Part shown: positions 1-64,000 of the stretch, one piece after another
How positions within the stretch are numbered: position 1 is the stretch's first letter
How the letters are laid out: each line of letters starts with the position of its first letter
Origin: Taiwanofungus camphoratus
Taxonomy: Eukaryota > Basidiomycota > Agaricomycetes > Polyporales > Taiwanofungaceae
Assembly (NCBI GenBank): GCA_003999685.1
Contig: CP021222.1
Coordinates: forward strand, 248,001 to 312,000
Reading direction: 5' to 3'
Length of the DNA: 64,000 nt
Program-made: the position numbers and the translations under genes
The notes under the pieces: model-generated
Databases searched by the model: none
Told to the model about the DNA's origin: nothing
Seen by the model: the letters and a program-made list of their open reading frames with translations, nothing else

Positions 1-1668
<1,668 letters not shown>

Positions 1669-2362
1669 GGCAACCGTCTCGATCTCAAGAGGGAGTAATT
1701 GGCGAGAGGTGTGTACACGTGTATCTGCTGTCGGCGTATCTGCGTCTGCTTGTCCGAGTCGCAACCATATATTGTGTAATGTTCACACTTATTGTACCTG
1801 CTAAGTCCTTATGTGTACACTTCGATCCTGTGCTCCGTCGTGTACTATTAGGTACTTACATATACCGAGTTTTGGCAGGGGACGCGATGTGAAACAGAAG
1901 TTTCGTTACTGATGTTTAATAGAGCATTTCCGCAGGTGAATCGGAAGAGGGCAGTTTAAGATGTCTACGAACTATGGAGCCACATCCCGAAACGTTTTCG
2001 ATGTCATGCCTCGGGATTAGTCGTTTGGCCAGTAAGTACGCTCGGTTGCAAATACGCTCTATCATGGTGCTTCCAGTGGCTGCGTAGGCTCAACTATCAT
2101 GAGCAACTGTACCAAGTCGGACACATCGTATCAGACCTAAACCATTGGCATAACGCAAGGAATAAGTACTCGTTAGATACTGGTCTTACTTCCCGTACTA
2201 GTTCCCGGATTTGAAATCAAAAAACAATGAATTTGTTAAGTCCAGATATCAACAACGCTAAGTATACATTCCACCATGGTGTCATTATAATATACACAAA
2301 TGGTATAGATGGATATGTAAAATTGTCCGTGAATGAGAGACAGTCCACAAATAATCATCGCT
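1669..2362. other. Convergent intergenic region
   Basis: About 690 bp lies between the 3' end of the kinase gene and the 3' end of the minus-strand GH5 gene. The sequence is AT-richer than the flanking exons and should hold both 3' UTRs. No gene, tRNA or repeat was recognised here. Confidence 0.5.
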
Positions 2363-5137
2363 TCACATGATACAGCAGCCCTCGCTAAGGCATGAGCACC
2401 ATTGCGCCCACAACCCACAACCGCTTTCCACTGTGGCTTCCTCCCCCGTTTTGATGGCGCCACCTTCACGCGTGATCGTGATGGTGTACTCGCACTCTGG
2501 TGCGCCCTCTGGCGGGACGGAATACCACCACTTCAGAGTCTGACCTTCAATAGACCAGTGACCTCCTGATACTTGTACTAAGACGGAAAGCGACGCGGAG
2601 CCAGGGGCGAAGAGTGTCTCGTAGGAGTGAAGTGTGACTGGTGGCACCGAGAGGTTCGTCGTTGACGCATTCCGTGAACCATTGTGGCTTCCGAACGGAC
2701 TGTTGTCTTTCGATGGGCCGTCCTCAGCAAGCGTCGTAGGGGTGTCGCAGTGCTGCTCAGCGAACCGCGCAACAACCTTGTCGCTAGCGTAGTGCACGAG
2801 AGGTACATATATCTCCGTGGCTAACTCCGACTCGTCGATCTTATCGTCGCCTTGTATGTCCAAGGATGACGTAGACGCCTGCGATGAAGAGGTAGATCGT
2901 AAACGAGGCGCATCTTCCGGCCGAACGAGAACGGTAAACTTGAACTCGGCCTTAGATATGTCGAACTGGATATCTTTGGGCAAGCCGACGACAGTGGTGG
3001 GATATGGTCGACAAAATGCTTTCACAGCTCTCGCACCATCGGTCAAGAAGTCATACGCATTGTCCCAACGAGCAAATGAAGTAATCTCGTGCTTCGACGG
3101 ATACCCATCAATAGCCAGGGTAGACAGAGACAGTGATGACGATGCAGCCGCCGATCGCGTCTGAACGACCGCATTTTGCTTGAGTAATAGTGCAGACGAT
3201 GCATCGCTCAGCCGCATCTTGTATTCATCTCTTGACCGCAGGTCGTCAGGGCTCCAAACACTGAGGTCTTCCATATTCCATCCGTCGCCCCACGGATGTG
3301 AGCTATCCGGGCAGTAGGTCCAAATTGTGTAACTTAGCGCATTCGGGCCATCTGCAGCGTTCAGACTCGCATCCAATGCGTTTTGTTGGCTTGAGTAGTC
3401 GCCCTTATACTTTCCACCATCAGTGTAGCCATATGCCTTTTTGGCATCCATGTCATAGGGTATGCCGATTTCGCCGATGATTGTGGGGTAGGGACCAAGG
3501 ATGGGTGCGTCATCTTTCAGCATTCCGAGCTGCTCTTGGAGAGATTTGCGGATCGCGCGTTCTCCGATCTTAACTGCGGGAAGAATCGATGTGTATTTGC
3601 CTCTGAGGAGTCCCAACGCATCCGCATTGAACCAGTTCCAATGCCGCGTCACCAGCGTGAGACCATCGTAATAGTGAGCGGAGTAACAGCACCTGCCTGA
3701 CAGCCGGTCACTGTCTAACGACGGGGGCTGTGCAAACACAGGGGGTGCGACGAACAGAATGGCTTCCGGGTGCGACTGCCGCATCCGTGCAGCAAACGCC
3801 TCCCAGTGTGGTCGCCAGTAGTCGTCGATAAACATCACGTCCCGATCGGGGTTAGATGGTGACACCCTGAAGTAATCTGGCACGATCATATAGCCCGACT
3901 CGACATCCCACACGCCGTGCAGCGCCCAAATGCATGTTCCGAGCTTCCACTTCGGGTCTCTTCGCCAGCCCCAACGCGGGTGCACGCCATCCGGCTCCAT
4001 GTCCTGATCCGCCCACACTTTCATACCCTGTGGGTCAATCGTGACCGTCCCGTCGCGCGACGGACCCATCGCACCGAACTTCCAGTTGTCCACCGTTTGA
4101 GCCTGACCCATCCCAAGGCGCATCGACTGCGCAGGCGTAGGGAACGTGCCCTTCTTCAGTGTTGACGTCTGCTCTGTCGGCACCGCGTTCAGGTCCGGGT
4201 ACCCGCAGAAGCCCTCGTACGGCTCGTTTATGCTGTCCCACCCGATCACACACTCGTCCAACAGATCCCCTGCGTCCCGCAGCCGCTCCGCGAGCGCACC
4301 AAGAGCACCGATGTAGTGCGCTTGCAGATAGTCCTGGATATTCACCCCATCCAGCACGCACTTAGGCGCAAAATCCCGTCCTGCGAAGAACAGCGTGAAC
4401 AGCGTCTGCGCTACCAGCCTCCCGTAATTTGTGCTCCAGATCATCGCCGGTAGACTGCCCGGGTCTGCTGACTCCGCCGTCGGGTATTCACAGTGCATGA
4501 TTGCCGCCTGCGTTGCCGTGAAATGCCGCGGGTCCAGCCCGCATGCGGGCAACGTCCAGTACGGTGCACCGGACCCTCCAGAGAACCGCGACCACTGCAA
4601 CAGATGTCAGCGTGCGTACCTAGCAGATGATGGCGGGAACACGAAGACACACAATATCCTGATGCGGATCCATGTACACCTTGAATCCATACTCTTTACA
4701 TTTTTGCAGGACCCGTACAGTATAGTCCATAAATTCATAATCGTACTTGCCACTGCCAGATCATGAGATGATCGTAGCATAGAAAGCATAAGCGCCACTC
4801 ACGGTCCGGCATGCTCTAGTGATTCCCATGTCACTACATATCTCAGCATATTGAAGCCCCACCCCTTGAGGCGTGCCAGGTGTACGTCGGCCGAGCCATC
4901 GTCGAGGTTAAGCGGTCTACCGATGAAGGACTCGTCACCGTCCTCGCCTGACTGCCAAAATCCATCGAGAATATATGAAGGCCTATCTACCGGCGCTTTG
5001 GCAGAACCCGAGAGGTTGATCCCACGCAGCAGTAGAGTACGTCCGGCGTTGTCGACAAAGTGACTCTCTACGGTGTGAATGAAGTGTGACGGAGTGGGAT
5101 TTCCTGTCGCTGGCGAGACAGAGGGTACTCTGGGCAT
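2363..5137 (-). CDS. GH5 steryl-beta-glucosidase / glucocerebrosidase (EGCrP2/Sgl1/Egh1-like)
   Basis: The family hydrolyses ergosteryl-glucoside (and glucosylceramide in related enzymes) in fungi. Exons on the minus strand are 5137-4803, 4752-4653 and 4594-2363, all in phase, giving about 888 residues. There is no N-terminal signal peptide, as expected for the cytosolic/vacuolar EGCrP2 type. Visible motifs: LLLRGINLSG near residue 40; WGFNMLRYVVTWESLEHAGP; YMDPHQDIWSRFSGG across intron 2; WDSINEPYEG near residue 268 with the acid/base Glu; and IIGEIGIPYDMD near residue 520 with the likely nucleophile Glu. A C-terminal beta-sandwich-like segment ends in a Cys-rich tail with CCIM as the last four residues, which fits a CaaX box. 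The start is the first ATG of the frame. The gene is divergent from ATG15. Endoglycoceramidase is the main alternative. Confidence 0.88.
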
Positions 5138-5409
5138 CGTTGGTGATTATCTGCACAGGCGGCAGAGGTGAAGAAACCAGTCGTTCACCGTGGTCGTGAG
5201 GGACACGCAGAGTGGTTCCACTCCTACAAATATATTTACTGCTTATGTGCCAAAAAGGGGGAACAGTAGCGTGACCATCATTGGCCTCGATTGCCGTGTC
5301 ACGAGGGTGACAGAATGTGACCTAGGACTCCAAGCAGCCTGCGGGAGCATGTACGCGAGGTCTTCATGAGTGGGACAATAATCATTCCAGACCACACATT
5401 CGTTCCATA
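5138..5409. promoter_or_regulatory. Divergent promoter region, steryl-glucosidase / ATG15
   Basis: The two start codons point away from each other across 272 bp, so both promoters must lie here or overlap the neighbouring 5' exons. An AT-rich stretch around 5225-5245 could serve the minus-strand gene. No specific factor site was identified. Confidence 0.45.
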
Positions 5410-7022
5410 ATGCTCTACAATTTCCTACCTAATACCTTGCAATATCTTCTTGCATCTGTTCTGTGGCACCAGGAACCCCTGTCAATCAAGCCATCTCCAT
5501 TAAGGTTCGAGCTTCGCCACGAGCATGCAGTGTCCAACTTATCTCGAGTGGTGTTCTCGGATATCAAGCCCCATTCTAATCTCGCACAGCAAGCATTCGA
5601 AATTGATACTCGGCGTCTCACTGCGTATCGCCCGGTCTCACAGGCCGACTTTTCCAGCGCCCGTTTCAATGGGCCGCGTGCGGTACCATGGGACGAGGTG
5701 CAAACGGAAGGGCCTAACATCCAAGATCGCGAGAGTCTATTGACCTTGGCAAAGATGACGAACAATGCCTACTCCGCACCGACTGACAAGGACTGGTACG
5801 ACATCGGCACTAACTGGAACAACGTACGTCGTCACGCTTTAATGGATGCCGTCGATCTCACCTTCCTCACGTCCCCTATTAGAGCTACCCCTTTGGATGG
5901 GAGCCCGACGCAGACGGTTTCCGTGGTCATATATTTGCCACTCCAGATAATTCTACTGTGGTCATCTCGATCAAGGGTACTTCTGCAGGATGGGTTGTTG
6001 GCGGTGGCGGACCCACAGTCAAGAAGGACAAGCTGAATGACAACTTACTATTCTCATGCTGCTGTGCGCGAGTAGGCCCAACTTGGCATCCGGTCTGCGA
6101 CTGCTACGAGGGCGGGTATAAGTGCGATCAGGAGTGTTTGGAGAGGAGTCTGGCCGACGACAGTCTATTCTATTCCATTGGCACGGTAAGGACCCCTCAG
6201 TCTCATCCGGATGTGTACGGTGCGAGCGACTTATGACGATAGAATTTGTATTATAATGTAACATACATGTATCCCAACTCCGATATTTGGCTTGTTGGTG
6301 CGCAACTCCTTGTGTGTTTTGTCAGACAACATGCTGACTCCGCCACTGCAGGGCATTCCCTGGGAGGTTCTTTGGCTTCGCTGATTGGTGTCACCTTTGG
6401 CGTCCCTGTGGTGGCGTTTGAGGCACCTGGTGAGAAACTAGCGGCTACACGCTTACATCTTCCCTCCCCTGTGCGCGTCCATTTCGTCTTCGACCATGTG
6501 CCTGTCTCTGAAAATGTGATTTGTAGCCTTCCACGCAACATATCACGCACGTATACCACACTGCAGACCCGCTTGCCATGGGTACATGTAACGGCGTCGC
6601 ATCGACTTGCGCAATAGGGGGTTATGCCATGGAATCACGGTATGAGCTTCCTCGGGTTGCACCTGCATCTCTTTTGTCGCTGACTTCGTCTGGTCTTAAG
6701 CTGTCATTTAGGCAAAGTGATTCGATACGACACAGTCTCGAAACTTGGTTGGTCGGTCGATATCCGTACACATGGGATCAGGGTCGTCATCGAGAAGCTG
6801 CTTTCGACTGACTGGGATGAAGGCGACAACGATGACGACGGTAAGAGCGGAAACAGTAGAGCAGTCCCCGGTATGATAGATGAGGAAGATTGTGTGGTAA
6901 GGATGCCTCATGATCCACGCCTCCTGGGCCGCATACTGATTGAGTCAACGCAGGACTGTTTCAATTGGGAATTTGGCGACTTTAGGAATGTGTCCTTGTC
7001 GTCCTGTTATAACATACCATAG
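5410..7022 (+). CDS. ATG15: Autophagy-related lipase ATG15
   Basis: Atg15 is the vacuolar phospholipase that lyses autophagic and multivesicular bodies. Exons 5410-5823, 5883-6185, 6243-6297, 6352-6470, 6527-6639, 6701-6896 and 6954-7022 splice in phase to 422 residues. A hydrophobic N-terminal anchor (about residues 3-20) matches the single transmembrane segment of the family. Family blocks are nearly unchanged: [20 protein letters not shown], then a Cys-rich [32 protein letters not shown], the lipase elbow GHSLGG near residue 258 (nucleophile Ser), [19 protein letters not shown] with the likely catalytic Asp, and [13 protein letters not shown]. The short C-terminus ([10 protein letters not shown]) lacks the long Ser-rich tail of some homologues. 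The elbow is split by intron 3. Length and motif order make this identification firm. Confidence 0.96.
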
Positions 7023-7534
7023 AGGTCAGATTTCTAAGCATGGTTACGGTCTCCGTTATTCGGCTAGGGTATACTGACTGATATTGTGCAGGAGATGTTC
7101 TGTATCGGGCATACAACAATCTTCAATCTATTTGATTATATATATATCCATCATCATTGAAAACTTGTCCCCTGTTCATTCCACTACAGGAGAAATGTAT
7201 TGTTAGTCATGGTGCCCGGCATACGGCGCCTTTCTACTTCATGTCCGTATATTTCTTGACGCGGCAGGCCACCATCACGTGGGCGCTTTGTGATGATTTG
7301 TGATGCCACTCCTCTCTCCTTTACTTCCATTCTTCTGTTCAATCAAGTTCCCCAGACCGTTCAAACAAGGTTTAAACTTTTGAGAAGTCTCCAGTGTTCG
7401 TGTGACCTTCTTGTAAATGTGCTAACTGGTGCAGAACGAAGAAGATCACTTACACATAGTCCAGGGATTTTTGTAGGTCTTGCTCAGTTTCATTCTAGCT
7501 GCGTCCTCATCAATAACCTTTGAGGTAGTCACAC
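7023..7534. other. Intergenic region ATG15 to BTB gene
   Basis: About 510 bp that should contain the ATG15 3' UTR and the promoter of the BTB gene. A short TA-repeat sits near 7134-7147. Small open frames have no recognisable coding signal. Confidence 0.45.
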
Positions 7535-8582
7535 ATGTCGACTTTTCTAGAACAGGAAGAGGCGGCCGGCGCACAACCTTATGTTAACTCACAGTCGGTG
7601 GATGTCGCTGAGGATGCCGTTGTCCGCCTCGATACAACCAAACGACACCAGGACTATTGGTTCGAAGATGGGAACACTGTTCTACTCGTCGGAGATATAG
7701 CATTCCGTGTTCATAGAGGAATATTGTCCCGCAACTCCCCAGTGTTTCGTGATCTCTTTAAGGTTCCTCAAGAAGCGACCCAGGAGAAAATGGATGGTTG
7801 CCCGGTAGTGCGACTGTCTGATCACGGTGCGGAGGTTGCGGCTCTACTTGGTATTTTATATGATGGTAGTAGGTATGTATCCGTGCCCCTCTAGAGTACG
7901 GGTATACTCACCTCAACTAAGACTTCTCCAACCTGACGAGCCATTGCCCTTCTCGGTGGTTGCGGCTGCCGTTCGACTAGGACACAAGTATCAAATGGAC
8001 GGCCTCGTCAAAAGCGCTATTTCCCGCCTCAAGACCTGTTTCCCGGATAACTTCGACGACTGGGAGAATATCGTCATGAGGGGAAAGACGCTTGTGACCA
8101 TGGCAGTGGAAGACGCTATTTCTGTGGTCAATCTTGCTCGTCTAACGGAAACTCTCATCATGCTTCCAGTTGCCCTATACAGGTGTTGCGTACTGCCAAC
8201 TGATGTTCTTCTGTCAGGGCTGCAGCGTCCAGATGGGTCAATAGAAAGACTGTAGGTTGAAGATCTTGTACGGTGTCTCGAGGGCAGAAACCGCCTCGTA
8301 CATGCCGGATCATTTGCATGGATGTTCAACATGGAACAAGACACTCATAGCTGTACGTCAGTGGATGTTTGCACCAACAGTTGGCAGGTCTTGCGGAAAA
8401 ATGCGTATGAAAGACACATTCTTTCGTCATATCGGCTCCTTGACAAGAAGGTAGCGCTTCGGACCAAGTTCTGCGATAATTGCGCAGCTCTGATTCAGTC
8501 AAAGGGCGTTGAAATGCGACGCGAGATATGGTTAAAACTTCCTTCGCACATGGGTATCGCACTGGAAAACTGGCAAGTTTGA
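7535..8582 (+). CDS. BTB/POZ-domain protein of the basidiomycete paralogue family, interrupted by an in-frame TAG
   Basis: Exons 7535-7872 and 7922-8582 (49-bp intron). The BTB fold is seen in DYWFEDGNTVLLVGDIAFRV, HRGILSRNSPVFRDLF and VVRLSDHGAEVAALLGILYD, followed by a helical BACK-like part (FSVVAAAVRLGHKYQMDGL, LPVALYRCC). Such short BTB proteins form large families in agaricomycetes; most are of unknown role, and BTB domains generally mediate dimerisation or cullin-3 binding. The same frame holds TAG at 8253-8255, between GSIERL and EDLVRCLEGRNRL, and coding character continues past it to TGA 8580-8582. No GT-AG intron of usual size removes the stop in frame. Either the gene makes a truncated protein, or it is a young pseudogene, or the base is a sequence error. 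Confidence 0.65.
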
Positions 8583-9899
8583 CGGCTCAGCGTAGATGGA
8601 CGACATAGGGCTACCGTATACTAGTCGTGATCATGACTGGTGCTGTACGGCGAATTACTTTACATTATAGATGCACCGTGATCCGGCCCCCAAAGTTCTT
8701 AGTCGAATTTGCTCTGTCTATGGGACAGGAGAAACTGCAATATTTCAGAATGTCAGGGTCTGGCGTCGGTGACATTGACGCGAGGAGTCACGGATCATGT
8801 GGATTCACCGTCACACTGACAACTTTAAACCGGTGCACGTCTGTCAATATTTCAAGTGCTAGTGCAGCTGACGTCTCGCTTTCCTTGCATGAAATCGTTA
8901 GTAAGTTAGTGCAGGAGCTTGAATGAGCTATTCGTGATGGTCAAGTGAGAGTGTTATTATAGTCCATAGCTTTAAAGACGCCAAGATGATGCTCAACGAT
9001 TTATAGATTAACGTTGAAGGAAACAATGTTGTTCTATTTGGTTCGCGTCCCTATGGAGGTTCTCCCGGGACTCTGTACCATTTTCTCTGCTCTGATGACC
9101 ATATCTTCATTTGAAATGTGATGCCAGCGTCAGAGTAATGCTTTTAGTTTATGAAGACTCGACCAATTGGTATAGTTCAAGTAACATGTACCTGACCACT
9201 GCCTACCTGACTCTTCCTTATCAACGCAAGACCATTTGGAAGGCTCATTGTTACTTACACCCTGCCTTCGAACTTCAGGAAGACCTGGAAACTTTCAACA
9301 GTAATAACACCATGATTATGGACATCTCAAATTCCATTACTGTAGTTGAAATGTCCCATTGACAGACGCTCAATGCTTTCGCTTGTTCTCTATGGCTGCT
9401 GTATGGTCAAAAATCATGACTTCCCATCTGGAAATCCTCCAGTTGATGAACCTCACGAGTAGTACAAGGGAACCCTTCCAAATTCTGTGACGACCATTTG
9501 CACTTTAAAAATAATCGCTAGCAACTCACCACATATGCGCTGGACCCTCTACCAACAGACATCAGTTTTAGATTGTGGGAAACACGAGGCAGTCATAAAT
9601 ATCAAAATTTTGTGGCTTGTTACAACATCTTCAATTGCTCATGACAGTAGATCTGGGAGGAATGAACTCTAGAGGTTGTGAACTTCTTCCACTGTGTATT
9701 GGAAGGTCTTCCAATCACTGCACTTGTCTTAGCTGAATTTCCTTTGGAGTTTAGGGTTGAGACATGAAGGAGATGAGACCTCTGATGGGCAAACCGTCCA
9801 TTCGCACGATCGTACAAAGCAAAAGGTGTGGAGGTCTATTTAATCAACAGTGACAACCAGAAACAGACAGACGAGAAGAGGAATCAAAGGAGAGGAGGG
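8583..9899. other. Intergenic region without a recognised gene
   Basis: About 1.3 kb. An open frame at 8627-8926 (+, 99 codons) and another at 9111-9362 (+, 83 codons) have no family motif I know. They could be degenerate paralogue sequence behind the BTB gene. The right end should contain the eIF2A 3' UTR. Confidence 0.3.
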
Positions 9900-12164
9900 T
9901 TATGATGATATACTCATTGCAGCGAGCTCCTTCCTAATTTCTGCTTCTGTGTCGATCTTCTTCAGTTGTGTGGCCTCCAAACGCTCGCCCTTCTTGGCCT
10001 TCTCCTTCAGTTCTTCGATAGCTTTAAGCTGCAATACCAGTATCAAGGTTAAATGGATAGCGCGGTTCCACGAAAGCTGTCAACGTACCTTTTTGTTCAA
10101 GTTCCGGACTTTCTTTGCCATCGGGTCCAGACCAGTAGCATCTCCACCAGGCGTGGGTGGTACGGAGTCGTCTACAGGGCTAAGAGGCACATCCGCCGGT
10201 GCGCTGACCTGTATCTCGATGGACGGGCGCGCCGAGCCCTCACCCCCGCCCTCCTTGTCCTTCTTGCCGCCCTTTCGCTTGCGCCCTCTCCGATCTGCAT
10301 CACCATTGCGCACGGGGGACGGTGACGTAGGCGCACCGGGAACGTGTCTCTTCCCATTTGTCTGCATGCGCCCAGGTGCGGGGCTGCGGCTGTACCGACC
10401 ATTTGGTGTTGGGCTCCCGCTGGGAGTTCCCTCGTCGCGCTTATACGCTGCAGACGCTTCGAGCCCCCGCGCACCGGGCGGCCGGTAGGCGCCCGCAGGC
10501 TTCGTTGGCGTCGGCTTCGCCAATGCAGCATGCGCTTGGACACTCGGCGCGGGTACGGGGCTTGTGGGAATGTTCTGAGGAAATGCAGGTACAGCATCGA
10601 CGGGCGTCGGCCGCCACGATGCTTGGTAAAGCTCCTCTACTGGATGGACATGCATGAGGGGACCGGTGCAATGCCAAATCTTGATACCATTGTCGACGCG
10701 CAGGCGCGGAGAAAGAGTTGCGGTCAGAAGAAAGCGACCGTCAGGTGACCATTCGCAGTGCGATGTATTCGATGCATCGATGCTTGTAATCTTTGTAAGT
10801 GTCCGTCGATCATAGATGTCGACCTTCCCGGCGAGATTGCCAAATCCAGCCATGGCGAGCAACCGCCCCTGAGGATTGAAGGAGATGAAATTGCAGAAAG
10901 CGGTGCCAAAATCGTGTAATGATCGTGTACGCTGATCGAATAGCATCGCCTTCGCAGGCATGACTAGATCATTCGATCAGGGTTGGCCGTAATTCAGAAG
11001 AGAACCATACACACATCCGTAAATCACACCAAACTCCTTCGAATTCGGACTCCAAGCAAAATCATGGACAGGACCCTCTTTGTCCAGTGTAATGCGGCAA
11101 TCAAAGTTGCCCGCAGCACTCAAGAGATACAGTCCTCCCGTTTCGCCATAATAGCTTTTGTTCGCCTGATCCACTTCTGTCTGTGTTAATACTAGGACCT
11201 GCGTCCCGAGAGTGTTCCACTTGATCTGCGACTTGTCTGCCTTGAAGAACGTCCTCTGACATGTTGGAGCGGCAGCAAGTCCCATGAGACTATAAATCTT
11301 CACGCTGGCGGGCGCATCCTGATTGATCGGTGAGCGCTTGATCTATCAACACCTGATCACCACAAAAATGTTCCAAGTAAAATTGAACATTGATTCATGA
11401 AGTAGTGATCGGTGTTCCTCGTATCAACATGAACAATTTTGAGCGATCACTACTCCATGGGTTTATTCATGAACGAAGGTTTTGTGTTTCTGTGGTTGAA
11501 AAGATTCCTGCGGTGATGGATGACTTGTTAAGTTCCTCACCTTTTTCTGGGCGACAAACACCGCTAGTGAGGGATTCAACCCAGGACTCAGCGTTACGCT
11601 GGTAGCACCCTCGACTTTGAGCTTGTCCACAATGCCCTTCGACCACTCCACCGGGCGGTAGACCTGTATTTCCTGCCCAACCAGACGAATTGCGTGCGAT
11701 TCAGAAATGGTGTACTGAAGATCCCATCCATCGAGCGACTTCTGTGTAAATGCGACAAGCTCCTCGCCAGTCGAAACGGAAAAGATCCTGAGATTCTTGT
11801 GTTGTGCGCCGTCTTCGAGTTTGATTGGCCGTTCCCAAGTAGACAAATATGTGCCCCGTGGTGAAAAACTGATTTCGACGACATTCGGCAGCAATAATTC
11901 CTGCAGTAGCAACGCGCTCTCCGCCTGATAGATACGAACACCAGTGGGTATCGCGTACGCGTACAGTCGTCCATCGGGACTGTACTGATAAGTTCGAGCA
12001 GGTACATCGGGTGCTTGGAAATTGTCTAAGGTCTCATAGCTTGGCGTCCCGCCAACAAGACCAATAGCCTTTTGTGCGCGGTCTGGAAGGAGAAATCAGG
12101 CGCAAGAGAATAGAGAATAAATGAACAACTGACAAGAGTACTGCTGGGAGAGTGAAGAAGCCAT
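9900..12164 (-). CDS. Eukaryotic translation initiation factor 2A (eIF2A)
   Basis: eIF2A is a WD-repeat factor able to deliver Met-tRNAi to the 40S subunit independently of eIF2 GTPase. Minus-strand exons: 12164-12134, 12082-11541, 11318-11015, 10963-10089 and 10028-9900, all in phase, giving 626 residues. The first exon codes for only ten and a third residues (MASSLSQQYS). Then come RAQKAIGLVGGTPSYETL, YQYSPDGRLYAYAIPTGV and other beta-propeller blades, including SVKIYSLMGL, FAWSPNSKEFGVIYGFMPAK and CEWSPDGRFLLTATLSPRLR, and an Ala/Pro/Ser-rich linker. The C-terminal helical region has AMAKKVRNLNKK-like sequence and LKAIEELKEKAKKGERLE, as in the family. Intron 2 (11540-11319, 222 bp) is much longer than its neighbours and holds an inverted repeat. 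Confidence 0.93.
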
Positions 12165-12679
12165 CACAAGAAGATGAAGATCTGGCAGAGGCGGTAGAAG
12201 AAGCAAGTGAATGCTTCAAAGTGTGGTCGGCGACGTGAACGTCGGGCGTAAGGAGCTGGGTTGCTCTCCACCCCTCCATTCAGAAAACTGTTTGGCAGTG
12301 ATTACGTAACCTTGCACTGGTATATCGGTCACGCGCTGGTCATGCACTCCATAATTCTGAGTTTCTCAAATTACTCAAATTCCGATGATACCTTACACAA
12401 TTTGCACGATGGTGATGATGATGATGGTGAAATCAGCATTTATATACCGCCACAAGCAATCTAGTGCTAAGACGCGGTGTTTTTTGCTAATACTATCGGC
12501 CCCGGTATAAGGTGGCAGGGATAAAATGGGACATTGGTAACAAGAATGAAAAAGTAATTATAGAATCAGTTGTATTCAAATGAAAGCGTGGCCCTGCGTA
12601 AAAGTGAAGGCAAGTTAAAAATCGAACATCAAATCCGTATCAGTGCCACACGCAAATGCCGACTGTATGGTTCTCCCAG
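12165..12679. other. Intergenic region between two minus-strand genes
   Basis: About 515 bp, expected to hold the eIF2A promoter and the 3' UTR of the next gene. A GATGAT-type trinucleotide run lies near 12410-12430. No gene recognised. Confidence 0.4.
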
Positions 12680-13758
12680 TCACATTTGGATTTCTAGCTT
12701 GGTTAGCCATATATTACTACGAGCAGGGCCTACAGAGACGAGCCAAATATTTTCAAGGAGAATCCCACGTTTGCCTATGGTCCACTGTGCGTGTCCGTGC
12801 GCAACACGTGTTTTCTGCAAGTCATTATTAGCATAAAGCAAGAGGCAAGGTGCGTGCGTGTGAGGTTCACCATAGCTTTATCCGTGAAGCGGGTGATATG
12901 GAGGCTGATGAACTTCGCGAGTTGGGTGCGCGTAATGAAGCCGTTCTTGTCTTGCACGGCGATATAAGTGCCGAAATGGTCGTAGCCTGGCCACTGAGTG
13001 CCATGCAAGACAGCGTCAACTGATGCTCTCTCGAGTATAGTAAACGGGAAAAGCTTACAGCCACCACAAGACGGATCTGCCGGACGCCGATCGACGCGAA
13101 GACACGGTCGTCGCCACCATCAAGGACCACGCAGTCTTTAAGTGCGTCGCTCACGCGCACACCACGACACCCTTGAGCTCCGAACCCGACCGTGTACGAC
13201 GCAGTTGCCTTAGGCACCACCTGTATGGTCTGAGGTACGTGCACGCGGCTCGGTGCAGAGAGTGGAATAGATTGAACACCCGAAGTACTCGGCCGCTGGG
13301 GCACGGGTGAATACACGTAGTCCAATACTTCCGCGGAATGTGTTGCATTGTGGACGTGAGGGTAGCTTGGGATATGGCTATACGCCACCGGTAGAGTAGG
13401 GTGATAGTACCATTGATGTGACGATGCCAATGCATCATGAGGAACTTGTTCGTATTGCGGCTGGTAGAAGGGATAAGCCTGGAGAGGATTCTCGGTGGTT
13501 GGAAAGAGCTGAAAAAGTGTCATTTTATGGACTGGCAACTATGGCGAAGTAACGTACGAGCCCATTTGGTTGGAGTATCACAGGAGCACCTGTGTTTTTC
13601 TAGTGTGCTGGTTAAGAACGTATTGTAGTTGGATGACATGGTATAACGATACCTACGCTGTCTTGGGAGGGAGCATCGAAGTCCAGAGGTCCGATCGGGA
13701 GATCAGCATATATGTCGAAGTCTGGAATTTGCAGGGTGACATGACTCGGCTGTGACAT
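12680..13758 (-). CDS. Uncharacterised basidiomycete protein with a conserved C-terminal domain
   Basis: Exons 13758-13657, 13508-13059, 12993-12871 and 12814-12680, each joined in phase 0, give 269 residues. The N-terminal half is Pro/Tyr/His-rich and low in complexity. The C-terminal half looks like a folded domain: GCRGVRVSDALKDCVVLDGG, RQIRLVVAWPGYDHFGTYI, GFITRTQLAKFISLHITRF and AQWTIGKRGILLENIWLVSV. Similar short proteins with a WPGY core occur in polypores as I recall them, but I cannot assign a domain name. A second in-frame ATG lies upstream at 13800 and would add 14 residues. No membrane segment or signal peptide is visible. Function unknown. Confidence 0.65.
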
Positions 13759-15925
13759 GCTGCTGACGGGTGAGAGCTCTATGCATAGGGTATTGACCAT
13801 GCATGATGGATGATGGCCAAACTTTTATAAACTTTCATAGAGGACGAAGTGTGGCGATTGTCCGAGTCAGCAGTTCCTCGTCAAAAGGCAGTGCGAGCTC
13901 AAATCGTCCTCTGTACATCAAGCATATGCACATGATGCGGACAGAGTCGCTGCCGACACGGATTGGGATGTTGCGAAAGAACCTAGAGGGACAGACATGT
14001 TGACAACACGAGGATGGAGTACGAAATGGCAGCGCGAGGCTTCAGAAAGCGCACAGCCCGGTAAATACTCTGTTCTGAGGTCAAAGAGTGCAAAGCGAGA
14101 AGAACGACAGCAGGATCTACAGAGCCTTTCACCTCGAGGATGTCGGTAGGCCTGCACCGGTTAGCATCGACGCTTTAACGTCGGTTTAACGTGCTTCGCT
14201 GACGAATGTGTAACCTTGAACAAATGAGGATTTCATTATTGTTGATCCACAGACGAGAAGATGCAAGGTATAGTAAAAGAGTAACGAAAGACTGGTCGAA
14301 GCCACTTTAATCGCAGTGCTACGGTGCGGCTGTACAAGTCCAGGGCGCTTCCTAGTCGCGACTCTGAGTGATCACAAGACACGGCCCCTTACGGCGACTG
14401 CTCCGGACGCTCGCTCGCGCGTCTTTCGTCCTTTCATACTACTCGAGATCCCTACCTCCAAGTGACTGACACCGGCACCGGTTGGGCAGCAATAGTCAGT
14501 ACACAGTCCCAAACTTCGGACTTGACGGATATTCCATTAGACCGTGCAGAAAGAACCAGACTAACCGTCCAGTCCGAGGCATTGCGTACAAGCGGCTCTG
14601 AGTAACGCGGTCAGACTCAAGCGGATGCCAGTACAGTATATCACCGGAATGGTATTTGAACGCTGCAATCAAAATTGGCGAGTACGAATGCAGACATGAC
14701 ATGTTGAAATCGAACGACGTAGTCAAGCACCAGAATTCTGGAGGTGACACTGGTATCGCCATCATGGTCGAATGTCCAGACGCTGCAACTCATAGGCTAT
14801 CTTGTGAGCCGTCTTATAGTCTTATGGGTTAGCCACGAATACAAATGGTCATTTAGATAAGCATGAGTAAATTTTGTGTTGATCTGCGCTAGCTTTTCAG
14901 TAATCCAGGTTTGCTACTCTTACAAAAGCAAATGGCACACCCTATTCTTCCTCGGTAAAGTTGGAACATCATGACAGCAAGGAACGACCTTGGTGTATCG
15001 AATCTCGCGGCATTGCGTCGGTACAAGGAGTCACCATGTCTGACGCGTAGACGGGCACTTTGGCCAACGTTCCTACACGAAACAGATAGAGCCCTTATGG
15101 TAAAGGGGTCGAGAGAGTTCTGAGGGTGACACCTCCGGACTACGTACGTTACCTTCCGGAGGTCCGCAGGAGTAACTCAATTACGCCAGACCGTTTCGCG
15201 TTGCGAGATTTTGGCCGTTCTGCAAAATGCGACCAGTAATCCCTGTACTCCGAACTCTGCAATTGGGTAACTTCTCCGGGCGTCGTTGCTTGGTTTTGCG
15301 CACTGCACAATGCCTCGCGTGGTCACGTCCTGGCGGTTCGTCAACGACATGCAACAAACCTTCGTCAGCGCTAAGTGGCGGAATGGAGCCGCAGCAACCG
15401 CGTAAAGGAGGGGGAAATCATAGCCGCCACTTTGATGAGTCCTGTTGGTTGCTGAGATTAACTAGTACCGAGGAATTGTGGGTGCGTGGTTGACCTGAAC
15501 CAGTGTATGGAACGGTACACCGCCTCAGCGTGATTGTCATCCGCAACAAATGCTTGGTAGGCTTGAAGTCTCATGCGGCCTCATCGATATTGTAAAGAAG
15601 TAGTTATGGTAAGCTTGTGGTCTACAGGAGTACAATATTATATGTCCATCGCCCGCAAAGATGCGCGATCACGTGCATGAACCCGCAGGACCCCGGAGGT
15701 GAGAGGACTGAAATCCCAGGAGCGCGCTGGACAGTCAAAAAATGTCTCAAGTTTGTTGCTAGACCAGTCAAGTAGATCAGAAAGCCCAAGCAGTTGATCT
15801 TGCGATTGGCACAGGGGGCACACAGGTGACCGGAGAGCTGTATTAGGCGGGACGAGTTCAATGCTATGCTTTAATAAGACATATCACGAATTGCCCAATA
15901 TACAAGATTGAATCATAACCGTACA
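13759..15925. other. 2.2-kb region without a recognised gene
   Basis: The largest open frames are 14496-14765 (-, 89 codons), 15227-15493 (+, 88 codons) and 15622-15861 (-, 79 codons). None shows a known motif, and no chain of in-phase exons could be built. The region includes the promoter of the gene at 12680-13758 and the 3' UTR of the OPA3-like gene. I saw no terminal inverted repeat or transposase signature. Confidence 0.3.
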
Positions 15926-16803
15926 TCAGGGCTTGGTAGTCGGGGAAGGCGGTAGTTCAGTCGCCGAGCTCGACGCAGGCACGTCGCTCGTGATGTTGGG
16001 AGGCGGAGACTGTTGCGAAGCCTGCGTGCTCTGTGGCACTAGTTGGATGCGTGGAATTGCCAGCGGCGTGTCCTCAAATTCAGCCCAGCCCCCTCTTAGC
16101 CCGATTTCAACGACACGTTCCAATATTCGTGTCAGCTCGTCGTTTCTGCACAAGTGAGAATAGCATGGTGAGTGGAAGGGACAACCTCAAATGGCTGTAC
16201 CAGCACTAACCGTTGTTTCTCCTCCGACCAACGCTCGTCAAAAGTCTGCTGAACCGCGTCAACTCGCTCCGCAAGTTGTGACAATTTCGTCTGAAGGTCC
16301 TCCAACTGGTCATCCACGCTGTCCCGCCGCTTGGACTGGCTCCTGGACGAGCGCCAAGTTTCGCCAACTATTAGCAGCGCTGCCACTCCAAATAGAAAAC
16401 CTTCCGCAAGGGCATTTGCCCCGTTCTCTATCGCCCTGTGTAGCATTGAATGAGGCGTATTAAAGTGAGGGTGTAGAGACGCCTCACTTCGTCTCCGACA
16501 ACGGGCGAACGTGTTTGGCAGGCTCTCCAAGTAGGTTTGTCCGTAGATTAACTTCGCCTCGGTACATCCGCTGTGCGAGATTTGCGCAGAACGAGCGAAA
16601 CGTCTCATGCCTAAATGCATTCTCAGGTCAGACCCACAAGCGCCACAGGAGCGAGTACCACAACTCACTGTTTAGCTTGTGTCTTGATCTGACTGCTGAT
16701 AGGTTTCGCTAGAGTCTCGGTGGCGTTCAGATTCCGGAATTCCTTGGGAAGTATGTTCAAAGCTCACTCGGATAAACAAAGTAGCAATTTTTGCTGAAGC
16801 CAT
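15926..16803 (-). CDS. OPA3-like mitochondrial protein
   Basis: OPA3 proteins are small mitochondrial membrane-associated proteins; human OPA3 is linked to optic atrophy. Exons 16803-16768, 16715-16669, 16610-16488, 16435-16211 and 16145-15926 are in phase and give 216 residues. The N-terminus reads MASAKIATLFIRTLAKPIS, a typical family start with mitochondrial-targeting character. Next comes HETFRSFCANLAQRMYRGEV, then a hydrophobic segment NGANALAEGFLFGVAALLIV and the conserved ETWRSSRSQSKRRD. A coiled coil (about residues 115-150: QLEDLQTKLSQLAERVDAV) leads to NDELTRILERVVEIGLRGGW. A Pro/Ser-rich tail ends the protein. Introns are 52-65 bp. The family call is secure; the molecular function in fungi is not known. 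Confidence 0.92.
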
Positions 16804-17493
16804 GGCCTTCTACTCTTTTGTTTAAATCTATAATACTGAACGTAAGTACCAAGAATGAGCCAGGATCAGTCAGAATCGTGAATGGCAGTGTAGAGGCATG
16901 CAGTCAGTAAATGAAGGAGGAGGAAGTCACGGCCACAAACGGAAAGAACCTGCTGAGGCCGGCACAAGTCGTCAGCGCGTCAGCCATGTAGCTGCCGAGC
17001 AGTAAGTAGATTTGCCAATGAGGAGACTTCGACGCATAGAACTTGGTATCAATTTAAGATTGCGGTTTCATACTTTTAAGGTACATGTAGATACATGATC
17101 AAGCTTCTTCGACCTGAATACTTTTGCAAAACTACACTGAAAAGAGCGCGGAATGCAACTTTCGGGATATTTGAGCACGTGCTGCTATCAATGATGAAGT
17201 GCGCTGTCGACGGCCAATTGCTATACAACCTCTCCGGTTGCAGACTTTACTATCAGAAGCGTCAGTTTATCTACCTGGACCTTTGATATCTTCCTGGCAA
17301 ATCGAGAACTTGCTCTGCTGTAACTCCCTGTTCAGGATTCGATTTACGCACATTATAACCAGCGTGTTCTGAATCATCCTTGAGACGTTGAATCGGTGAG
17401 AAATGTGGCCTAGTCATTGTTGTTTCGTAAGGTGCTAATTGGCCTTCCAATCCTAAGCACACTGTTAGCTTGTGGGCAATACGTACACTCGCC
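16804..17493. promoter_or_regulatory. Shared upstream region, OPA3-like / CDC73
   Basis: The OPA3-like gene (minus) and CDC73 (plus) are divergent with 690 bp between start codons. Small open frames inside (17095-17286 + and 17271-17534 -) show no family motif and are treated as chance. No particular control element was identified. Confidence 0.4.
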
Positions 17494-19177
17494 ATGCTCT
17501 CAACAGACCCTCTTTTGACCTTACGACAAGCCATTCAATCACGCACCGAGATAACTTACGCTCACGGCTCGGATCCATCTAGCTCTCTACCCTCTGCTAC
17601 TCATATAGTGCTTTCGCCGACTCAATCCTTGCCCAAATCTGCTCCCACAAGGCTGCGCAAGCCTGGCGCTACATCTATAGACCCCTCAGCGAACCCGCAG
17701 GACTTTTTCACTATCGAAGCTGTATACCTAGCATGGCTCCTTCGAGATGCGTCTGGTGCTGAGTATATGAAACAAGCGCGAGAGAATGGATTAGCTGTGG
17801 GCTTTGTGAGCGTTACCGAGAGGAAGAACGTTGTCGACTGGCTAGAAGGGGGGACGAGTAATCTTGATAGTATTATTCCACTAGCATGTGGGCAAATCCG
17901 TATTTCGCTCTTCGACCTTTCTGAATCTCTTCCTTCTCTTTCTAGCGGAATCAACAACACCCCCAGGGTCACCGCCACCGCGCAGCTCTTTGGCGACGTT
18001 GCCGTCTACCCCATTCGCTTCAAAAAATAACGACACCTCGTCAAGTCCGCTCAAGCGTCGTTATGTTGCAGATGCAGCAGACGTGGAAGTTGTCAAGAAG
18101 ATCAAGCATAACGAAATTGAACTCAGAGACAGAAACACTGTTCTGAGAGGGATTAAGCCAAATGTTGGTGTGCAGGGTCGTCCCTGATACTTTTTTTGTA
18201 CTCATGATATTGCTCAGAACTTTGCGGCTGTCCGGACGCAGTACACTGAAAAGCTCAAAAAGCTCAAGGAGGCAAGCAAAAGCGGAGCAGCGGCAATAGC
18301 TCCGCCGATGACTCCAGGTATTTGCCTCGGCGAATTGTTGCAATACATGACTGATTTTTTGCACACGTGCGCCAGACCCCAAACTTCAAGCTCGCAAATC
18401 CAGTATGTCTTCTTGGAGATTTGCACAATACTGCTTGACTGTTTATATTTTGATAATCAGAGAGCCAATACCCTATCATCATGATCTCGTCGTCACCGAC
18501 AGCTCTCATCACCATGCATAACGTCAAACGTTTTCTCCAGGAGGCCGTGTTTGAGCCCTCGCAAGACGCTCGAGCACGGGCTGCTGCCGAGGGCAACCCA
18601 CGCCCCGAGGACATGATCCCAATATACCGCAGGCGGACTACGATAGATCCATCGGGGCGAGAAACGGAGACTCGAGCAAGGTGTGTTGCTTTCTCTGCAG
18701 TGGCGTGTGGTATCTGAACGGTATCGGTTAGGTACTTCGTCGTCGATAGTACAGAGGCACTGGCAAAGTTTGGGTCGGATGCATGGGACCGTGTGGTGTG
18801 CGTTATGACAACGGGCCAGGCATGGCAATTTAGGCCGTACAAGTGGAGCGAGCCCAAAACCTTATTCCATCACGGTGAGTTGTTTGCACCAGGTTTGGCG
18901 ACGGTGAGCTCAACTGTCGTACAGTGAAGGGTATCTATGTATCATGGACCAACGACCCTCCTAATCCCAAGATCAAGGACTGGAATGTTACTGAACTCAA
19001 GGTCTGTAGGCGGCCTTACATGGCACGTATCTCGATTGAAATGTGATTGAATGACCCTATTGCGCACCTTAGATTGACCCACACAGACGGCATGTTGATA
19101 AGTCCGTCGTTGCACATTTCTGGAAAACACTGGACACTTGGACGACTACGAACAAATCCTGGCTGATGCAAGGGTAA
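17494..19177 (+). CDS. CDC73: Paf1 complex subunit CDC73 (parafibromin)
   Basis: Cdc73 belongs to the Paf1 complex, which travels with RNA polymerase II and promotes elongation and histone modification. Exons 17494-17899, 17946-18163, 18218-18317, 18376-18402, 18461-18680, 18732-18874, 18925-19001 and 19073-19177 splice in phase to 431 residues. The N-terminal part carries YLAWLLRDASGAEYMKQAR and ERKNVVDWLEGG. The centre has DRNTVLRGIKPN, NFAAVRTQYTEKLKKLKEAS and a Lys/Arg-rich stretch. The C-terminal Ras-like domain reads PIIMISSSPTALITMHNVKR, FLQEAVFEPS, ALAKFGSDAWDRVVCVMTTG, QAWQFRPYKW, KGIYVSWTNDPPNPKIKDWN and ends HVDKSVVAHFWKTLDTW. Exon 4 is only 27 bp. The start at 17494 is the first ATG in frame. 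Confidence 0.95.
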
Positions 19178-19410
19178 TCAGCCTCACTACCACTTTGTCC
19201 TCACCATTCATCTGTCTAATCTGTAGCCTTGCTATGACATGCTTGTAGTGTATCATGTACGAGTTGGTAGAGTCGTGATTGTTTTGTCTCAGGAGTGCTT
19301 AGAGATGAGATGATCAAATATTGAGCCAGAAGCACTACTATATTTCCGTGTTTGATTGTCTTGATTGCTATGATATAAGATGATGCACAGAGCTCTTGCA
19401 GGAATCCTAT

Positions 19411-20615
19411 TCATACAGCGCCGCCGATCTGCTCAATCCTGCCGTCTAGTAGTATCAGCACAGTGTCCAAACCGTATAGTACGCTCTTATCCGGACCCTC
19501 CCCAGGCGAGATCCTCGTGTGGGCGAAGTCGATAAGTTTGACGACATATGGCGGGCACATTCGTTTTGAGCTATCTTCCTCATCTTCTTCGTCCTCCCCT
19601 TCGTCCTCTTCGTCCTCTTCGCCCCCTTCGTCCTCTTCGTCTTTATCCAGCAGCTCCTCCAGCATACGTAGTCCTGCTCTTGCACGGTCCCAGTCTGCCT
19701 CGTAGGCGATCAACAAGCTCGCGCCTACCATCCGCATCTCTATCTGCGCGAGCACCTCGCGAATTTCGGTAATGTCCGCGTGCATTGCGGATAGAATGGG
19801 AAGCAGGAGGTCTTGCGGGAGGCCAGTGCCCGTAGCTAAGCTGGCTTCAGCATCGGCTTCGGCCTTGGATAGCACCGGTGCAGATGGTAATGTGGATTCA
19901 GATAACGACGACGCGAGCGGGAAGAAACGCGCAAAACCATCCGGAAGATTAGCGGGTGTAATCGACTTGCCCCAGGACCTCGGAGTGATGACTGGCCTAT
20001 TAGTCGCCAAATCGTACACCTAGTCCAAATTACCCATGACGAAACAGTCAGTGACGTGAGCATCGCCAGGAGCTGCATCGCACGAATCTCTGACCTGAAA
20101 TCCTGTGATCCGTATGCCAGTCTCAGAAGATGTCGTTTCCGCTGCAGCCTTCTCCATGCGTGCACGCTTCTCTGGAGTGGCGTCCTCGTCGTACAGCACC
20201 GTACCGAGCTTGATATCTAGTAGATTTGGCTTCTGGAACATGTGCGAGAGATTCTCTAACACAATCGACTGTGTAATGCACAGATAAGCATGCCTAAAGG
20301 ATGAATCTTAGCTCTCTCAAAGTACATATCTTTCTCAATCTCAGTAATTTCTTCCACCGCTTGTATCGAGCTAGGATCCGCAATCACAGTTCCTGCGTCG
20401 GCCTTCCCCTGTAATTTCAGAGTACCGTAAAATATGGGTACAAAGGGGCGGAGTGTGACGAGCGTTGGGTCGGAAGACACGGTTTGGTAGAAAGCGACTT
20501 CCTTTGGAAGGGCGGGTTTGAACAGGAGTGACCCGTCTTCGCTGGTTAGGACGCCCGGGTGGCCACCAACCTGAGACTCGAGAGGTGCACTGCGCGGGCT
20601 GGAAGAACCGGACAT
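19411..20615 (-). CDS. Inositol polyphosphate multikinase (IPMK/Arg82-like)
   Basis: The family phosphorylates inositol polyphosphates (IP3 to IP5) and feeds pyrophosphate-inositol signalling. Exon 3 is 20019-19411 and exon 2 is 20268-20095. Exon 1 begins at ATG 20615, the first ATG after an in-frame stop. Motifs: PLESQVGGHPGVLTSEDGSL, the family signature PxxxDxKxG as PNLLDIKLG, then TPRSWGKSI, GASLLIAYEADW and VKLIDFAHTRI (metal-binding Asp). An acidic run of Asp/Glu (about 25 residues) sits just before VKLIDFAHT, where many fungal homologues carry an acidic insert. The exon 1/2 junction is unresolved: GATAT|gtactt with the cag before TCG shifts the frame by one. A 32-bp intron (20325-20294) or a weak donor after 20358 would keep it. 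Confidence 0.87.
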
Positions 20616-20845
20616 GAGGGAGAGCGAGTTGTGGCCGTGCGTCAAGTAAGTAGAGATGTAGTCTGCTGTAGACTGCCCTTCGTCCCGAGAAGAGTCAAGT
20701 GATGCCGGCACCGCCGTCTAAGCATGTTGACATAACCATCTTCTCGCAAGGTAAGCCCATGGAGCATAGACTGCATGTTCTGAGATTTGTTGTTCTGTAG
20801 CAGTTGTTACTAGTACAGTAGTCGTCCAGAAGTGGAAGCAGCGCA

Positions 20846-21199
20846 ATGAACGCTCAAAAGGGCAAGCCCTGTGAATTCGTCTGCCCTCTGCTCTTCACTC
20901 TGATCATGTCTACGGTACACTCTCTCAACCACCAGGAGAACGTCTACTTAGCTGCCACCATAGCATCCTCGTCTCGCTTCTTCGACAACCCAGCTGCACT
21001 CGCCAGCATCCACCCTTCCCTCACTTACATCGGGATCGTTGGCCAGATGCGGGACGTCCAACTGTTGAGTGTACCTCGTGAAAGTTGGCAGCGGATCCAA
21101 GGAGAGGTTCTTGGATCTCTGAACGGCCTAGACGGTATCAGGAGAGTTGACGTGCAGGACTCGCCTCGCGCCAGAGTGAAGCGGGGTGATGAATTCTGA
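20846..21199 (+). CDS. Small hypothetical protein
   Basis: A 117-codon open frame starting at ATG 20846; a second ATG at 20909 would give 96 residues. The C-terminal half (YIGIVGQMRDVQLLSVPRES, GIRRVDVQDSPRARVKRGDE) looks like an ordered alpha/beta segment ending in a basic tail, and codon use is compatible with coding. It lies head-to-head with the multikinase gene at 230 bp. There is no signal peptide. I do not recognise the family. Confidence 0.4.
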   Translation: MNAQKGKPCEFVCPLLFTLIMSTVHSLNHQENVYLAATIASSSRFFDNPAALASIHPSLTYIGIVGQMRDVQLLSVPRESWQRIQGEVLGSLNGLDGIRRVDVQDSPRARVKRGDEF

Positions 21200-23415
21200 G
21201 CTAAAAGAATATCCTGGTACAGCGTAGTATGTACTCCCCATCCTCGTGAGCTCATTTGATCACGGTCATTCTAAGGCCTCCATGAATCATGATAGACAGC
21301 ACCTCTGGATCTGCTCCATTGAAAACGCTCCCTGTACACTATCTCAGAATGACCTCTGAAATCATTGGCAAGGTCACACCCGGATTTGTTGTGATATACA
21401 ACTCGGGGAGCATTTTTTGAAACTCACACCTGTAGAGTAGAGAAAGTACAGTTAAGTTCAGCATGTCCTTCGTCTGGTATTCGACCAGGTGTGTAGTCTA
21501 TTGTGCAAACTTCAGCCATGTTCGTGCGTGTGTTCGGCGTACTTCTCGTCGAGGTCAAGCACCAGAAAGTCGACAAGGGCGGCTAACAATCAATCGTAAT
21601 GGCAAGATGTCCATTCAACGAAATGGCCCGACGCGACGTCAAGCAGTCATGCAAATTAGGAAAGTATCACGTGTATCACGGTATAAAAATTTCAGTTTTC
21701 TACGAATTGGTCTTCTACCGACTTCATATCTATCTGGCTGACATGTGCAGGTGAACCATTGGTTATTGTCTTTATTTTGGACATTGTTCATGCCAGCGGG
21801 TCGTGGGTGAGTGTTCTAATTTTTCTCAAATGATCTGATGAGATCGCTGCCGCCCCAGTCGTAGCTAAACGCTGTGACGAGAAGGCAGAGCATATAGCCA
21901 AACCATTTTGCACCTCTGATCTTTTGTCTCTTAATCTCTGACTCATATCCTGGACTTTACTCACAAAGCTTTCAGATCTTACGTGGTATCATATCGGTTG
22001 TAGTAACCTGGTCTTCGTCGCGCCAGGAAAACGATCCTACCTGACGCGGGTGGTACTCTAAAAGAAGCGCTTGATGATTGTCTTTACCCGACCGATAGTC
22101 TACAATTTGCTCTACGAGTGAGTATTTCCTGCCCCTTGTACCCGTGGTCCTTGTTTTACGGGATGATCCCCAACCGAATGCAATTAGGAAGTGCCGTCTG
22201 AGAGCTCTCTTCGTAAGGAGAGATGCGCTTGTCGAGTCGCGGTTCTCTGATATCTTGTCTTCTGCAATATCTTTCTATGTTTTACTGATCATCTTCGTTT
22301 GTCTTGCAGCGCATGGGATGTCCAAACTTCCCTGAATTCATGATTTGTGAGTTACTCAATACTCAATTCTGATCGTCCGGAGCTAGGAAGGGTGTTGTGC
22401 CTTGTCGGTATCGGTGACTGCTTTACCGTATGTTGTTACTTGTGTCAGTGTATGTCCGAAATATGACAATACATATTTGAACAACGTTCATCTAAGAATA
22501 CATATACAGGCAGTGGGTACCGATGAGTGATGCAAATTTGGGGAAACTGCAAAGTTTACGTTGGTGTGCCAATCTTTACCTTGTGGATGCCCACCTCGAG
22601 ACCTCTAGCAAAGATGCAGAAACCACCCCTGAGAAATGGACCTTAGCCCCACTCAAGCTCCTGCTTATCAAGTTAATGCTATCTTGGTGTTCCCCATTGC
22701 TTTCCCTGTTTGGCTTTCAGAAGATGAGTTACCCAAGACGAAAGGCTACAGTTGAAGGATCGCCTTCAAGAAGGTACTCTTCCTTGACGCCGACATGCTT
22801 TGTCTCCAACCGACAAGAAGCTACTAGTCGACCATGCCGAGCGGGTCCGCAGAACTCCTTCGTAGCTTGAAACGTTGCTATGGTATATCTACCACTTGCT
22901 TCTGCGTCACTCTATTCCGCACCGATTGCGAGCGCTCTTTCGGCAGAGTTTGCGAGCGGCAGCAGGGTGACATTAGGGGATGTGTATTTTGAGATGAAAT
23001 ACAGCATCCCAGGTTGTCGAGCATATTCTTGACGACAGGATCCGCGTCACTCAGTCAGACTTGGTGTTCCGTCCTCTGCTATGGTGGAGAGTCCGGATGG
23101 GCCTCACCCGCGTATTTGACTGTCGTACGCTGCCACGGTACATCACCAAGTCGATTTTGATAGTGCCGTACATGTCGCGGGGCGAGAAGAAGGGACTGCC
23201 TATACCGTGTTTCAAGGGCTCGGAATGTCCACACTTCCATCTGGAAATCTATGTCACTCGCGCACATTTTCACATTATGGAACAGGAAGTCTCGCAACGG
23301 AGAATATAACTTGGTCATTTATTGAACAGCGACCAGTCGTTGAATGTCCGTGCATAAGAGGGAGGTGGGGGCGAATACGGCGGAAGCGGCACTCCTAACT
23401 TGTCAGTGGATTGTT
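21200..23415. other. 2.2-kb region with fragmentary coding signals only
   Basis: No continuous gene model could be built. One frame near 22700-22830 reads AFPVWLSEDELPKTKGYS, then after a stop AFKKVLFLDADMLCLQP, which resembles the DxD region of GT8 (glycogenin-type) glycosyltransferases. Another frame at 23061-23309 is 82 codons without a motif. I read this as intergenic DNA that may include a decayed gene. Confidence 0.25.
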
Positions 23416-24035
23416 CTATGAGGTGGTATGGTAAATAAAGACTTGTCTACAATTGCAAACGAAAAAAAGAGCTGATGTCATACTAGTTAGATGCGGTTGA
23501 ACCGCTTTGTGGAACCGGCCTTCATAGGACGGCGGGGACCCGCGCCCTTGGTCACGAAGGGCTTCTTCTGGCGACTGACTTGTGTACTCATCTTCAAGTT
23601 GAGGCTGCTGTCGGTGCAGCTGGCCTGAGCCTCGAAAAGCATCTTCAACTTGAATGCGAAGATTCGTGTTGTCATCTACGTTGTAAATGTCATCCCCATT
23701 CATCGAGGTGCCTGGATGATTGTTGGCAATGCCATCAGCGGCCGATTGCGCACTTGGGCTCGGATGGAGGACATCTGCCAACATCGTTAGAGACAAGGCC
23801 AGAACTTTGGTGACGGAAGAAGCTTTGAACCGTAGACCACACGTATGTGCTTCGTTCGATCTCGGTGGGAAATAAAGCTTTTGTTCCAGTACAATACGTT
23901 GATATTCAGTACAAGATCATACAAAATGATGGTGAACTCACCTAAGACAATGAGTTTGCGGCATGAATTCACGATACACCTTGATATGGCACCGGAATAT
24001 GAGAGCGCTAACTTGCCAGTCGCAATTGGTTGCAA
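23416..24035 (-). CDS. Possible small hypothetical gene (two exons)
   Basis: Exons 24035-23942 and 23774-23416 join in phase through a canonical gtgagt donor and a cag acceptor to give 150 residues. The first exon is mildly hydrophobic (GKLALSYSGAISRCIVNSC). The second is polar with a PPSYEG motif, common in cytoplasmic tails of fungal membrane proteins. This could be the end of a longer membrane-protein gene or a remnant. No homologue recognised. Confidence 0.28.
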
Positions 24036-24120
24036 ACCGGTTCACTCGAGGTTCTAGCTGCGACAGTACGCAGTATATTTGCACGAAAGCAGGGCGAGTC
24101 ATCGAGATATTTATAACAAT

Positions 24121-25535
24121 TTACACATCTTTTCCGTAAACGAATCGAAACAGGTCTTCCTGCAGTCTCCGCTCTTCCGACCCAACTGGCTCTTGTAACA
24201 CGGCGTTTCGTACATCATCCTCTTGCACAGTGGGCGCCGCTTTGTAACCTTCATAACTGGTGACCTCGCACACGAAGTTGATCACATCTTGTGGCAATTG
24301 GATACAGCTAGCAACGTAGGTCTTCAGTTGTGCCATAGTGCGACTGCCACGAAGATCTTCCCAGGAGTTAAAACCACACAGCTTGACAATATTAATTCGT
24401 GCTTGGTCCAACAGATATCGGAGGTACAGAGGGGCCACCGCGATACTCAACTGGTTCAAAAACAAAGATGCAGATAGTACGTATTCTTCTTATAAAGAGA
24501 GACCAAGACCTACACGTTTCAGTTCGTCCATCGTATTTTCTAATTTGGCGAGTCGACCTTTTAATACTGAACTCTCCGATTTCATCTAGACAAATTTGTT
24601 TCAAGTTACAACAGACAACTGATGTAACTAATAACTTACCTCCTGCATGGACGATTCTAATTGGACGAGTTGACCTTTTAATACTGAATTCTCCGATTCC
24701 ATCTAGACAAGTTTCTTTCAAGTTATAACAGACAACTGATGTAACTAATAATAACTTACCTTCTGCATGGACGATTCCATCTAGACAAATTTCTTTCGAG
24801 TTATAACAGACAACTGATGTAACTAATAACTTACTCGAAGCATTTTTCGCTGAGTAAGTTCTCGCTCCTCCTGCATAGACGATTTCATCTAGACAAATTT
24901 CTTTCAAGTTATAACAGACAACTGAGGTAACCAATACCTTATCTGGGATCATTCTGCCTGCATCTCCCTCCGCATCGTCTGTATCAGTTCCTCCATAGCC
25001 GTCGTTCGAGAACTATCATCACCCAGCGTCTCTTCTCACAGAAAATCTGAGGATAAGGTAAGATACACAACATTATTCTATGCACTTACTTGCAGATACA
25101 TCAGCGATGTTTGTCTGTTCAGCGGATAACCCAACATTCTCCTTATTGGGTTGGAGTCTACGGGAATTCAATAGTGACATCTGGTTAGGTGATAATACCA
25201 CGATGACGGTAGGAGCCTCTTCCGACGGCGAGGTAAGGACCCTATTCTAGTATCCACTGTTTGGTTGTATTTATACAAACCATTATAAGTTGAGTACTTA
25301 TCTACGAACCTGCTGGGTGGCATATAGCTTGGACTCCTACAGGTGTCGGGAGGTCTTCACAGGCATATTCACGTTGCACCTTTTTGACCACCGACAGAGA
25401 GACCAGACTGATTGCCTGTTGAACTGTCATTGCAGGTGTGATCGGCAAGGCATATGATGTTGAGGTTTCTGCCCAGTATGCAGTGACAAGCCGTTTGTCA
25501 CTGTCATTTTTTGATTCTGATGCCTTCTTGCTCAT
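24121..25535 (-). CDS. Uncharacterised coiled-coil protein with duplicated exon-intron units
   Basis: Exon 1 25535-25306 (MSKKASESKNDSDKRL start), exon 2 25241-25090 and exon 3 from 25034 splice in phase. Four coil exons follow: 24888-24835, 24780-24760, 24702-24640 and 24585-24514, all phase 0. The last exon is 24450-24121. The coil exons are paralogous (MESSMQK, MESENSVLKGQLVQLESSMQ, MKSESSVLKGRLAKLENTMD) and so are the introns between them. The C-terminal domain includes LYLRYLLDQARINIVKLCGF, NSWEDLRGSRTMAQLKTY and LPQDVINFVCE and looks conserved, but I cannot name it. The exon 3 / coil junction does not work cleanly: in exon 3's frame a TGA follows EMQAE at about 24954, before the visible donor at 24937. 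The locus may be decaying, or an unusual donor is used. Function unknown. Confidence 0.5.
24586..24937 (-). repeat. Tandem copies of an intron with its adjacent coil exon
   Basis: Four introns (24937-24889, 24834-24781, 24759-24703, 24639-24586; 49-57 bp) are near-identical. Each carries the core cagttgtctgtt and a ttgtctag end (AAATTTGTCTAG in three copies, AAACTTGTCTAG in the third), and each is followed by an exon beginning ATGRAATCG. Spacing between donors varies from 75 to 120 bp because the intervening exons are 54, 21 and 63 bp long. All exons are multiples of three and phase 0-0, so unit gain or loss keeps the frame. Confidence 0.85.
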
Positions 25536-25784
25536 GACAACAATGATAGAAACTGAGGGATGTCTGCTACTAGTGTATGCTGATTTGTGATAAGATGCTG
25601 CCGAATGTCCTCAAGGTTGGAAATGAGGCTTGCACCCTGATATGCTTAGTAATAGTAAAAAATAAGCATACAAGTCCTTCGTGGGATATTTTTATTAACT
25701 TATGCTTATTGAGCGCTGACGGTTAGCGTTGCGTTGGTTTACCCACGACATCGCTCTCATCCTCAACATTGTACTGCCCTCATC
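25536..25784. promoter_or_regulatory. Divergent promoter region of the coiled-coil gene and the CIN1-like gene
   Basis: The two start codons are separated by 249 bp and point outward. An AT-rich stretch lies around 25640-25710. No specific motif was assigned. Confidence 0.4.
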
Positions 25785-28700
25785 ATGGCGCAGTGGGGGC
25801 AGGGCTTTCAGTATCCCATGCAGACGGGCTTCAATCCTCAGCAGCAGTTCCAGCAGCCGAGCGGGGGAATCGTTCCACAGCCTACTGGCTTTCCAGGCCA
25901 GCGCCCCGCCGGATTCCAACAACCTCAGCAAACAGGCTTTCCAGGCGCATCAGGTTTCCAACAGCCTCAGCAAACGGGATTCATACCCCAGCAGGCGGGA
26001 TTATTGCCACAACAGACGGGATTCTCAGGTCCAGGCAGCGCCTTCCAACAGCGCGCACCGCCTCCGCCTCCTCCCGTCCCGCCTATCCCACCCCAGTTCC
26101 AGCAGCAGAATGCGCAGGGAAGTGGATTTCTGGGGGTGTCGCAACAGCCAACCAATCGTTTCCTGAGCCCGTCTCCTGGCATGACAGGCATGAACACTGC
26201 CTCGTTGGTCCCGCAGCAGACCGGTTTCGTGGGCAGCGGCTTGCGGCCCTTAGTACCGCAGATGACGGGATTCGTGGACCCGCGGCTGCAGATGATGTCG
26301 AGCACGTTTTTACCGGCCAATCCATCCATGCCGTATAACCCGGCTGGCGCACCGCAGCTCCCACAACTGCAAAGTGGGCTCTCACTACAGCAGTCGTTCC
26401 AACAGCACAATCAGGCGCAGAGAGGGAACGCGACGCCAAGGGTCCCGTGGGCATTGTCCAAGGCCGAGAAGAAGAGCTATGATCAGATCTTCAGGGCTTG
26501 GGATGCGCAGAGCACCGGGTTCATCAACGGGCAGACTGCGTTGGAAGTATTTGGTCAGAGTGGTCTTGACAAGAATGACTTGGCGAAAATCTGGTATGTA
26601 GCTATTTTTCGAGTTCTGCTATGGTAACTCAAGTTGTCGCAGGGCCCTCGCTGACGCTGATAATCGGGGCAAGTTGAACCTTGCTGAATTTCACGTTGCC
26701 ATGGGTCTCATATATCGAAGTACGTGTTTTGATTGTGTCGTAACGAACACGTCTGACAGTCTCATATAGAATTGAACGGGAATGAGATACCTGACGAGTT
26801 GCCCGCGGAACTCGTTCCGCCCTCACACAGGGATCTCGACACGTCCGTCAACCTGCTGAAAGATATTCTCAAGAACGACACCCGTGCACGTTCGCCATCG
26901 AGCATCGATACCCCCGTGTCGCGCCTCAAGGAGCGATCGTTCAACAGCACTTCTGCTCCCGGTGCTGGCGGAAGACAGGATGCAACGGTGTACAAGTACA
27001 AGGATGAAAGTCCGCCTGGTGGTTTTTATCAACCACGCTCGCGCCATGTCGATCGGAGCGCGGTGCGTACACACAGCGAGGGCGAGAACGCAGCGGAAGA
27101 CATATCGGACTTGAAGCGGCAGCTCGAAAATACGCAGAAGATGCTCGATCGCAATCTGGAAGAGAGCGCATCGCACACGGCTGAGGACGAGGCGCTCGAG
27201 CGTGAGATGTCAGACTTGCGATACCGGGTAAACAGAGTCAAGGAGGACCTGGAATATGTCTCCAGAGGTTCCAGGACCGCTGCGAAAGACGAGGAAAGGC
27301 GAAGGCACGAAAGGGAGCTCTTGAAGCTCATGCACGAGCGGATCCCGGAGGTCGAAAGGAAAATACAGGAGAGGGAAGAGAGAAAAGCAAGGGAGAGGAG
27401 GGAATGGACTAGAGAAAGGGACAGGCGCAACGAAAGGTTCGGCCGCTATGATGACAGGGATGACCGCTATTCTTCCCCCAGATATGATCGCGACGAGGAC
27501 GACAGGAACAGAGACTACCGCCGGGGGACCTACGACAGGGACGACAGAGATAGGTATAGGGATAGTGATTACTCCAGAGACCGCTCAAGGGAGCGCGACT
27601 ACGACAGAGATAGGCTGTACTCTCGAGCCAGAGACAGGGATTATGATCGCCCCCGTAGTCCACCCGCTGTTCGTTCTCCCCCACCTGCGCCTCCGCCTGC
27701 ACCTACCACTTCCCTTAAACCACCCCCGCCTCCTGCTCCTGTACCGACCGCTTCTCCTGCACCTAACACGAAAAACATGACACCCGAGGAACGCAAGGAA
27801 TTCTTACGGGCTGAAGCTCAACGCCGCTTGCAGGAGCGTATGGCAGCCCTCGGCATCATTAACACAGCGTCTTCTTCTCCAAAGCTGGATACCAGCGTCG
27901 AGGACAGGCTTGCGCGAGAGAAGAAGGAAGCTGAGGAAAAGGCAAAGGCGGCAGAAAGAGAGGCGGAAGAAAGAGAACGCATCCGTAGGCAGAGGCTAGA
28001 GAGCGAGAAGGCACTGAAGGAAGGGAAGGACTCTCCCGCACCTCCGACGGCCACAACAGCGGCCCCGGCCCCGTCTGCGCCTTTTGCTCAAGTACCGACG
28101 CCCAAACCGACGCCCCCGCCGCCGAAGCCGAAGGCGCCAGCGCCTCCGCCACCGAGAAGAGCCCCTGCGCCTCGTCCACCTGCCGCCCTAGCTGCTCTTC
28201 GAACTCCAGCGCCTCCCGCCGCAGCACCCGTGCCACCTGCACCCGCACCTGCGCCACCACCCACAGTTGATCCCGAGGAGGAGGAGATTCGTGCTCGCGA
28301 GGCGGCCGTGCGCAAGCAGCGTGAGCGCATGGAACGCCTTCGTCAGCTCGAGAAGGAGGAGGAAGAGGCGAGGCGTGCAGAGGAGGAGTATCAGGCTAGG
28401 CGCCGTATGTTCGAATCGAGAGGTGCTGCTGCATCCCCAGCCACTGCCGTAGCGCCTTCACCACCTGTGACTTCGCCCGCACCTCCCGCCCCTGTCCCTG
28501 CGCCGCCGCCGCCTCCGCCGCCCTCTGCTCAAGCCACAGAATCTTCATCCAGTTCTGCTATGAGTTTCTCCCCCGCTCCGGCTCCACCTACTCCGACTTC
28601 AGGCGCACCTGCAGCAACCCCATCTATTGACAAATCTGCTACTAACCCTTTCAGCCGCCTCTTAGGCCAAACGCCGAGTACCGGAACGACTCCCTCGTCT

Positions 28701-31700
28701 GCTTCAGCCGCTAATGGCGGTACTAATCCGTTCTTTAAGCCCCCGGCTGCGTCGCCATCAATGTCGCCACCCGCGGCCCCAGCTGCGCCCGCACCGCCTG
28801 CACCATCTGCACCGCCGGTGTCTGTGATCCCTCCGCCGTCAAAAAGCCCAGCCCCCCCGGCGATCAAAGCTACTTACCATACAGCACCCGGAGAAAGTGA
28901 TGAAGAATGGGATGAAATTCAAGAGAGGGACGCGGACGACAGCAGCGAGGACGAGTTGGACTCCTCGCGCGACATGCGCGACATGCTTGCTCAGCGGCTG
29001 TTTGGCAGCATCCTGCCGCCCTCACGACCCCAGTCTGCAGCAGCCACGGCACCTTCCAAGTCATCAGGACAGCCAGAGGCATCAAGTCCTGCCCCACCAC
29101 CACCCCCACCTCCTCCTTCTGCCCCGCCAGCCGTTGATACTGCACCAGTAGCTCCCCCTCCGCCACCGATGGCTCCATCTGCGCCGCCTACTACACTGGC
29201 GGCGCCTGCACCGAGCGGCGACCGTAGCGCGTTGCTCAGCGCAATACAGTCAGGTGCGAGGTTGAGGAAGGCTCAGACGAACGATCGCAGTGCCGCATCC
29301 GTCTCTGGCAAGGTTATAGGTGATGCTGCACCTCCTGAACACATCAGTATTGTTCCACGAGCACCATCCCCCTCTATGCCTAATGAAGTTCCCACCCTTG
29401 CTACACCAGCAATTTCATTGGAACTCCCAGTCATGTCTGCTCAAGGAAGCTCTAGATCTAGTAACAGAGAATCTGTTGACTGGTACGCTGGGCGTGCCGC
29501 AGATGGAGGCGCTATGCAACATGAGCATTTACCACCAATGCAAGAGGAAGAGGAATCTTCCACTGCAGTTCCACAAATCCAGGTGCAGGCAGTAGACGGT
29601 GCTCTGGCTGACATTGATACATCAAGAGGTGGGTGTCAGCTTGCTGATGCTTGTGTTCAATCCTCATTTGATCATGTTTACAGAATATCGTGTTCGATCG
29701 CTGTACTTATATGAGGGTCAGCGGTCGGAAGACTTGTGTGAGTATTGCTCCGAATCGGAGACAGTTGTCACTTATCGATCGCTCTCGATTTCACTCTCAG
29801 CGTTTGCAGAAAATCTCATCTTAAAAGCTCACCCTTCTAAGTCGGGAGGTGACTGGTGGTATGGTACTGTGGAAAGAAATGGCAAAGCTGGGTTCTTCCC
29901 CAGAACGTACGTAGAAAATATAGAACAAAGTACGTTGCCTGCGTTACTAGAGCGATTTCGTCCGCTCAGATGTGTATACCATTCCTTTTGCGCAGTCAAA
30001 GCCAAGGCTCTATACTCTTATACCGGCAATAGTGCCGAGGAATTACCGTTCTCCGAAGGTGACGAGGTGAACATCGTGGATCGTAGTGACTCTGACTGGT
30101 GGAAGGCGGAGCAGGATGGCGTTGTATTTATTGTGCCGGCAGGATATCTGGAAGTTGCTGAGGGTTAGTTGATCAGTCCGTCCTTGTTTAGCCCTTTTTT
30201 GTTTACGTTGCTGGCAGGCTAAAATAATTTCGTATCTCTCTTTGCATGTAACACATCATTTAATCTGGACTATCAATTCATACTCGGCGAACCATTAGTA
30301 AACAACGGTTATGGCACCGGGCCTCCCAATGATCAAGCCGGATCTACATCAATCAAAGCTGAGTATACGAACATCCGGTCCTTGTCGACGATGCGTGAGG
30401 ACACAGACGCAGAGGTTGACGAAGACTCGGCGTCTGATTCCGAATATGTATCACTTTCGGAATCTGATACGGATAATAGCGATGAAGAACTGAGTGAAGA
30501 GGCACGACTGATTGAGCGAGAAGCTCGCGCGCTCGAACGGCAACGCGTTTTAGAGGCTGCAGGTTTCATCATTAAATCGGACTTGAAGCCTCCATCGAGA
30601 CCTGTGCGGTCCCGAAGTCATAGGAAAAGACGACCTCCTCCCGCTGTCCCCGATCGCTCGCCGAACGTTGTTCAGTCGCCTCATAAGGATTTGCCAGAAC
30701 CCCCCGAAGCTGACAATAACGAGAACTCGTTCCGTCTAGACGATGCTTTCGAACGTTATGAGACCTTCAGAAAGGCAAATCCAAATCTCAATCGCCTTTC
30801 GGTGACCTCAGTCGACACGAGCAATTCGGTGCCTAGTCCCACTCTTACGACTCCAAGGAGTCCCTCAGCTGAACCGGAAGGTCGAACACACTTGGGCTTT
30901 TTGAGTTTCTTTGGACGTAAGACACCAGGTAATGATGGGGAGACACGAACTATGCCCACGATCTCGGCCCCTATCCTCTCAAAAGAGCCTAGTACTCTTA
31001 GTCTAGGGGAAAGTGACATACCGTTTGGCTCGGTTAGTCTGTGTCTAAGGTTCAAGTCCATGCATCTACTGATCTTGTATCAAGTCTTGGGCTAGTCTTG
31101 TTGACAAATCCGCTCTTGAGGAGATTCCGGTGAAAGAACGTCGCCGTCAAGAGGTGCGTATAATCAGTGTTGTTATAAAGACTATCTTATAACTCTTGAC
31201 GTGAAGGCAATCTTCGAACTAATTACCACCGAGGGTGCTTATGTGAGAGATCTTCAGTTGATTGTTGGAGTAAGCTCTCGGCTCGACTTAAGGCAGTACG
31301 ATATGATAATCGTTGCGGACTAACCAACAGCTCTTTTACGCGAATGTGCTTTCACTCTTGGATGAGAAAGCGATCAAAGTCATTTTTGCCAATGTCGAGG
31401 ATATCTTATTGGTGAACACGGTGAGAAAACTCTACCCTTAGCAGTAAACTAACTTACCCTGGTGCGTGTTAGACATTCTTGAGCTCACTAGAAGCGAGGC
31501 AGAAAGAGTGTCGACTGTACGTCGACAGGATTGGAGATATATTGAAGAATAGTATGTCTGACATGGGAGTATATGTGGTATGTTGTCGCGAAATTTGCTC
31601 GTTACCCTAATTGGATGAACCGGATCACATTGTAGGAGTATTGTGTGAACCACGCTACTGCAATCAGAGTTCTACAATCCATACGTCAATCAAATGCTGA

Positions 31701-32677
31701 ATTTGCTTCCTGCTTGCAGGTATGTCTACTAATGCGTCCTTTATAAGATATGCTGACCCCGAAGTAATTCCAGCGTCTTCGAGACGATCCTGCAGCTCGG
31801 AGCCTTGACCTTTCCAGCTACCTATTGGTCCCAAGTAAGTGACTGCGTACTTTGAGCCATATGAACTCACTAATCTATATTGAAAATAAGTGCAACGTAT
31901 CACTCGATATCCACTTCTGATCCGCCAGGTGAGTGGTCCATCCAGAGTTGTGATACGCCTGATGAAACGTTATGTGTGCGAAAGATTCTTCATTACACTG
32001 AAATCAGTGAAGATCGGAAACAGATCGAACGTGCCCTGGAGATTGCAGAGAAAGTCCTTGAGCATATAAATGAGACTATTCGAGAGCAGGAAGGCCGAGA
32101 AAGACTCCGAACCATATCCAAGGACCTGTGGGTCGGACAAGGGTGGGTATCATCATTGTCGTCTTGTCGGCTCCTGCCAAAGCTTGTCACTTATGTATAC
32201 CCACAGTCGTCTTGATTTGACCGCACCTACTCGTCACATGGGCCAAAGAAAGCTCCTGAAGGAGGGTTTGCTAATGAAGGCCAAAAGTGGCCGTAAATTG
32301 CGCGGATTCCTGTGCAGTGACATACTAGTCCTAACTGAGGAAACAGCGAAATCCCTATATCGCATGGTATGTTTCCTCTTATCTCCTCGTCGGCTATCCA
32401 GACTGGACCATACTTTGTAGCCGATTCCTCTTTCTGAGGTACAGGTCCGAGAAGTTCCAGGACACAGAGGTATATAATCACAGTACAGAACTTAATGAGC
32501 AATACTCACAATCACGTAGATGATCTCACGTTCCAGGTGGCCATTACATATCCTCGAGGCGGAGATGCTATTGCTTTGCGGGCTACATCGGCTCGGGACT
32601 GCCAATTATGGATGCAGGCTATTGACAATGCAAGTCGTGTTTGCCGAGAGGCGGAAAGGAAAATGGGGAACAGCTAG
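25785..32677 (+). CDS. Intersectin/Pan1-type endocytic scaffold with RhoGEF domain (CIN1-like)
   Basis: This protein type (Cryptococcus Cin1; animal intersectin-long) links endocytosis to actin and Rho/Cdc42 signalling. Eighteen exons splice in phase to 1954 residues: 25785-26593, 26643-26719, 26770-29628, 29684-29737, 29801-29929, 29996-30163, 30299-31032, 31085-31153, 31207-31269, 31331-31420, 31473-31577, 31636-31719, 31774-31834, 31891-31928, 31985-32142, 32207-32366, 32421-32469, 32520-32677. Domains: Gln/Pro-rich PQQTGF repeats (1-215); one EH domain (about 220-310); charged coiled coils (about 400-510, 795-845); long Pro-rich stretches; a WH2 motif ([18 protein letters not shown], near 1112); SH3-1 ([19 protein letters not shown], near 1250) and SH3-2 ([19 protein letters not shown], near 1315); DH domain ([30 protein letters not shown]); and PH domain to the end. 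Intersectins usually have two EH domains; only one is visible here. The SH3-to-DH join rests on a 135-bp intron whose phase fits. Confidence 0.9.
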
Positions 32678-33005
32678 AACAAATTGACACCTTCCTTCTA
32701 GGACAGCTCACAAATGGACCTCTCACTCTACTCTTAGTTATCGCATGTTGCGCTCACCTTTTTTGCATTCCATGTTAGTATAACCCAACACAGTCCCGTC
32801 AACCGATCATATGAAGTTCAGGACACAGCCTCGAGGATCATCCATGCTGCATTGCTTACACTGTTCTGACATAGCTGATGACATTCTCCTATGAGCGTAC
32901 AACATGGAGCTACAATGATACAATTGTGAGCTAGAAATACAGGAACAATAGTGTCATTCCAAAAACAGTGAAATCCAGAATAGACCCGTGAGGTGAGCAT
33001 ACTTG
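32678..33005. other. Convergent intergenic region
   Basis: About 330 bp between the CIN1-like gene and the DUF6697-like gene, holding both 3' UTRs. Nothing else seen. Confidence 0.45.
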
Positions 33006-35020
33006 TCATGCATTGTTGATCTTTCCCAGGGTGACGTCCTCGGAGCCGCTGCTTCCTCCATTCAATGGATTCTGAATGCTGCTGTTGCCTTCGTTCGCCT
33101 TTGAGCTAACCGTGCCACCGAAAGCTTCTGCATTTGGGGAGTGCGAGTTACTGTTTGTAGTCCAGGTCATTCCCGGACTGTGCCCGCCACCAGCCATGGT
33201 GCTCCTCCACTTCCCAGTTTGAGCGCACTTTGCTGCATGGTCCAGAATTGTACGGTACAGCGTGTTGTTGAAACCTATGCACTGGAGTCCGATGCAAGCC
33301 ACTTTCAGCGCGCCGACAGCATACAGCTGTCCTGTTTCATACACGTTTTGAGGCGAAACGTTCTTGCGACCAGATAGGGTTTCCTTGATGAGAGCCTGGG
33401 TCGCCTGCAGGGACGATGTCCACTCTGAATCAGCAATGTACGGGTAATTGGATCCGCACCTCATGACAAAGGTTGTCCCATTCTTGTGTAACGAGATCGT
33501 CCATTCTGAAAGTCCTGTATACGCCAGCGTAGTACCACTTGCCGTCCCTGTTGTAGAAACATTCTACGCCGGAAGTCAGTTCGCGCCTTATCATCACACA
33601 ATGGCACCTGACCAGCTGGCTGATTCAGTTTCGATGCCATTTCCACTGTGGTCCAGCGGTGTGCAGTGTTTACCCGAGGATTCGTGCTGCACTTGTATAC
33701 AGGAGCTAAAAAATAACCGTGTTCTTCGCGCTCCGGACACCAAAATGTGGTTGACTGCTGAAAGACACGGTAATTCCCAAGTCTAAAACGCACCGTAAAG
33801 ACAGTTTTAGGATGACAAGGGTAGAATGAAGGACATACTGTGCTCGGATCGACTGAGAGCACATCAACTTGATCTAGCAGTCACAAGTGACAAAATGCCA
33901 AGTAGAATACTCACAGCGGGCGTCATTCCTAGAAATTCATGGAGTGTGTGGGGAGACGGGATAATGATAGGCCTCAGTACGTCTTCAGGAACTCCGGAGG
34001 GCAACGGAAGAGCACCCAAGATTGAGTACCTCGCTTCAGTCCTCTTTGCTGGGTCTGGAAAGATTGAAGCGCCCTTCGGACAGAGAAGTTTGAGCGGAAA
34101 AGGTGCCAAAATTAAGACCTACTTCATGTTTTGTATCGTCGACATCGTTGAGCATAAGGTTTCGCATATTGAGGTCGTCTAATTGAGGAGATTCAGGAGA
34201 GTTGAAAGTCATAGACTCAGCTAGGATGGGGGACAGAGACTTCACGGTGTCGTTAGAGACGTCCAGAAACACTCTAGAGGGAGCATGGTCATCTGTCAGG
34301 AGGAGGAGTTTCTGTATGGACCGTTCCCAGTCATACTTGACGCCCTGAATTCGTGATAGGGGTCGATTTTATGTTATGCGTCATTCATTGCCTTCATAAA
34401 ACGCACTTTCGAATCGTTCTCTACATCAGAGAGGACACTGGAATCTAATTCCTGTCCATGGTTATTAGGATTCCGTTTGAGAGTCAGAATCTGGTGTTGT
34501 AGATGCTTGAACATTCCGGCGAGTCTCCCGATCTCTGCAACCAATTTCTTCTTGTCTATCCAGGAGCTGGGGACGTTGTCCGCCACTTGTTTCGCAGCGT
34601 TCAAGGCGGTGAATTGTTTCTCCAAATTCTCCTTTTCGCCCTCTAATCGCTTTATAGTACCGGTCTTCTGGCTGATTGAGGCACATGCTTCTGCTAGGCG
34701 TTGGACGACTGCGTCACGCGCAGAGAGGGCCTCTTCGACGCGCATTCTTTCTAGTAGTATGATTTCCATAGACACTTCCGCCGCGCACTGGGACCCCTGA
34801 GCACATAGTGCAATTTCATCATATAAGGGCGAGCATAATAGTTATTCAGAAGCCGCATACATTTGCAGTAACAGCACTCGGGAACACTTACGAACTTGTC
34901 CTGATAATCTGTCTCGTTTTGTGCTTGCATACACTCTTCCCCAGACTCAATATGAGGCGACATTCTCGGAGAGTTTGTTGCATCGCATCCATTCACGACC
35001 ACGCCTGAGCTATTAGACAT
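33006..35020 (-). CDS. Basidiomycete protein with N-terminal coiled coil and DUF6697-like domain
   Basis: Exons 35020-34892, 34796-34407, 34344-34119, 34054-33915, 33852-33839, 33782-33613, 33563-33460 and 33404-33006 are all in phase and give 523 residues. A long coiled coil (about residues 50-170: LLERMRVEEALSARDAVVQR, LEGEKENLEKQFTALN, DKKKLVAEIGRLAGM) precedes an acidic linker. The C-terminal domain reads YRVFQQSTTFWCPEREEHGY, FLAPVYKCSTNPRVNTAHRW, DGKWYYAGVYRTFRMDDLVT and LYAVGALKVACIGLQCIGFN. This WYYAGVY/DDL pattern is the one I associate with DUF6697, a domain of unknown function common in agaricomycetes. Exon 5 is a 14-bp micro-exon that is needed to join GMTPA to LGNYRVFQQ in frame. 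An upstream in-frame ATG at 35110 is an alternative start. No signal or membrane segment seen. Confidence 0.78.
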
Positions 35021-35973
35021 CGCCAATGATACTCGTGCGAGAACGGTTGAGTTCAAGTTGGAGCAGTGAGTAACTGTCACGGTCCATGAGGCTAATTCTG
35101 TCAGTGTCAACGGGTCAATTGACGCGCCGCGCGAAAATGTGATGTAGGACCCTCATATGGTTTATTAGAAATGTGCAATGATATTCAATATGTACTTGCG
35201 GACAGAGACCCATGCGTGTACACAATGGGCCGTAGCAGAACGGGGGCGATGTCATCTACATTTTGCAGAGACCCTGGACTTCATCATCAGCAATTCAAGA
35301 CATAGATGGCACCCCCACGTAAAGCAAACGAGTTGAGGATGTCTTGCGATTTTGCAGACTTCACCATGTCAGCTGCCTTGGCAAGTTCGACAGACAATGG
35401 GGAAGATCGCTGAGACCTGATACCGACCACGGACAATGCGCACTAGTCATGGAACCGGAACAGCATCAGAAACCAACAGGATACTTATTAACATACTTTC
35501 TCCAAGCTCATGATCCCAGGATTTCTACCTAAGATTTGTGACGTGAAGTAGAGGTCCTTTCAAGCACTAACCGGCTCCTGCTGCCTCACTGGCATAAGGG
35601 TAGGCACGTACCTGAATGGTCATGGGCCAAGATACCTACCAGACACGCGTAAACTGAAGCTTATAAACTTCAATGATTCTGCGTACATAGCAATTCTCCA
35701 AAAACTCAAATTTCTCTCATGAAATGGGGTTGCACCGGCTCGATTCGATCCAATGGTCTTCTGACTACGCTTGATTGCAGTGCATGCAATCATCCATCGT
35801 ACGCGCCTGTGGAGGATGCATAGTGAAATATTCCCCACTGCTTCCAGACTGAAGACAATCGCTGTGATGGCAACAATGACGGTTTGGCGAGAGAAATCGT
35901 ACAAGCAGTAAATAAAACGTAAGGTATATTGGCCCCAGAGATGATCTACCGCCTTCTGGTTGTTCTCCTGCTA
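35021..35973. other. Intergenic region with a possible membrane-protein remnant
   Basis: On the minus strand, about 35940-35620, one frame reads FIYCLYDFSRQTVIVAITAI followed by more hydrophobic sequence. This resembles one helix of the multi-pass membrane proteins common in polypores, but only one segment is present and no exon chain could be built. The rest has no coding signal. Confidence 0.25.
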
Positions 35974-36339
35974 TCAGCTAGCGAGAGGAGAGATCATTAG
36001 TATCTGCAATGAAATTGGAGACCGTATAATATATTGACCTTTCGACTTCGCCTTCTTCGGTGCTCCCTTGCCTCTCTTCTTCTTCTCTTCCACATCATTC
36101 AACCGCATATCTTCAAGAGGATCCACAATCTTCCATTCTCCATGATTCATGCGGTTGAATCTGGCGACAGACAGCTCCTCAGGGTAATACTCCACCATTG
36201 AGGGACCACGAAGACGTGCGCGAAGGTACTTTGCCCCCGTACGAGTAGAAGTTGGATTGTAAGAGGTTTGGAATATTGTGCATCGAAGACGGGCCAAGGA
36301 AGCAAGTCGCTGCGGAGCGACAGGCATGATAGCTGCCAT
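35974..36339 (-). CDS. Mitochondrial small ribosomal subunit protein mS33
   Basis: A component of the mitoribosomal small subunit (MRPS33; yeast Rsm27). The open frame from ATG 36339 gives 121 residues: MAAIMPVAPQRLASLARLRC, then IFQTSYNPTSTRTGAKYLRA, RLRGPSMVEYYPEE and a Lys-rich end (EEKKKRGKGAPKKAKSK). These match the family closely in order and length. A second Met lies four residues in. The last ~19 residues (after AKSK) do not look like the family; a 35-bp intron (gtcaat...cag) would instead end the protein ...KSKDTNDLSSR at the same stop region. Introns this short are unusual, so the single-exon model is kept. It is divergent from SUV3 with 146 bp between starts. Confidence 0.88.
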   Translation of the reverse strand: MAAIMPVAPQRLASLARLRCTIFQTSYNPTSTRTGAKYLRARLRGPSMVEYYPEELSVARFNRMNHGEWKIVDPLEDMRLNDVEEKKKRGKGAPKKAKSKGQYIIRSPISLQILMISPLAS

Positions 36340-36485
36340 GAATTGACGAAGAGGCGATGGGATGAAGGCAATAGCCTCTGATCCTAACACGTGCAAATAA
36401 ATACTTCAGATTCAAAATTCAAGGCGCCAGTCAGAGTCCCCAGCACTAGCGTCAGGCAGTGCAGAACACGAGTTATTTACCTTCC
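36340..36485. promoter_or_regulatory. 146-bp divergent promoter of mS33 and SUV3
   Basis: Both start codons face outward across 146 bp, too little for two fully separate fungal promoters. Both products work in mitochondrial RNA metabolism and translation, so shared control is plausible. No defined factor site was recognised. Confidence 0.55.
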
Positions 36486-38952
36486 ATGAATCGTTTGGCT
36501 CTGACCATCTGCTCTCGCTGCCGCCATGACCTCTTCCGCCTCAAGCTCACTGAAAAGAAGATTTTGGCAAGAGCACGATCTGGCAGTTCTGCACACAAAA
36601 AGACGAGGTCGACCGGTCGCTATTTACCGTATCAGCACTCGGGATCTGGGTCCTCGCACACAGGTTCACCACGACCCAGTAGCCCACCAGGACCCAGTAT
36701 CTTACTACGACCTGAAGACGTATCCGCGTACCTAGGACAAAGAGTTCACAGCTGGTCAAAAACTGCGAAACTAAGCCAACGGCTATGCAAATTCGGCATC
36801 GTTCCCGAAGACATCCCGACAATCAGCGGTGTCTTTGTGCCGCAAATGCAACAAGGCAAAGTCATCGAGACTTTGGAATACGATGACGCGCAGCTTTCTC
36901 GGATGGCTTATGATTTATCGCTTCCCTCCGGTCCTGGCATGTCAGACAGGTACTTGACCAAGATTCTATTCGAGTGGGCTGCCCATCCTACTGGGGCAAA
37001 CATCCTCGCACCCCTCGTCTCCCCAGGCACCCTTGCGACGATGTCCGAGCTGTTCAAAGCTGCAGATCTCTCTCAGCCAGTATCGTGGTTCCCTATGACA
37101 CGCGCTGCCAGGCCGCGGAAGATTATCATGCACGTTGGGCCCACGAACAGTGGCAAAACCCACAATGCCCTCAGAGCTCTTGCTGCGGCTAGAACAGGTG
37201 TATACGCGGGGCCATTGAGGCTCCTAGCCCATGAGATCTGGGAGCGGCTTAATAAGGGCCAGATTATCCCTCTTGGTGTCGAGTCCAAGATCGATGCGGC
37301 GCCTGATACAGACAGCGGTGTTGCAATAGGCGATGGAAAACCTGTCTCAAGGAAGGAGGGTAGTAAGGAGTACGCACGCTCCTGCAACATGCTGACGGGG
37401 GAAGAGCAGAAAATCGTCGCTGATGACGCCTTGCTCAGCTGCACTGTGGAAATGGTCCCTTTGCACTGCGAATGGGATGTTGCGGTCGTAGATGAGATTC
37501 AAATGATCGCGGACGGTGAACGCGGTGGCTCCTGGACTTCAGCTGTGCTTGGACTCAACGCGGCAGAATTGCATCTTTGCGGCGAGGAGACTGCTGTTCC
37601 CCTCATCCAATCTATGGTTCGTGATACCGGTGATGAACTCATCGTCAAACGGTACGATCGTCTGAGTCCGTTGAGTGTGGCGGAAGAGAGTCTGGAGAAG
37701 GACCTAGCCCTTGTGCAGGAAGGGGACTGCATCGTGACCTTCTCGCGCTCAAGACTTTTTAAGGTCAAGAGCACAGTGGAAAAATTAACAGGAAAACGTT
37801 GTGCTGTCGTGTATGGACGTTTACCTCCAGAAATTCGCAGTGAACAGGCCGCACTTTTTAACAGACAGGACAGTGGTTACGATGTGATTATAGGCAGTGA
37901 TGCTATTGGGATGGGGCTCAATTTGTACGTTGTTCTGTATTGCCCAAATTCACATTGGTTAATTCGCAATCGCAGGAAGATAAAGCGCGTCATTTTCTCA
38001 GAGGTCCGGAAGTTCAATGGGACTCGGGAAGTGCTGCTGTCCAACTCTCAAATTAAGCAAATTGCAGGCCGTGCTGGACGCTTTGGCATGCATGCTGGGA
38101 ATTCATCTGCAGGCGTCGTGACCACATTCAAGACTGAAGATCTCCCGATCGTGCGCAGAGCCTTGGCTGCGCCATGGACGCCTCTCAGATATTCCCGGAT
38201 CCCGGTTACCTACGACTCGATGGACAACATCATGCGAGCCTTACCTTCGCATGCAGCGACTTCGCTAGCCGCAGACGTTTATGACTACGTGGCAAAGCTG
38301 CATCCAGCCTACGAATTTCAAGATATCACATTGTTCAAGAACAAGATAGAATTTGTCGATGTCATAGCGAGTCAACTGTCCCTCCGTGATCAAGTGTTGC
38401 TTCAGCTCGCACCGGTGCCACACAGGGACGCAGTCGCTGTAAACGCCATCCGTTGCATCATGACACTGTATCGTACCCATCTACGAGTAGGTCTGCGAGA
38501 GGCTCTAAAGACCTCTGGCTTATGGGATAGTTATCAAGATATTCTGACGAATATGAGGTCTCGCTTTGACATAAAGACACTTCCTGACACGCTGGCCACC
38601 CTGGAGTCAATACACAAGACTCTAGTTGCCTACTTGTGGCTCAGTTACCGCCTTCCCGTCGCTTTCCCCGATCAAGGCTTCGCTTTCCAGCACAGAGGTC
38701 TAACAGAGAAGGCCATGGATCAATGCTTGGAAAAGTTGACAACGGTGCCCAGGCACCAATGGAAAGCGCAGGTTCAAACAGATGCTGACGAGGAGATCAA
38801 GTTCAGATCGGCGAGGGAAATCAGGCAACTGAGGGCGGAAAAAAGCAGAGCGAGACAAAATCAGCGAGAAACAAAGATCTCACTGTATGGCGCAGGTATG
38901 TTATCTATCGAATGGCGAGGACAACGTTTACTTATCACTAGGTCACTTCTAG
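36486..38952 (+). CDS. SUV3: Mitochondrial ATP-dependent RNA helicase SUV3
   Basis: Suv3 unwinds RNA for the mitochondrial degradosome (mtEXO, with the RNase Dss1). Exons 36486-37924, 37976-38895 and 38942-38952 give 789 residues; intron 1 is 51 bp, so the frame also reads through it. The N-terminus is basic with Arg/Lys and Cys residues (MNRLALTICSRCRHDLFRLK), compatible with mitochondrial import. Helicase motifs: I as GPTNSGKT near residue 219; Ia YAGPLRLLAHEI; II as DEIQ near 335; III LCGEETAV; IV TFSRSRLFKVK; V IGSDAIGMGLN; VI QIAGRAGRFG near 508. The C-terminal Suv3 domains follow (LPVAFPDQG) with a Lys/Arg-rich tail. The last exon codes for three residues and the stop. Start chosen as the first ATG. 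Confidence 0.96.
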
Positions 38953-39186
38953 ACAAGACTAACGTGACGACTAATCCGGAAGTGTAGGATGTCAGTTACG
39001 TAAGCGTATTTGTGAAGCTTTGGTCGTAGTTGAATTGAGCCTCAATCTCAGACAGATACTATTCCGTACATTCGTCTAGGCTTCTGTTCAAGCTCTTTGT
39101 TGTCCGCACTCCACTCGCAGACAGGCTGGTCCGACGTCTCCCCTTTTTCCCGAGGATACCTCCTTATCAGAATCTTGAATCATACT

Positions 39187-39744
39187 ATGCTCAGATTTCT
39201 ACTGTTCTTTGCCCTTATTACCCTTACAATCCCGTCTGTAGAGCCATTTCCGACTACTCCTGGCGCTACAGAGCCTAAACATCTGGCGCACTTTTCATTG
39301 ACGAAACCAGATACCTTGCTCGGACGTCGATATTCGCACCAGAGTCGTGAATCAATCATAGTCGCAGATGCCCTGGATGGTGCTGGACCTGCCTCTCAGG
39401 ATGAAAAGGCGCTTTGGCGATCCAAACCCTTTCCAAAGTATCTTGCGGAACGCGCTGCCGCCAGGAAATTGAGGATTCGGGAACAAGCAGAGGACAACGA
39501 CGTCACCCACACCGCTGTTATTAAACCTGATCAATTATACGACTTGCGCGATTCTGCTGCATCCGGACAAGACGCGCCGTCTTCTGATCGTGATGACAAT
39601 CTCGAACACAATACTTCTGCAACGTACGCACCCCATCCTACCGGATTCCCGCCAGCGAGTTCTTCTCAACAGGGGGCAAAAAAGAAATCCTCCAAGCTAA
39701 CAACTCATAAGACGAAATTGCACGGAAAGCCGGCGAGTCTTTAA
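39187..39744 (+). CDS. Putative small secreted protein of unknown function
   Basis: ATG 39187 opens a 185-codon frame. Residues 1-17 (MLRFLLFFALITLTIPS) form a good signal peptide. The mature part is polar, rich in Ser, Ala, Lys and Asp, without obvious domains or many Cys, and ends with a basic Lys-rich tail (GAKKKSSKLTTHKTKLHGKP). An upstream in-frame ATG at 39097 would place the hydrophobic segment internally, so the downstream start is preferred. No intron needed. No family recognised; a wall-associated or secreted disordered protein is possible. Confidence 0.5.
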   Translation: MLRFLLFFALITLTIPSVEPFPTTPGATEPKHLAHFSLTKPDTLLGRRYSHQSRESIIVADALDGAGPASQDEKALWRSKPFPKYLAERAAARKLRIREQAEDNDVTHTAVIKPDQLYDLRDSAASGQDAPSSDRDDNLEHNTSATYAPHPTGFPPASSSQQGAKKKSSKLTTHKTKLHGKPASL

Positions 39745-39944
39745 AGCTAATACGAGGGAGTATCAAATGTCTGCATCTTCAATATTATATACCATATCAT
39801 AATAGGATACAATTACATCCACGGCTCCTTCCTGTAGCTCTTATAATGCCGACAATCTACGTACTTGCAGTCATAATACTGTACAGTTACAACTACAGAT
39901 TTTTTAGTCAGACTATCATATACATACGCTGTGGCACCAAAGCT

Positions 39945-40754
39945 TCAGCAAGTCCCTTCCATCCCTTGTGGATCATTCATCGACCCAGTCAGAGAGCCCA
40001 TCTCAGCTAAAGTCCCGGAAAATAACTCATCGAAACCTTGCTGCAAGCCAAGTCTCTCCAATGCAAGCTCGTAGCTCTGACCTTCCATGTCAATTTCTTG
40101 AAGCCACTCCTCCATCCTGCTCGTGCCGGCTACAAGGATGCTCCGTAACCTTGTACGGTCCGTCTGGCTCGCAGGAGTTGAATGCTGCGAATTGTCAGCG
40201 GGTAATGTGACGTCTGTGCCCGTGCGCACGATGGGGCCCCAAGCCTGAGAACGCAAGACCGCGAGCCAGCCCTTGTCGAGGTCGTCGAGCCAGGCGAGCA
40301 GCTGCGCGAGAGTCTGAGTGTCGGGGACGTAGCCGGGTATGGAGTTCATGATCTCGCCCGTAAGGCGGAGTAGTAGGGACGTACGGAGAGACGCAGAGGG
40401 ATCAAGTGGCGGTATTTGTAAAATTAGTGAGAGAAGCGGGCGAGTCGCTATCAGATAAGACTTGAGAGACGGAAGTGTAGAAGAAGGTTGCGAACTGAAA
40501 TAGGCCCGGGTCTATTACTGCATGCACTGAGAACTCGCGGAGCTAGCAACAGACCGCTTTTTGTAGTTTCGTGTGATTTCCAATAATTGACCTTCTAGAT
40601 AATTCACCAAGTTTCGTTCCTGGTTAGTTGTGAGGGGACGAATATCAGGGCCAGCCTGACCCGGACGGGGATTCTCTACATCGTTTGCCGGCGAGATCAC
40701 TTCTCGGTCTGGCGTCATGGACATAACTGGGTTGAACTCGTCTATTTCAGCCAT
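39945..40754 (-). CDS. Hypothetical conserved-looking protein
   Basis: Exons 40754-40555 and 40494-39945 join in phase (gtctgt donor, cag acceptor, 60-bp intron) to give 249 residues. The N-terminus is acidic and Pro-rich (MAEIDEFNPVMSMTPDREVI) and leads into a helix (NLVNYLEGQLLEITRNYKKR). The rest is largely helical, with SYLIATRPLLSLILQIPP, LLLRLTGEIMNSIPGY, LAQLLAWLDDLDKGWLAVLR and MEEWLQEIDMEGQSYELALE. There is no signal peptide or clear membrane span. I do not recognise the family; the regular helix pattern and clean intron support a real gene. Confidence 0.6.
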
Positions 40755-42742
40755 ATTGTGTTAAGCTGATCACGAAAGTAGATTGGTCTGGGAGAGTATA
40801 CTGAAAGAAGGACAAATACTGTATTGCCCTCAGAAATGCCAACTAACTAGAGCGCGGGCCAGTGCGGGCCGCCGCGGGGCCGTCGTGGAGTTGTGTACCC
40901 TCGCGGAATCAACCCCGCGGCCAATGGCCAGACATCATAGTCTAGCGACATTTCTCCTGCTCACTCACTGTCTTCCATTACCTTGAGTAACAATAGCAAT
41001 ACTGCCGACCGGAGCTCGTGCGGACACTAGCAGATCTGCTATCTCTTGGTACCTAGGAAGCGCACAAGTGTCAGTTTGACTCAGAACATGCACGAGATTA
41101 AACGGGACCGCAAGTACTCGAGTTGTCTCAAAAACACTGCAACCTTTGCATTTTCCGTTGACGTCTCCTACAATATATTGGTGCGATCCAGCAGCACAAC
41201 AACTTAAGTCGACGTTACTAGAGGGTGCCCAAATTATCCATCCTTGGCCAAGTCAATGACATGCAGGGCACGGTGAGTCCTTTGTACAAAGCTGAGATCT
41301 TAATCTGTCATATCTCGCTATAAAGGGAGTTTAGTAGGCGCATTTCGGGATGGCCATCGTCTCTGTGCGGACTCAGATATTTAAGTTATTATGGGTCCTT
41401 CACTGAGGTTCCAGGGCTTGGAAATACAGATCTAATCTGAATTCTCAAATCCTTGAGCGGGTATGAAGTGCCTGAGAGGCAACCATACCTGCTGTATTTC
41501 TTCGACGACTGCGCGTGATGCCTCGTTCCATATCGGTGAGGATCGATTCAGGGAACCGTCGTGAACAATTCGACTTGAATTAATGTAGCTTGATCTCTAC
41601 GTCTGGCGTCAAGTCAAGCCAACCTCCTTGCCTCGACACTACGATGCAACAAGGGCTTGGCCGTGACTCCATGCGTGGTGAGAATAACAATCATCGACTA
41701 CACACAAATCCTGGATCGGACCTTACCGATCCGTGGAGGCAGAGTCGACTGCAATCATGGACCATGCTGTGACGTTGCTGCGGACCTAGAACACGATTTA
41801 TGCTAGAGGCTTCATAGAACTGTGTGTCCTCAAAACAAGAAATCGCATTGGGGGTCCCATCCATACTATGGTATCCCATAGTATCTGGGTCCGTTATCCG
41901 ATCAAGCTTTATGCAGAAAGCAGTCGATCCCTCCCCTAAGTTCTTATCATCGAAGATTGCTGGTCGGAAGGCTTTTTCGCTTTCTCCAATGTTGGAGGAT
42001 TGTAAGAGAGTGATCGGCCTCTTCGGACTTGCGCTGCCTGCCAATAATATTTGTTCATGTCTCATCTTCGAGTTCTCATAAACGAACCGAGTAACGACTG
42101 ACAAACGGTCCCTTCGGACAGTGGACAGCACGCTGCGGATGTGAAGCAGATGGCTGCGCACTGATTCATACGCTGCCATTTCCGCCTCGCAGATCACCCA
42201 GTACAGCGCACGCATGTTGGTCGTTCTTGAATGCCGCGAATTGCAGAATATCATGGCACCACTGTTCGGCTCTGTCAGTATGCGGGTATGGCCTCAGATG
42301 GTCTTGGCTCTCCATTGCGCTGAAGCTCCAGCAGTAGTGCGTACCTCTCAACTAATAATAATTCTCATGATTCGACAAAAACAGGTTTACAAGGTTCCTA
42401 TTGAGTACGGTGTGGGGTGCATCTGATTGCGACTGCAGTTTCAAATCCATGTTCCCTAATATCCTCATTTACGTTGCAGCAGAACTTAAGACTATTCTGT
42501 GCTTGTCACTGGTACAGCTGCGCTATGATCGGCCATCATGGGGCTAATGCCATCCTCAGGCTACACACGACCTGCTTGCCAGGAAACTTTCTTGATACTG
42601 CGCCTTGGTCTTACTTGAGCATGCGGTACGTTCCAGACTTTTCTGAGACTGTCTATCTGGCCACCATTAATTATGTGTCCCAAGGACAAGCTTCCTTGTA
42701 TAAAAGCAGGTTGTATACGTTGCGGAAAATTGTTCTATACCC
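40755..42742. other. 2-kb region without a firm gene
   Basis: The longest frame is 42254-41691 on the minus strand (187 codons), starting at an ATG. It has a helical, Arg-rich first half (YESVRSHLLHIRSVLSTVRR) and no known motif. It could be a genuine orphan gene, but there is no supporting intron pattern. Otherwise the region is AT-rich and contains the promoters of the flanking genes. Confidence 0.3.
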
Positions 42743-43984
42743 ATGTCCAACATGTTCTTATATGTGATATATGCCTCTATCTTCAATTCCATGCTTTTGA
42801 TCTATATGATTATACGAAATCAAAGTTCCACACGGAAAGAAGCATCCTCTCAAGTTACGACACTGAACGACATACGCACGCTTCTGTCCCCTGAGACCCA
42901 TCTTTCCTACCAACTACTTTCACGAGCGATACCAAATGCACGCTTGAAGCGGGCATTCCGAATCGATAATTCCACCTTTGTCAGCCCCGACATCGCTGTT
43001 CACGATAATTTCACCAAGGTAGCGAAGTCACTGATATCATCTCCTGGTACATTTTCGTGGGCCCACTTTGCAGATAATGCAGATGATTCTGTTCGTGCAT
43101 ACCTGCACCGCCATTTATCGTCTGAACGTGCGACGGAGTGCACCTTCGAACGCTTCATACGGGTGCTCACATTGCATGTAGTCATTATCGGGCTCTTCAG
43201 GGCCGACGTTGGCACCTCGGAACAGGATTTCCTCGACGTTGACTTCGTCGCACGGGGCATCAACGATCTTTGGGCGATCTCAAAGACGTCTTCTACACCC
43301 CCTGGAGCTCTCCTCGAGAAGATCAACATTCGACTCCGCCGCTGGGTTCGCACATATTCAAACCCTGTCGAATTCATCATACCGGCATACGAGACAATGT
43401 GGCGAGTAGTTGCGGTCACAGTCGCGCTCAAACACAGTGATCATGAAGCTCGTCGGGCATTCCATTTATTCCTGCAGCAACCCGACTCTGATCAATTCCG
43501 CCGCTTTCTTGGCGAAGACCCAAGTGTGGAAGCAATCATACAAGAAGTATTGAGGCTGTACCCACCTACTCGGCATATCTCTCGCGCTGTCGCACCCACA
43601 TCGTTCCAGTTTCTCCCTTCATGGGTTACCCGCCTACTTTTTCAAGATGTCATCAAAGTAGCCGATATCGAGACTCTGCAAAGGGCAGATGTATGGGGTC
43701 CCACGGCTCAGGACTTTGACCCAATGCGTCACCATCCCGCGCGCTGCACTGATGAGCAGCGAAGAACATTGCTTATGTTCGGCTACGGCAAGTTGACATG
43801 TGTGGCAAAGAGCTGGGCGCCACGGGCCGCCGCTATCATAGTCGCTGCTGTCCTCGAGCAAGTTGGGACCACTAGCGCGTTCCATATCATTGAAGGGCCG
43901 AAGCTGGGGGGCAGAGGAGGGTGGGACGGCTGGATTGTGACGAGAGTCGCAGATGACCTCCCGACCGCTGACGACGTTTCTTGA
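42743..43984 (+). CDS. Cytochrome P450-like monooxygenase, intronless and short
   Basis: P450s are haem-thiolate oxygenases; substrate unknown. One open frame of 413 residues from ATG 42743. An N-terminal hydrophobic anchor (MFLYVIYASIFNSMLLIYMI, residues 4-23) fits ER membrane attachment. The K-helix ExxR appears as EVLRLYPPTRHISR; the region before the haem is DFDPMRHHPARCT; and the haem loop is FGYGKLTCVAK with the ligand Cys and the usual FGxGxxxC spacing. The I-helix position holds AYETMWRVVAVTV, without the AGADTT-type acid/Thr pair. At 413 residues it is about 80-100 shorter than typical fungal P450s, mostly before the I-helix. Absence of introns contrasts with nearly all neighbours. 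It could be an atypical P450 with altered chemistry. Confidence 0.8.
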   Translation: MSNMFLYVIYASIFNSMLLIYMIIRNQSSTRKEASSQVTTLNDIRTLLSPETHLSYQLLSRAIPNARLKRAFRIDNSTFVSPDIAVHDNFTKVAKSLISSPGTFSWAHFADNADDSVRAYLHRHLSSERATECTFERFIRVLTLHVVIIGLFRADVGTSEQDFLDVDFVARGINDLWAISKTSSTPPGALLEKINIRLRRWVRTYSNPVEFIIPAYETMWRVVAVTVALKHSDHEARRAFHLFLQQPDSDQFRRFLGEDPSVEAIIQEVLRLYPPTRHISRAVAPTSFQFLPSWVTRLLFQDVIKVADIETLQRADVWGPTAQDFDPMRHHPARCTDEQRRTLLMFGYGKLTCVAKSWAPRAAAIIVAAVLEQVGTTSAFHIIEGPKLGGRGGWDGWIVTRVADDLPTADDVS

Positions 43985-44184
43985 GAATGTTTTTGAACTT
44001 ACGCGTTGCCTACGCGTTCGTCAGATCGTAGTTGGACATACCCGTTGTGTCGAGTGGAATGGACGGATGTAAAAGTATACGAACATGATTATGATTGATA
44101 CCGGTACCGAATTCGACATTGCGACTGGATCGCTTAAGATGCGAATCGATTATCACACGAGGGAACGAAGCGCATGACAAATAT

Positions 44185-45629
<1,445 letters not shown>

Positions 45630-45739
45630 CTGCGGTCACCAATTTGCCACTGCTCGCGAAATTTGGTTCAAACGGCGAAGAGCGCGTCACTCAAACGCGT
45701 CCTTTCTCGTTTTTACACCTGCCACTAACAGTAGAACAA
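45630..45739. promoter_or_regulatory. 110-bp divergent promoter of mitochondrial TrpRS and MAK10
   Basis: The two translation starts are only 110 bp apart and point outward, so 5' UTRs and promoters must overlap. No defined motif was recognised. Confidence 0.5.
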
Positions 45740-48499
45740 ATGGACGTGGATCATCTATTCGACATGCCAGGCGGCGATGACTTCCAGGACGTAACTGAGG
45801 TATTTGTTGAGGCAGCAGGAGGTGAGTTGTCAAACGGATCATGACAATCTTAGCCTTACATGTCGCCATTTTGACAAGATATGAGTCCTGAGAATGTCAT
45901 CTTGACCGAAGGTTTCACGTTGCTCGATGCCATGAGCGCTTTCGAGGTCCGTATACGTATCCGACCGCAGTGCATTTCCAGGCTTGTTCACAATGTAACA
46001 CAAGATCGGAGAGCCTCGCATGGATAGCGGGATGGTCCTCGAGCAGCACCGCAGGTCTCCTTTTGAGCCATTGACTCTTCTCTTACCTCAGGAGGTGTGT
46101 TGGATACTGGACAGAAGCTTTGCATGCGAGGTGAATGATCATGGAGGTCCTCATTGTTATTACAGTTCATGTAAATTCTGTGGCTTTAGATGGAATGGCA
46201 TGCTGGAAGCACTCTTTCCCAGACTGTCTACACCTTGCTCTATGTTCATCATCTCTCCGACATGAACCCAGACTTCATAAGTCGCGGCCCCGAAATTAGT
46301 ACAGATCCCTTTCGTCCTCTCGAGCTTATCACTCTGGTTCTCAGAGCGAGTGTGTTTGCTCTCTTAAAGTCCTGCGACATGACTTGGCGGGAATTCTCGA
46401 AGGGCAGAGTTCACGATGTGAGATTTTGTTCGTAACTAAAATTCCTGAGGTACTCATTATAACCTCACATAGAATGAGGACTGGCAAAGCGAAAAATGCG
46501 AGGTCTCACTACTTGAAGGCGTCAACGCCGATTTTGTCATTCAAAAACTGGACGATGCTTGCCAGTGGCTCCGTGCATCCTCGCTTTCTCCTTTGCATAT
46601 CTCAGCTCTATGCAACAGACTTCTTTTACGCAAGGTCTGTCAAATTTTACCGGACGCCATAACGAAGGTGACCCCCTTGGTAGACGATGCTTCAGCTGTA
46701 TAGGCTAAGTCTGCCTCTGAACCTGACCGAGCTACGCATCCTGGTAGAAAGCGCACGGGAGCTGCTGCAGCAAATACGTGTCGAACCATTGGACCCTTTA
46801 TCCCCAGAATCACCCGCAATTTTGGCGTTCGACCCTCATATCACTCGTCGACTACCCAACTTCATGCCTACGCGCCCTACTGAATTACCAGAACAGCAAG
46901 AGACCTGGACAACCATCCAGCACGTCCTCAACGGGTTTGAAGAACTCGAGCATTTACTCGATACTACTTGTCTCTCCACATGGGAGGTGAAGGTTCTATT
47001 TCTGGTTCAACGTTGTAGGTGTTCATCGTGCGTGCAGATCGTAGGTTGTCTTCGAATTTGGTCGCCAGACAAGCGACCACATATGTCATATATGCGATCA
47101 CTGACACAAGTGAGTGTGTCCACCGCGTAGAGTTGCATAATTAGTACTGAGAGTTGTGCAGTCCTCTATCTTTGACAAGAACGTCCTTCTCGGCAGATAC
47201 TCTGCTACTTGGCTGGTGGACCGTTTCTTTATCGAGACGTTAGGGTTTCCTTACGAGGGTCTTCTGCAAATGTTCGCGATGAACCAGAACGGGACTGTAA
47301 TATCCCTCGTGCGAGAGTCGGAACGACAGATATTGAAGGCACGCTGCTCTGGTAGAGATCTTGCGCATGCTGATCTTGACTTCTGCCCCAGCTCATGGTT
47401 CCTCGCATCAGGTCCCATTGGTATAACCCTCCGCGAAGGCGACGCTACTTGATGAAGTCGATACTTCCATGGCATGAATTGTACCATGGTCTTCTTCAAC
47501 TGACCTCTCACTTACGTTCCGATGTAAGCTGATCCGAATTGTTCCTGTAACTGTATACTAAACACATCGCTCGCAAGGACGAAGATGAAAACAACATCAT
47601 TAGGTGCATTCCAACAGCCGCTCTGATCTGGCGATTGACTGCCGCACGCGAAGTAATTTTATCGGGGTTCCAGCAAGACTTGTATACACCAGATGAAAGA
47701 TCTATTGCATATTGGTATTTAGCAAGGGTCATAGATCAGCATCTCGCCTGTATAGATGAGCTACTGTCCATTGCACCTAGTGGTGAGATCCCTGTTGTTT
47801 GAACATTATCCGATCAGACTGAACATAAAAATATGTTTAGGATCGCCTCATTATGATGAAATGGTTTTTCAGTTCCAGTTTCTGACGGCACTACAAGTAA
47901 TGTCCATTGCTATGTGTGCTGTACGTGCCAATGTCTTTCTAATCACAGCCGTGCAACTCTAATGTTATTTGAGACAGCTCACTTACAAGCGCTTGACCCT
48001 GCCATATAAGCGAACGTCGCTGAATTTCATCCGTCGGTACAAATGGGCGTTCAAGCCCGAGTACGACAACCTCGCACCTGCCCTCCCCCTTCCGGACCTG
48101 CTCAGCTTCACGCTACATACCGCAGAAATATTCCAGGTGAAGAGGAAGTACGAACCTTCGTGACATAACAATTTGACCTCTGCTCCATTCAGGACAAATA
48201 CTACTGTCCCTCTGGCTCTTTCAAACTCGCAGGGGACATTTTGAAGCGTCTAGTCGAATCCGGAACGACCCAAGGTTACGCCGGAAACTGGACAGAAGAT
48301 CGACGCGAAGTAGGTTCAACATTATCCGACCGAGACTCTTCTGACTGATAGAAATTTTCAGCTCCTCCGCAACCTCGCCAACCTATGCTCACGGCTGGAG
48401 GCGACACTGGCAAGAGTACGGGACGTTCAGGCCTTTAATGATAGCGTGCTCAAATGGGACCCGGAGGCTCATCCTTGGTTCCCAGACGTTGCCACATAA
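45740..48499 (+). CDS. MAK10: NatC N-terminal acetyltransferase auxiliary subunit MAK10 (Naa35)
   Basis: Naa35/Mak10 is the large auxiliary subunit of NatC, which acetylates N-termini such as Met-Leu/Ile/Phe. Fourteen exons give 682 residues: 45740-45821, 45879-45946, 46005-46130, 46190-46417, 46473-46634, 46684-46986, 47038-47109, 47162-47338, 47392-47523, 47578-47782, 47841-47920, 47978-48136, 48193-48309 and 48362-48499. Family blocks: DVTEVFVEAAG, GFTLLDAMSAFEIGEPRMDS, MEWHAGSTLSQTVYTLLYVH, WSPDKRPHMSYMRSLTQ, WLVDRFFIETLGFPYE, NPPRRRRYLMKSILPWHELY and RRYKWAFKPEYDNL. Intron 6 (51 bp) also reads as open frame. Intron 8 (47339-47391) seems to start with GC rather than GT; only that junction restores ERQILK-LMVPRIRSHWYNPP. 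It shares a short upstream region with mitochondrial TrpRS. Confidence 0.92.
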
Positions 48500-49229
48500 T
48501 AAACGTGATTCGTTATACGGCCACTTCTGAATGTGTCAAAGAAGAACGTATGGATGTCGCGGGCTACCGAGAAACACTGACACCGTTGATGTTTCTCGTT
48601 TGTTTTTGCTTTGTCAGGATGTAGCAGATCGATTTATTGCTCTGTTGTCATCGTGTTGCACATTGCAGTATCTCGTTTGATTTGATCGGTATAGACCAGC
48701 AGGAGATACCCACACTTGTCTATGTGTACTTACTTTAGTAGAGCTATTATGAAAACGATAGACACCCCTTCAGTTTTTTTTCGAGAATAGCCCTTTTGAG
48801 GCTCTGCCCAATCGTAAGGCGTAGTACCACGGCGGCGAGAACGTCCATGGCTCGATACATGACAAATGTCGGTGCTGCGTACACATTCTTACTTGGAAGG
48901 TCCATCATGTCGACATTGTGCCTTGGGCTCATCACTGTCACCCAGCTCTGAGCAGCCCAACAAACACGCAGCTGGTTACGTTCAAAAAGTCTTATGCTTG
49001 ATTGTACTTACAGTGAAGCAATAATCATCTCAAGTCGGTTTCTCGTTTTCCAATTCAAAAGGGTGTATGCATCCTATCGTTCTCGTGATAGCTGCCTTTT
49101 GACGAGCTTGCATTCCATATAAGGATGTTGCACCAGGTTGCACCTAGTGCTTACGTTAAATAGTTGGCTACTTACGTAGTGGTCTCATGGTAGCTCTTGC
49201 AGTGCGCCCCTGATCAAACCATTGTTTTC
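48500..49229. other. Intergenic region MAK10 to endonuclease III gene
   Basis: About 730 bp. A minus-strand frame at 48941-48747 (64 codons, with AAPTFVMYRAMDVLAAVVLR) might belong to a tiny gene reading leftward, but no in-phase upstream exon could be confirmed. Confidence 0.3.
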
Positions 49230-50764
49230 ATGCCTCTGAAGAAGAGTGTTTCTCCCGAGTTGATTGGGCAGCCTAGCCCTTACCATCCTGCGGTGACTAT
49301 CTACGATCCTACCGATCCTACTGACTCTCCGCGGCGCTCCAAGCGCTTGAAAATCTTATCCATTAAGCCTGAACCCTCAAGCACGCGGAGCATTAACGTT
49401 CTAGACGACTTCTCTGGCATTACGGACTCCAATTCGAATAGAAAGTCGACTGCTAACAGAATCCAGGATACAAACTTAGGTCTATTTCCAAGTCCTGAAC
49501 GATCACAATCATCCACCGGAACCTCCAGCGATGTCTTCAAACATCCTAAGCCTAGGAAAGGAAGGGGGTTAGAATCTCCTCGAAAGCGGAAACCCATTCC
49601 GCAAAGTTTAGAGACACCCCATCCACCACCTCCGCGATGGCGTGAGGTGTATGATAAAATTAAAGAAATGCGTTCTCGTACCGTCGCCCCCGTTGATACA
49701 ATGGGCTGCGGACGCGCACAACTTGGGGAGAAGATACCCAAAGTGAGTTTGATTCTACACTCCACTGGAACCTGGGAGACGGAAAGTTGTGTTGATGAGG
49801 AGACATACAATATAGAACCAACGTTTCGCAACCCTGATCTCTCTCATGCTATCCTCGCAAACCAAAGACGAAGTCACTTCTGCAGCAGTCGATAAGTTGC
49901 GGGAAGCTGTCGGCGGAAGCTTGAGTGTCGACGCCATTTTAGGGGCTGACGAGGATACGGTATCTCAAGCCATCTGCAAAGTTGGGTTCTGGCGGCGCAA
50001 AACTCAGTCAGTACCTCTCCTCCATCATCGCACGAGTCTCCCTCATAGATGAGATAGATACATCAAAAAGACAGCTCAGCGCCTTTATGATGATTTTGAC
50101 TCGGATATACCCAAAACGGTAGATGAACTGTGCTCTCTTCCTGGCGTGGGTCCGAAAATGGCATTCCTCGCACTGCATGTCGGTTGGAAACTGTACGTTG
50201 CGACACCTTTGGACCTCGGTCCGCATTGATGAGAGCGTCCTGTACGACAGAAATGCTGGGATAGGCGTTGACGTCCACGTGCATCGCATAACTAATCGTC
50301 TAGGATGGCACGATCCGCCAACCAAAACACCAGAAGAGACACGGTAGGCGCTAATGCCCATCTAGGAAACTCTCAGCGTATGAACACCGCTTTCTGCAAT
50401 AGGTTAAACCTTCAGTCCTGGATACCCACCGAACTTCGCCCCACTCTGACTGGGATGTTCGTTGGCTTTGGCCAGGTCCGTGTGCAGTCTCAATACAAGG
50501 TATAATTCTAACGATTTCTATCAGACAATTTGCCTGCCCATCGGCCCTCGCTGTGATACATGTGAACTTAGTGGCGGGCTCTGTCCTAGTGCGCGGAAAG
50601 ACGTCAGAGGTAGCAGCAAGAAGACAGTCATCAGTCAGACTAGCCATTCTGGTCCAAAAGTTGAGATTGCCCTGGACTCAGAAGAGAAGCAGCGAGAAAC
50701 GACATTAACCGAGACTATACCTTGGGAGAAATCGGTCGTTGACGCCCTGATGATGAAAATATGA
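49230..50764 (+). CDS. Endonuclease III homologue, DNA N-glycosylase/AP lyase (NTG/NTHL1-like)
   Basis: Removes oxidised pyrimidines in base excision repair in nucleus and/or mitochondria. Exons 49230-49742, 49816-50006, 50058-50192, 50251-50343, 50403-50475 and 50525-50764 are in phase and give 414 residues. A long polar N-terminus (about residues 1-170) has basic clusters SPRRSKRLK and [11 protein letters not shown] that look like nuclear localisation signals. The fold begins [20 protein letters not shown]. The helix-hairpin-helix is LPGVGPKMA with the catalytic Lys; the catalytic Asp lies in [14 protein letters not shown] 4Fe-4S motif follows as [18 protein letters not shown]: spacings 6, 2 and then 6 where bacterial Nth has 5. 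A Ser/Lys-rich tail ends the protein. Start is the first ATG in frame. Confidence 0.94.
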
Positions 50765-50862
50765 TAGATGGTTTGTTATACAAGCTATGCGTACACGGCT
50801 TACTCGGTCACGCCTTCTGATTTTTCTTGATACATAGCACGAGTTAGTTCCTTTGTCATCAT

Positions 50863-52972
50863 TTATTGAAGGCCCAACGACATATCCCAGAAACCTTTCT
50901 CCAGACGCGTGCATTGCTCCCATACCCCACGCCACTCTTGGAACCTACCGGGCGATGGTGGATCCGCTAAAGCGATTGCTTCTATAGTTTCTAGAATAGA
51001 CTCGGTATAAATATCGAAGCAGACAAATACTTAGACCGATGGTTCTCACCCAGGCCGATCTTAACAGCCGCTTGATAAACACTTCCGGAATAATCTTCGA
51101 TCCATTTCGCATACGGATTACCCTCCAGCTTGACCCAACTGTCGGACTTCGCTGCTTCTTTCTTTAACCACAGGCCAACTTCGCCGTACCCCAGCAGGCA
51201 TGCTGCCAGTGCCATGACGAGCTTGGCACTATCGCCTGTCATTCAGGAATGAGTACATGAGTCTCCCTCTGGGAATGATGGTCACCTTGAAGGCCTGTGT
51301 CAAGCAAATACGCGCCGTAGGCAGTAGTGGCGGGAGACTCGGGCGTGGCCTTCAACTCCTCTTCGCTGATGCCCCATTGAGTGCAGTACGATTGGTGCAT
51401 CGAAACTTCGTTGATCACGTTGATGATGGTGCTTGTGGCGGAATGGATGGAGGTAAATGTCGATGATTTTGCAGCGAGCAATCTACGTGCAAGAAATTAG
51501 CGTTAATTAGCCTAAGACGCATTTGACGTACCCGTATGCCCTGGCGTAATACTTTAGATATAAGTAATCTTGTCTTGACCACAAAATTAGTTTTTCGCAG
51601 TGCGTATGCTGAGAAAACGCGCACTTGATGAAATGCAGAAAACATTCAACCGGCAGAGTTCCTTTGGCAAGTTGCTTGACAAAGTCATGCTGAACATAGG
51701 CCTTCCAGATGTCTCTGGTAGACTCGATCAGTGTTCGTGTTAGCGGGTGACGATTACTCTCTGTGGGCCTATGGCATCAGATTAAGATAACGGCAGTAGT
51801 GCACACACAGAACTAGAAGCCTACTGGGGTATGATTCTAGGTAAGATGGGATGAAGATGATTCAAAGGTCCGTGTCCGTGGCCGATAGCAGAGGCAGTCT
51901 CAATGCCGATATGAGTGTATCTGGTGGCCATCCGGGTAGCTTCCACGACTAATAACATCAAAAGTCATCTTGAAGTCTACTATTGCATTATTTGCTGACT
52001 TACGACTTTCGCCTTGAGCCAAGGCACAAGCTATGGCAGCAGATAAGGTGCAACCCGTTCCGTGAGTGCTTGTAGAGTCTATGCGAGGACGAACAAATAG
52101 GGTAGCACCGTTCGACTCTTGAAGAACGTCTACAACCAAGGTACACGAGGAAAGATCCGGCTCAGCAACTTGCAGGATCTCCATGTTTTCCGCCAGGAGT
52201 CCTTCCCGAATTATACGGACTTCCGGGTGCATTGAGGACAGTCTGTTCACGTCTGCGATGGACGCTGTAATGTGCCCGCCTTTGAGAAGTGCACCTTTGG
52301 GGCCTAGTGACAGCAGGTTTTTTGCCGCAATGAGCATCTCTTCCAAGCTTTCGATTTTCGATGGGAAGCCTCGGTGTGAAAGAAGGAGCTCTGCTTCAGA
52401 TTTGTTGGGAGTGATCAAGGTCGCCAAGGGAAACAAATCCGTTATCATGACCTCGACAGCCTCAGGCTGTAGTAATGTATGTCCCGAAGTAGACACACAG
52501 ACAGGGTCGCAAATGAGTGGGGGTATCAAGAGACCGCCATAATGCGCATTCAGTGTCTGAGCGACCATGCGCGTATTAGCGGCGTCAAAAAGCATCCCTG
52601 TCTTGATTGCTTTAATTTCTATATCCTCTAACACCGATTGCACCTGCAGGCATCATTAGGCGTGGGGATGAGACGGATGGAGGGCGTGCGTACTTGCTGC
52701 TCAATAATTTGCGGAGGGGATGGATGAACCGCCTGGACGCCCTTGGTGTTCTGCGCCGTAAGTGCGGTCACGACACTTGTTCCATAACACCCAAGTGAGG
52801 TGAAAGTCTTCAGATCTGCCTGTGTAGCACATCAAACGAGCTGAATATGTTCTGATGACCGAAGGCGATCCGATGTTCTTACTTGTATACCAGCCCCACC
52901 GCTGGAGTCGGAGCCCGCAATGGACATCACAGCCGGGGGATTTGCTTTCATGAGTTTGGAATTCATGGTCAT
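50863..52972 (-). CDS. THI20: Bifunctional hydroxymethylpyrimidine phosphate kinase / TenA thiaminase-like (THI20 type)
   Basis: Makes HMP-PP for thiamine synthesis and salvages thiamine breakdown products. Exons 52972-52883, 52819-52694, 52643-52004, 51948-51825, 51768-51625, 51573-51532, 51482-51286, 51235-51050 and 50990-50863 are in phase; total 558 residues. The N-terminal ThiD kinase starts VMSIAGSDSSGGAGIQADLK, then VTALTAQNTKGVQAVHP, PLICDPVCVSTSGHTLL, ITPNKSEAELLL and the anion-hole motif STHGTGCTLSAAIACALAQG near residue 266. The C-terminal TenA domain runs from about residue 300: LTRTLIESTRDIWKAYVQHD, QDYLYLKYYARAYGLLAAK, ACLLGYGEVGLWL and NPYAKWIEDYSG. There is no signal peptide. 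Fungal Thi20/21/22 have the same order, though I cannot tell which paralogue this matches. Confidence 0.94.
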
Positions 52973-53144
52973 GCCGATCAGACAATACAACCAAGGTAAG
53001 ATCAGATCGGAGCACAGTGATGGGGCTTCCGAGCTCTTTGCAGCTGCGATCGCCTCACAAGCGAGAGCTTGGCAGGGTACAGTCTGCGATGGAGGGTTGT
53101 TGGGTCGATAACTACTAGTTAATTTGTGGTAATCTCGGCTGCGG

Positions 53145-53229
53145 GCATTCATGGTGTAGCGGTAACATTGGGTCTTCCCACCTCTAGAGGTTTGTGGCCT
53201 AGCTCCGGGTTCGACTCCCGGTGGATGCA
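53145..53229 (+). tRNA. tRNA-Gly (anticodon CCC) with a 14-nt intron
   Basis: The acceptor stem GCATTCA pairs with TGGATGC (one wobble), discriminator A73 at 53229. The D stem GTGT pairs with ACAT around AGCGGTA. The anticodon stem GGGTC pairs with GGCCT (two wobbles), loop TTCCCAT once the intron is removed, anticodon CCC at 53177-53179. The T arm is CCGGG-TTCGACT-CCCGG. Fourteen bases (53181-53194) sit right after position 37, the normal place for a nuclear tRNA intron; mature length is 71 nt. A Pol III T-run follows. Confidence 0.88.
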
Positions 53230-53233
53230 GTGC

Positions 53234-53238
53234 TTTTT
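53234..53238 (+). terminator. RNA polymerase III terminator of tRNA-Gly
   Basis: Five T residues start 5 bp after the tRNA 3' end, the usual Pol III stop signal. Confidence 0.7.
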
Positions 53239-56016
53239 GGGTTGTCGGATCTCTCAAGAGAGCAGAAGGAGAACTAGAGAATATATCAGGCGGTGTGAAG
53301 GCGTGCTACGAAAAAGATGTAAGTCATCTTATTGCACTAAGGATTCGAAGTCTTGTTTGCGTTAGAGCGTGTTGTTGAGGATCAGAAGAATTGAAGACTC
53401 GTACGTGAACTTCCAGTCCTGAATGCAGGTGTCGGCAGGCTTAGCCAAGTCGTATTGCTGCAAGAGGACCGACGGGGTCTGCATGGATCTTATGTGGGGA
53501 GTATATTGTCAAAATATAATAAGAATTACTCACAATGGAACGAAAGAAAGATCATACTTTCACAACGCGACCGGCTTCAAGTTGTGTCCTGCTAATCATT
53601 TGAAGTACATACACAGCCAGTCGTTGGCACTCTGCTCACTATGGTAGTCCGTTAAAGCATGAGCAACGTTTCCCGATTATCATGAAGGCAGATGGATGTG
53701 TACGTTTGCGTAACGCGCACTGGCATGCCAGTGAATACGATATGTCACACAATTCACGTGATTGCGCGATCATATAACGTGATTATGGACTACACTCATC
53801 TCAACTTCTATCTTTCACAGTAAACCAACACCAAGTCGAAAGTTCTGAGAAACATGGATACTTTCAGAAGTAAGGCACGAGACTTTGTAGGGCGCACCTC
53901 CCAGAACCGATACGTCGCTAATTATTACCGCCATGTTTTTATTGCTGATACTCGTGATGTCTGTTCTATATCATGTTCAGCTGGCATACCTTCTATCTGT
54001 TCGGCATGCAGGCGGCTATTTTTGGGGAGAAAAATCACCCGCTGACACCTATAGACACCTCGGTGAAATACCTGCGAAGACGTGTCCCATAAAGAGTGCG
54101 GTTCGTAAGCTCCTGGCCTCAAAGTTCCCGCTGAGCGACTGATCATCATTGTGGCGGACTTTCCTATACACTCTGAGGCGCAATAAGGTTCTGTCACCCG
54201 TTCTCCTGAGCGGTCAAAATGGATGAAATGATACTGCCATAACTGTGAAGACGCGCCAACAATCACAATAGGTACTCTTCATTGCCATACAAGGAGTCGA
54301 GCAATTCCGGGTAATCAATACGTGCAGGACTGAGCCGGATCAGCGTCGTTCTCTTCCCGCTGCCACGGCTGTGGGCGTTATAGAAGCTCGCCATTCATAT
54401 CCGCGCTTGCGAGATGCTGGCTGTCAATGTGACGACTTTCCTCCTTTATGGTGTTTCTCACGCAAGAGCACGGGCGTCCATGTGTCGTTCAATTGTCTCG
54501 GCTCGGATAGCGATCTTTTCATTTTGAAGACATGCGTCCTCCTTGAGCTTCAGCTTCCACGGCGCGAGGTGCCTTGATGTGGGAATTGGTCGGTTCCGGT
54601 CATAGTACGTTGCAGCCTTGTGCGAGGCTGGCGCCTTGAGCTTCGCGTGGGAGAGCGTTTGTTTTGCCCACTTGCGCGATTTGCCTTCTAGGATACAGCT
54701 GTTCAGCGGTCGCCGTGTCCAAGTCACGATATGACAGGTGAGACACGCGGGCACCCGTGTGGGATGGTGCGCTCGGACATACCGATTCCGAGGTACCGTA
54801 CATCTGGAAATGCACCCGAGACGCCAAACCGTCGGCTTCCGGCGTGTGGATAAGGGGCAGCTATGTGCGTCATGACGATCTTCCGTATCAGAGTTCCATG
54901 GGTCGAGCCTGCTCAGCGCTCAGCCTAAGCTTCAAGGCTGATGATCACCCAAGCCTGCCACTTGTTTGATGCGGCAAGTCCCAGCCAGACATAATATTAG
55001 GTCCATCAACATGGACACTGAGGCCATATTAGCATCAACGTGCGCCTAGCAGACAAAAGACTCAACAGTGGGCTAGTCGTCTTGCTATCGGTAAACACAC
55101 CGGTACCGCACAGGGTACGTTGGTTGTTGATGCTCCTGTCACACACACATGGATGCCTGCACAGATAACAGATATAGCATAAGGATGCCTTGATTGTGGC
55201 TGCGACTTGTTGCCTTCGCGGCTACATTGTCTTCTTGCAAACTCATAGGCCAACCTGGACCTTTCTGACTTCGTGCGCCTATGCTTGGTTCGTCCGACTG
55301 TAATCTTGTATGTCCAAAAAATCCGAGCTGTCTAACAGTCAAAATGCTAGGAGTGAGGTGAATTCAAATTTGTATAAGCCTGGACCCATAGGCAGCTGTC
55401 ATTAGAAAGTATTCGCAGTCAAGTTCGAATTGAGCCCCACAATCAGAGACCATTATTTGCATATTTTTTCCTTTTATGCTCGAATTCAAATTGGGTGCGA
55501 ATATGCTGCCTCAGATCTCTGGAGAGTCCCGGCGGGTCGGGCGCTGCATTTCCGCGCATGAAATATTGAAACTATGAGCGCACGTTGGTTTATGAATAGA
55601 CGACTATTAATAGCCTTTATCACGAATAGCCCCACCAAATATAGAAATGACCATCAGAAGTGGGATCTCGCCTGTTATCTCGTTAGCGTGCAGAAAGACA
55701 CAGCGCCTCTGTATAGCCCTGCCATCAGCACCCACAGCATCGGTCTTCTCTCACAGACGCTCGTAAAATTTCGGATACACGGCAGTGGCTTCTCAAGCAC
55801 GCCTCTTCCGACTTCCAACGACGAGGAGCTGTGGAGAGCAAACGGATGCTTTCATTACCGTGAACGCCACGACGAAGCGTCCGCTATTGCTATAATTTCA
55901 CCATCATAACAGGGGACAGCAAACTTGGTTTTCACTCAAAGCCAGTGCTCTGTGTACCCAATTAGAGCACAGGCGAGGTATACTCGAGAGCGTTACACTC
56001 CCCAGGTCGTTCAACA
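53239..56016. other. 2.8-kb gene-poor region
   Basis: Only short open frames occur (53854-54045 +, 53933-54142 +, 54458-54754 -, 54757-54969 +, 55574-55909 +). None shows a known motif, and no in-phase exon chain was found. The stretch directly upstream of 56017 should hold the promoter of the esterase gene. I saw no terminal repeats or recognisable transposase, though old degraded DNA-transposon sequence cannot be excluded by eye. Confidence 0.3.
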
Positions 56017-57504
56017 ATGGTCGCCAGAAACATCGGGATTTTGTCTCTCGTAGCAGCATCTCTATTCAACCTGGCCCGGGCCACGTCTGGCTGCAGCCTG
56101 TCTTCGTCTCCCTGGAAGTTCGACAACACCAATCATGCTAATCGGACAATTGGCGACCGCTCGTTCTATGTTCACATTCCGGCGACATACAAGCAAAATG
56201 CCCCTCACCCGGTCGTATTGAGCTACCACGGCTACGGCGAAACGCCCACGATACAGGAGTCCATCTCGAGCCTTTCTGATGATAGTCTGCGGATAAACAA
56301 CTCGGTGTGTGTTGATCAGGTTCGCAACTGACCAACGCGATCTGATTTGACCCCCGGGGCCACAGGGCATAATCGCGGTCTATCCGTTTGGTTCGTATGG
56401 TCCTGGAAAGGAGGGCAACGAGTCCATAACTGCGTGGCAAGGAGCACCGTATGCTGCAGTGAGTCGACCGGGGCTTGCTCTCCAAGTCCGTTCCTTATCT
56501 CGAATCCCATCCCCCGGGGACAATAGCCTGGCGTGAATGATGTGCGCCTTTCAGCCCCTGACACTCCGTGCCTTGATTAATGCCATTGTCCAGATCGAGT
56601 TTACAACGAACATCATATCAGAACTCGAGCAGAATTTGTGTGTAGATACCAATAGAATCTACGCGTCCGGGAAAAGCGAGGTAAATTCTTGCGTATCCGG
56701 AGAGTTGCGCGTTCTGATCAAGGTGTCCGTCAGGGCGGTGGCTTTGTGAGATCCCAAAGTCTGGTATTCTTTCTCTGTTGACTGACCAAGATACGGGCAG
56801 ACCAATCTCCTTGCCTGCACCAATAGCACTTCCTCGCTTATAGCTGCTTATGCGCCCGTATCGGCGGCACTCTATGAGGGGACCTTGCCTTTCCAAGGAT
56901 GTGACAATGTGTCGAGGCCAGTCCCATTGATAAATTTTCATGGTTTGGCAGATCCCATTATCCCATACGGTGGACAGCTTGCGAACAATGTCGGCAACAA
57001 AAGCTGTGGGTACTCGGGCCAGCGGTCCTCCCAGCGCCCATTCACTCGCTGATGATTCTTCTCGGGTCGGTGATAGATGCCCTGCCCAACATTACGGTCT
57101 GGCGGGAGGAGTGGGCCACGCGGAACGGCTGCCCGGCGGGCAAGATCGACGAGATGTCGCAGGACAGCGGGATGCAGTTCGTCGCCTACACATGGAACTG
57201 CTCGCAGTCCGACGACCGCGCTGTGGTGCACGGGTTCTCCGTGATGGGGCTCGGGCACTCGTGGCCCAGCATACAGGGCCTCGACGGGCAGAAGACGCCG
57301 TTCAACGCGACCAACCAGTACATTGTGCCGTTCTTCCAGGAGTACGCGCTGGACTACGCGGCCAACTACACCTCCGGCGGCCAGAATTCGTCGGGCACGA
57401 ATCAATCCAGCAGTGCCCCCCGTAGCGTCTCTCCGTACGGAGCGGCCTTGCCGTACTATCTCTCGTGCTGTCTCTTATTGCTTGCGCTCGTCGGACACGT
57501 GTGA
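56017..57504 (+). CDS. Secreted feruloyl-esterase/PHB-depolymerase-like hydrolase, probably GPI-anchored
   Basis: An alpha/beta-hydrolase of the LpqC/feruloyl esterase B type that may cleave plant-wall esters. Exons 56017-56304, 56366-56458, 56527-56541, 56594-56680, 56734-56745, 56801-57005 and 57077-57504 are in phase (375 residues). An alternative donor at 56320 would extend exon 1 by five residues. Residues 1-22 form a signal peptide (NIGILSLVAASLFNLARA). The oxyanion region is VVLSYHGYGETP; the nucleophile elbow YASGKSEGGGF gives GxSxG across an intron; the likely acid Asp is in HGLADPIIPYGG; the His is in MGLGHSWPS. A Ser-rich stretch then a hydrophobic C-terminus (YYLSCCLLLLALVGHV) suggests a GPI signal. 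Exons 3 and 5 are micro-exons of 15 and 12 bp. Confidence 0.85.
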
Positions 57505-59681
57505 CGGAAATGTTGTGTTCACCCTAGAAGATCTAGATACGTAGTAGATACGTATACCACAGACATCATAGACGGACTGTAGACACGCTGGACAATATCG
57601 GGAATGCGTAAAGTATGTATTATTACCTCACGATCCGCGTGCGACGACCGTGTTTTCCCAGCATCATATTCTGTTCGCCTCCGCGCCTGACGCAAGTGGA
57701 TGCACTTCATACCAAGCGCTTCCTGCTTGGCGCTGAGCGCACGCAGTTGTATGACGATCCGTTCGTAAGCGTCTCGGATCTGACGAGACTGGCTCAACGC
57801 TGTCCTGCGGAGACAGTGCGCAGATAGTACGACGACGATGTGACAATCAAAGGCGCGTACGTGCCGCCTGACAGCCTTCCAGCACCATTTGTCCAGCTTT
57901 GTGCGGTGCATTGACAAACTGGACGACGTGTTCTCCACAGTCTCGAAGGTCTGCTATGTGTTGAGCGGAGGACGGAGGAAGGAGCGCGCGCTGTGCCAGG
58001 CAGCCTGAAGCCCAAATCCGTCTGCAGCCCCGGAACTAGTCGGGAGCCCTTTTTGCTGGGCGCATTCTTATGCGACGTCGAAGAGTGGAGCAAAGAAGAG
58101 GGGCCCCCGTTAGGATGGCGCGGCGCTTGCTTCGAGAATGGGAGTTAGCCGGCATGATGATGGGGTGTCCAAATAATAATGACGACGCAACGCCCCCGGA
58201 CGAGGACGTACGTACGTACGTATGCCTCGCAGAAAACACAGCAACCAGAATGATTCTCCCGACCCGTGGTGGCGTTTGGGACTGGGGGCGTCCTCCAATC
58301 GCGTCCCCGATCAAGGTCGCGGGTGGCGCAGGCTGATCGCCGGGGCGAGCGGCGGTTGCGACGCGCACGCAGCGATCAGGGTGTGCGCTGATGGGGCCGT
58401 ATCGTTATCGTCGGCGTCGGGTTTGCCAAGAGAACGCCCTGGCTTCTAGTGCCCGCGGGAGATTGTCGCATGTTGTGTCTTCTGGGTGTTGAGTTGGGTG
58501 CTTCGTTCGCTGGGCTGGCGCCGCTATCAATGCGCTCCACTACAACGTGTGCGGTGGACCGGAAAGGGAACCGCGACTGGCGGGCTGTCCGAGTCCGGAC
58601 GGAGGTGCCATCCGGGATTAGAATTAGCGTCACTCTACCTACAGGGAGGTGAACTATGATGAGCCACTCCGACATGCTTGATTGAGTCGCCGCCCCGCGC
58701 TGGAGTTGGAGTGATTGTCGGAGTGTGGGGAAGCTTCAGTTCATCTCAGGAGGGTATGTATAAGAAGAAGAAAAACCTATCGGCCTGAATAAAGACCCTC
58801 GATCCTGCAACGCTCCTTTTTCGAGCAAATATGGCGGTTTTCGAACGTGCCGGGTCCCCAATAGAAGCCATGCGCCATGTAGCTTGCATGTGCGTAGAAC
58901 CGCTGCTTTGTCATTTGTGAGCGGGGCGTCCCGGTTCCACTCGGTAATTGGGGGAAACAAGCATGCCAGGCGACACATCGATTCAGTTCGCGATTTCATG
59001 CACTGGAAGTAAATCGGAGATGACACAGAGGATTATGTAAACAAGGCGGGCGCTCGATCTGAGATCCCATCAGCGGGCGCCTGGCGGCCAGGCCGCGCCT
59101 GGGGTCGCTCACCGCCGCAATGCCAGTGTGCTTTGCCTCGCCTCGTCGCCTGTGCTGGGCCCTTGGCACGACAGACGGCGTTTGCATTGCATTGCATATA
59201 GTGCTGTCCATGCGTGCCCATATGGAAGTCGAGAGTGCGGAACCAGCCCATGCAGTGGTGATCTTCAGTCACTGGGACACAGGCACTGGTCCCCATGTGC
59301 TTGTGGTGGACAGCTGTCAGGCTGGTGTTGATCAGTGCATGCCCAGCGCCGGGAATGGAATAGACATGCCCCGCTCGCCGTGGTCCCACGTCCGTCCATG
59401 GCTACTTATCTGTGTGTGATTCGTGTGTCGTCCGCACTTATCGACTCATCCGCTTGCATAGCAGTCAGCGAAGCTTCCGAAGCTTCCGAACCATCAATGC
59501 ATCACAAACGCACGCCAAGACCGCGCTAACATGTCACCCATTATTGTCATCATTTTTTTGCCATTCAATTTGCATTCATCCTCTTATTTAACCGTTTCTC
59601 TCCTCTGCTCCTTCCGGCGTCCCCTTGGATCGCGTTCTGCATCCTACGCTCTCCCTCTAGCAGCCAGTCGAGCACCACTCC
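57505..59681. other. 2.2-kb gene-poor region
   Basis: GC-rich in places, with short overlapping open frames on both strands but no motif. A short tetranucleotide run (ACGT repeated) lies near 58205-58221, and a doubled gaagcttcc unit near 59472-59487. A pyrimidine-rich stretch at 59580-59680 precedes the next start codon, a common feature of strongly expressed fungal promoters. Confidence 0.35.
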
Positions 59682-62600
59682 ATGTCTATACCTCTCTCCT
59701 TTCTCCCTGCCTTGCCAGGCCCCTCGTCGGGCTCATCTCTCGGCGACGCCCTCGCTCAACAGGTCACAGATTGTGGGCGGGTCACGACGCTCCTGGACTG
59801 TCTCCCTACCACTTCCTCTCCCGCGGTCTATGCTGTCGATGCTTCACGGCCACCGCTGTGCCATTCTACCATACACTCCTTCGTTTCCTCTTTTATTTTA
59901 CCGACCTCTGCTTCGACGCCGCCCCTCGGCCCCAATGACCGTGTCATGGTCGTGCTCCCCACCGGCGCCGCCAACGCGCTCGCCCTCCTCGCCCTCGCCA
60001 GCTATCACACCTGCGCTCCCGTGAACGCGAGCTGTACAGCGTCAGAGCTCAGGGAGGACGCCGAGAGACTCCGGGCGAGGGCCGTGGTGACGACAAGGAG
60101 CGCTGAAGACCGACTCCAGCTGCGCCGACTCCGCGCAGAGCTGGGATGCGAGATTGTCTACATCGAGGAACGCGCATCGGGAGAAGCGGGGCTGTTCGAC
60201 ATGCATACGATGGACGGCTCGGAAGGGACCCTAGACGAGCGAGTACCGCACAGGCTGCCGTCGCGCCTGCACGGCCTCAAGGACCAGTCGCTCGTCCTCC
60301 ACACCTCGGGGACGAGTGGCAAGAAAAAGGTGGTGCCCTACACGCTGCGGTCTCTCATCATTGGCACCTGTGCCGTTGTCAAGTCCTGGGATCTCAAGGC
60401 CGATGATGTCAATAGTAAGAATTTCCAATGTGCCGATTTCATATGTGTGCTGTGCGCTGACGGTGGCTCTATATATCTCAGTGAACATGATGCCTCTGTT
60501 CCACGTCGGCGGCATCGTCCGCAATCTCTTCTCGCCCATCATGTCTGGCGGTGCTGTGGTCATGTCTCCGGGCTTCGACGCGACAACGTTTTGGAACCTT
60601 GCGCAGAGCTTTGGTGCGACATGGTGCGTTGTTGCTGCCGTTCACTGCGGTGATATATTTAGACCTCGACGATCAGGTACTACGCAGCGCCGACCATGCA
60701 TCATGCTATTCTTGCTTCTCGCCCAGAGAATGTCGTTCCTTCCAAGCACACTCGTATTCGCATGATCTGTAACGCAGCCGGCGGCCTCCTACCCAATCTT
60801 GCCATAGATCTCAGAGACACGTTTGGTGGAGCCGTCGTCTTGCCTTCATATGGAATGACAGAGTGGGTTGTCTCCACACTCCCGGTTTGTTGTTCTTGGC
60901 ATAATTTGACGCCCGGACGCTGTCATATGCTAGATGTATGCCCATTGCTTCACCACCAACAAACTATGCACTTGACCGCCCTGGCTGCTCTGGAGTGGCC
61001 TGCGGGCCTTATCTTTCGATCCGCGATCCTCTCGACCGAGAGCGGGAGCTTCCCTGTGGACAGACTGGCGCCGTCTCCGTTCGCGGAATGCCGACCTTTG
61101 AAGGTTACGAGACCTCGCCGGACCCTGGCGTGCCTTTGGACACGTCCGCGTTCTCTTCAGAGGGGTGGTTTGATTCCGGCGACATGGGATACGTGGATGC
61201 CGACGGGTGCGTGCTGCTGTGCTATATATATCTTGACGTGGCTTCTCACTGGCTTGCATTGAACACCAGATATCTTTACATAACTGGACGCTCAAAGGAG
61301 ATTATCAACAAGGGGGGAGAGGTCATCTCGCCGTTCGAGATCGAGGAAGCCATCATGCTTGCCGCGAAGGATCGTGTCAAGGTTCGCGTCCCTTTTATAG
61401 ACCTTGATGTTTTCAAAATCAAATTGATCATTTTCAGACGACGCTGGCATTTGCCATCGAGCACGATGTCTTGCAAGAGACGATTGGTGTCGTCATTGTT
61501 CCCCAACCGGGCTCGAATCGCATCAGCCTCGCCGCTCTTCTGGAGTCGCTGAAGCGAGTTTAAAACTTTCTCTCTCCGTGGGCATCTGCTGATCAGCGAA
61601 TCTCAGATCTCAGCTGCACCCATCCAAGTGGCCATTTGCAGTTGTTTACATGGACGACGTGCCCAAGAACCAGGCAGGCAAACCTCTTCGGATTAAACTC
61701 GGCAGTCGTCTCGGGGTTGGTTGCCTTTCCGACGATGTGCCCGCTCTGCACCGCCACTTTGAAGCCGAGGTACCAGATCGAGAGACTCCGCTCTCTCAGC
61801 CCATTGCGTGCCGTAAGGTCGCGGTCGATCTCCCAGACATCCGGAAGCTCCTTTCCGATATCGATGGTGTGAACGACGTTGCCCTTCGTTTTGGGAACGA
61901 CGGCTCTCCAGAAGCGTTCGTCTCCGTCGGTGACAAGGCAAATCTCGACCCGGCCGACATAAAGACGGCGTTGTCGCGCACGCTTCATGACTATTCGATT
62001 CCCGACAAGCTCCACCTGTTCTCCCAGCCCTTGTTCAAGTCTGGCGCAGGCGAGATCGACTTCCGCGCGATGGAGGAGGACATCGAGCGCCGGAATGTAT
62101 CGAGCATGTCTCCGAGGGCGTTGGTGGTGCGCAACATCGTCGCAGAGCTCCTTCTCATCGAGCCGGGCAGTATCACCGGCGAATCGGACTTCTTCCTCCT
62201 TGGCGGCAACTCCCTTCTCCTCGGCCGACTGATGTACTTCATACGCAAGGAGACCGGCGTCAACGTCAGCATGTCGGCCATCTTCGCGAAGAGCACCATC
62301 AATGGCATCGCGCGTCTCATCGACGAAGAGGAGCTCGGCGGCACCAAGGACGACACGATCACCGAGTACGAGTACGCGAGCAGCTTCACGAGCTTCAATG
62401 CGCCCACCGTCTCTCATGGTTGGAACGTGCCAACGGGCCGCGGGCAGAACCACCCCTTGTCGCTGTTGGTGCAGATCATCCCTCTCGTTTTCTTCTATCC
62501 AATGAAGGCAGCACTTACATGTAAGTTTCACTCCGTTCGTTCGCGATTTGAATGCTCATTCGTGTTATGCCAGGGACCTTCCTACTCTTCATTCTTTCGT

Positions 62601-64000
62601 ATCTGGCCAAACACATTACTAACAGTTTCTGGGAGCGTATGGGTTCTCTACTATGTGCCATAGTCGTTGCCCGGCTGGCTGCCCGGGTCCTACCGCCGCT
62701 CGCTGCCGTTCTATTCAAATGGATTGTTATAGGGAAGTATCGCCCAGGCACATATCCCATGTATGTACATCGCCTTCTTCAGACGTGACGCTTGCTTATG
62801 AGATTCCTCCAGGTGGGGCAACTATCACCTGCGTTGGTGGATCGTCAACCAAGCCATCAGAGCTTCTGGCCGCGGTGTATTTGCCGTCCACCCGTCGTTT
62901 GAGAAGTTCTACTATCGCTTGCTCGGGGCAAGGATCGGCAAGAACGTGGTGATCGACAGAACGTCCAAACTTGGCGAATTCGACCTGCTTGACTTCAGGG
63001 ATGGCTGCCGGATCGACAGGGCCCTCGTGCGTGGCTTCTGTGTCGAGCGGGATGGCTATTTCCGATTGGGCCACATCGTCATCGGCCAGAACGCTGTCGT
63101 CAACACTTATACCCAAATTGCCCCCGGATCAGTGATCGCAGACGGTACCGTTTACGGGCCTCATTCGTCATCCCATGCACAACCCTCACACAGAAGCTAC
63201 AAGAACTGCAATCGGACTCTCTTCCCACAACCACACATCCTACTTAAACTATTCGTCGCGTTTCCTATAATATTCATTGTCAAGCTTGTGTCATGTCAGT
63301 CATATGTCGTTCTGTTTGTCGTTGTCGCTTGTGCTGATGTGCCGCCAGATATTCCTTGGTTCCTCGCTATCAAGCTCATGTTAGCGCGCACGTTCGTTAC
63401 TCCGCCACAGGCCAACTCCGTTATAAAAGTGATCTGGTGGTTTGCAAACCCTCATCGAATCGGGTGGCACGCCTTGGCTCGCGTCATCAGAGCGGTTTTC
63501 ACGCCCTTGGTCCAGTTAATTCTGGGGATCGTCGTTAAACGCGTCATGGGTTTTAATAGTGAAGGCCCGGCTTCAGAAGCGAGCCAGTTAACACTCCTCC
63601 GACGCCATATCAACGGTGTCTTGTTGTCGCAATCGGATCTCAAGCGTGCTTTCGATATCCTCGGTACTCACTATGAGATGACGTCGATCGTTTTTCGTCT
63701 CATGGGTGCCAAGGTCGGCAAACGCGTGTACTGGCCAGGTTCAGGGATCGACTGCCCCGATCCAGAGCTTTTGGAGATTGGGGACGACGTCGTGTTCGGC
63801 TCTCGCTCTGAATTGTTTACTACGGACAGGATTGGATCCAAGAAGATTCGTATCGGCGCCGGAGCTATGGTTGCTGATCGTTGCGTCCTTCTCCCGGGAG
63901 TGCAAGTGGGAAGGCGTGCCGTCCTTGGCTCTGGATCACTTGCTAGACGCGATGGCGTTTATGAAGACAATTCAACCTGGATGGGCAATGGTGCGCTTTT
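59682..64000 (+). CDS. NRPS-like enzyme: adenylation, carrier and membrane/beta-helix Pls-type C-terminus (3' end outside window)
   Basis: The A domain should load an acid as an adenylate onto the carrier arm; substrate unknown. Exons 59682-60414, 60482-60623, 60677-60862, 60934-61206, 61270-61381, 61438-61557, 61614-62520, 62574-62760, 62813-63294 and 63349 onward are in phase; 1264 residues are visible. A motifs: LHTSGTSGKKKVVPYT near 208 (A3), PLFHVGG, YGMTE (A5), GWFDSGDMGYVDADG (A7), YLYITGRSKEIINKGGE (A8) and PKNQAGKPLR (A10, catalytic Lys). The carrier site FFLLGGNSLL (Ser near 720) follows. Several hydrophobic spans start near 800 (LLVQIIPLVFFYPM, TFLLFILSYLAKHI) and alternate with hexapeptide-repeat beta-helix segments (GARIGKNVVIDR, GQNAVVNTYTQIAPGSVIAD; later GAKVGKRVYWPG, GAGAMVADRCVLLPGVQVGR). 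This matches the TIGR02353-type terminal domain of poly-lysine synthetase-like NRPSs. No thioesterase or reductase is seen. Confidence 0.88.

Follow-up and report, generated by a model that had tools for sequence, protein, structure and literature searches.

Which product would be made by a fungal protein that is laid out like the poly-lysine synthetase Pls? This question is raised by a gene at the end of the window, a stretch of 64,000 nucleotides of the Taiwanofungus camphoratus genome. The reading chain opens with a start codon at 59682 and crosses the window edge (64000), and the gene model was built by hand from the window and the next bases of the contig, with predicted splicing. It comprises 14 exons, a coding sequence of 4941 nt and a protein of 1646 amino acids; all 13 introns are GT-AG, with lengths of 52-71 nt, and ten of them contain a CTNA branch-like motif. 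The part within the window (59682..64000, forward strand, as all features below) holds exons 1-4 (59682-60414, 60482-60623, 60677-60862, 60934-61206), 5-7 (61270-61381, 61438-61557, 61614-62520) and 8-10 (62574-62760, 62813-63294, 63349-63990), while exons 11-14 lie past it and encode the rest of the beta-helix domain C2, membrane segments 5-6, the domain C3 and a RING finger, up to the gene end at contig coordinate C3:313368. The predicted domain order is an adenylation (A) domain, a second A_sub-like piece, a carrier protein, three repeats of a membrane-helix pair followed by a beta-helix domain, and the C-terminal RING finger. Over the whole protein, Pfam finds AMP-binding (140 bits), PP-binding (42.6 bits) and Hexapep (52.2 bits). 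The initial annotation had described one chain with an A domain, a carrier and alternating membrane spans with hexapeptide repeats, and the start at 59682, the Pfam matches and the hydropathy all agree with this. It had also seen no condensation, reductase or thioesterase domain, and none of these families is among the 19 Pfam families listed for the protein, so we rejected the presence of such domains. The same is true past 64000, where a terminal reductase or thioesterase had been considered: a third beta-helix domain and the RING finger are found there instead.

The A domain (residues 54-551, 59841..61700; PF00501, 140 bits), with its A_sub starting at 61283, carries the motifs LHTSGTSGKKK (60297-60329), SYGMTE (60846-60934, interrupted by an intron), GRSKEIINKGGE (61286-61321) and PKNQAGKP (61662-61685). 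It had been noted to resemble acyl-CoA ligases, and its nearest solved relatives bear this out: the oxalyl-CoA synthetases 6qjz, 5ie0 and 8aff rank first in the PDB (E-values of 1.1e-60 for 6qjz, then 2.4e-54 and 1.8e-46), followed by malonyl-CoA synthetase (4.1e-34) and 4-coumarate ligase (6.4e-28). These oxalyl-CoA and malonyl-CoA synthetases, known under the short names AAE3/Pcs60 and MatB, are stand-alone CoA ligases, whereas the A domain here is fused to a carrier and a membrane half. In NCBIfam, the domain scores best with models of FadD7-type and of long-chain fatty-acid CoA ligases, at 215 and 189 bits and each far short of its cut-off; the acid therefore need not be a dicarboxylate. 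Near the motifs that probably line the pocket, residues common to oxalyl-CoA synthetases are altered (FHVHG to FHVGG, TEASH to TECMP); because of these differences we rejected the assignment as an oxalate activator as too weak. An exon-wise search of the rest of the genome brought no canonical oxalyl-CoA synthetase to the fore, but a search of this kind cannot show absence. The initial annotation had proposed to compare the specificity residues with those of Pls. Under the mapping assumed for positions 235 and 239 in this A domain, the positions of the diamino-acid-binding Asp235 and Glu239 align with His and Arg, which speaks against a Pls-like specificity, the Arg being uncertain because of a two-residue alignment gap at this place. 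The corresponding Asp and Glu of PosA are the residues that bind the alpha- and delta-amines (PMC10522769).

Downstream of the A domain, the protein presents the features of the Pls/PosA family, with a carrier, then six membrane segments in three pairs, and three tandem beta-helix C domains. The carrier (T/PCP, residues 694-758, 62127..62321; PF00550, 42.6 bits) contains the phosphopantetheine serine motif LGGNSLL (62199-62219), and two matches to the phosphopantetheinyl transferase family PF01648 exceed the cut-off in the genome. Kyte-Doolittle windows above 1.6 outline six membrane segments as three pairs, plus one stretch within the A domain. Segments 1-2 (residues 804-832 and 847-877) span 62457..62731 and segments 3-4 (residues 1027-1060 and 1090-1115) span 63231..63551, each pair with an intron inside; segment 1 is barely over the threshold (1.64-1.66 versus 1.6). 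The Pls/PosA model TIGR02353 matches in three stretches, as the family layout proposed in the initial annotation would predict, yet with 184 bits it misses the curated cut-off of 423.1 bits. The first beta-helix domain, C1 (residues 888-1012, 62814..63188; TIGR02353, 111 bits), gives an AlphaFold2 model with a strand ladder and a pLDDT of 82.6; its fold search in the PDB returned hexapeptide acyltransferases weakly, with none at E<=0.001 (best E 9.5e-3). C2 (residues 1130-1270, from 63594 to 64000 within the window, its true end lying just past it at contig coordinate C3:312074; TIGR02353, 46.9 bits) has its best Hexapep stretch at residues 1214-1244 and a model with a pLDDT of 78.9, lower in the membrane part, and matched nine hexapeptide acyltransferases at E<=0.001, the best being maltose O-acetyltransferase (E 2.0e-4). 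Both models show, besides helices, short strands stacked in a ladder as in left-handed beta-helices. The third domain, C3, lies beyond 64000 and is recognised from sequence alone. Of the three tandem beta-helix domains that had been anticipated, two are thus seen by modelling and one by sequence, with significant fold matches for C2 only.

This membrane half was also compared with prokaryotic enzymes. Every named gene among the 40 plasmid rows listed for it is of Pls/PosA or NRPS type, in line with the proposed Pls-type layout. Identity amounts to 20-24% with six bacterial Pls-type membrane halves and to 18-29% in the modelled pieces. Among the best 80 of 424 pattern-selected prokaryotic relatives, an amino-acid-type A domain is present in 78 (incomplete in three), and the remaining two have none in frame. 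Since none of these 80 has an A domain of the present type and identity is so low in the modelled pieces, we rejected a recent bacterial transfer of the membrane half along with its A domain. A second Pls-type gene was likewise rejected, as all three TIGR02353 matches of an exon-wise genome search fall in the present gene. The long prokaryotic frames are mostly of 1296-1400 aa (59 of 74), versus a coding sequence of 4941 nt here. Out of 126 columns conserved in at least 85% of 74 prokaryotic rows, 61 are kept and 65 differ; E1460, D1462 and H1480 of C3 belong to the kept ones. Of the C3 motif QTHLxEDRxMK of these 74 rows only the His remains, and C1 lacks most of its GSPA end. The protein thus shares with the Pls/PosA family the carrier, the three membrane pairs, the three beta-helix domains and the lack of C and TE domains, and differs from it in A-domain subfamily, in scoring below the TIGR02353 cut-off, in the mostly lost C3 motif, and in having a second A_sub and a RING finger. 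The C-terminal domain of the family was without an experimental structure in 2023 (PMC10522769).

The second A_sub-like piece (residues ~586-674, 61803..62069) was found with hhalign against a Pls A_sub profile of 72 rows (probability 93.3, E 2.7e-7), and fits an acyl-CoA-ligase A_sub profile of four rows far less well (probability 8.5, E 0.004). It has GEIDF in place of the GKxDR of A_sub, and Pfam gives no A_sub match for it. We read this piece, from its sequence, as what may be left of a Pls-type A domain that was replaced; against this counts that the true A_sub of the protein likewise fits the Pls profile of 72 rows (probability 83.7, E 8e-6). Neither this piece (61803-62069) nor the RING finger nor the polymalate synthetase of Aureobasidium as a precedent had been mentioned in the initial annotation.

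The RING finger has eight zinc ligands in C3HC4 order and RING spacing (C1589, C1592, C1604, H1606, C1609, C1612, C1623 and C1626). A piece of 65 aa matches zf-C3HC4_2 at 3.1e-11, and the nearest solved relative is RNF4, where a single RING gives 2.2e-8 and a tandem construct 6.2e-17. The C3HC4 RING and a KRxxPIY tail are shared with RNF4-type E3 ligases, whereas here the RING is predicted to be fused to a biosynthetic membrane enzyme. Such a fusion did not turn up in print in a literature query that combined a RING finger with NRPS terms, and the parts of PMC13208730 and PMC9893682 consulted hold nothing on such a synthetase architecture. Independently of what the enzyme makes, the RING could belong to a separate downstream gene or be an artefact of the splice model, the enzyme then ending after C3. 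The fusion relies on the splice model, and a truncated form could also arise because the last intron divides the RING. Yet a single exon carries, in one frame with no stop, the C3 end, about 43 linker residues and five of the eight zinc ligands, counted from the N-terminal side; the frame of this exon (exon 13) stays open in only 105 of 20000 shuffles, and a gene starting from the Met directly before the RING would encode just 65 aa. We therefore consider a separate RING improbable.

Two fungal enzymes offer themselves for comparison. Aureobasidium is a yeast-like ascomycete. Its polymalate synthetase (QHD40385.1), which we compared by description only, agrees with the present protein in domain set, number of membrane segments and length of ~5 kb. 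The excerpts consulted describe a gene segment of 5049 bp whose single membrane protein combines domains for adenylation and thiolation with one of condensation type, spans the membrane six times, lacks a thioesterase and uses a non-amino-acid substrate (PMC9210645, PMC11905612). The same excerpts add that the membrane segments are placed N-terminally in a review, unlike here, and that restoring the gene regained just one third of the polymer (PMC9210645, PMC11905612). Epls of Epichloe festucae shares with our protein the A and T domains, the six membrane segments and C1-C3. Epls is described as retaining a lysine pocket and as sharing 51% identity with Streptomyces Pls (PMC7179176), versus the much lower identity to bacterial Pls-type membrane halves given above.

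Together, these observations suggest an acid polymer or conjugate maker, perhaps ubiquitin-controlled, rather than a poly-lysine maker. The reading that we favour, and which we hold to have about an even chance, is that of a membrane-bound, carrier-based synthetase polymerising a carboxylic acid, likeliest an anionic hydroxy- or dicarboxylic one, as the Aureobasidium polymalate synthetase does; the evidence counted for it is the PDB ranking of the A domain, the His/Arg pocket, the Pls/PosA-type membrane half, the second A_sub, the RING, the polymalate precedent and the phosphopantetheinyl transferase matches, and against it the N-terminal membrane segments and the partial polymer recovery given for the polymalate synthetase, the fatty-acid ligase models, the changed near-pocket residues, the uncertain Arg, the 65 differing columns, the Pls-profile match of the true A_sub and the weak C1 folds. 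Its main rival, a possible but distinctly less probable one, is an acyltransferase that activates an acid, perhaps fatty or aryl, and passes single acyls to a membrane lipid, sterol or sugar. The fold matches of C2 are indeed single-transfer sugar and serine acyltransferases, the top NCBIfam models are fatty-acid CoA ligases, if below cut-off, and with most of the C3 motif and of the GSPA end of C1 lost, polymerisation may not be kept. However, none of the three beta-helix domains or six membrane segments has been lost, in agreement with known polymer makers, and the C3 residues E1460, D1462 and H1480 are retained as well. A cationic homopoly(amino acid) synthetase of the poly-lysine or poly-ornithine type would have a membrane half of like kind, and the sources, as far as consulted, report that the fungal Epls of Epichloe works that way (PMC7179176) and that fungal members with amino-acid codes exist, Botryobasidium included (PMC10522769). 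Yet the A domain belongs to a different subfamily and has His at position 235, and the amino-acid A domain is that of 78 of the 80 prokaryotic relatives, the other two having none in the open frame. We deem this product highly unlikely, even more so than a separate RING, and poly-lysine in particular is unlikely. The initial annotation is thus confirmed in what it observed and upheld in part in how it interpreted it: the layout and the ligase-like A domain stand, and the link to poly-lysine is not supported, given the A-domain type of the 78 relatives, the His and Arg at the Asp and Glu positions, and the replacement of the C3 motif except for its His.

In an acid-polymerising synthetase, the A domain would form an acyl-AMP and load the carrier with the acid. 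The beta-helix domains, facing the cytosol, would hand the acid to an acceptor, e.g., the hydroxyl of the growing chain, and this chain would exit through the membrane. Such an enzyme may have originated when a whole acyl-CoA ligase was set before a Pls-type enzyme whose old A core was lost, leaving a dead A_sub beside the carrier. Given the even number of membrane segments, the RING would be cytosolic and might there engage an E2, so that the synthetase or proteins next to it could be ubiquitinated. The fullest version of this scenario, an acid (polyester-type) synthetase with a ligase A domain transplanted on a Pls polymerase, a fossil A_sub and its own E3 tuning the enzyme or marking membrane neighbours, is one that we put forward tentatively. 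The surroundings of the gene are feruloyl-esterase-like upstream (PDB 9j07, E 1.7e-8; for this protein, which was joined by hand, no Pfam family reaches E<=0.01) and sugar-transporter-like downstream, and we rejected a gene cluster with these neighbours.

As a natural Pls-type member with a putative acid-activating A domain and a changed C3 motif, this protein helps to tell residues linked to the substrate from those linked to catalysis. The gene also directs attention to acid polymers or conjugates of fungi that would escape mining by amino-acid codes, and to a membrane enzyme of biosynthesis that may be tied directly and physically to ubiquitin signalling. If true, a carrier-protein polymerase with a covalently attached ubiquitin ligase would represent a new mode of regulation for biosynthesis.

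The Pls-like fungal synthetase gene begins with an ATG at 59682 on the forward strand and continues past the window end at 64000. Extended with contig bases beyond the window, the spliced model comprises 14 exons and a coding sequence of 4941 nt (1646 amino acids, stop at C3:313368 in contig numbering) within a genome of 33.2 Mb in 15 contigs. Exons were joined manually, guided by reading frame, GT-AG sites and the continuity of domains, and individual splice positions may be inaccurate. Each of the 13 introns has GT-AG ends and a length of 52–71 nt, and 10 carry CTNA ahead of the acceptor. Pfam matches over cut-off were obtained for AMP-binding (residues 82–412, 140 bits), PP-binding (residues 694–758, 42.6 bits), Hexapep (52.2 bits) and a C3HC4 RING (residues 1589–1626, 36.9 bits in the full protein). 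Hydropathy windows, joined by eye, yield six membrane segments (the first near threshold) in three pairs, each pair preceding a beta-helix domain (C1, C2 and C3), and an additional hydrophobic stretch within the A domain.

By sequence comparison, the membrane half is Pls/PosA-like. The initial annotation had assigned it to the poly-lysine synthetase type, and TIGR02353, the Pls/PosA terminal domain, does match three stretches of the protein, yet with 184 bits stays below its cut-off of 423; NCBIfam ranks fatty-acid CoA ligase models higher (a FadD7-type one at 215 bits and a long-chain one at 189 bits), these too below their cut-offs. Searched as three separate pieces, the membrane half gives TIGR02353 scores of 111, 46.9 and 48 bits. 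Carrier and membrane half together, run by tblastn against 72,556 plasmid records, matched 65, and among the 40 listed every gene named at a match is Pls/PosA, Pls, amino-acid-adenylation or NRPS, the others carrying no gene name there. A pattern-based scan of 84,980 prokaryote species, with one genome per species, confirmed 424 prokaryotic relatives of the membrane half, of which the best 80 were compared more closely and the other 344 set aside. Long frames measure 1296–1400 amino acids in 59 of 74 prokaryotic proteins and more in 15, and six bacterial proteins share 20–24% identity with the synthetase across the three domains. Among 126 columns conserved in the 74 prokaryotic proteins with frames above 1200 amino acids (same residue in 85% of rows or more), the synthetase shares 61 and departs from 65. 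Ahead of C1 it keeps the KW, G, YPxWG and RxW residues, as it does E1460, D1462 and H1480 in C3, whose QTHLxEDRxMK motif is otherwise gone; the GSPA end of C1 is mostly lost. Two single exons, covering C1 and membrane pair 2 with C2, were modelled with 28 relatives each (pLDDT 82.6, with residues 119–136 of the piece below 50, and 78.9, lower in the membrane part), and both models predict a ladder of short strands. In Foldseek searches against the PDB, the C2 model had nine matches at E ≤ 0.001, the best being maltose O-acetyltransferase, and the C1 model had matches of the same kind, none at E ≤ 0.001. The proposed three tandem beta-helix domains are borne out by models for C1 and C2, with significant PDB matches for C2, and by sequence for C3.

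The A domain differs in kind from those of the prokaryotic Pls relatives compared. In the PDB it comes closest to oxalyl-CoA synthetases (1.1e-60, 2.4e-54, 1.8e-46), with malonyl-CoA synthetases (4.1e-34) next, which supports the suggested kinship with acyl-CoA ligases, and it retains the ATP-binding loop, SYGMTE, GD, GRxKE and the A10 Lys. Among the best 80 of the 424 prokaryotic loci, 78 have an in-frame A domain, each matching an Azospirillum amino-acid A domain at 174–609 bits (three over fewer than 400 residues), whereas against the fungal A domain these 78 reach at most 47.8 bits, any match being found in 70 of the 80; two prokaryotic loci, L073 and L090, have no A domain in an open frame. 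Ten presumed code positions, located by aligning the domain with A domains of prokaryotic Pls proteins (42 rows including the query), give H V R Y C G S P I K. The equivalents are D L E D I G S V V K for Azospirillum and D A E S I G T V V K for a Streptomyces Pls; His and Arg stand in place of Asp and Glu, the Arg being uncertain owing to a two-residue gap. In PosA, Asp is described as holding the alpha-amine and Glu the side-chain amine (PMC10522769). A pocket with His and, if correctly aligned, Arg would suit an anionic acid more readily than a diamino acid.

About 90 residues separate the A domain from the carrier, and these have no Pfam A_sub match. The segment at 61803–62069 (residues about 586–674) nevertheless matches a prokaryotic Pls A_sub profile of 72 rows (hhalign probability 93.3, E 2.7e-7; shuffled copy 0.3, unrelated segment 0.5), as does, somewhat more weakly, the true A_sub of the synthetase (83.7, E 8e-6). 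With four-sequence Pls profiles in six random draws, the segment scored 75.7–93.2 and the true A_sub 3.6–71.3, and with four acyl-CoA-ligase A_sub rows 8.5 and 98.2, respectively. GEIDF occupies the site of the A_sub catalytic Lys. The simplest reading is that this piece is a leftover, a whole acyl-CoA ligase having been set before a Pls-type enzyme that lost its own A core.

The RING has eight ligands in canonical spacing. The C3 end shares one exon and frame with the linker and ligands one to five, ligands six to eight being in the last exon; the frame of the former exon stayed open in 105 of 20,000 mononucleotide shuffles. The closest solved RING is RNF4 (2.2e-8 as single RING, 6.2e-17 as tandem construct), with the KRxxPIY tail included, which contributes to RNF4 dimer and ubiquitin contacts. 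A fresh local copy was ruled out, since elsewhere in the genome the top match (E 4.9e-5) is 40% identical over 43 residues. Given an even number of membrane segments, and an A domain and carrier that depend on ATP and phosphopantetheine in the cytosol, the RING would be expected on the cytosolic side.

Upstream lies a multi-exon hydrolase-like gene (55966–57504), secreted-looking by eye, whose first half resembles a feruloyl esterase (PDB 9j07, E 1.7e-8) and whose hydrophobic tail at the C-terminus may be a membrane or GPI anchor; Pfam assigns the hand-joined protein to no family at E ≤ 0.01. Further genes encode a phosphomethylpyrimidine kinase (51900–52652, reverse strand; PF08543, 6.6e-47) and a class I tRNA synthetase of W/Y type (44188–45381, reverse strand, two open frames). 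A 426-residue open frame at 42704–43984 matches cytochrome P450 over residues 274–385 only (21.1 bits, cut-off 22.8) and is possibly a divergent P450-like protein. Downstream, just past the window, L009:8700–10000 (a stretch reaching beyond the window) carries a sugar-transporter-like gene (Sugar_tr 3.2e-24, one hand-joined piece).

Judging from its subfamily, the A domain would convert an acid and ATP to acyl-AMP, the acyl group would move to the carrier arm, and the beta-helix membrane domains may pass it to an acceptor. The carrier has the Ser for phosphopantetheine, and the genome holds two PF01648 matches over cut-off. The closest functional precedent, compared by description, is the Aureobasidium polymalate synthetase. 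It is reported to combine A, T and C-like domains with six membrane segments, to lack a thioesterase and to have a gene segment of 5049 bp (PMC9210645, PMC11905612); the coding sequence here is 4941 nt. Against this precedent, a review assigns its membrane segments to the N-terminal part, and gene restoration is reported there to have returned one third of the polymer. A Pls-type enzyme is already described in a fungus (Epls, Epichloe; PMC7179176), and fungal Pls members including Botryobasidium are reported with amino-acid codes and fewer than 1500 residues (PMC10522769). As several defining Pls features were looked for and not found (a score above the TIGR02353 cut-off, the Asp and Glu of the code, the C3 motif), we count the synthetase as a member neither of the Pls family nor, on a comparison by description, of that of polymalate synthetase. 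Within the range of our comparisons, two traits appear new: the exchange of the A domain, together with its leftover A_sub, and the fusion to a RING. If polymalate synthetase shares the exchange, the leftover A_sub and the RING, the synthetase would be that kind of enzyme in another fungus; if not, it would be a distinct variant.
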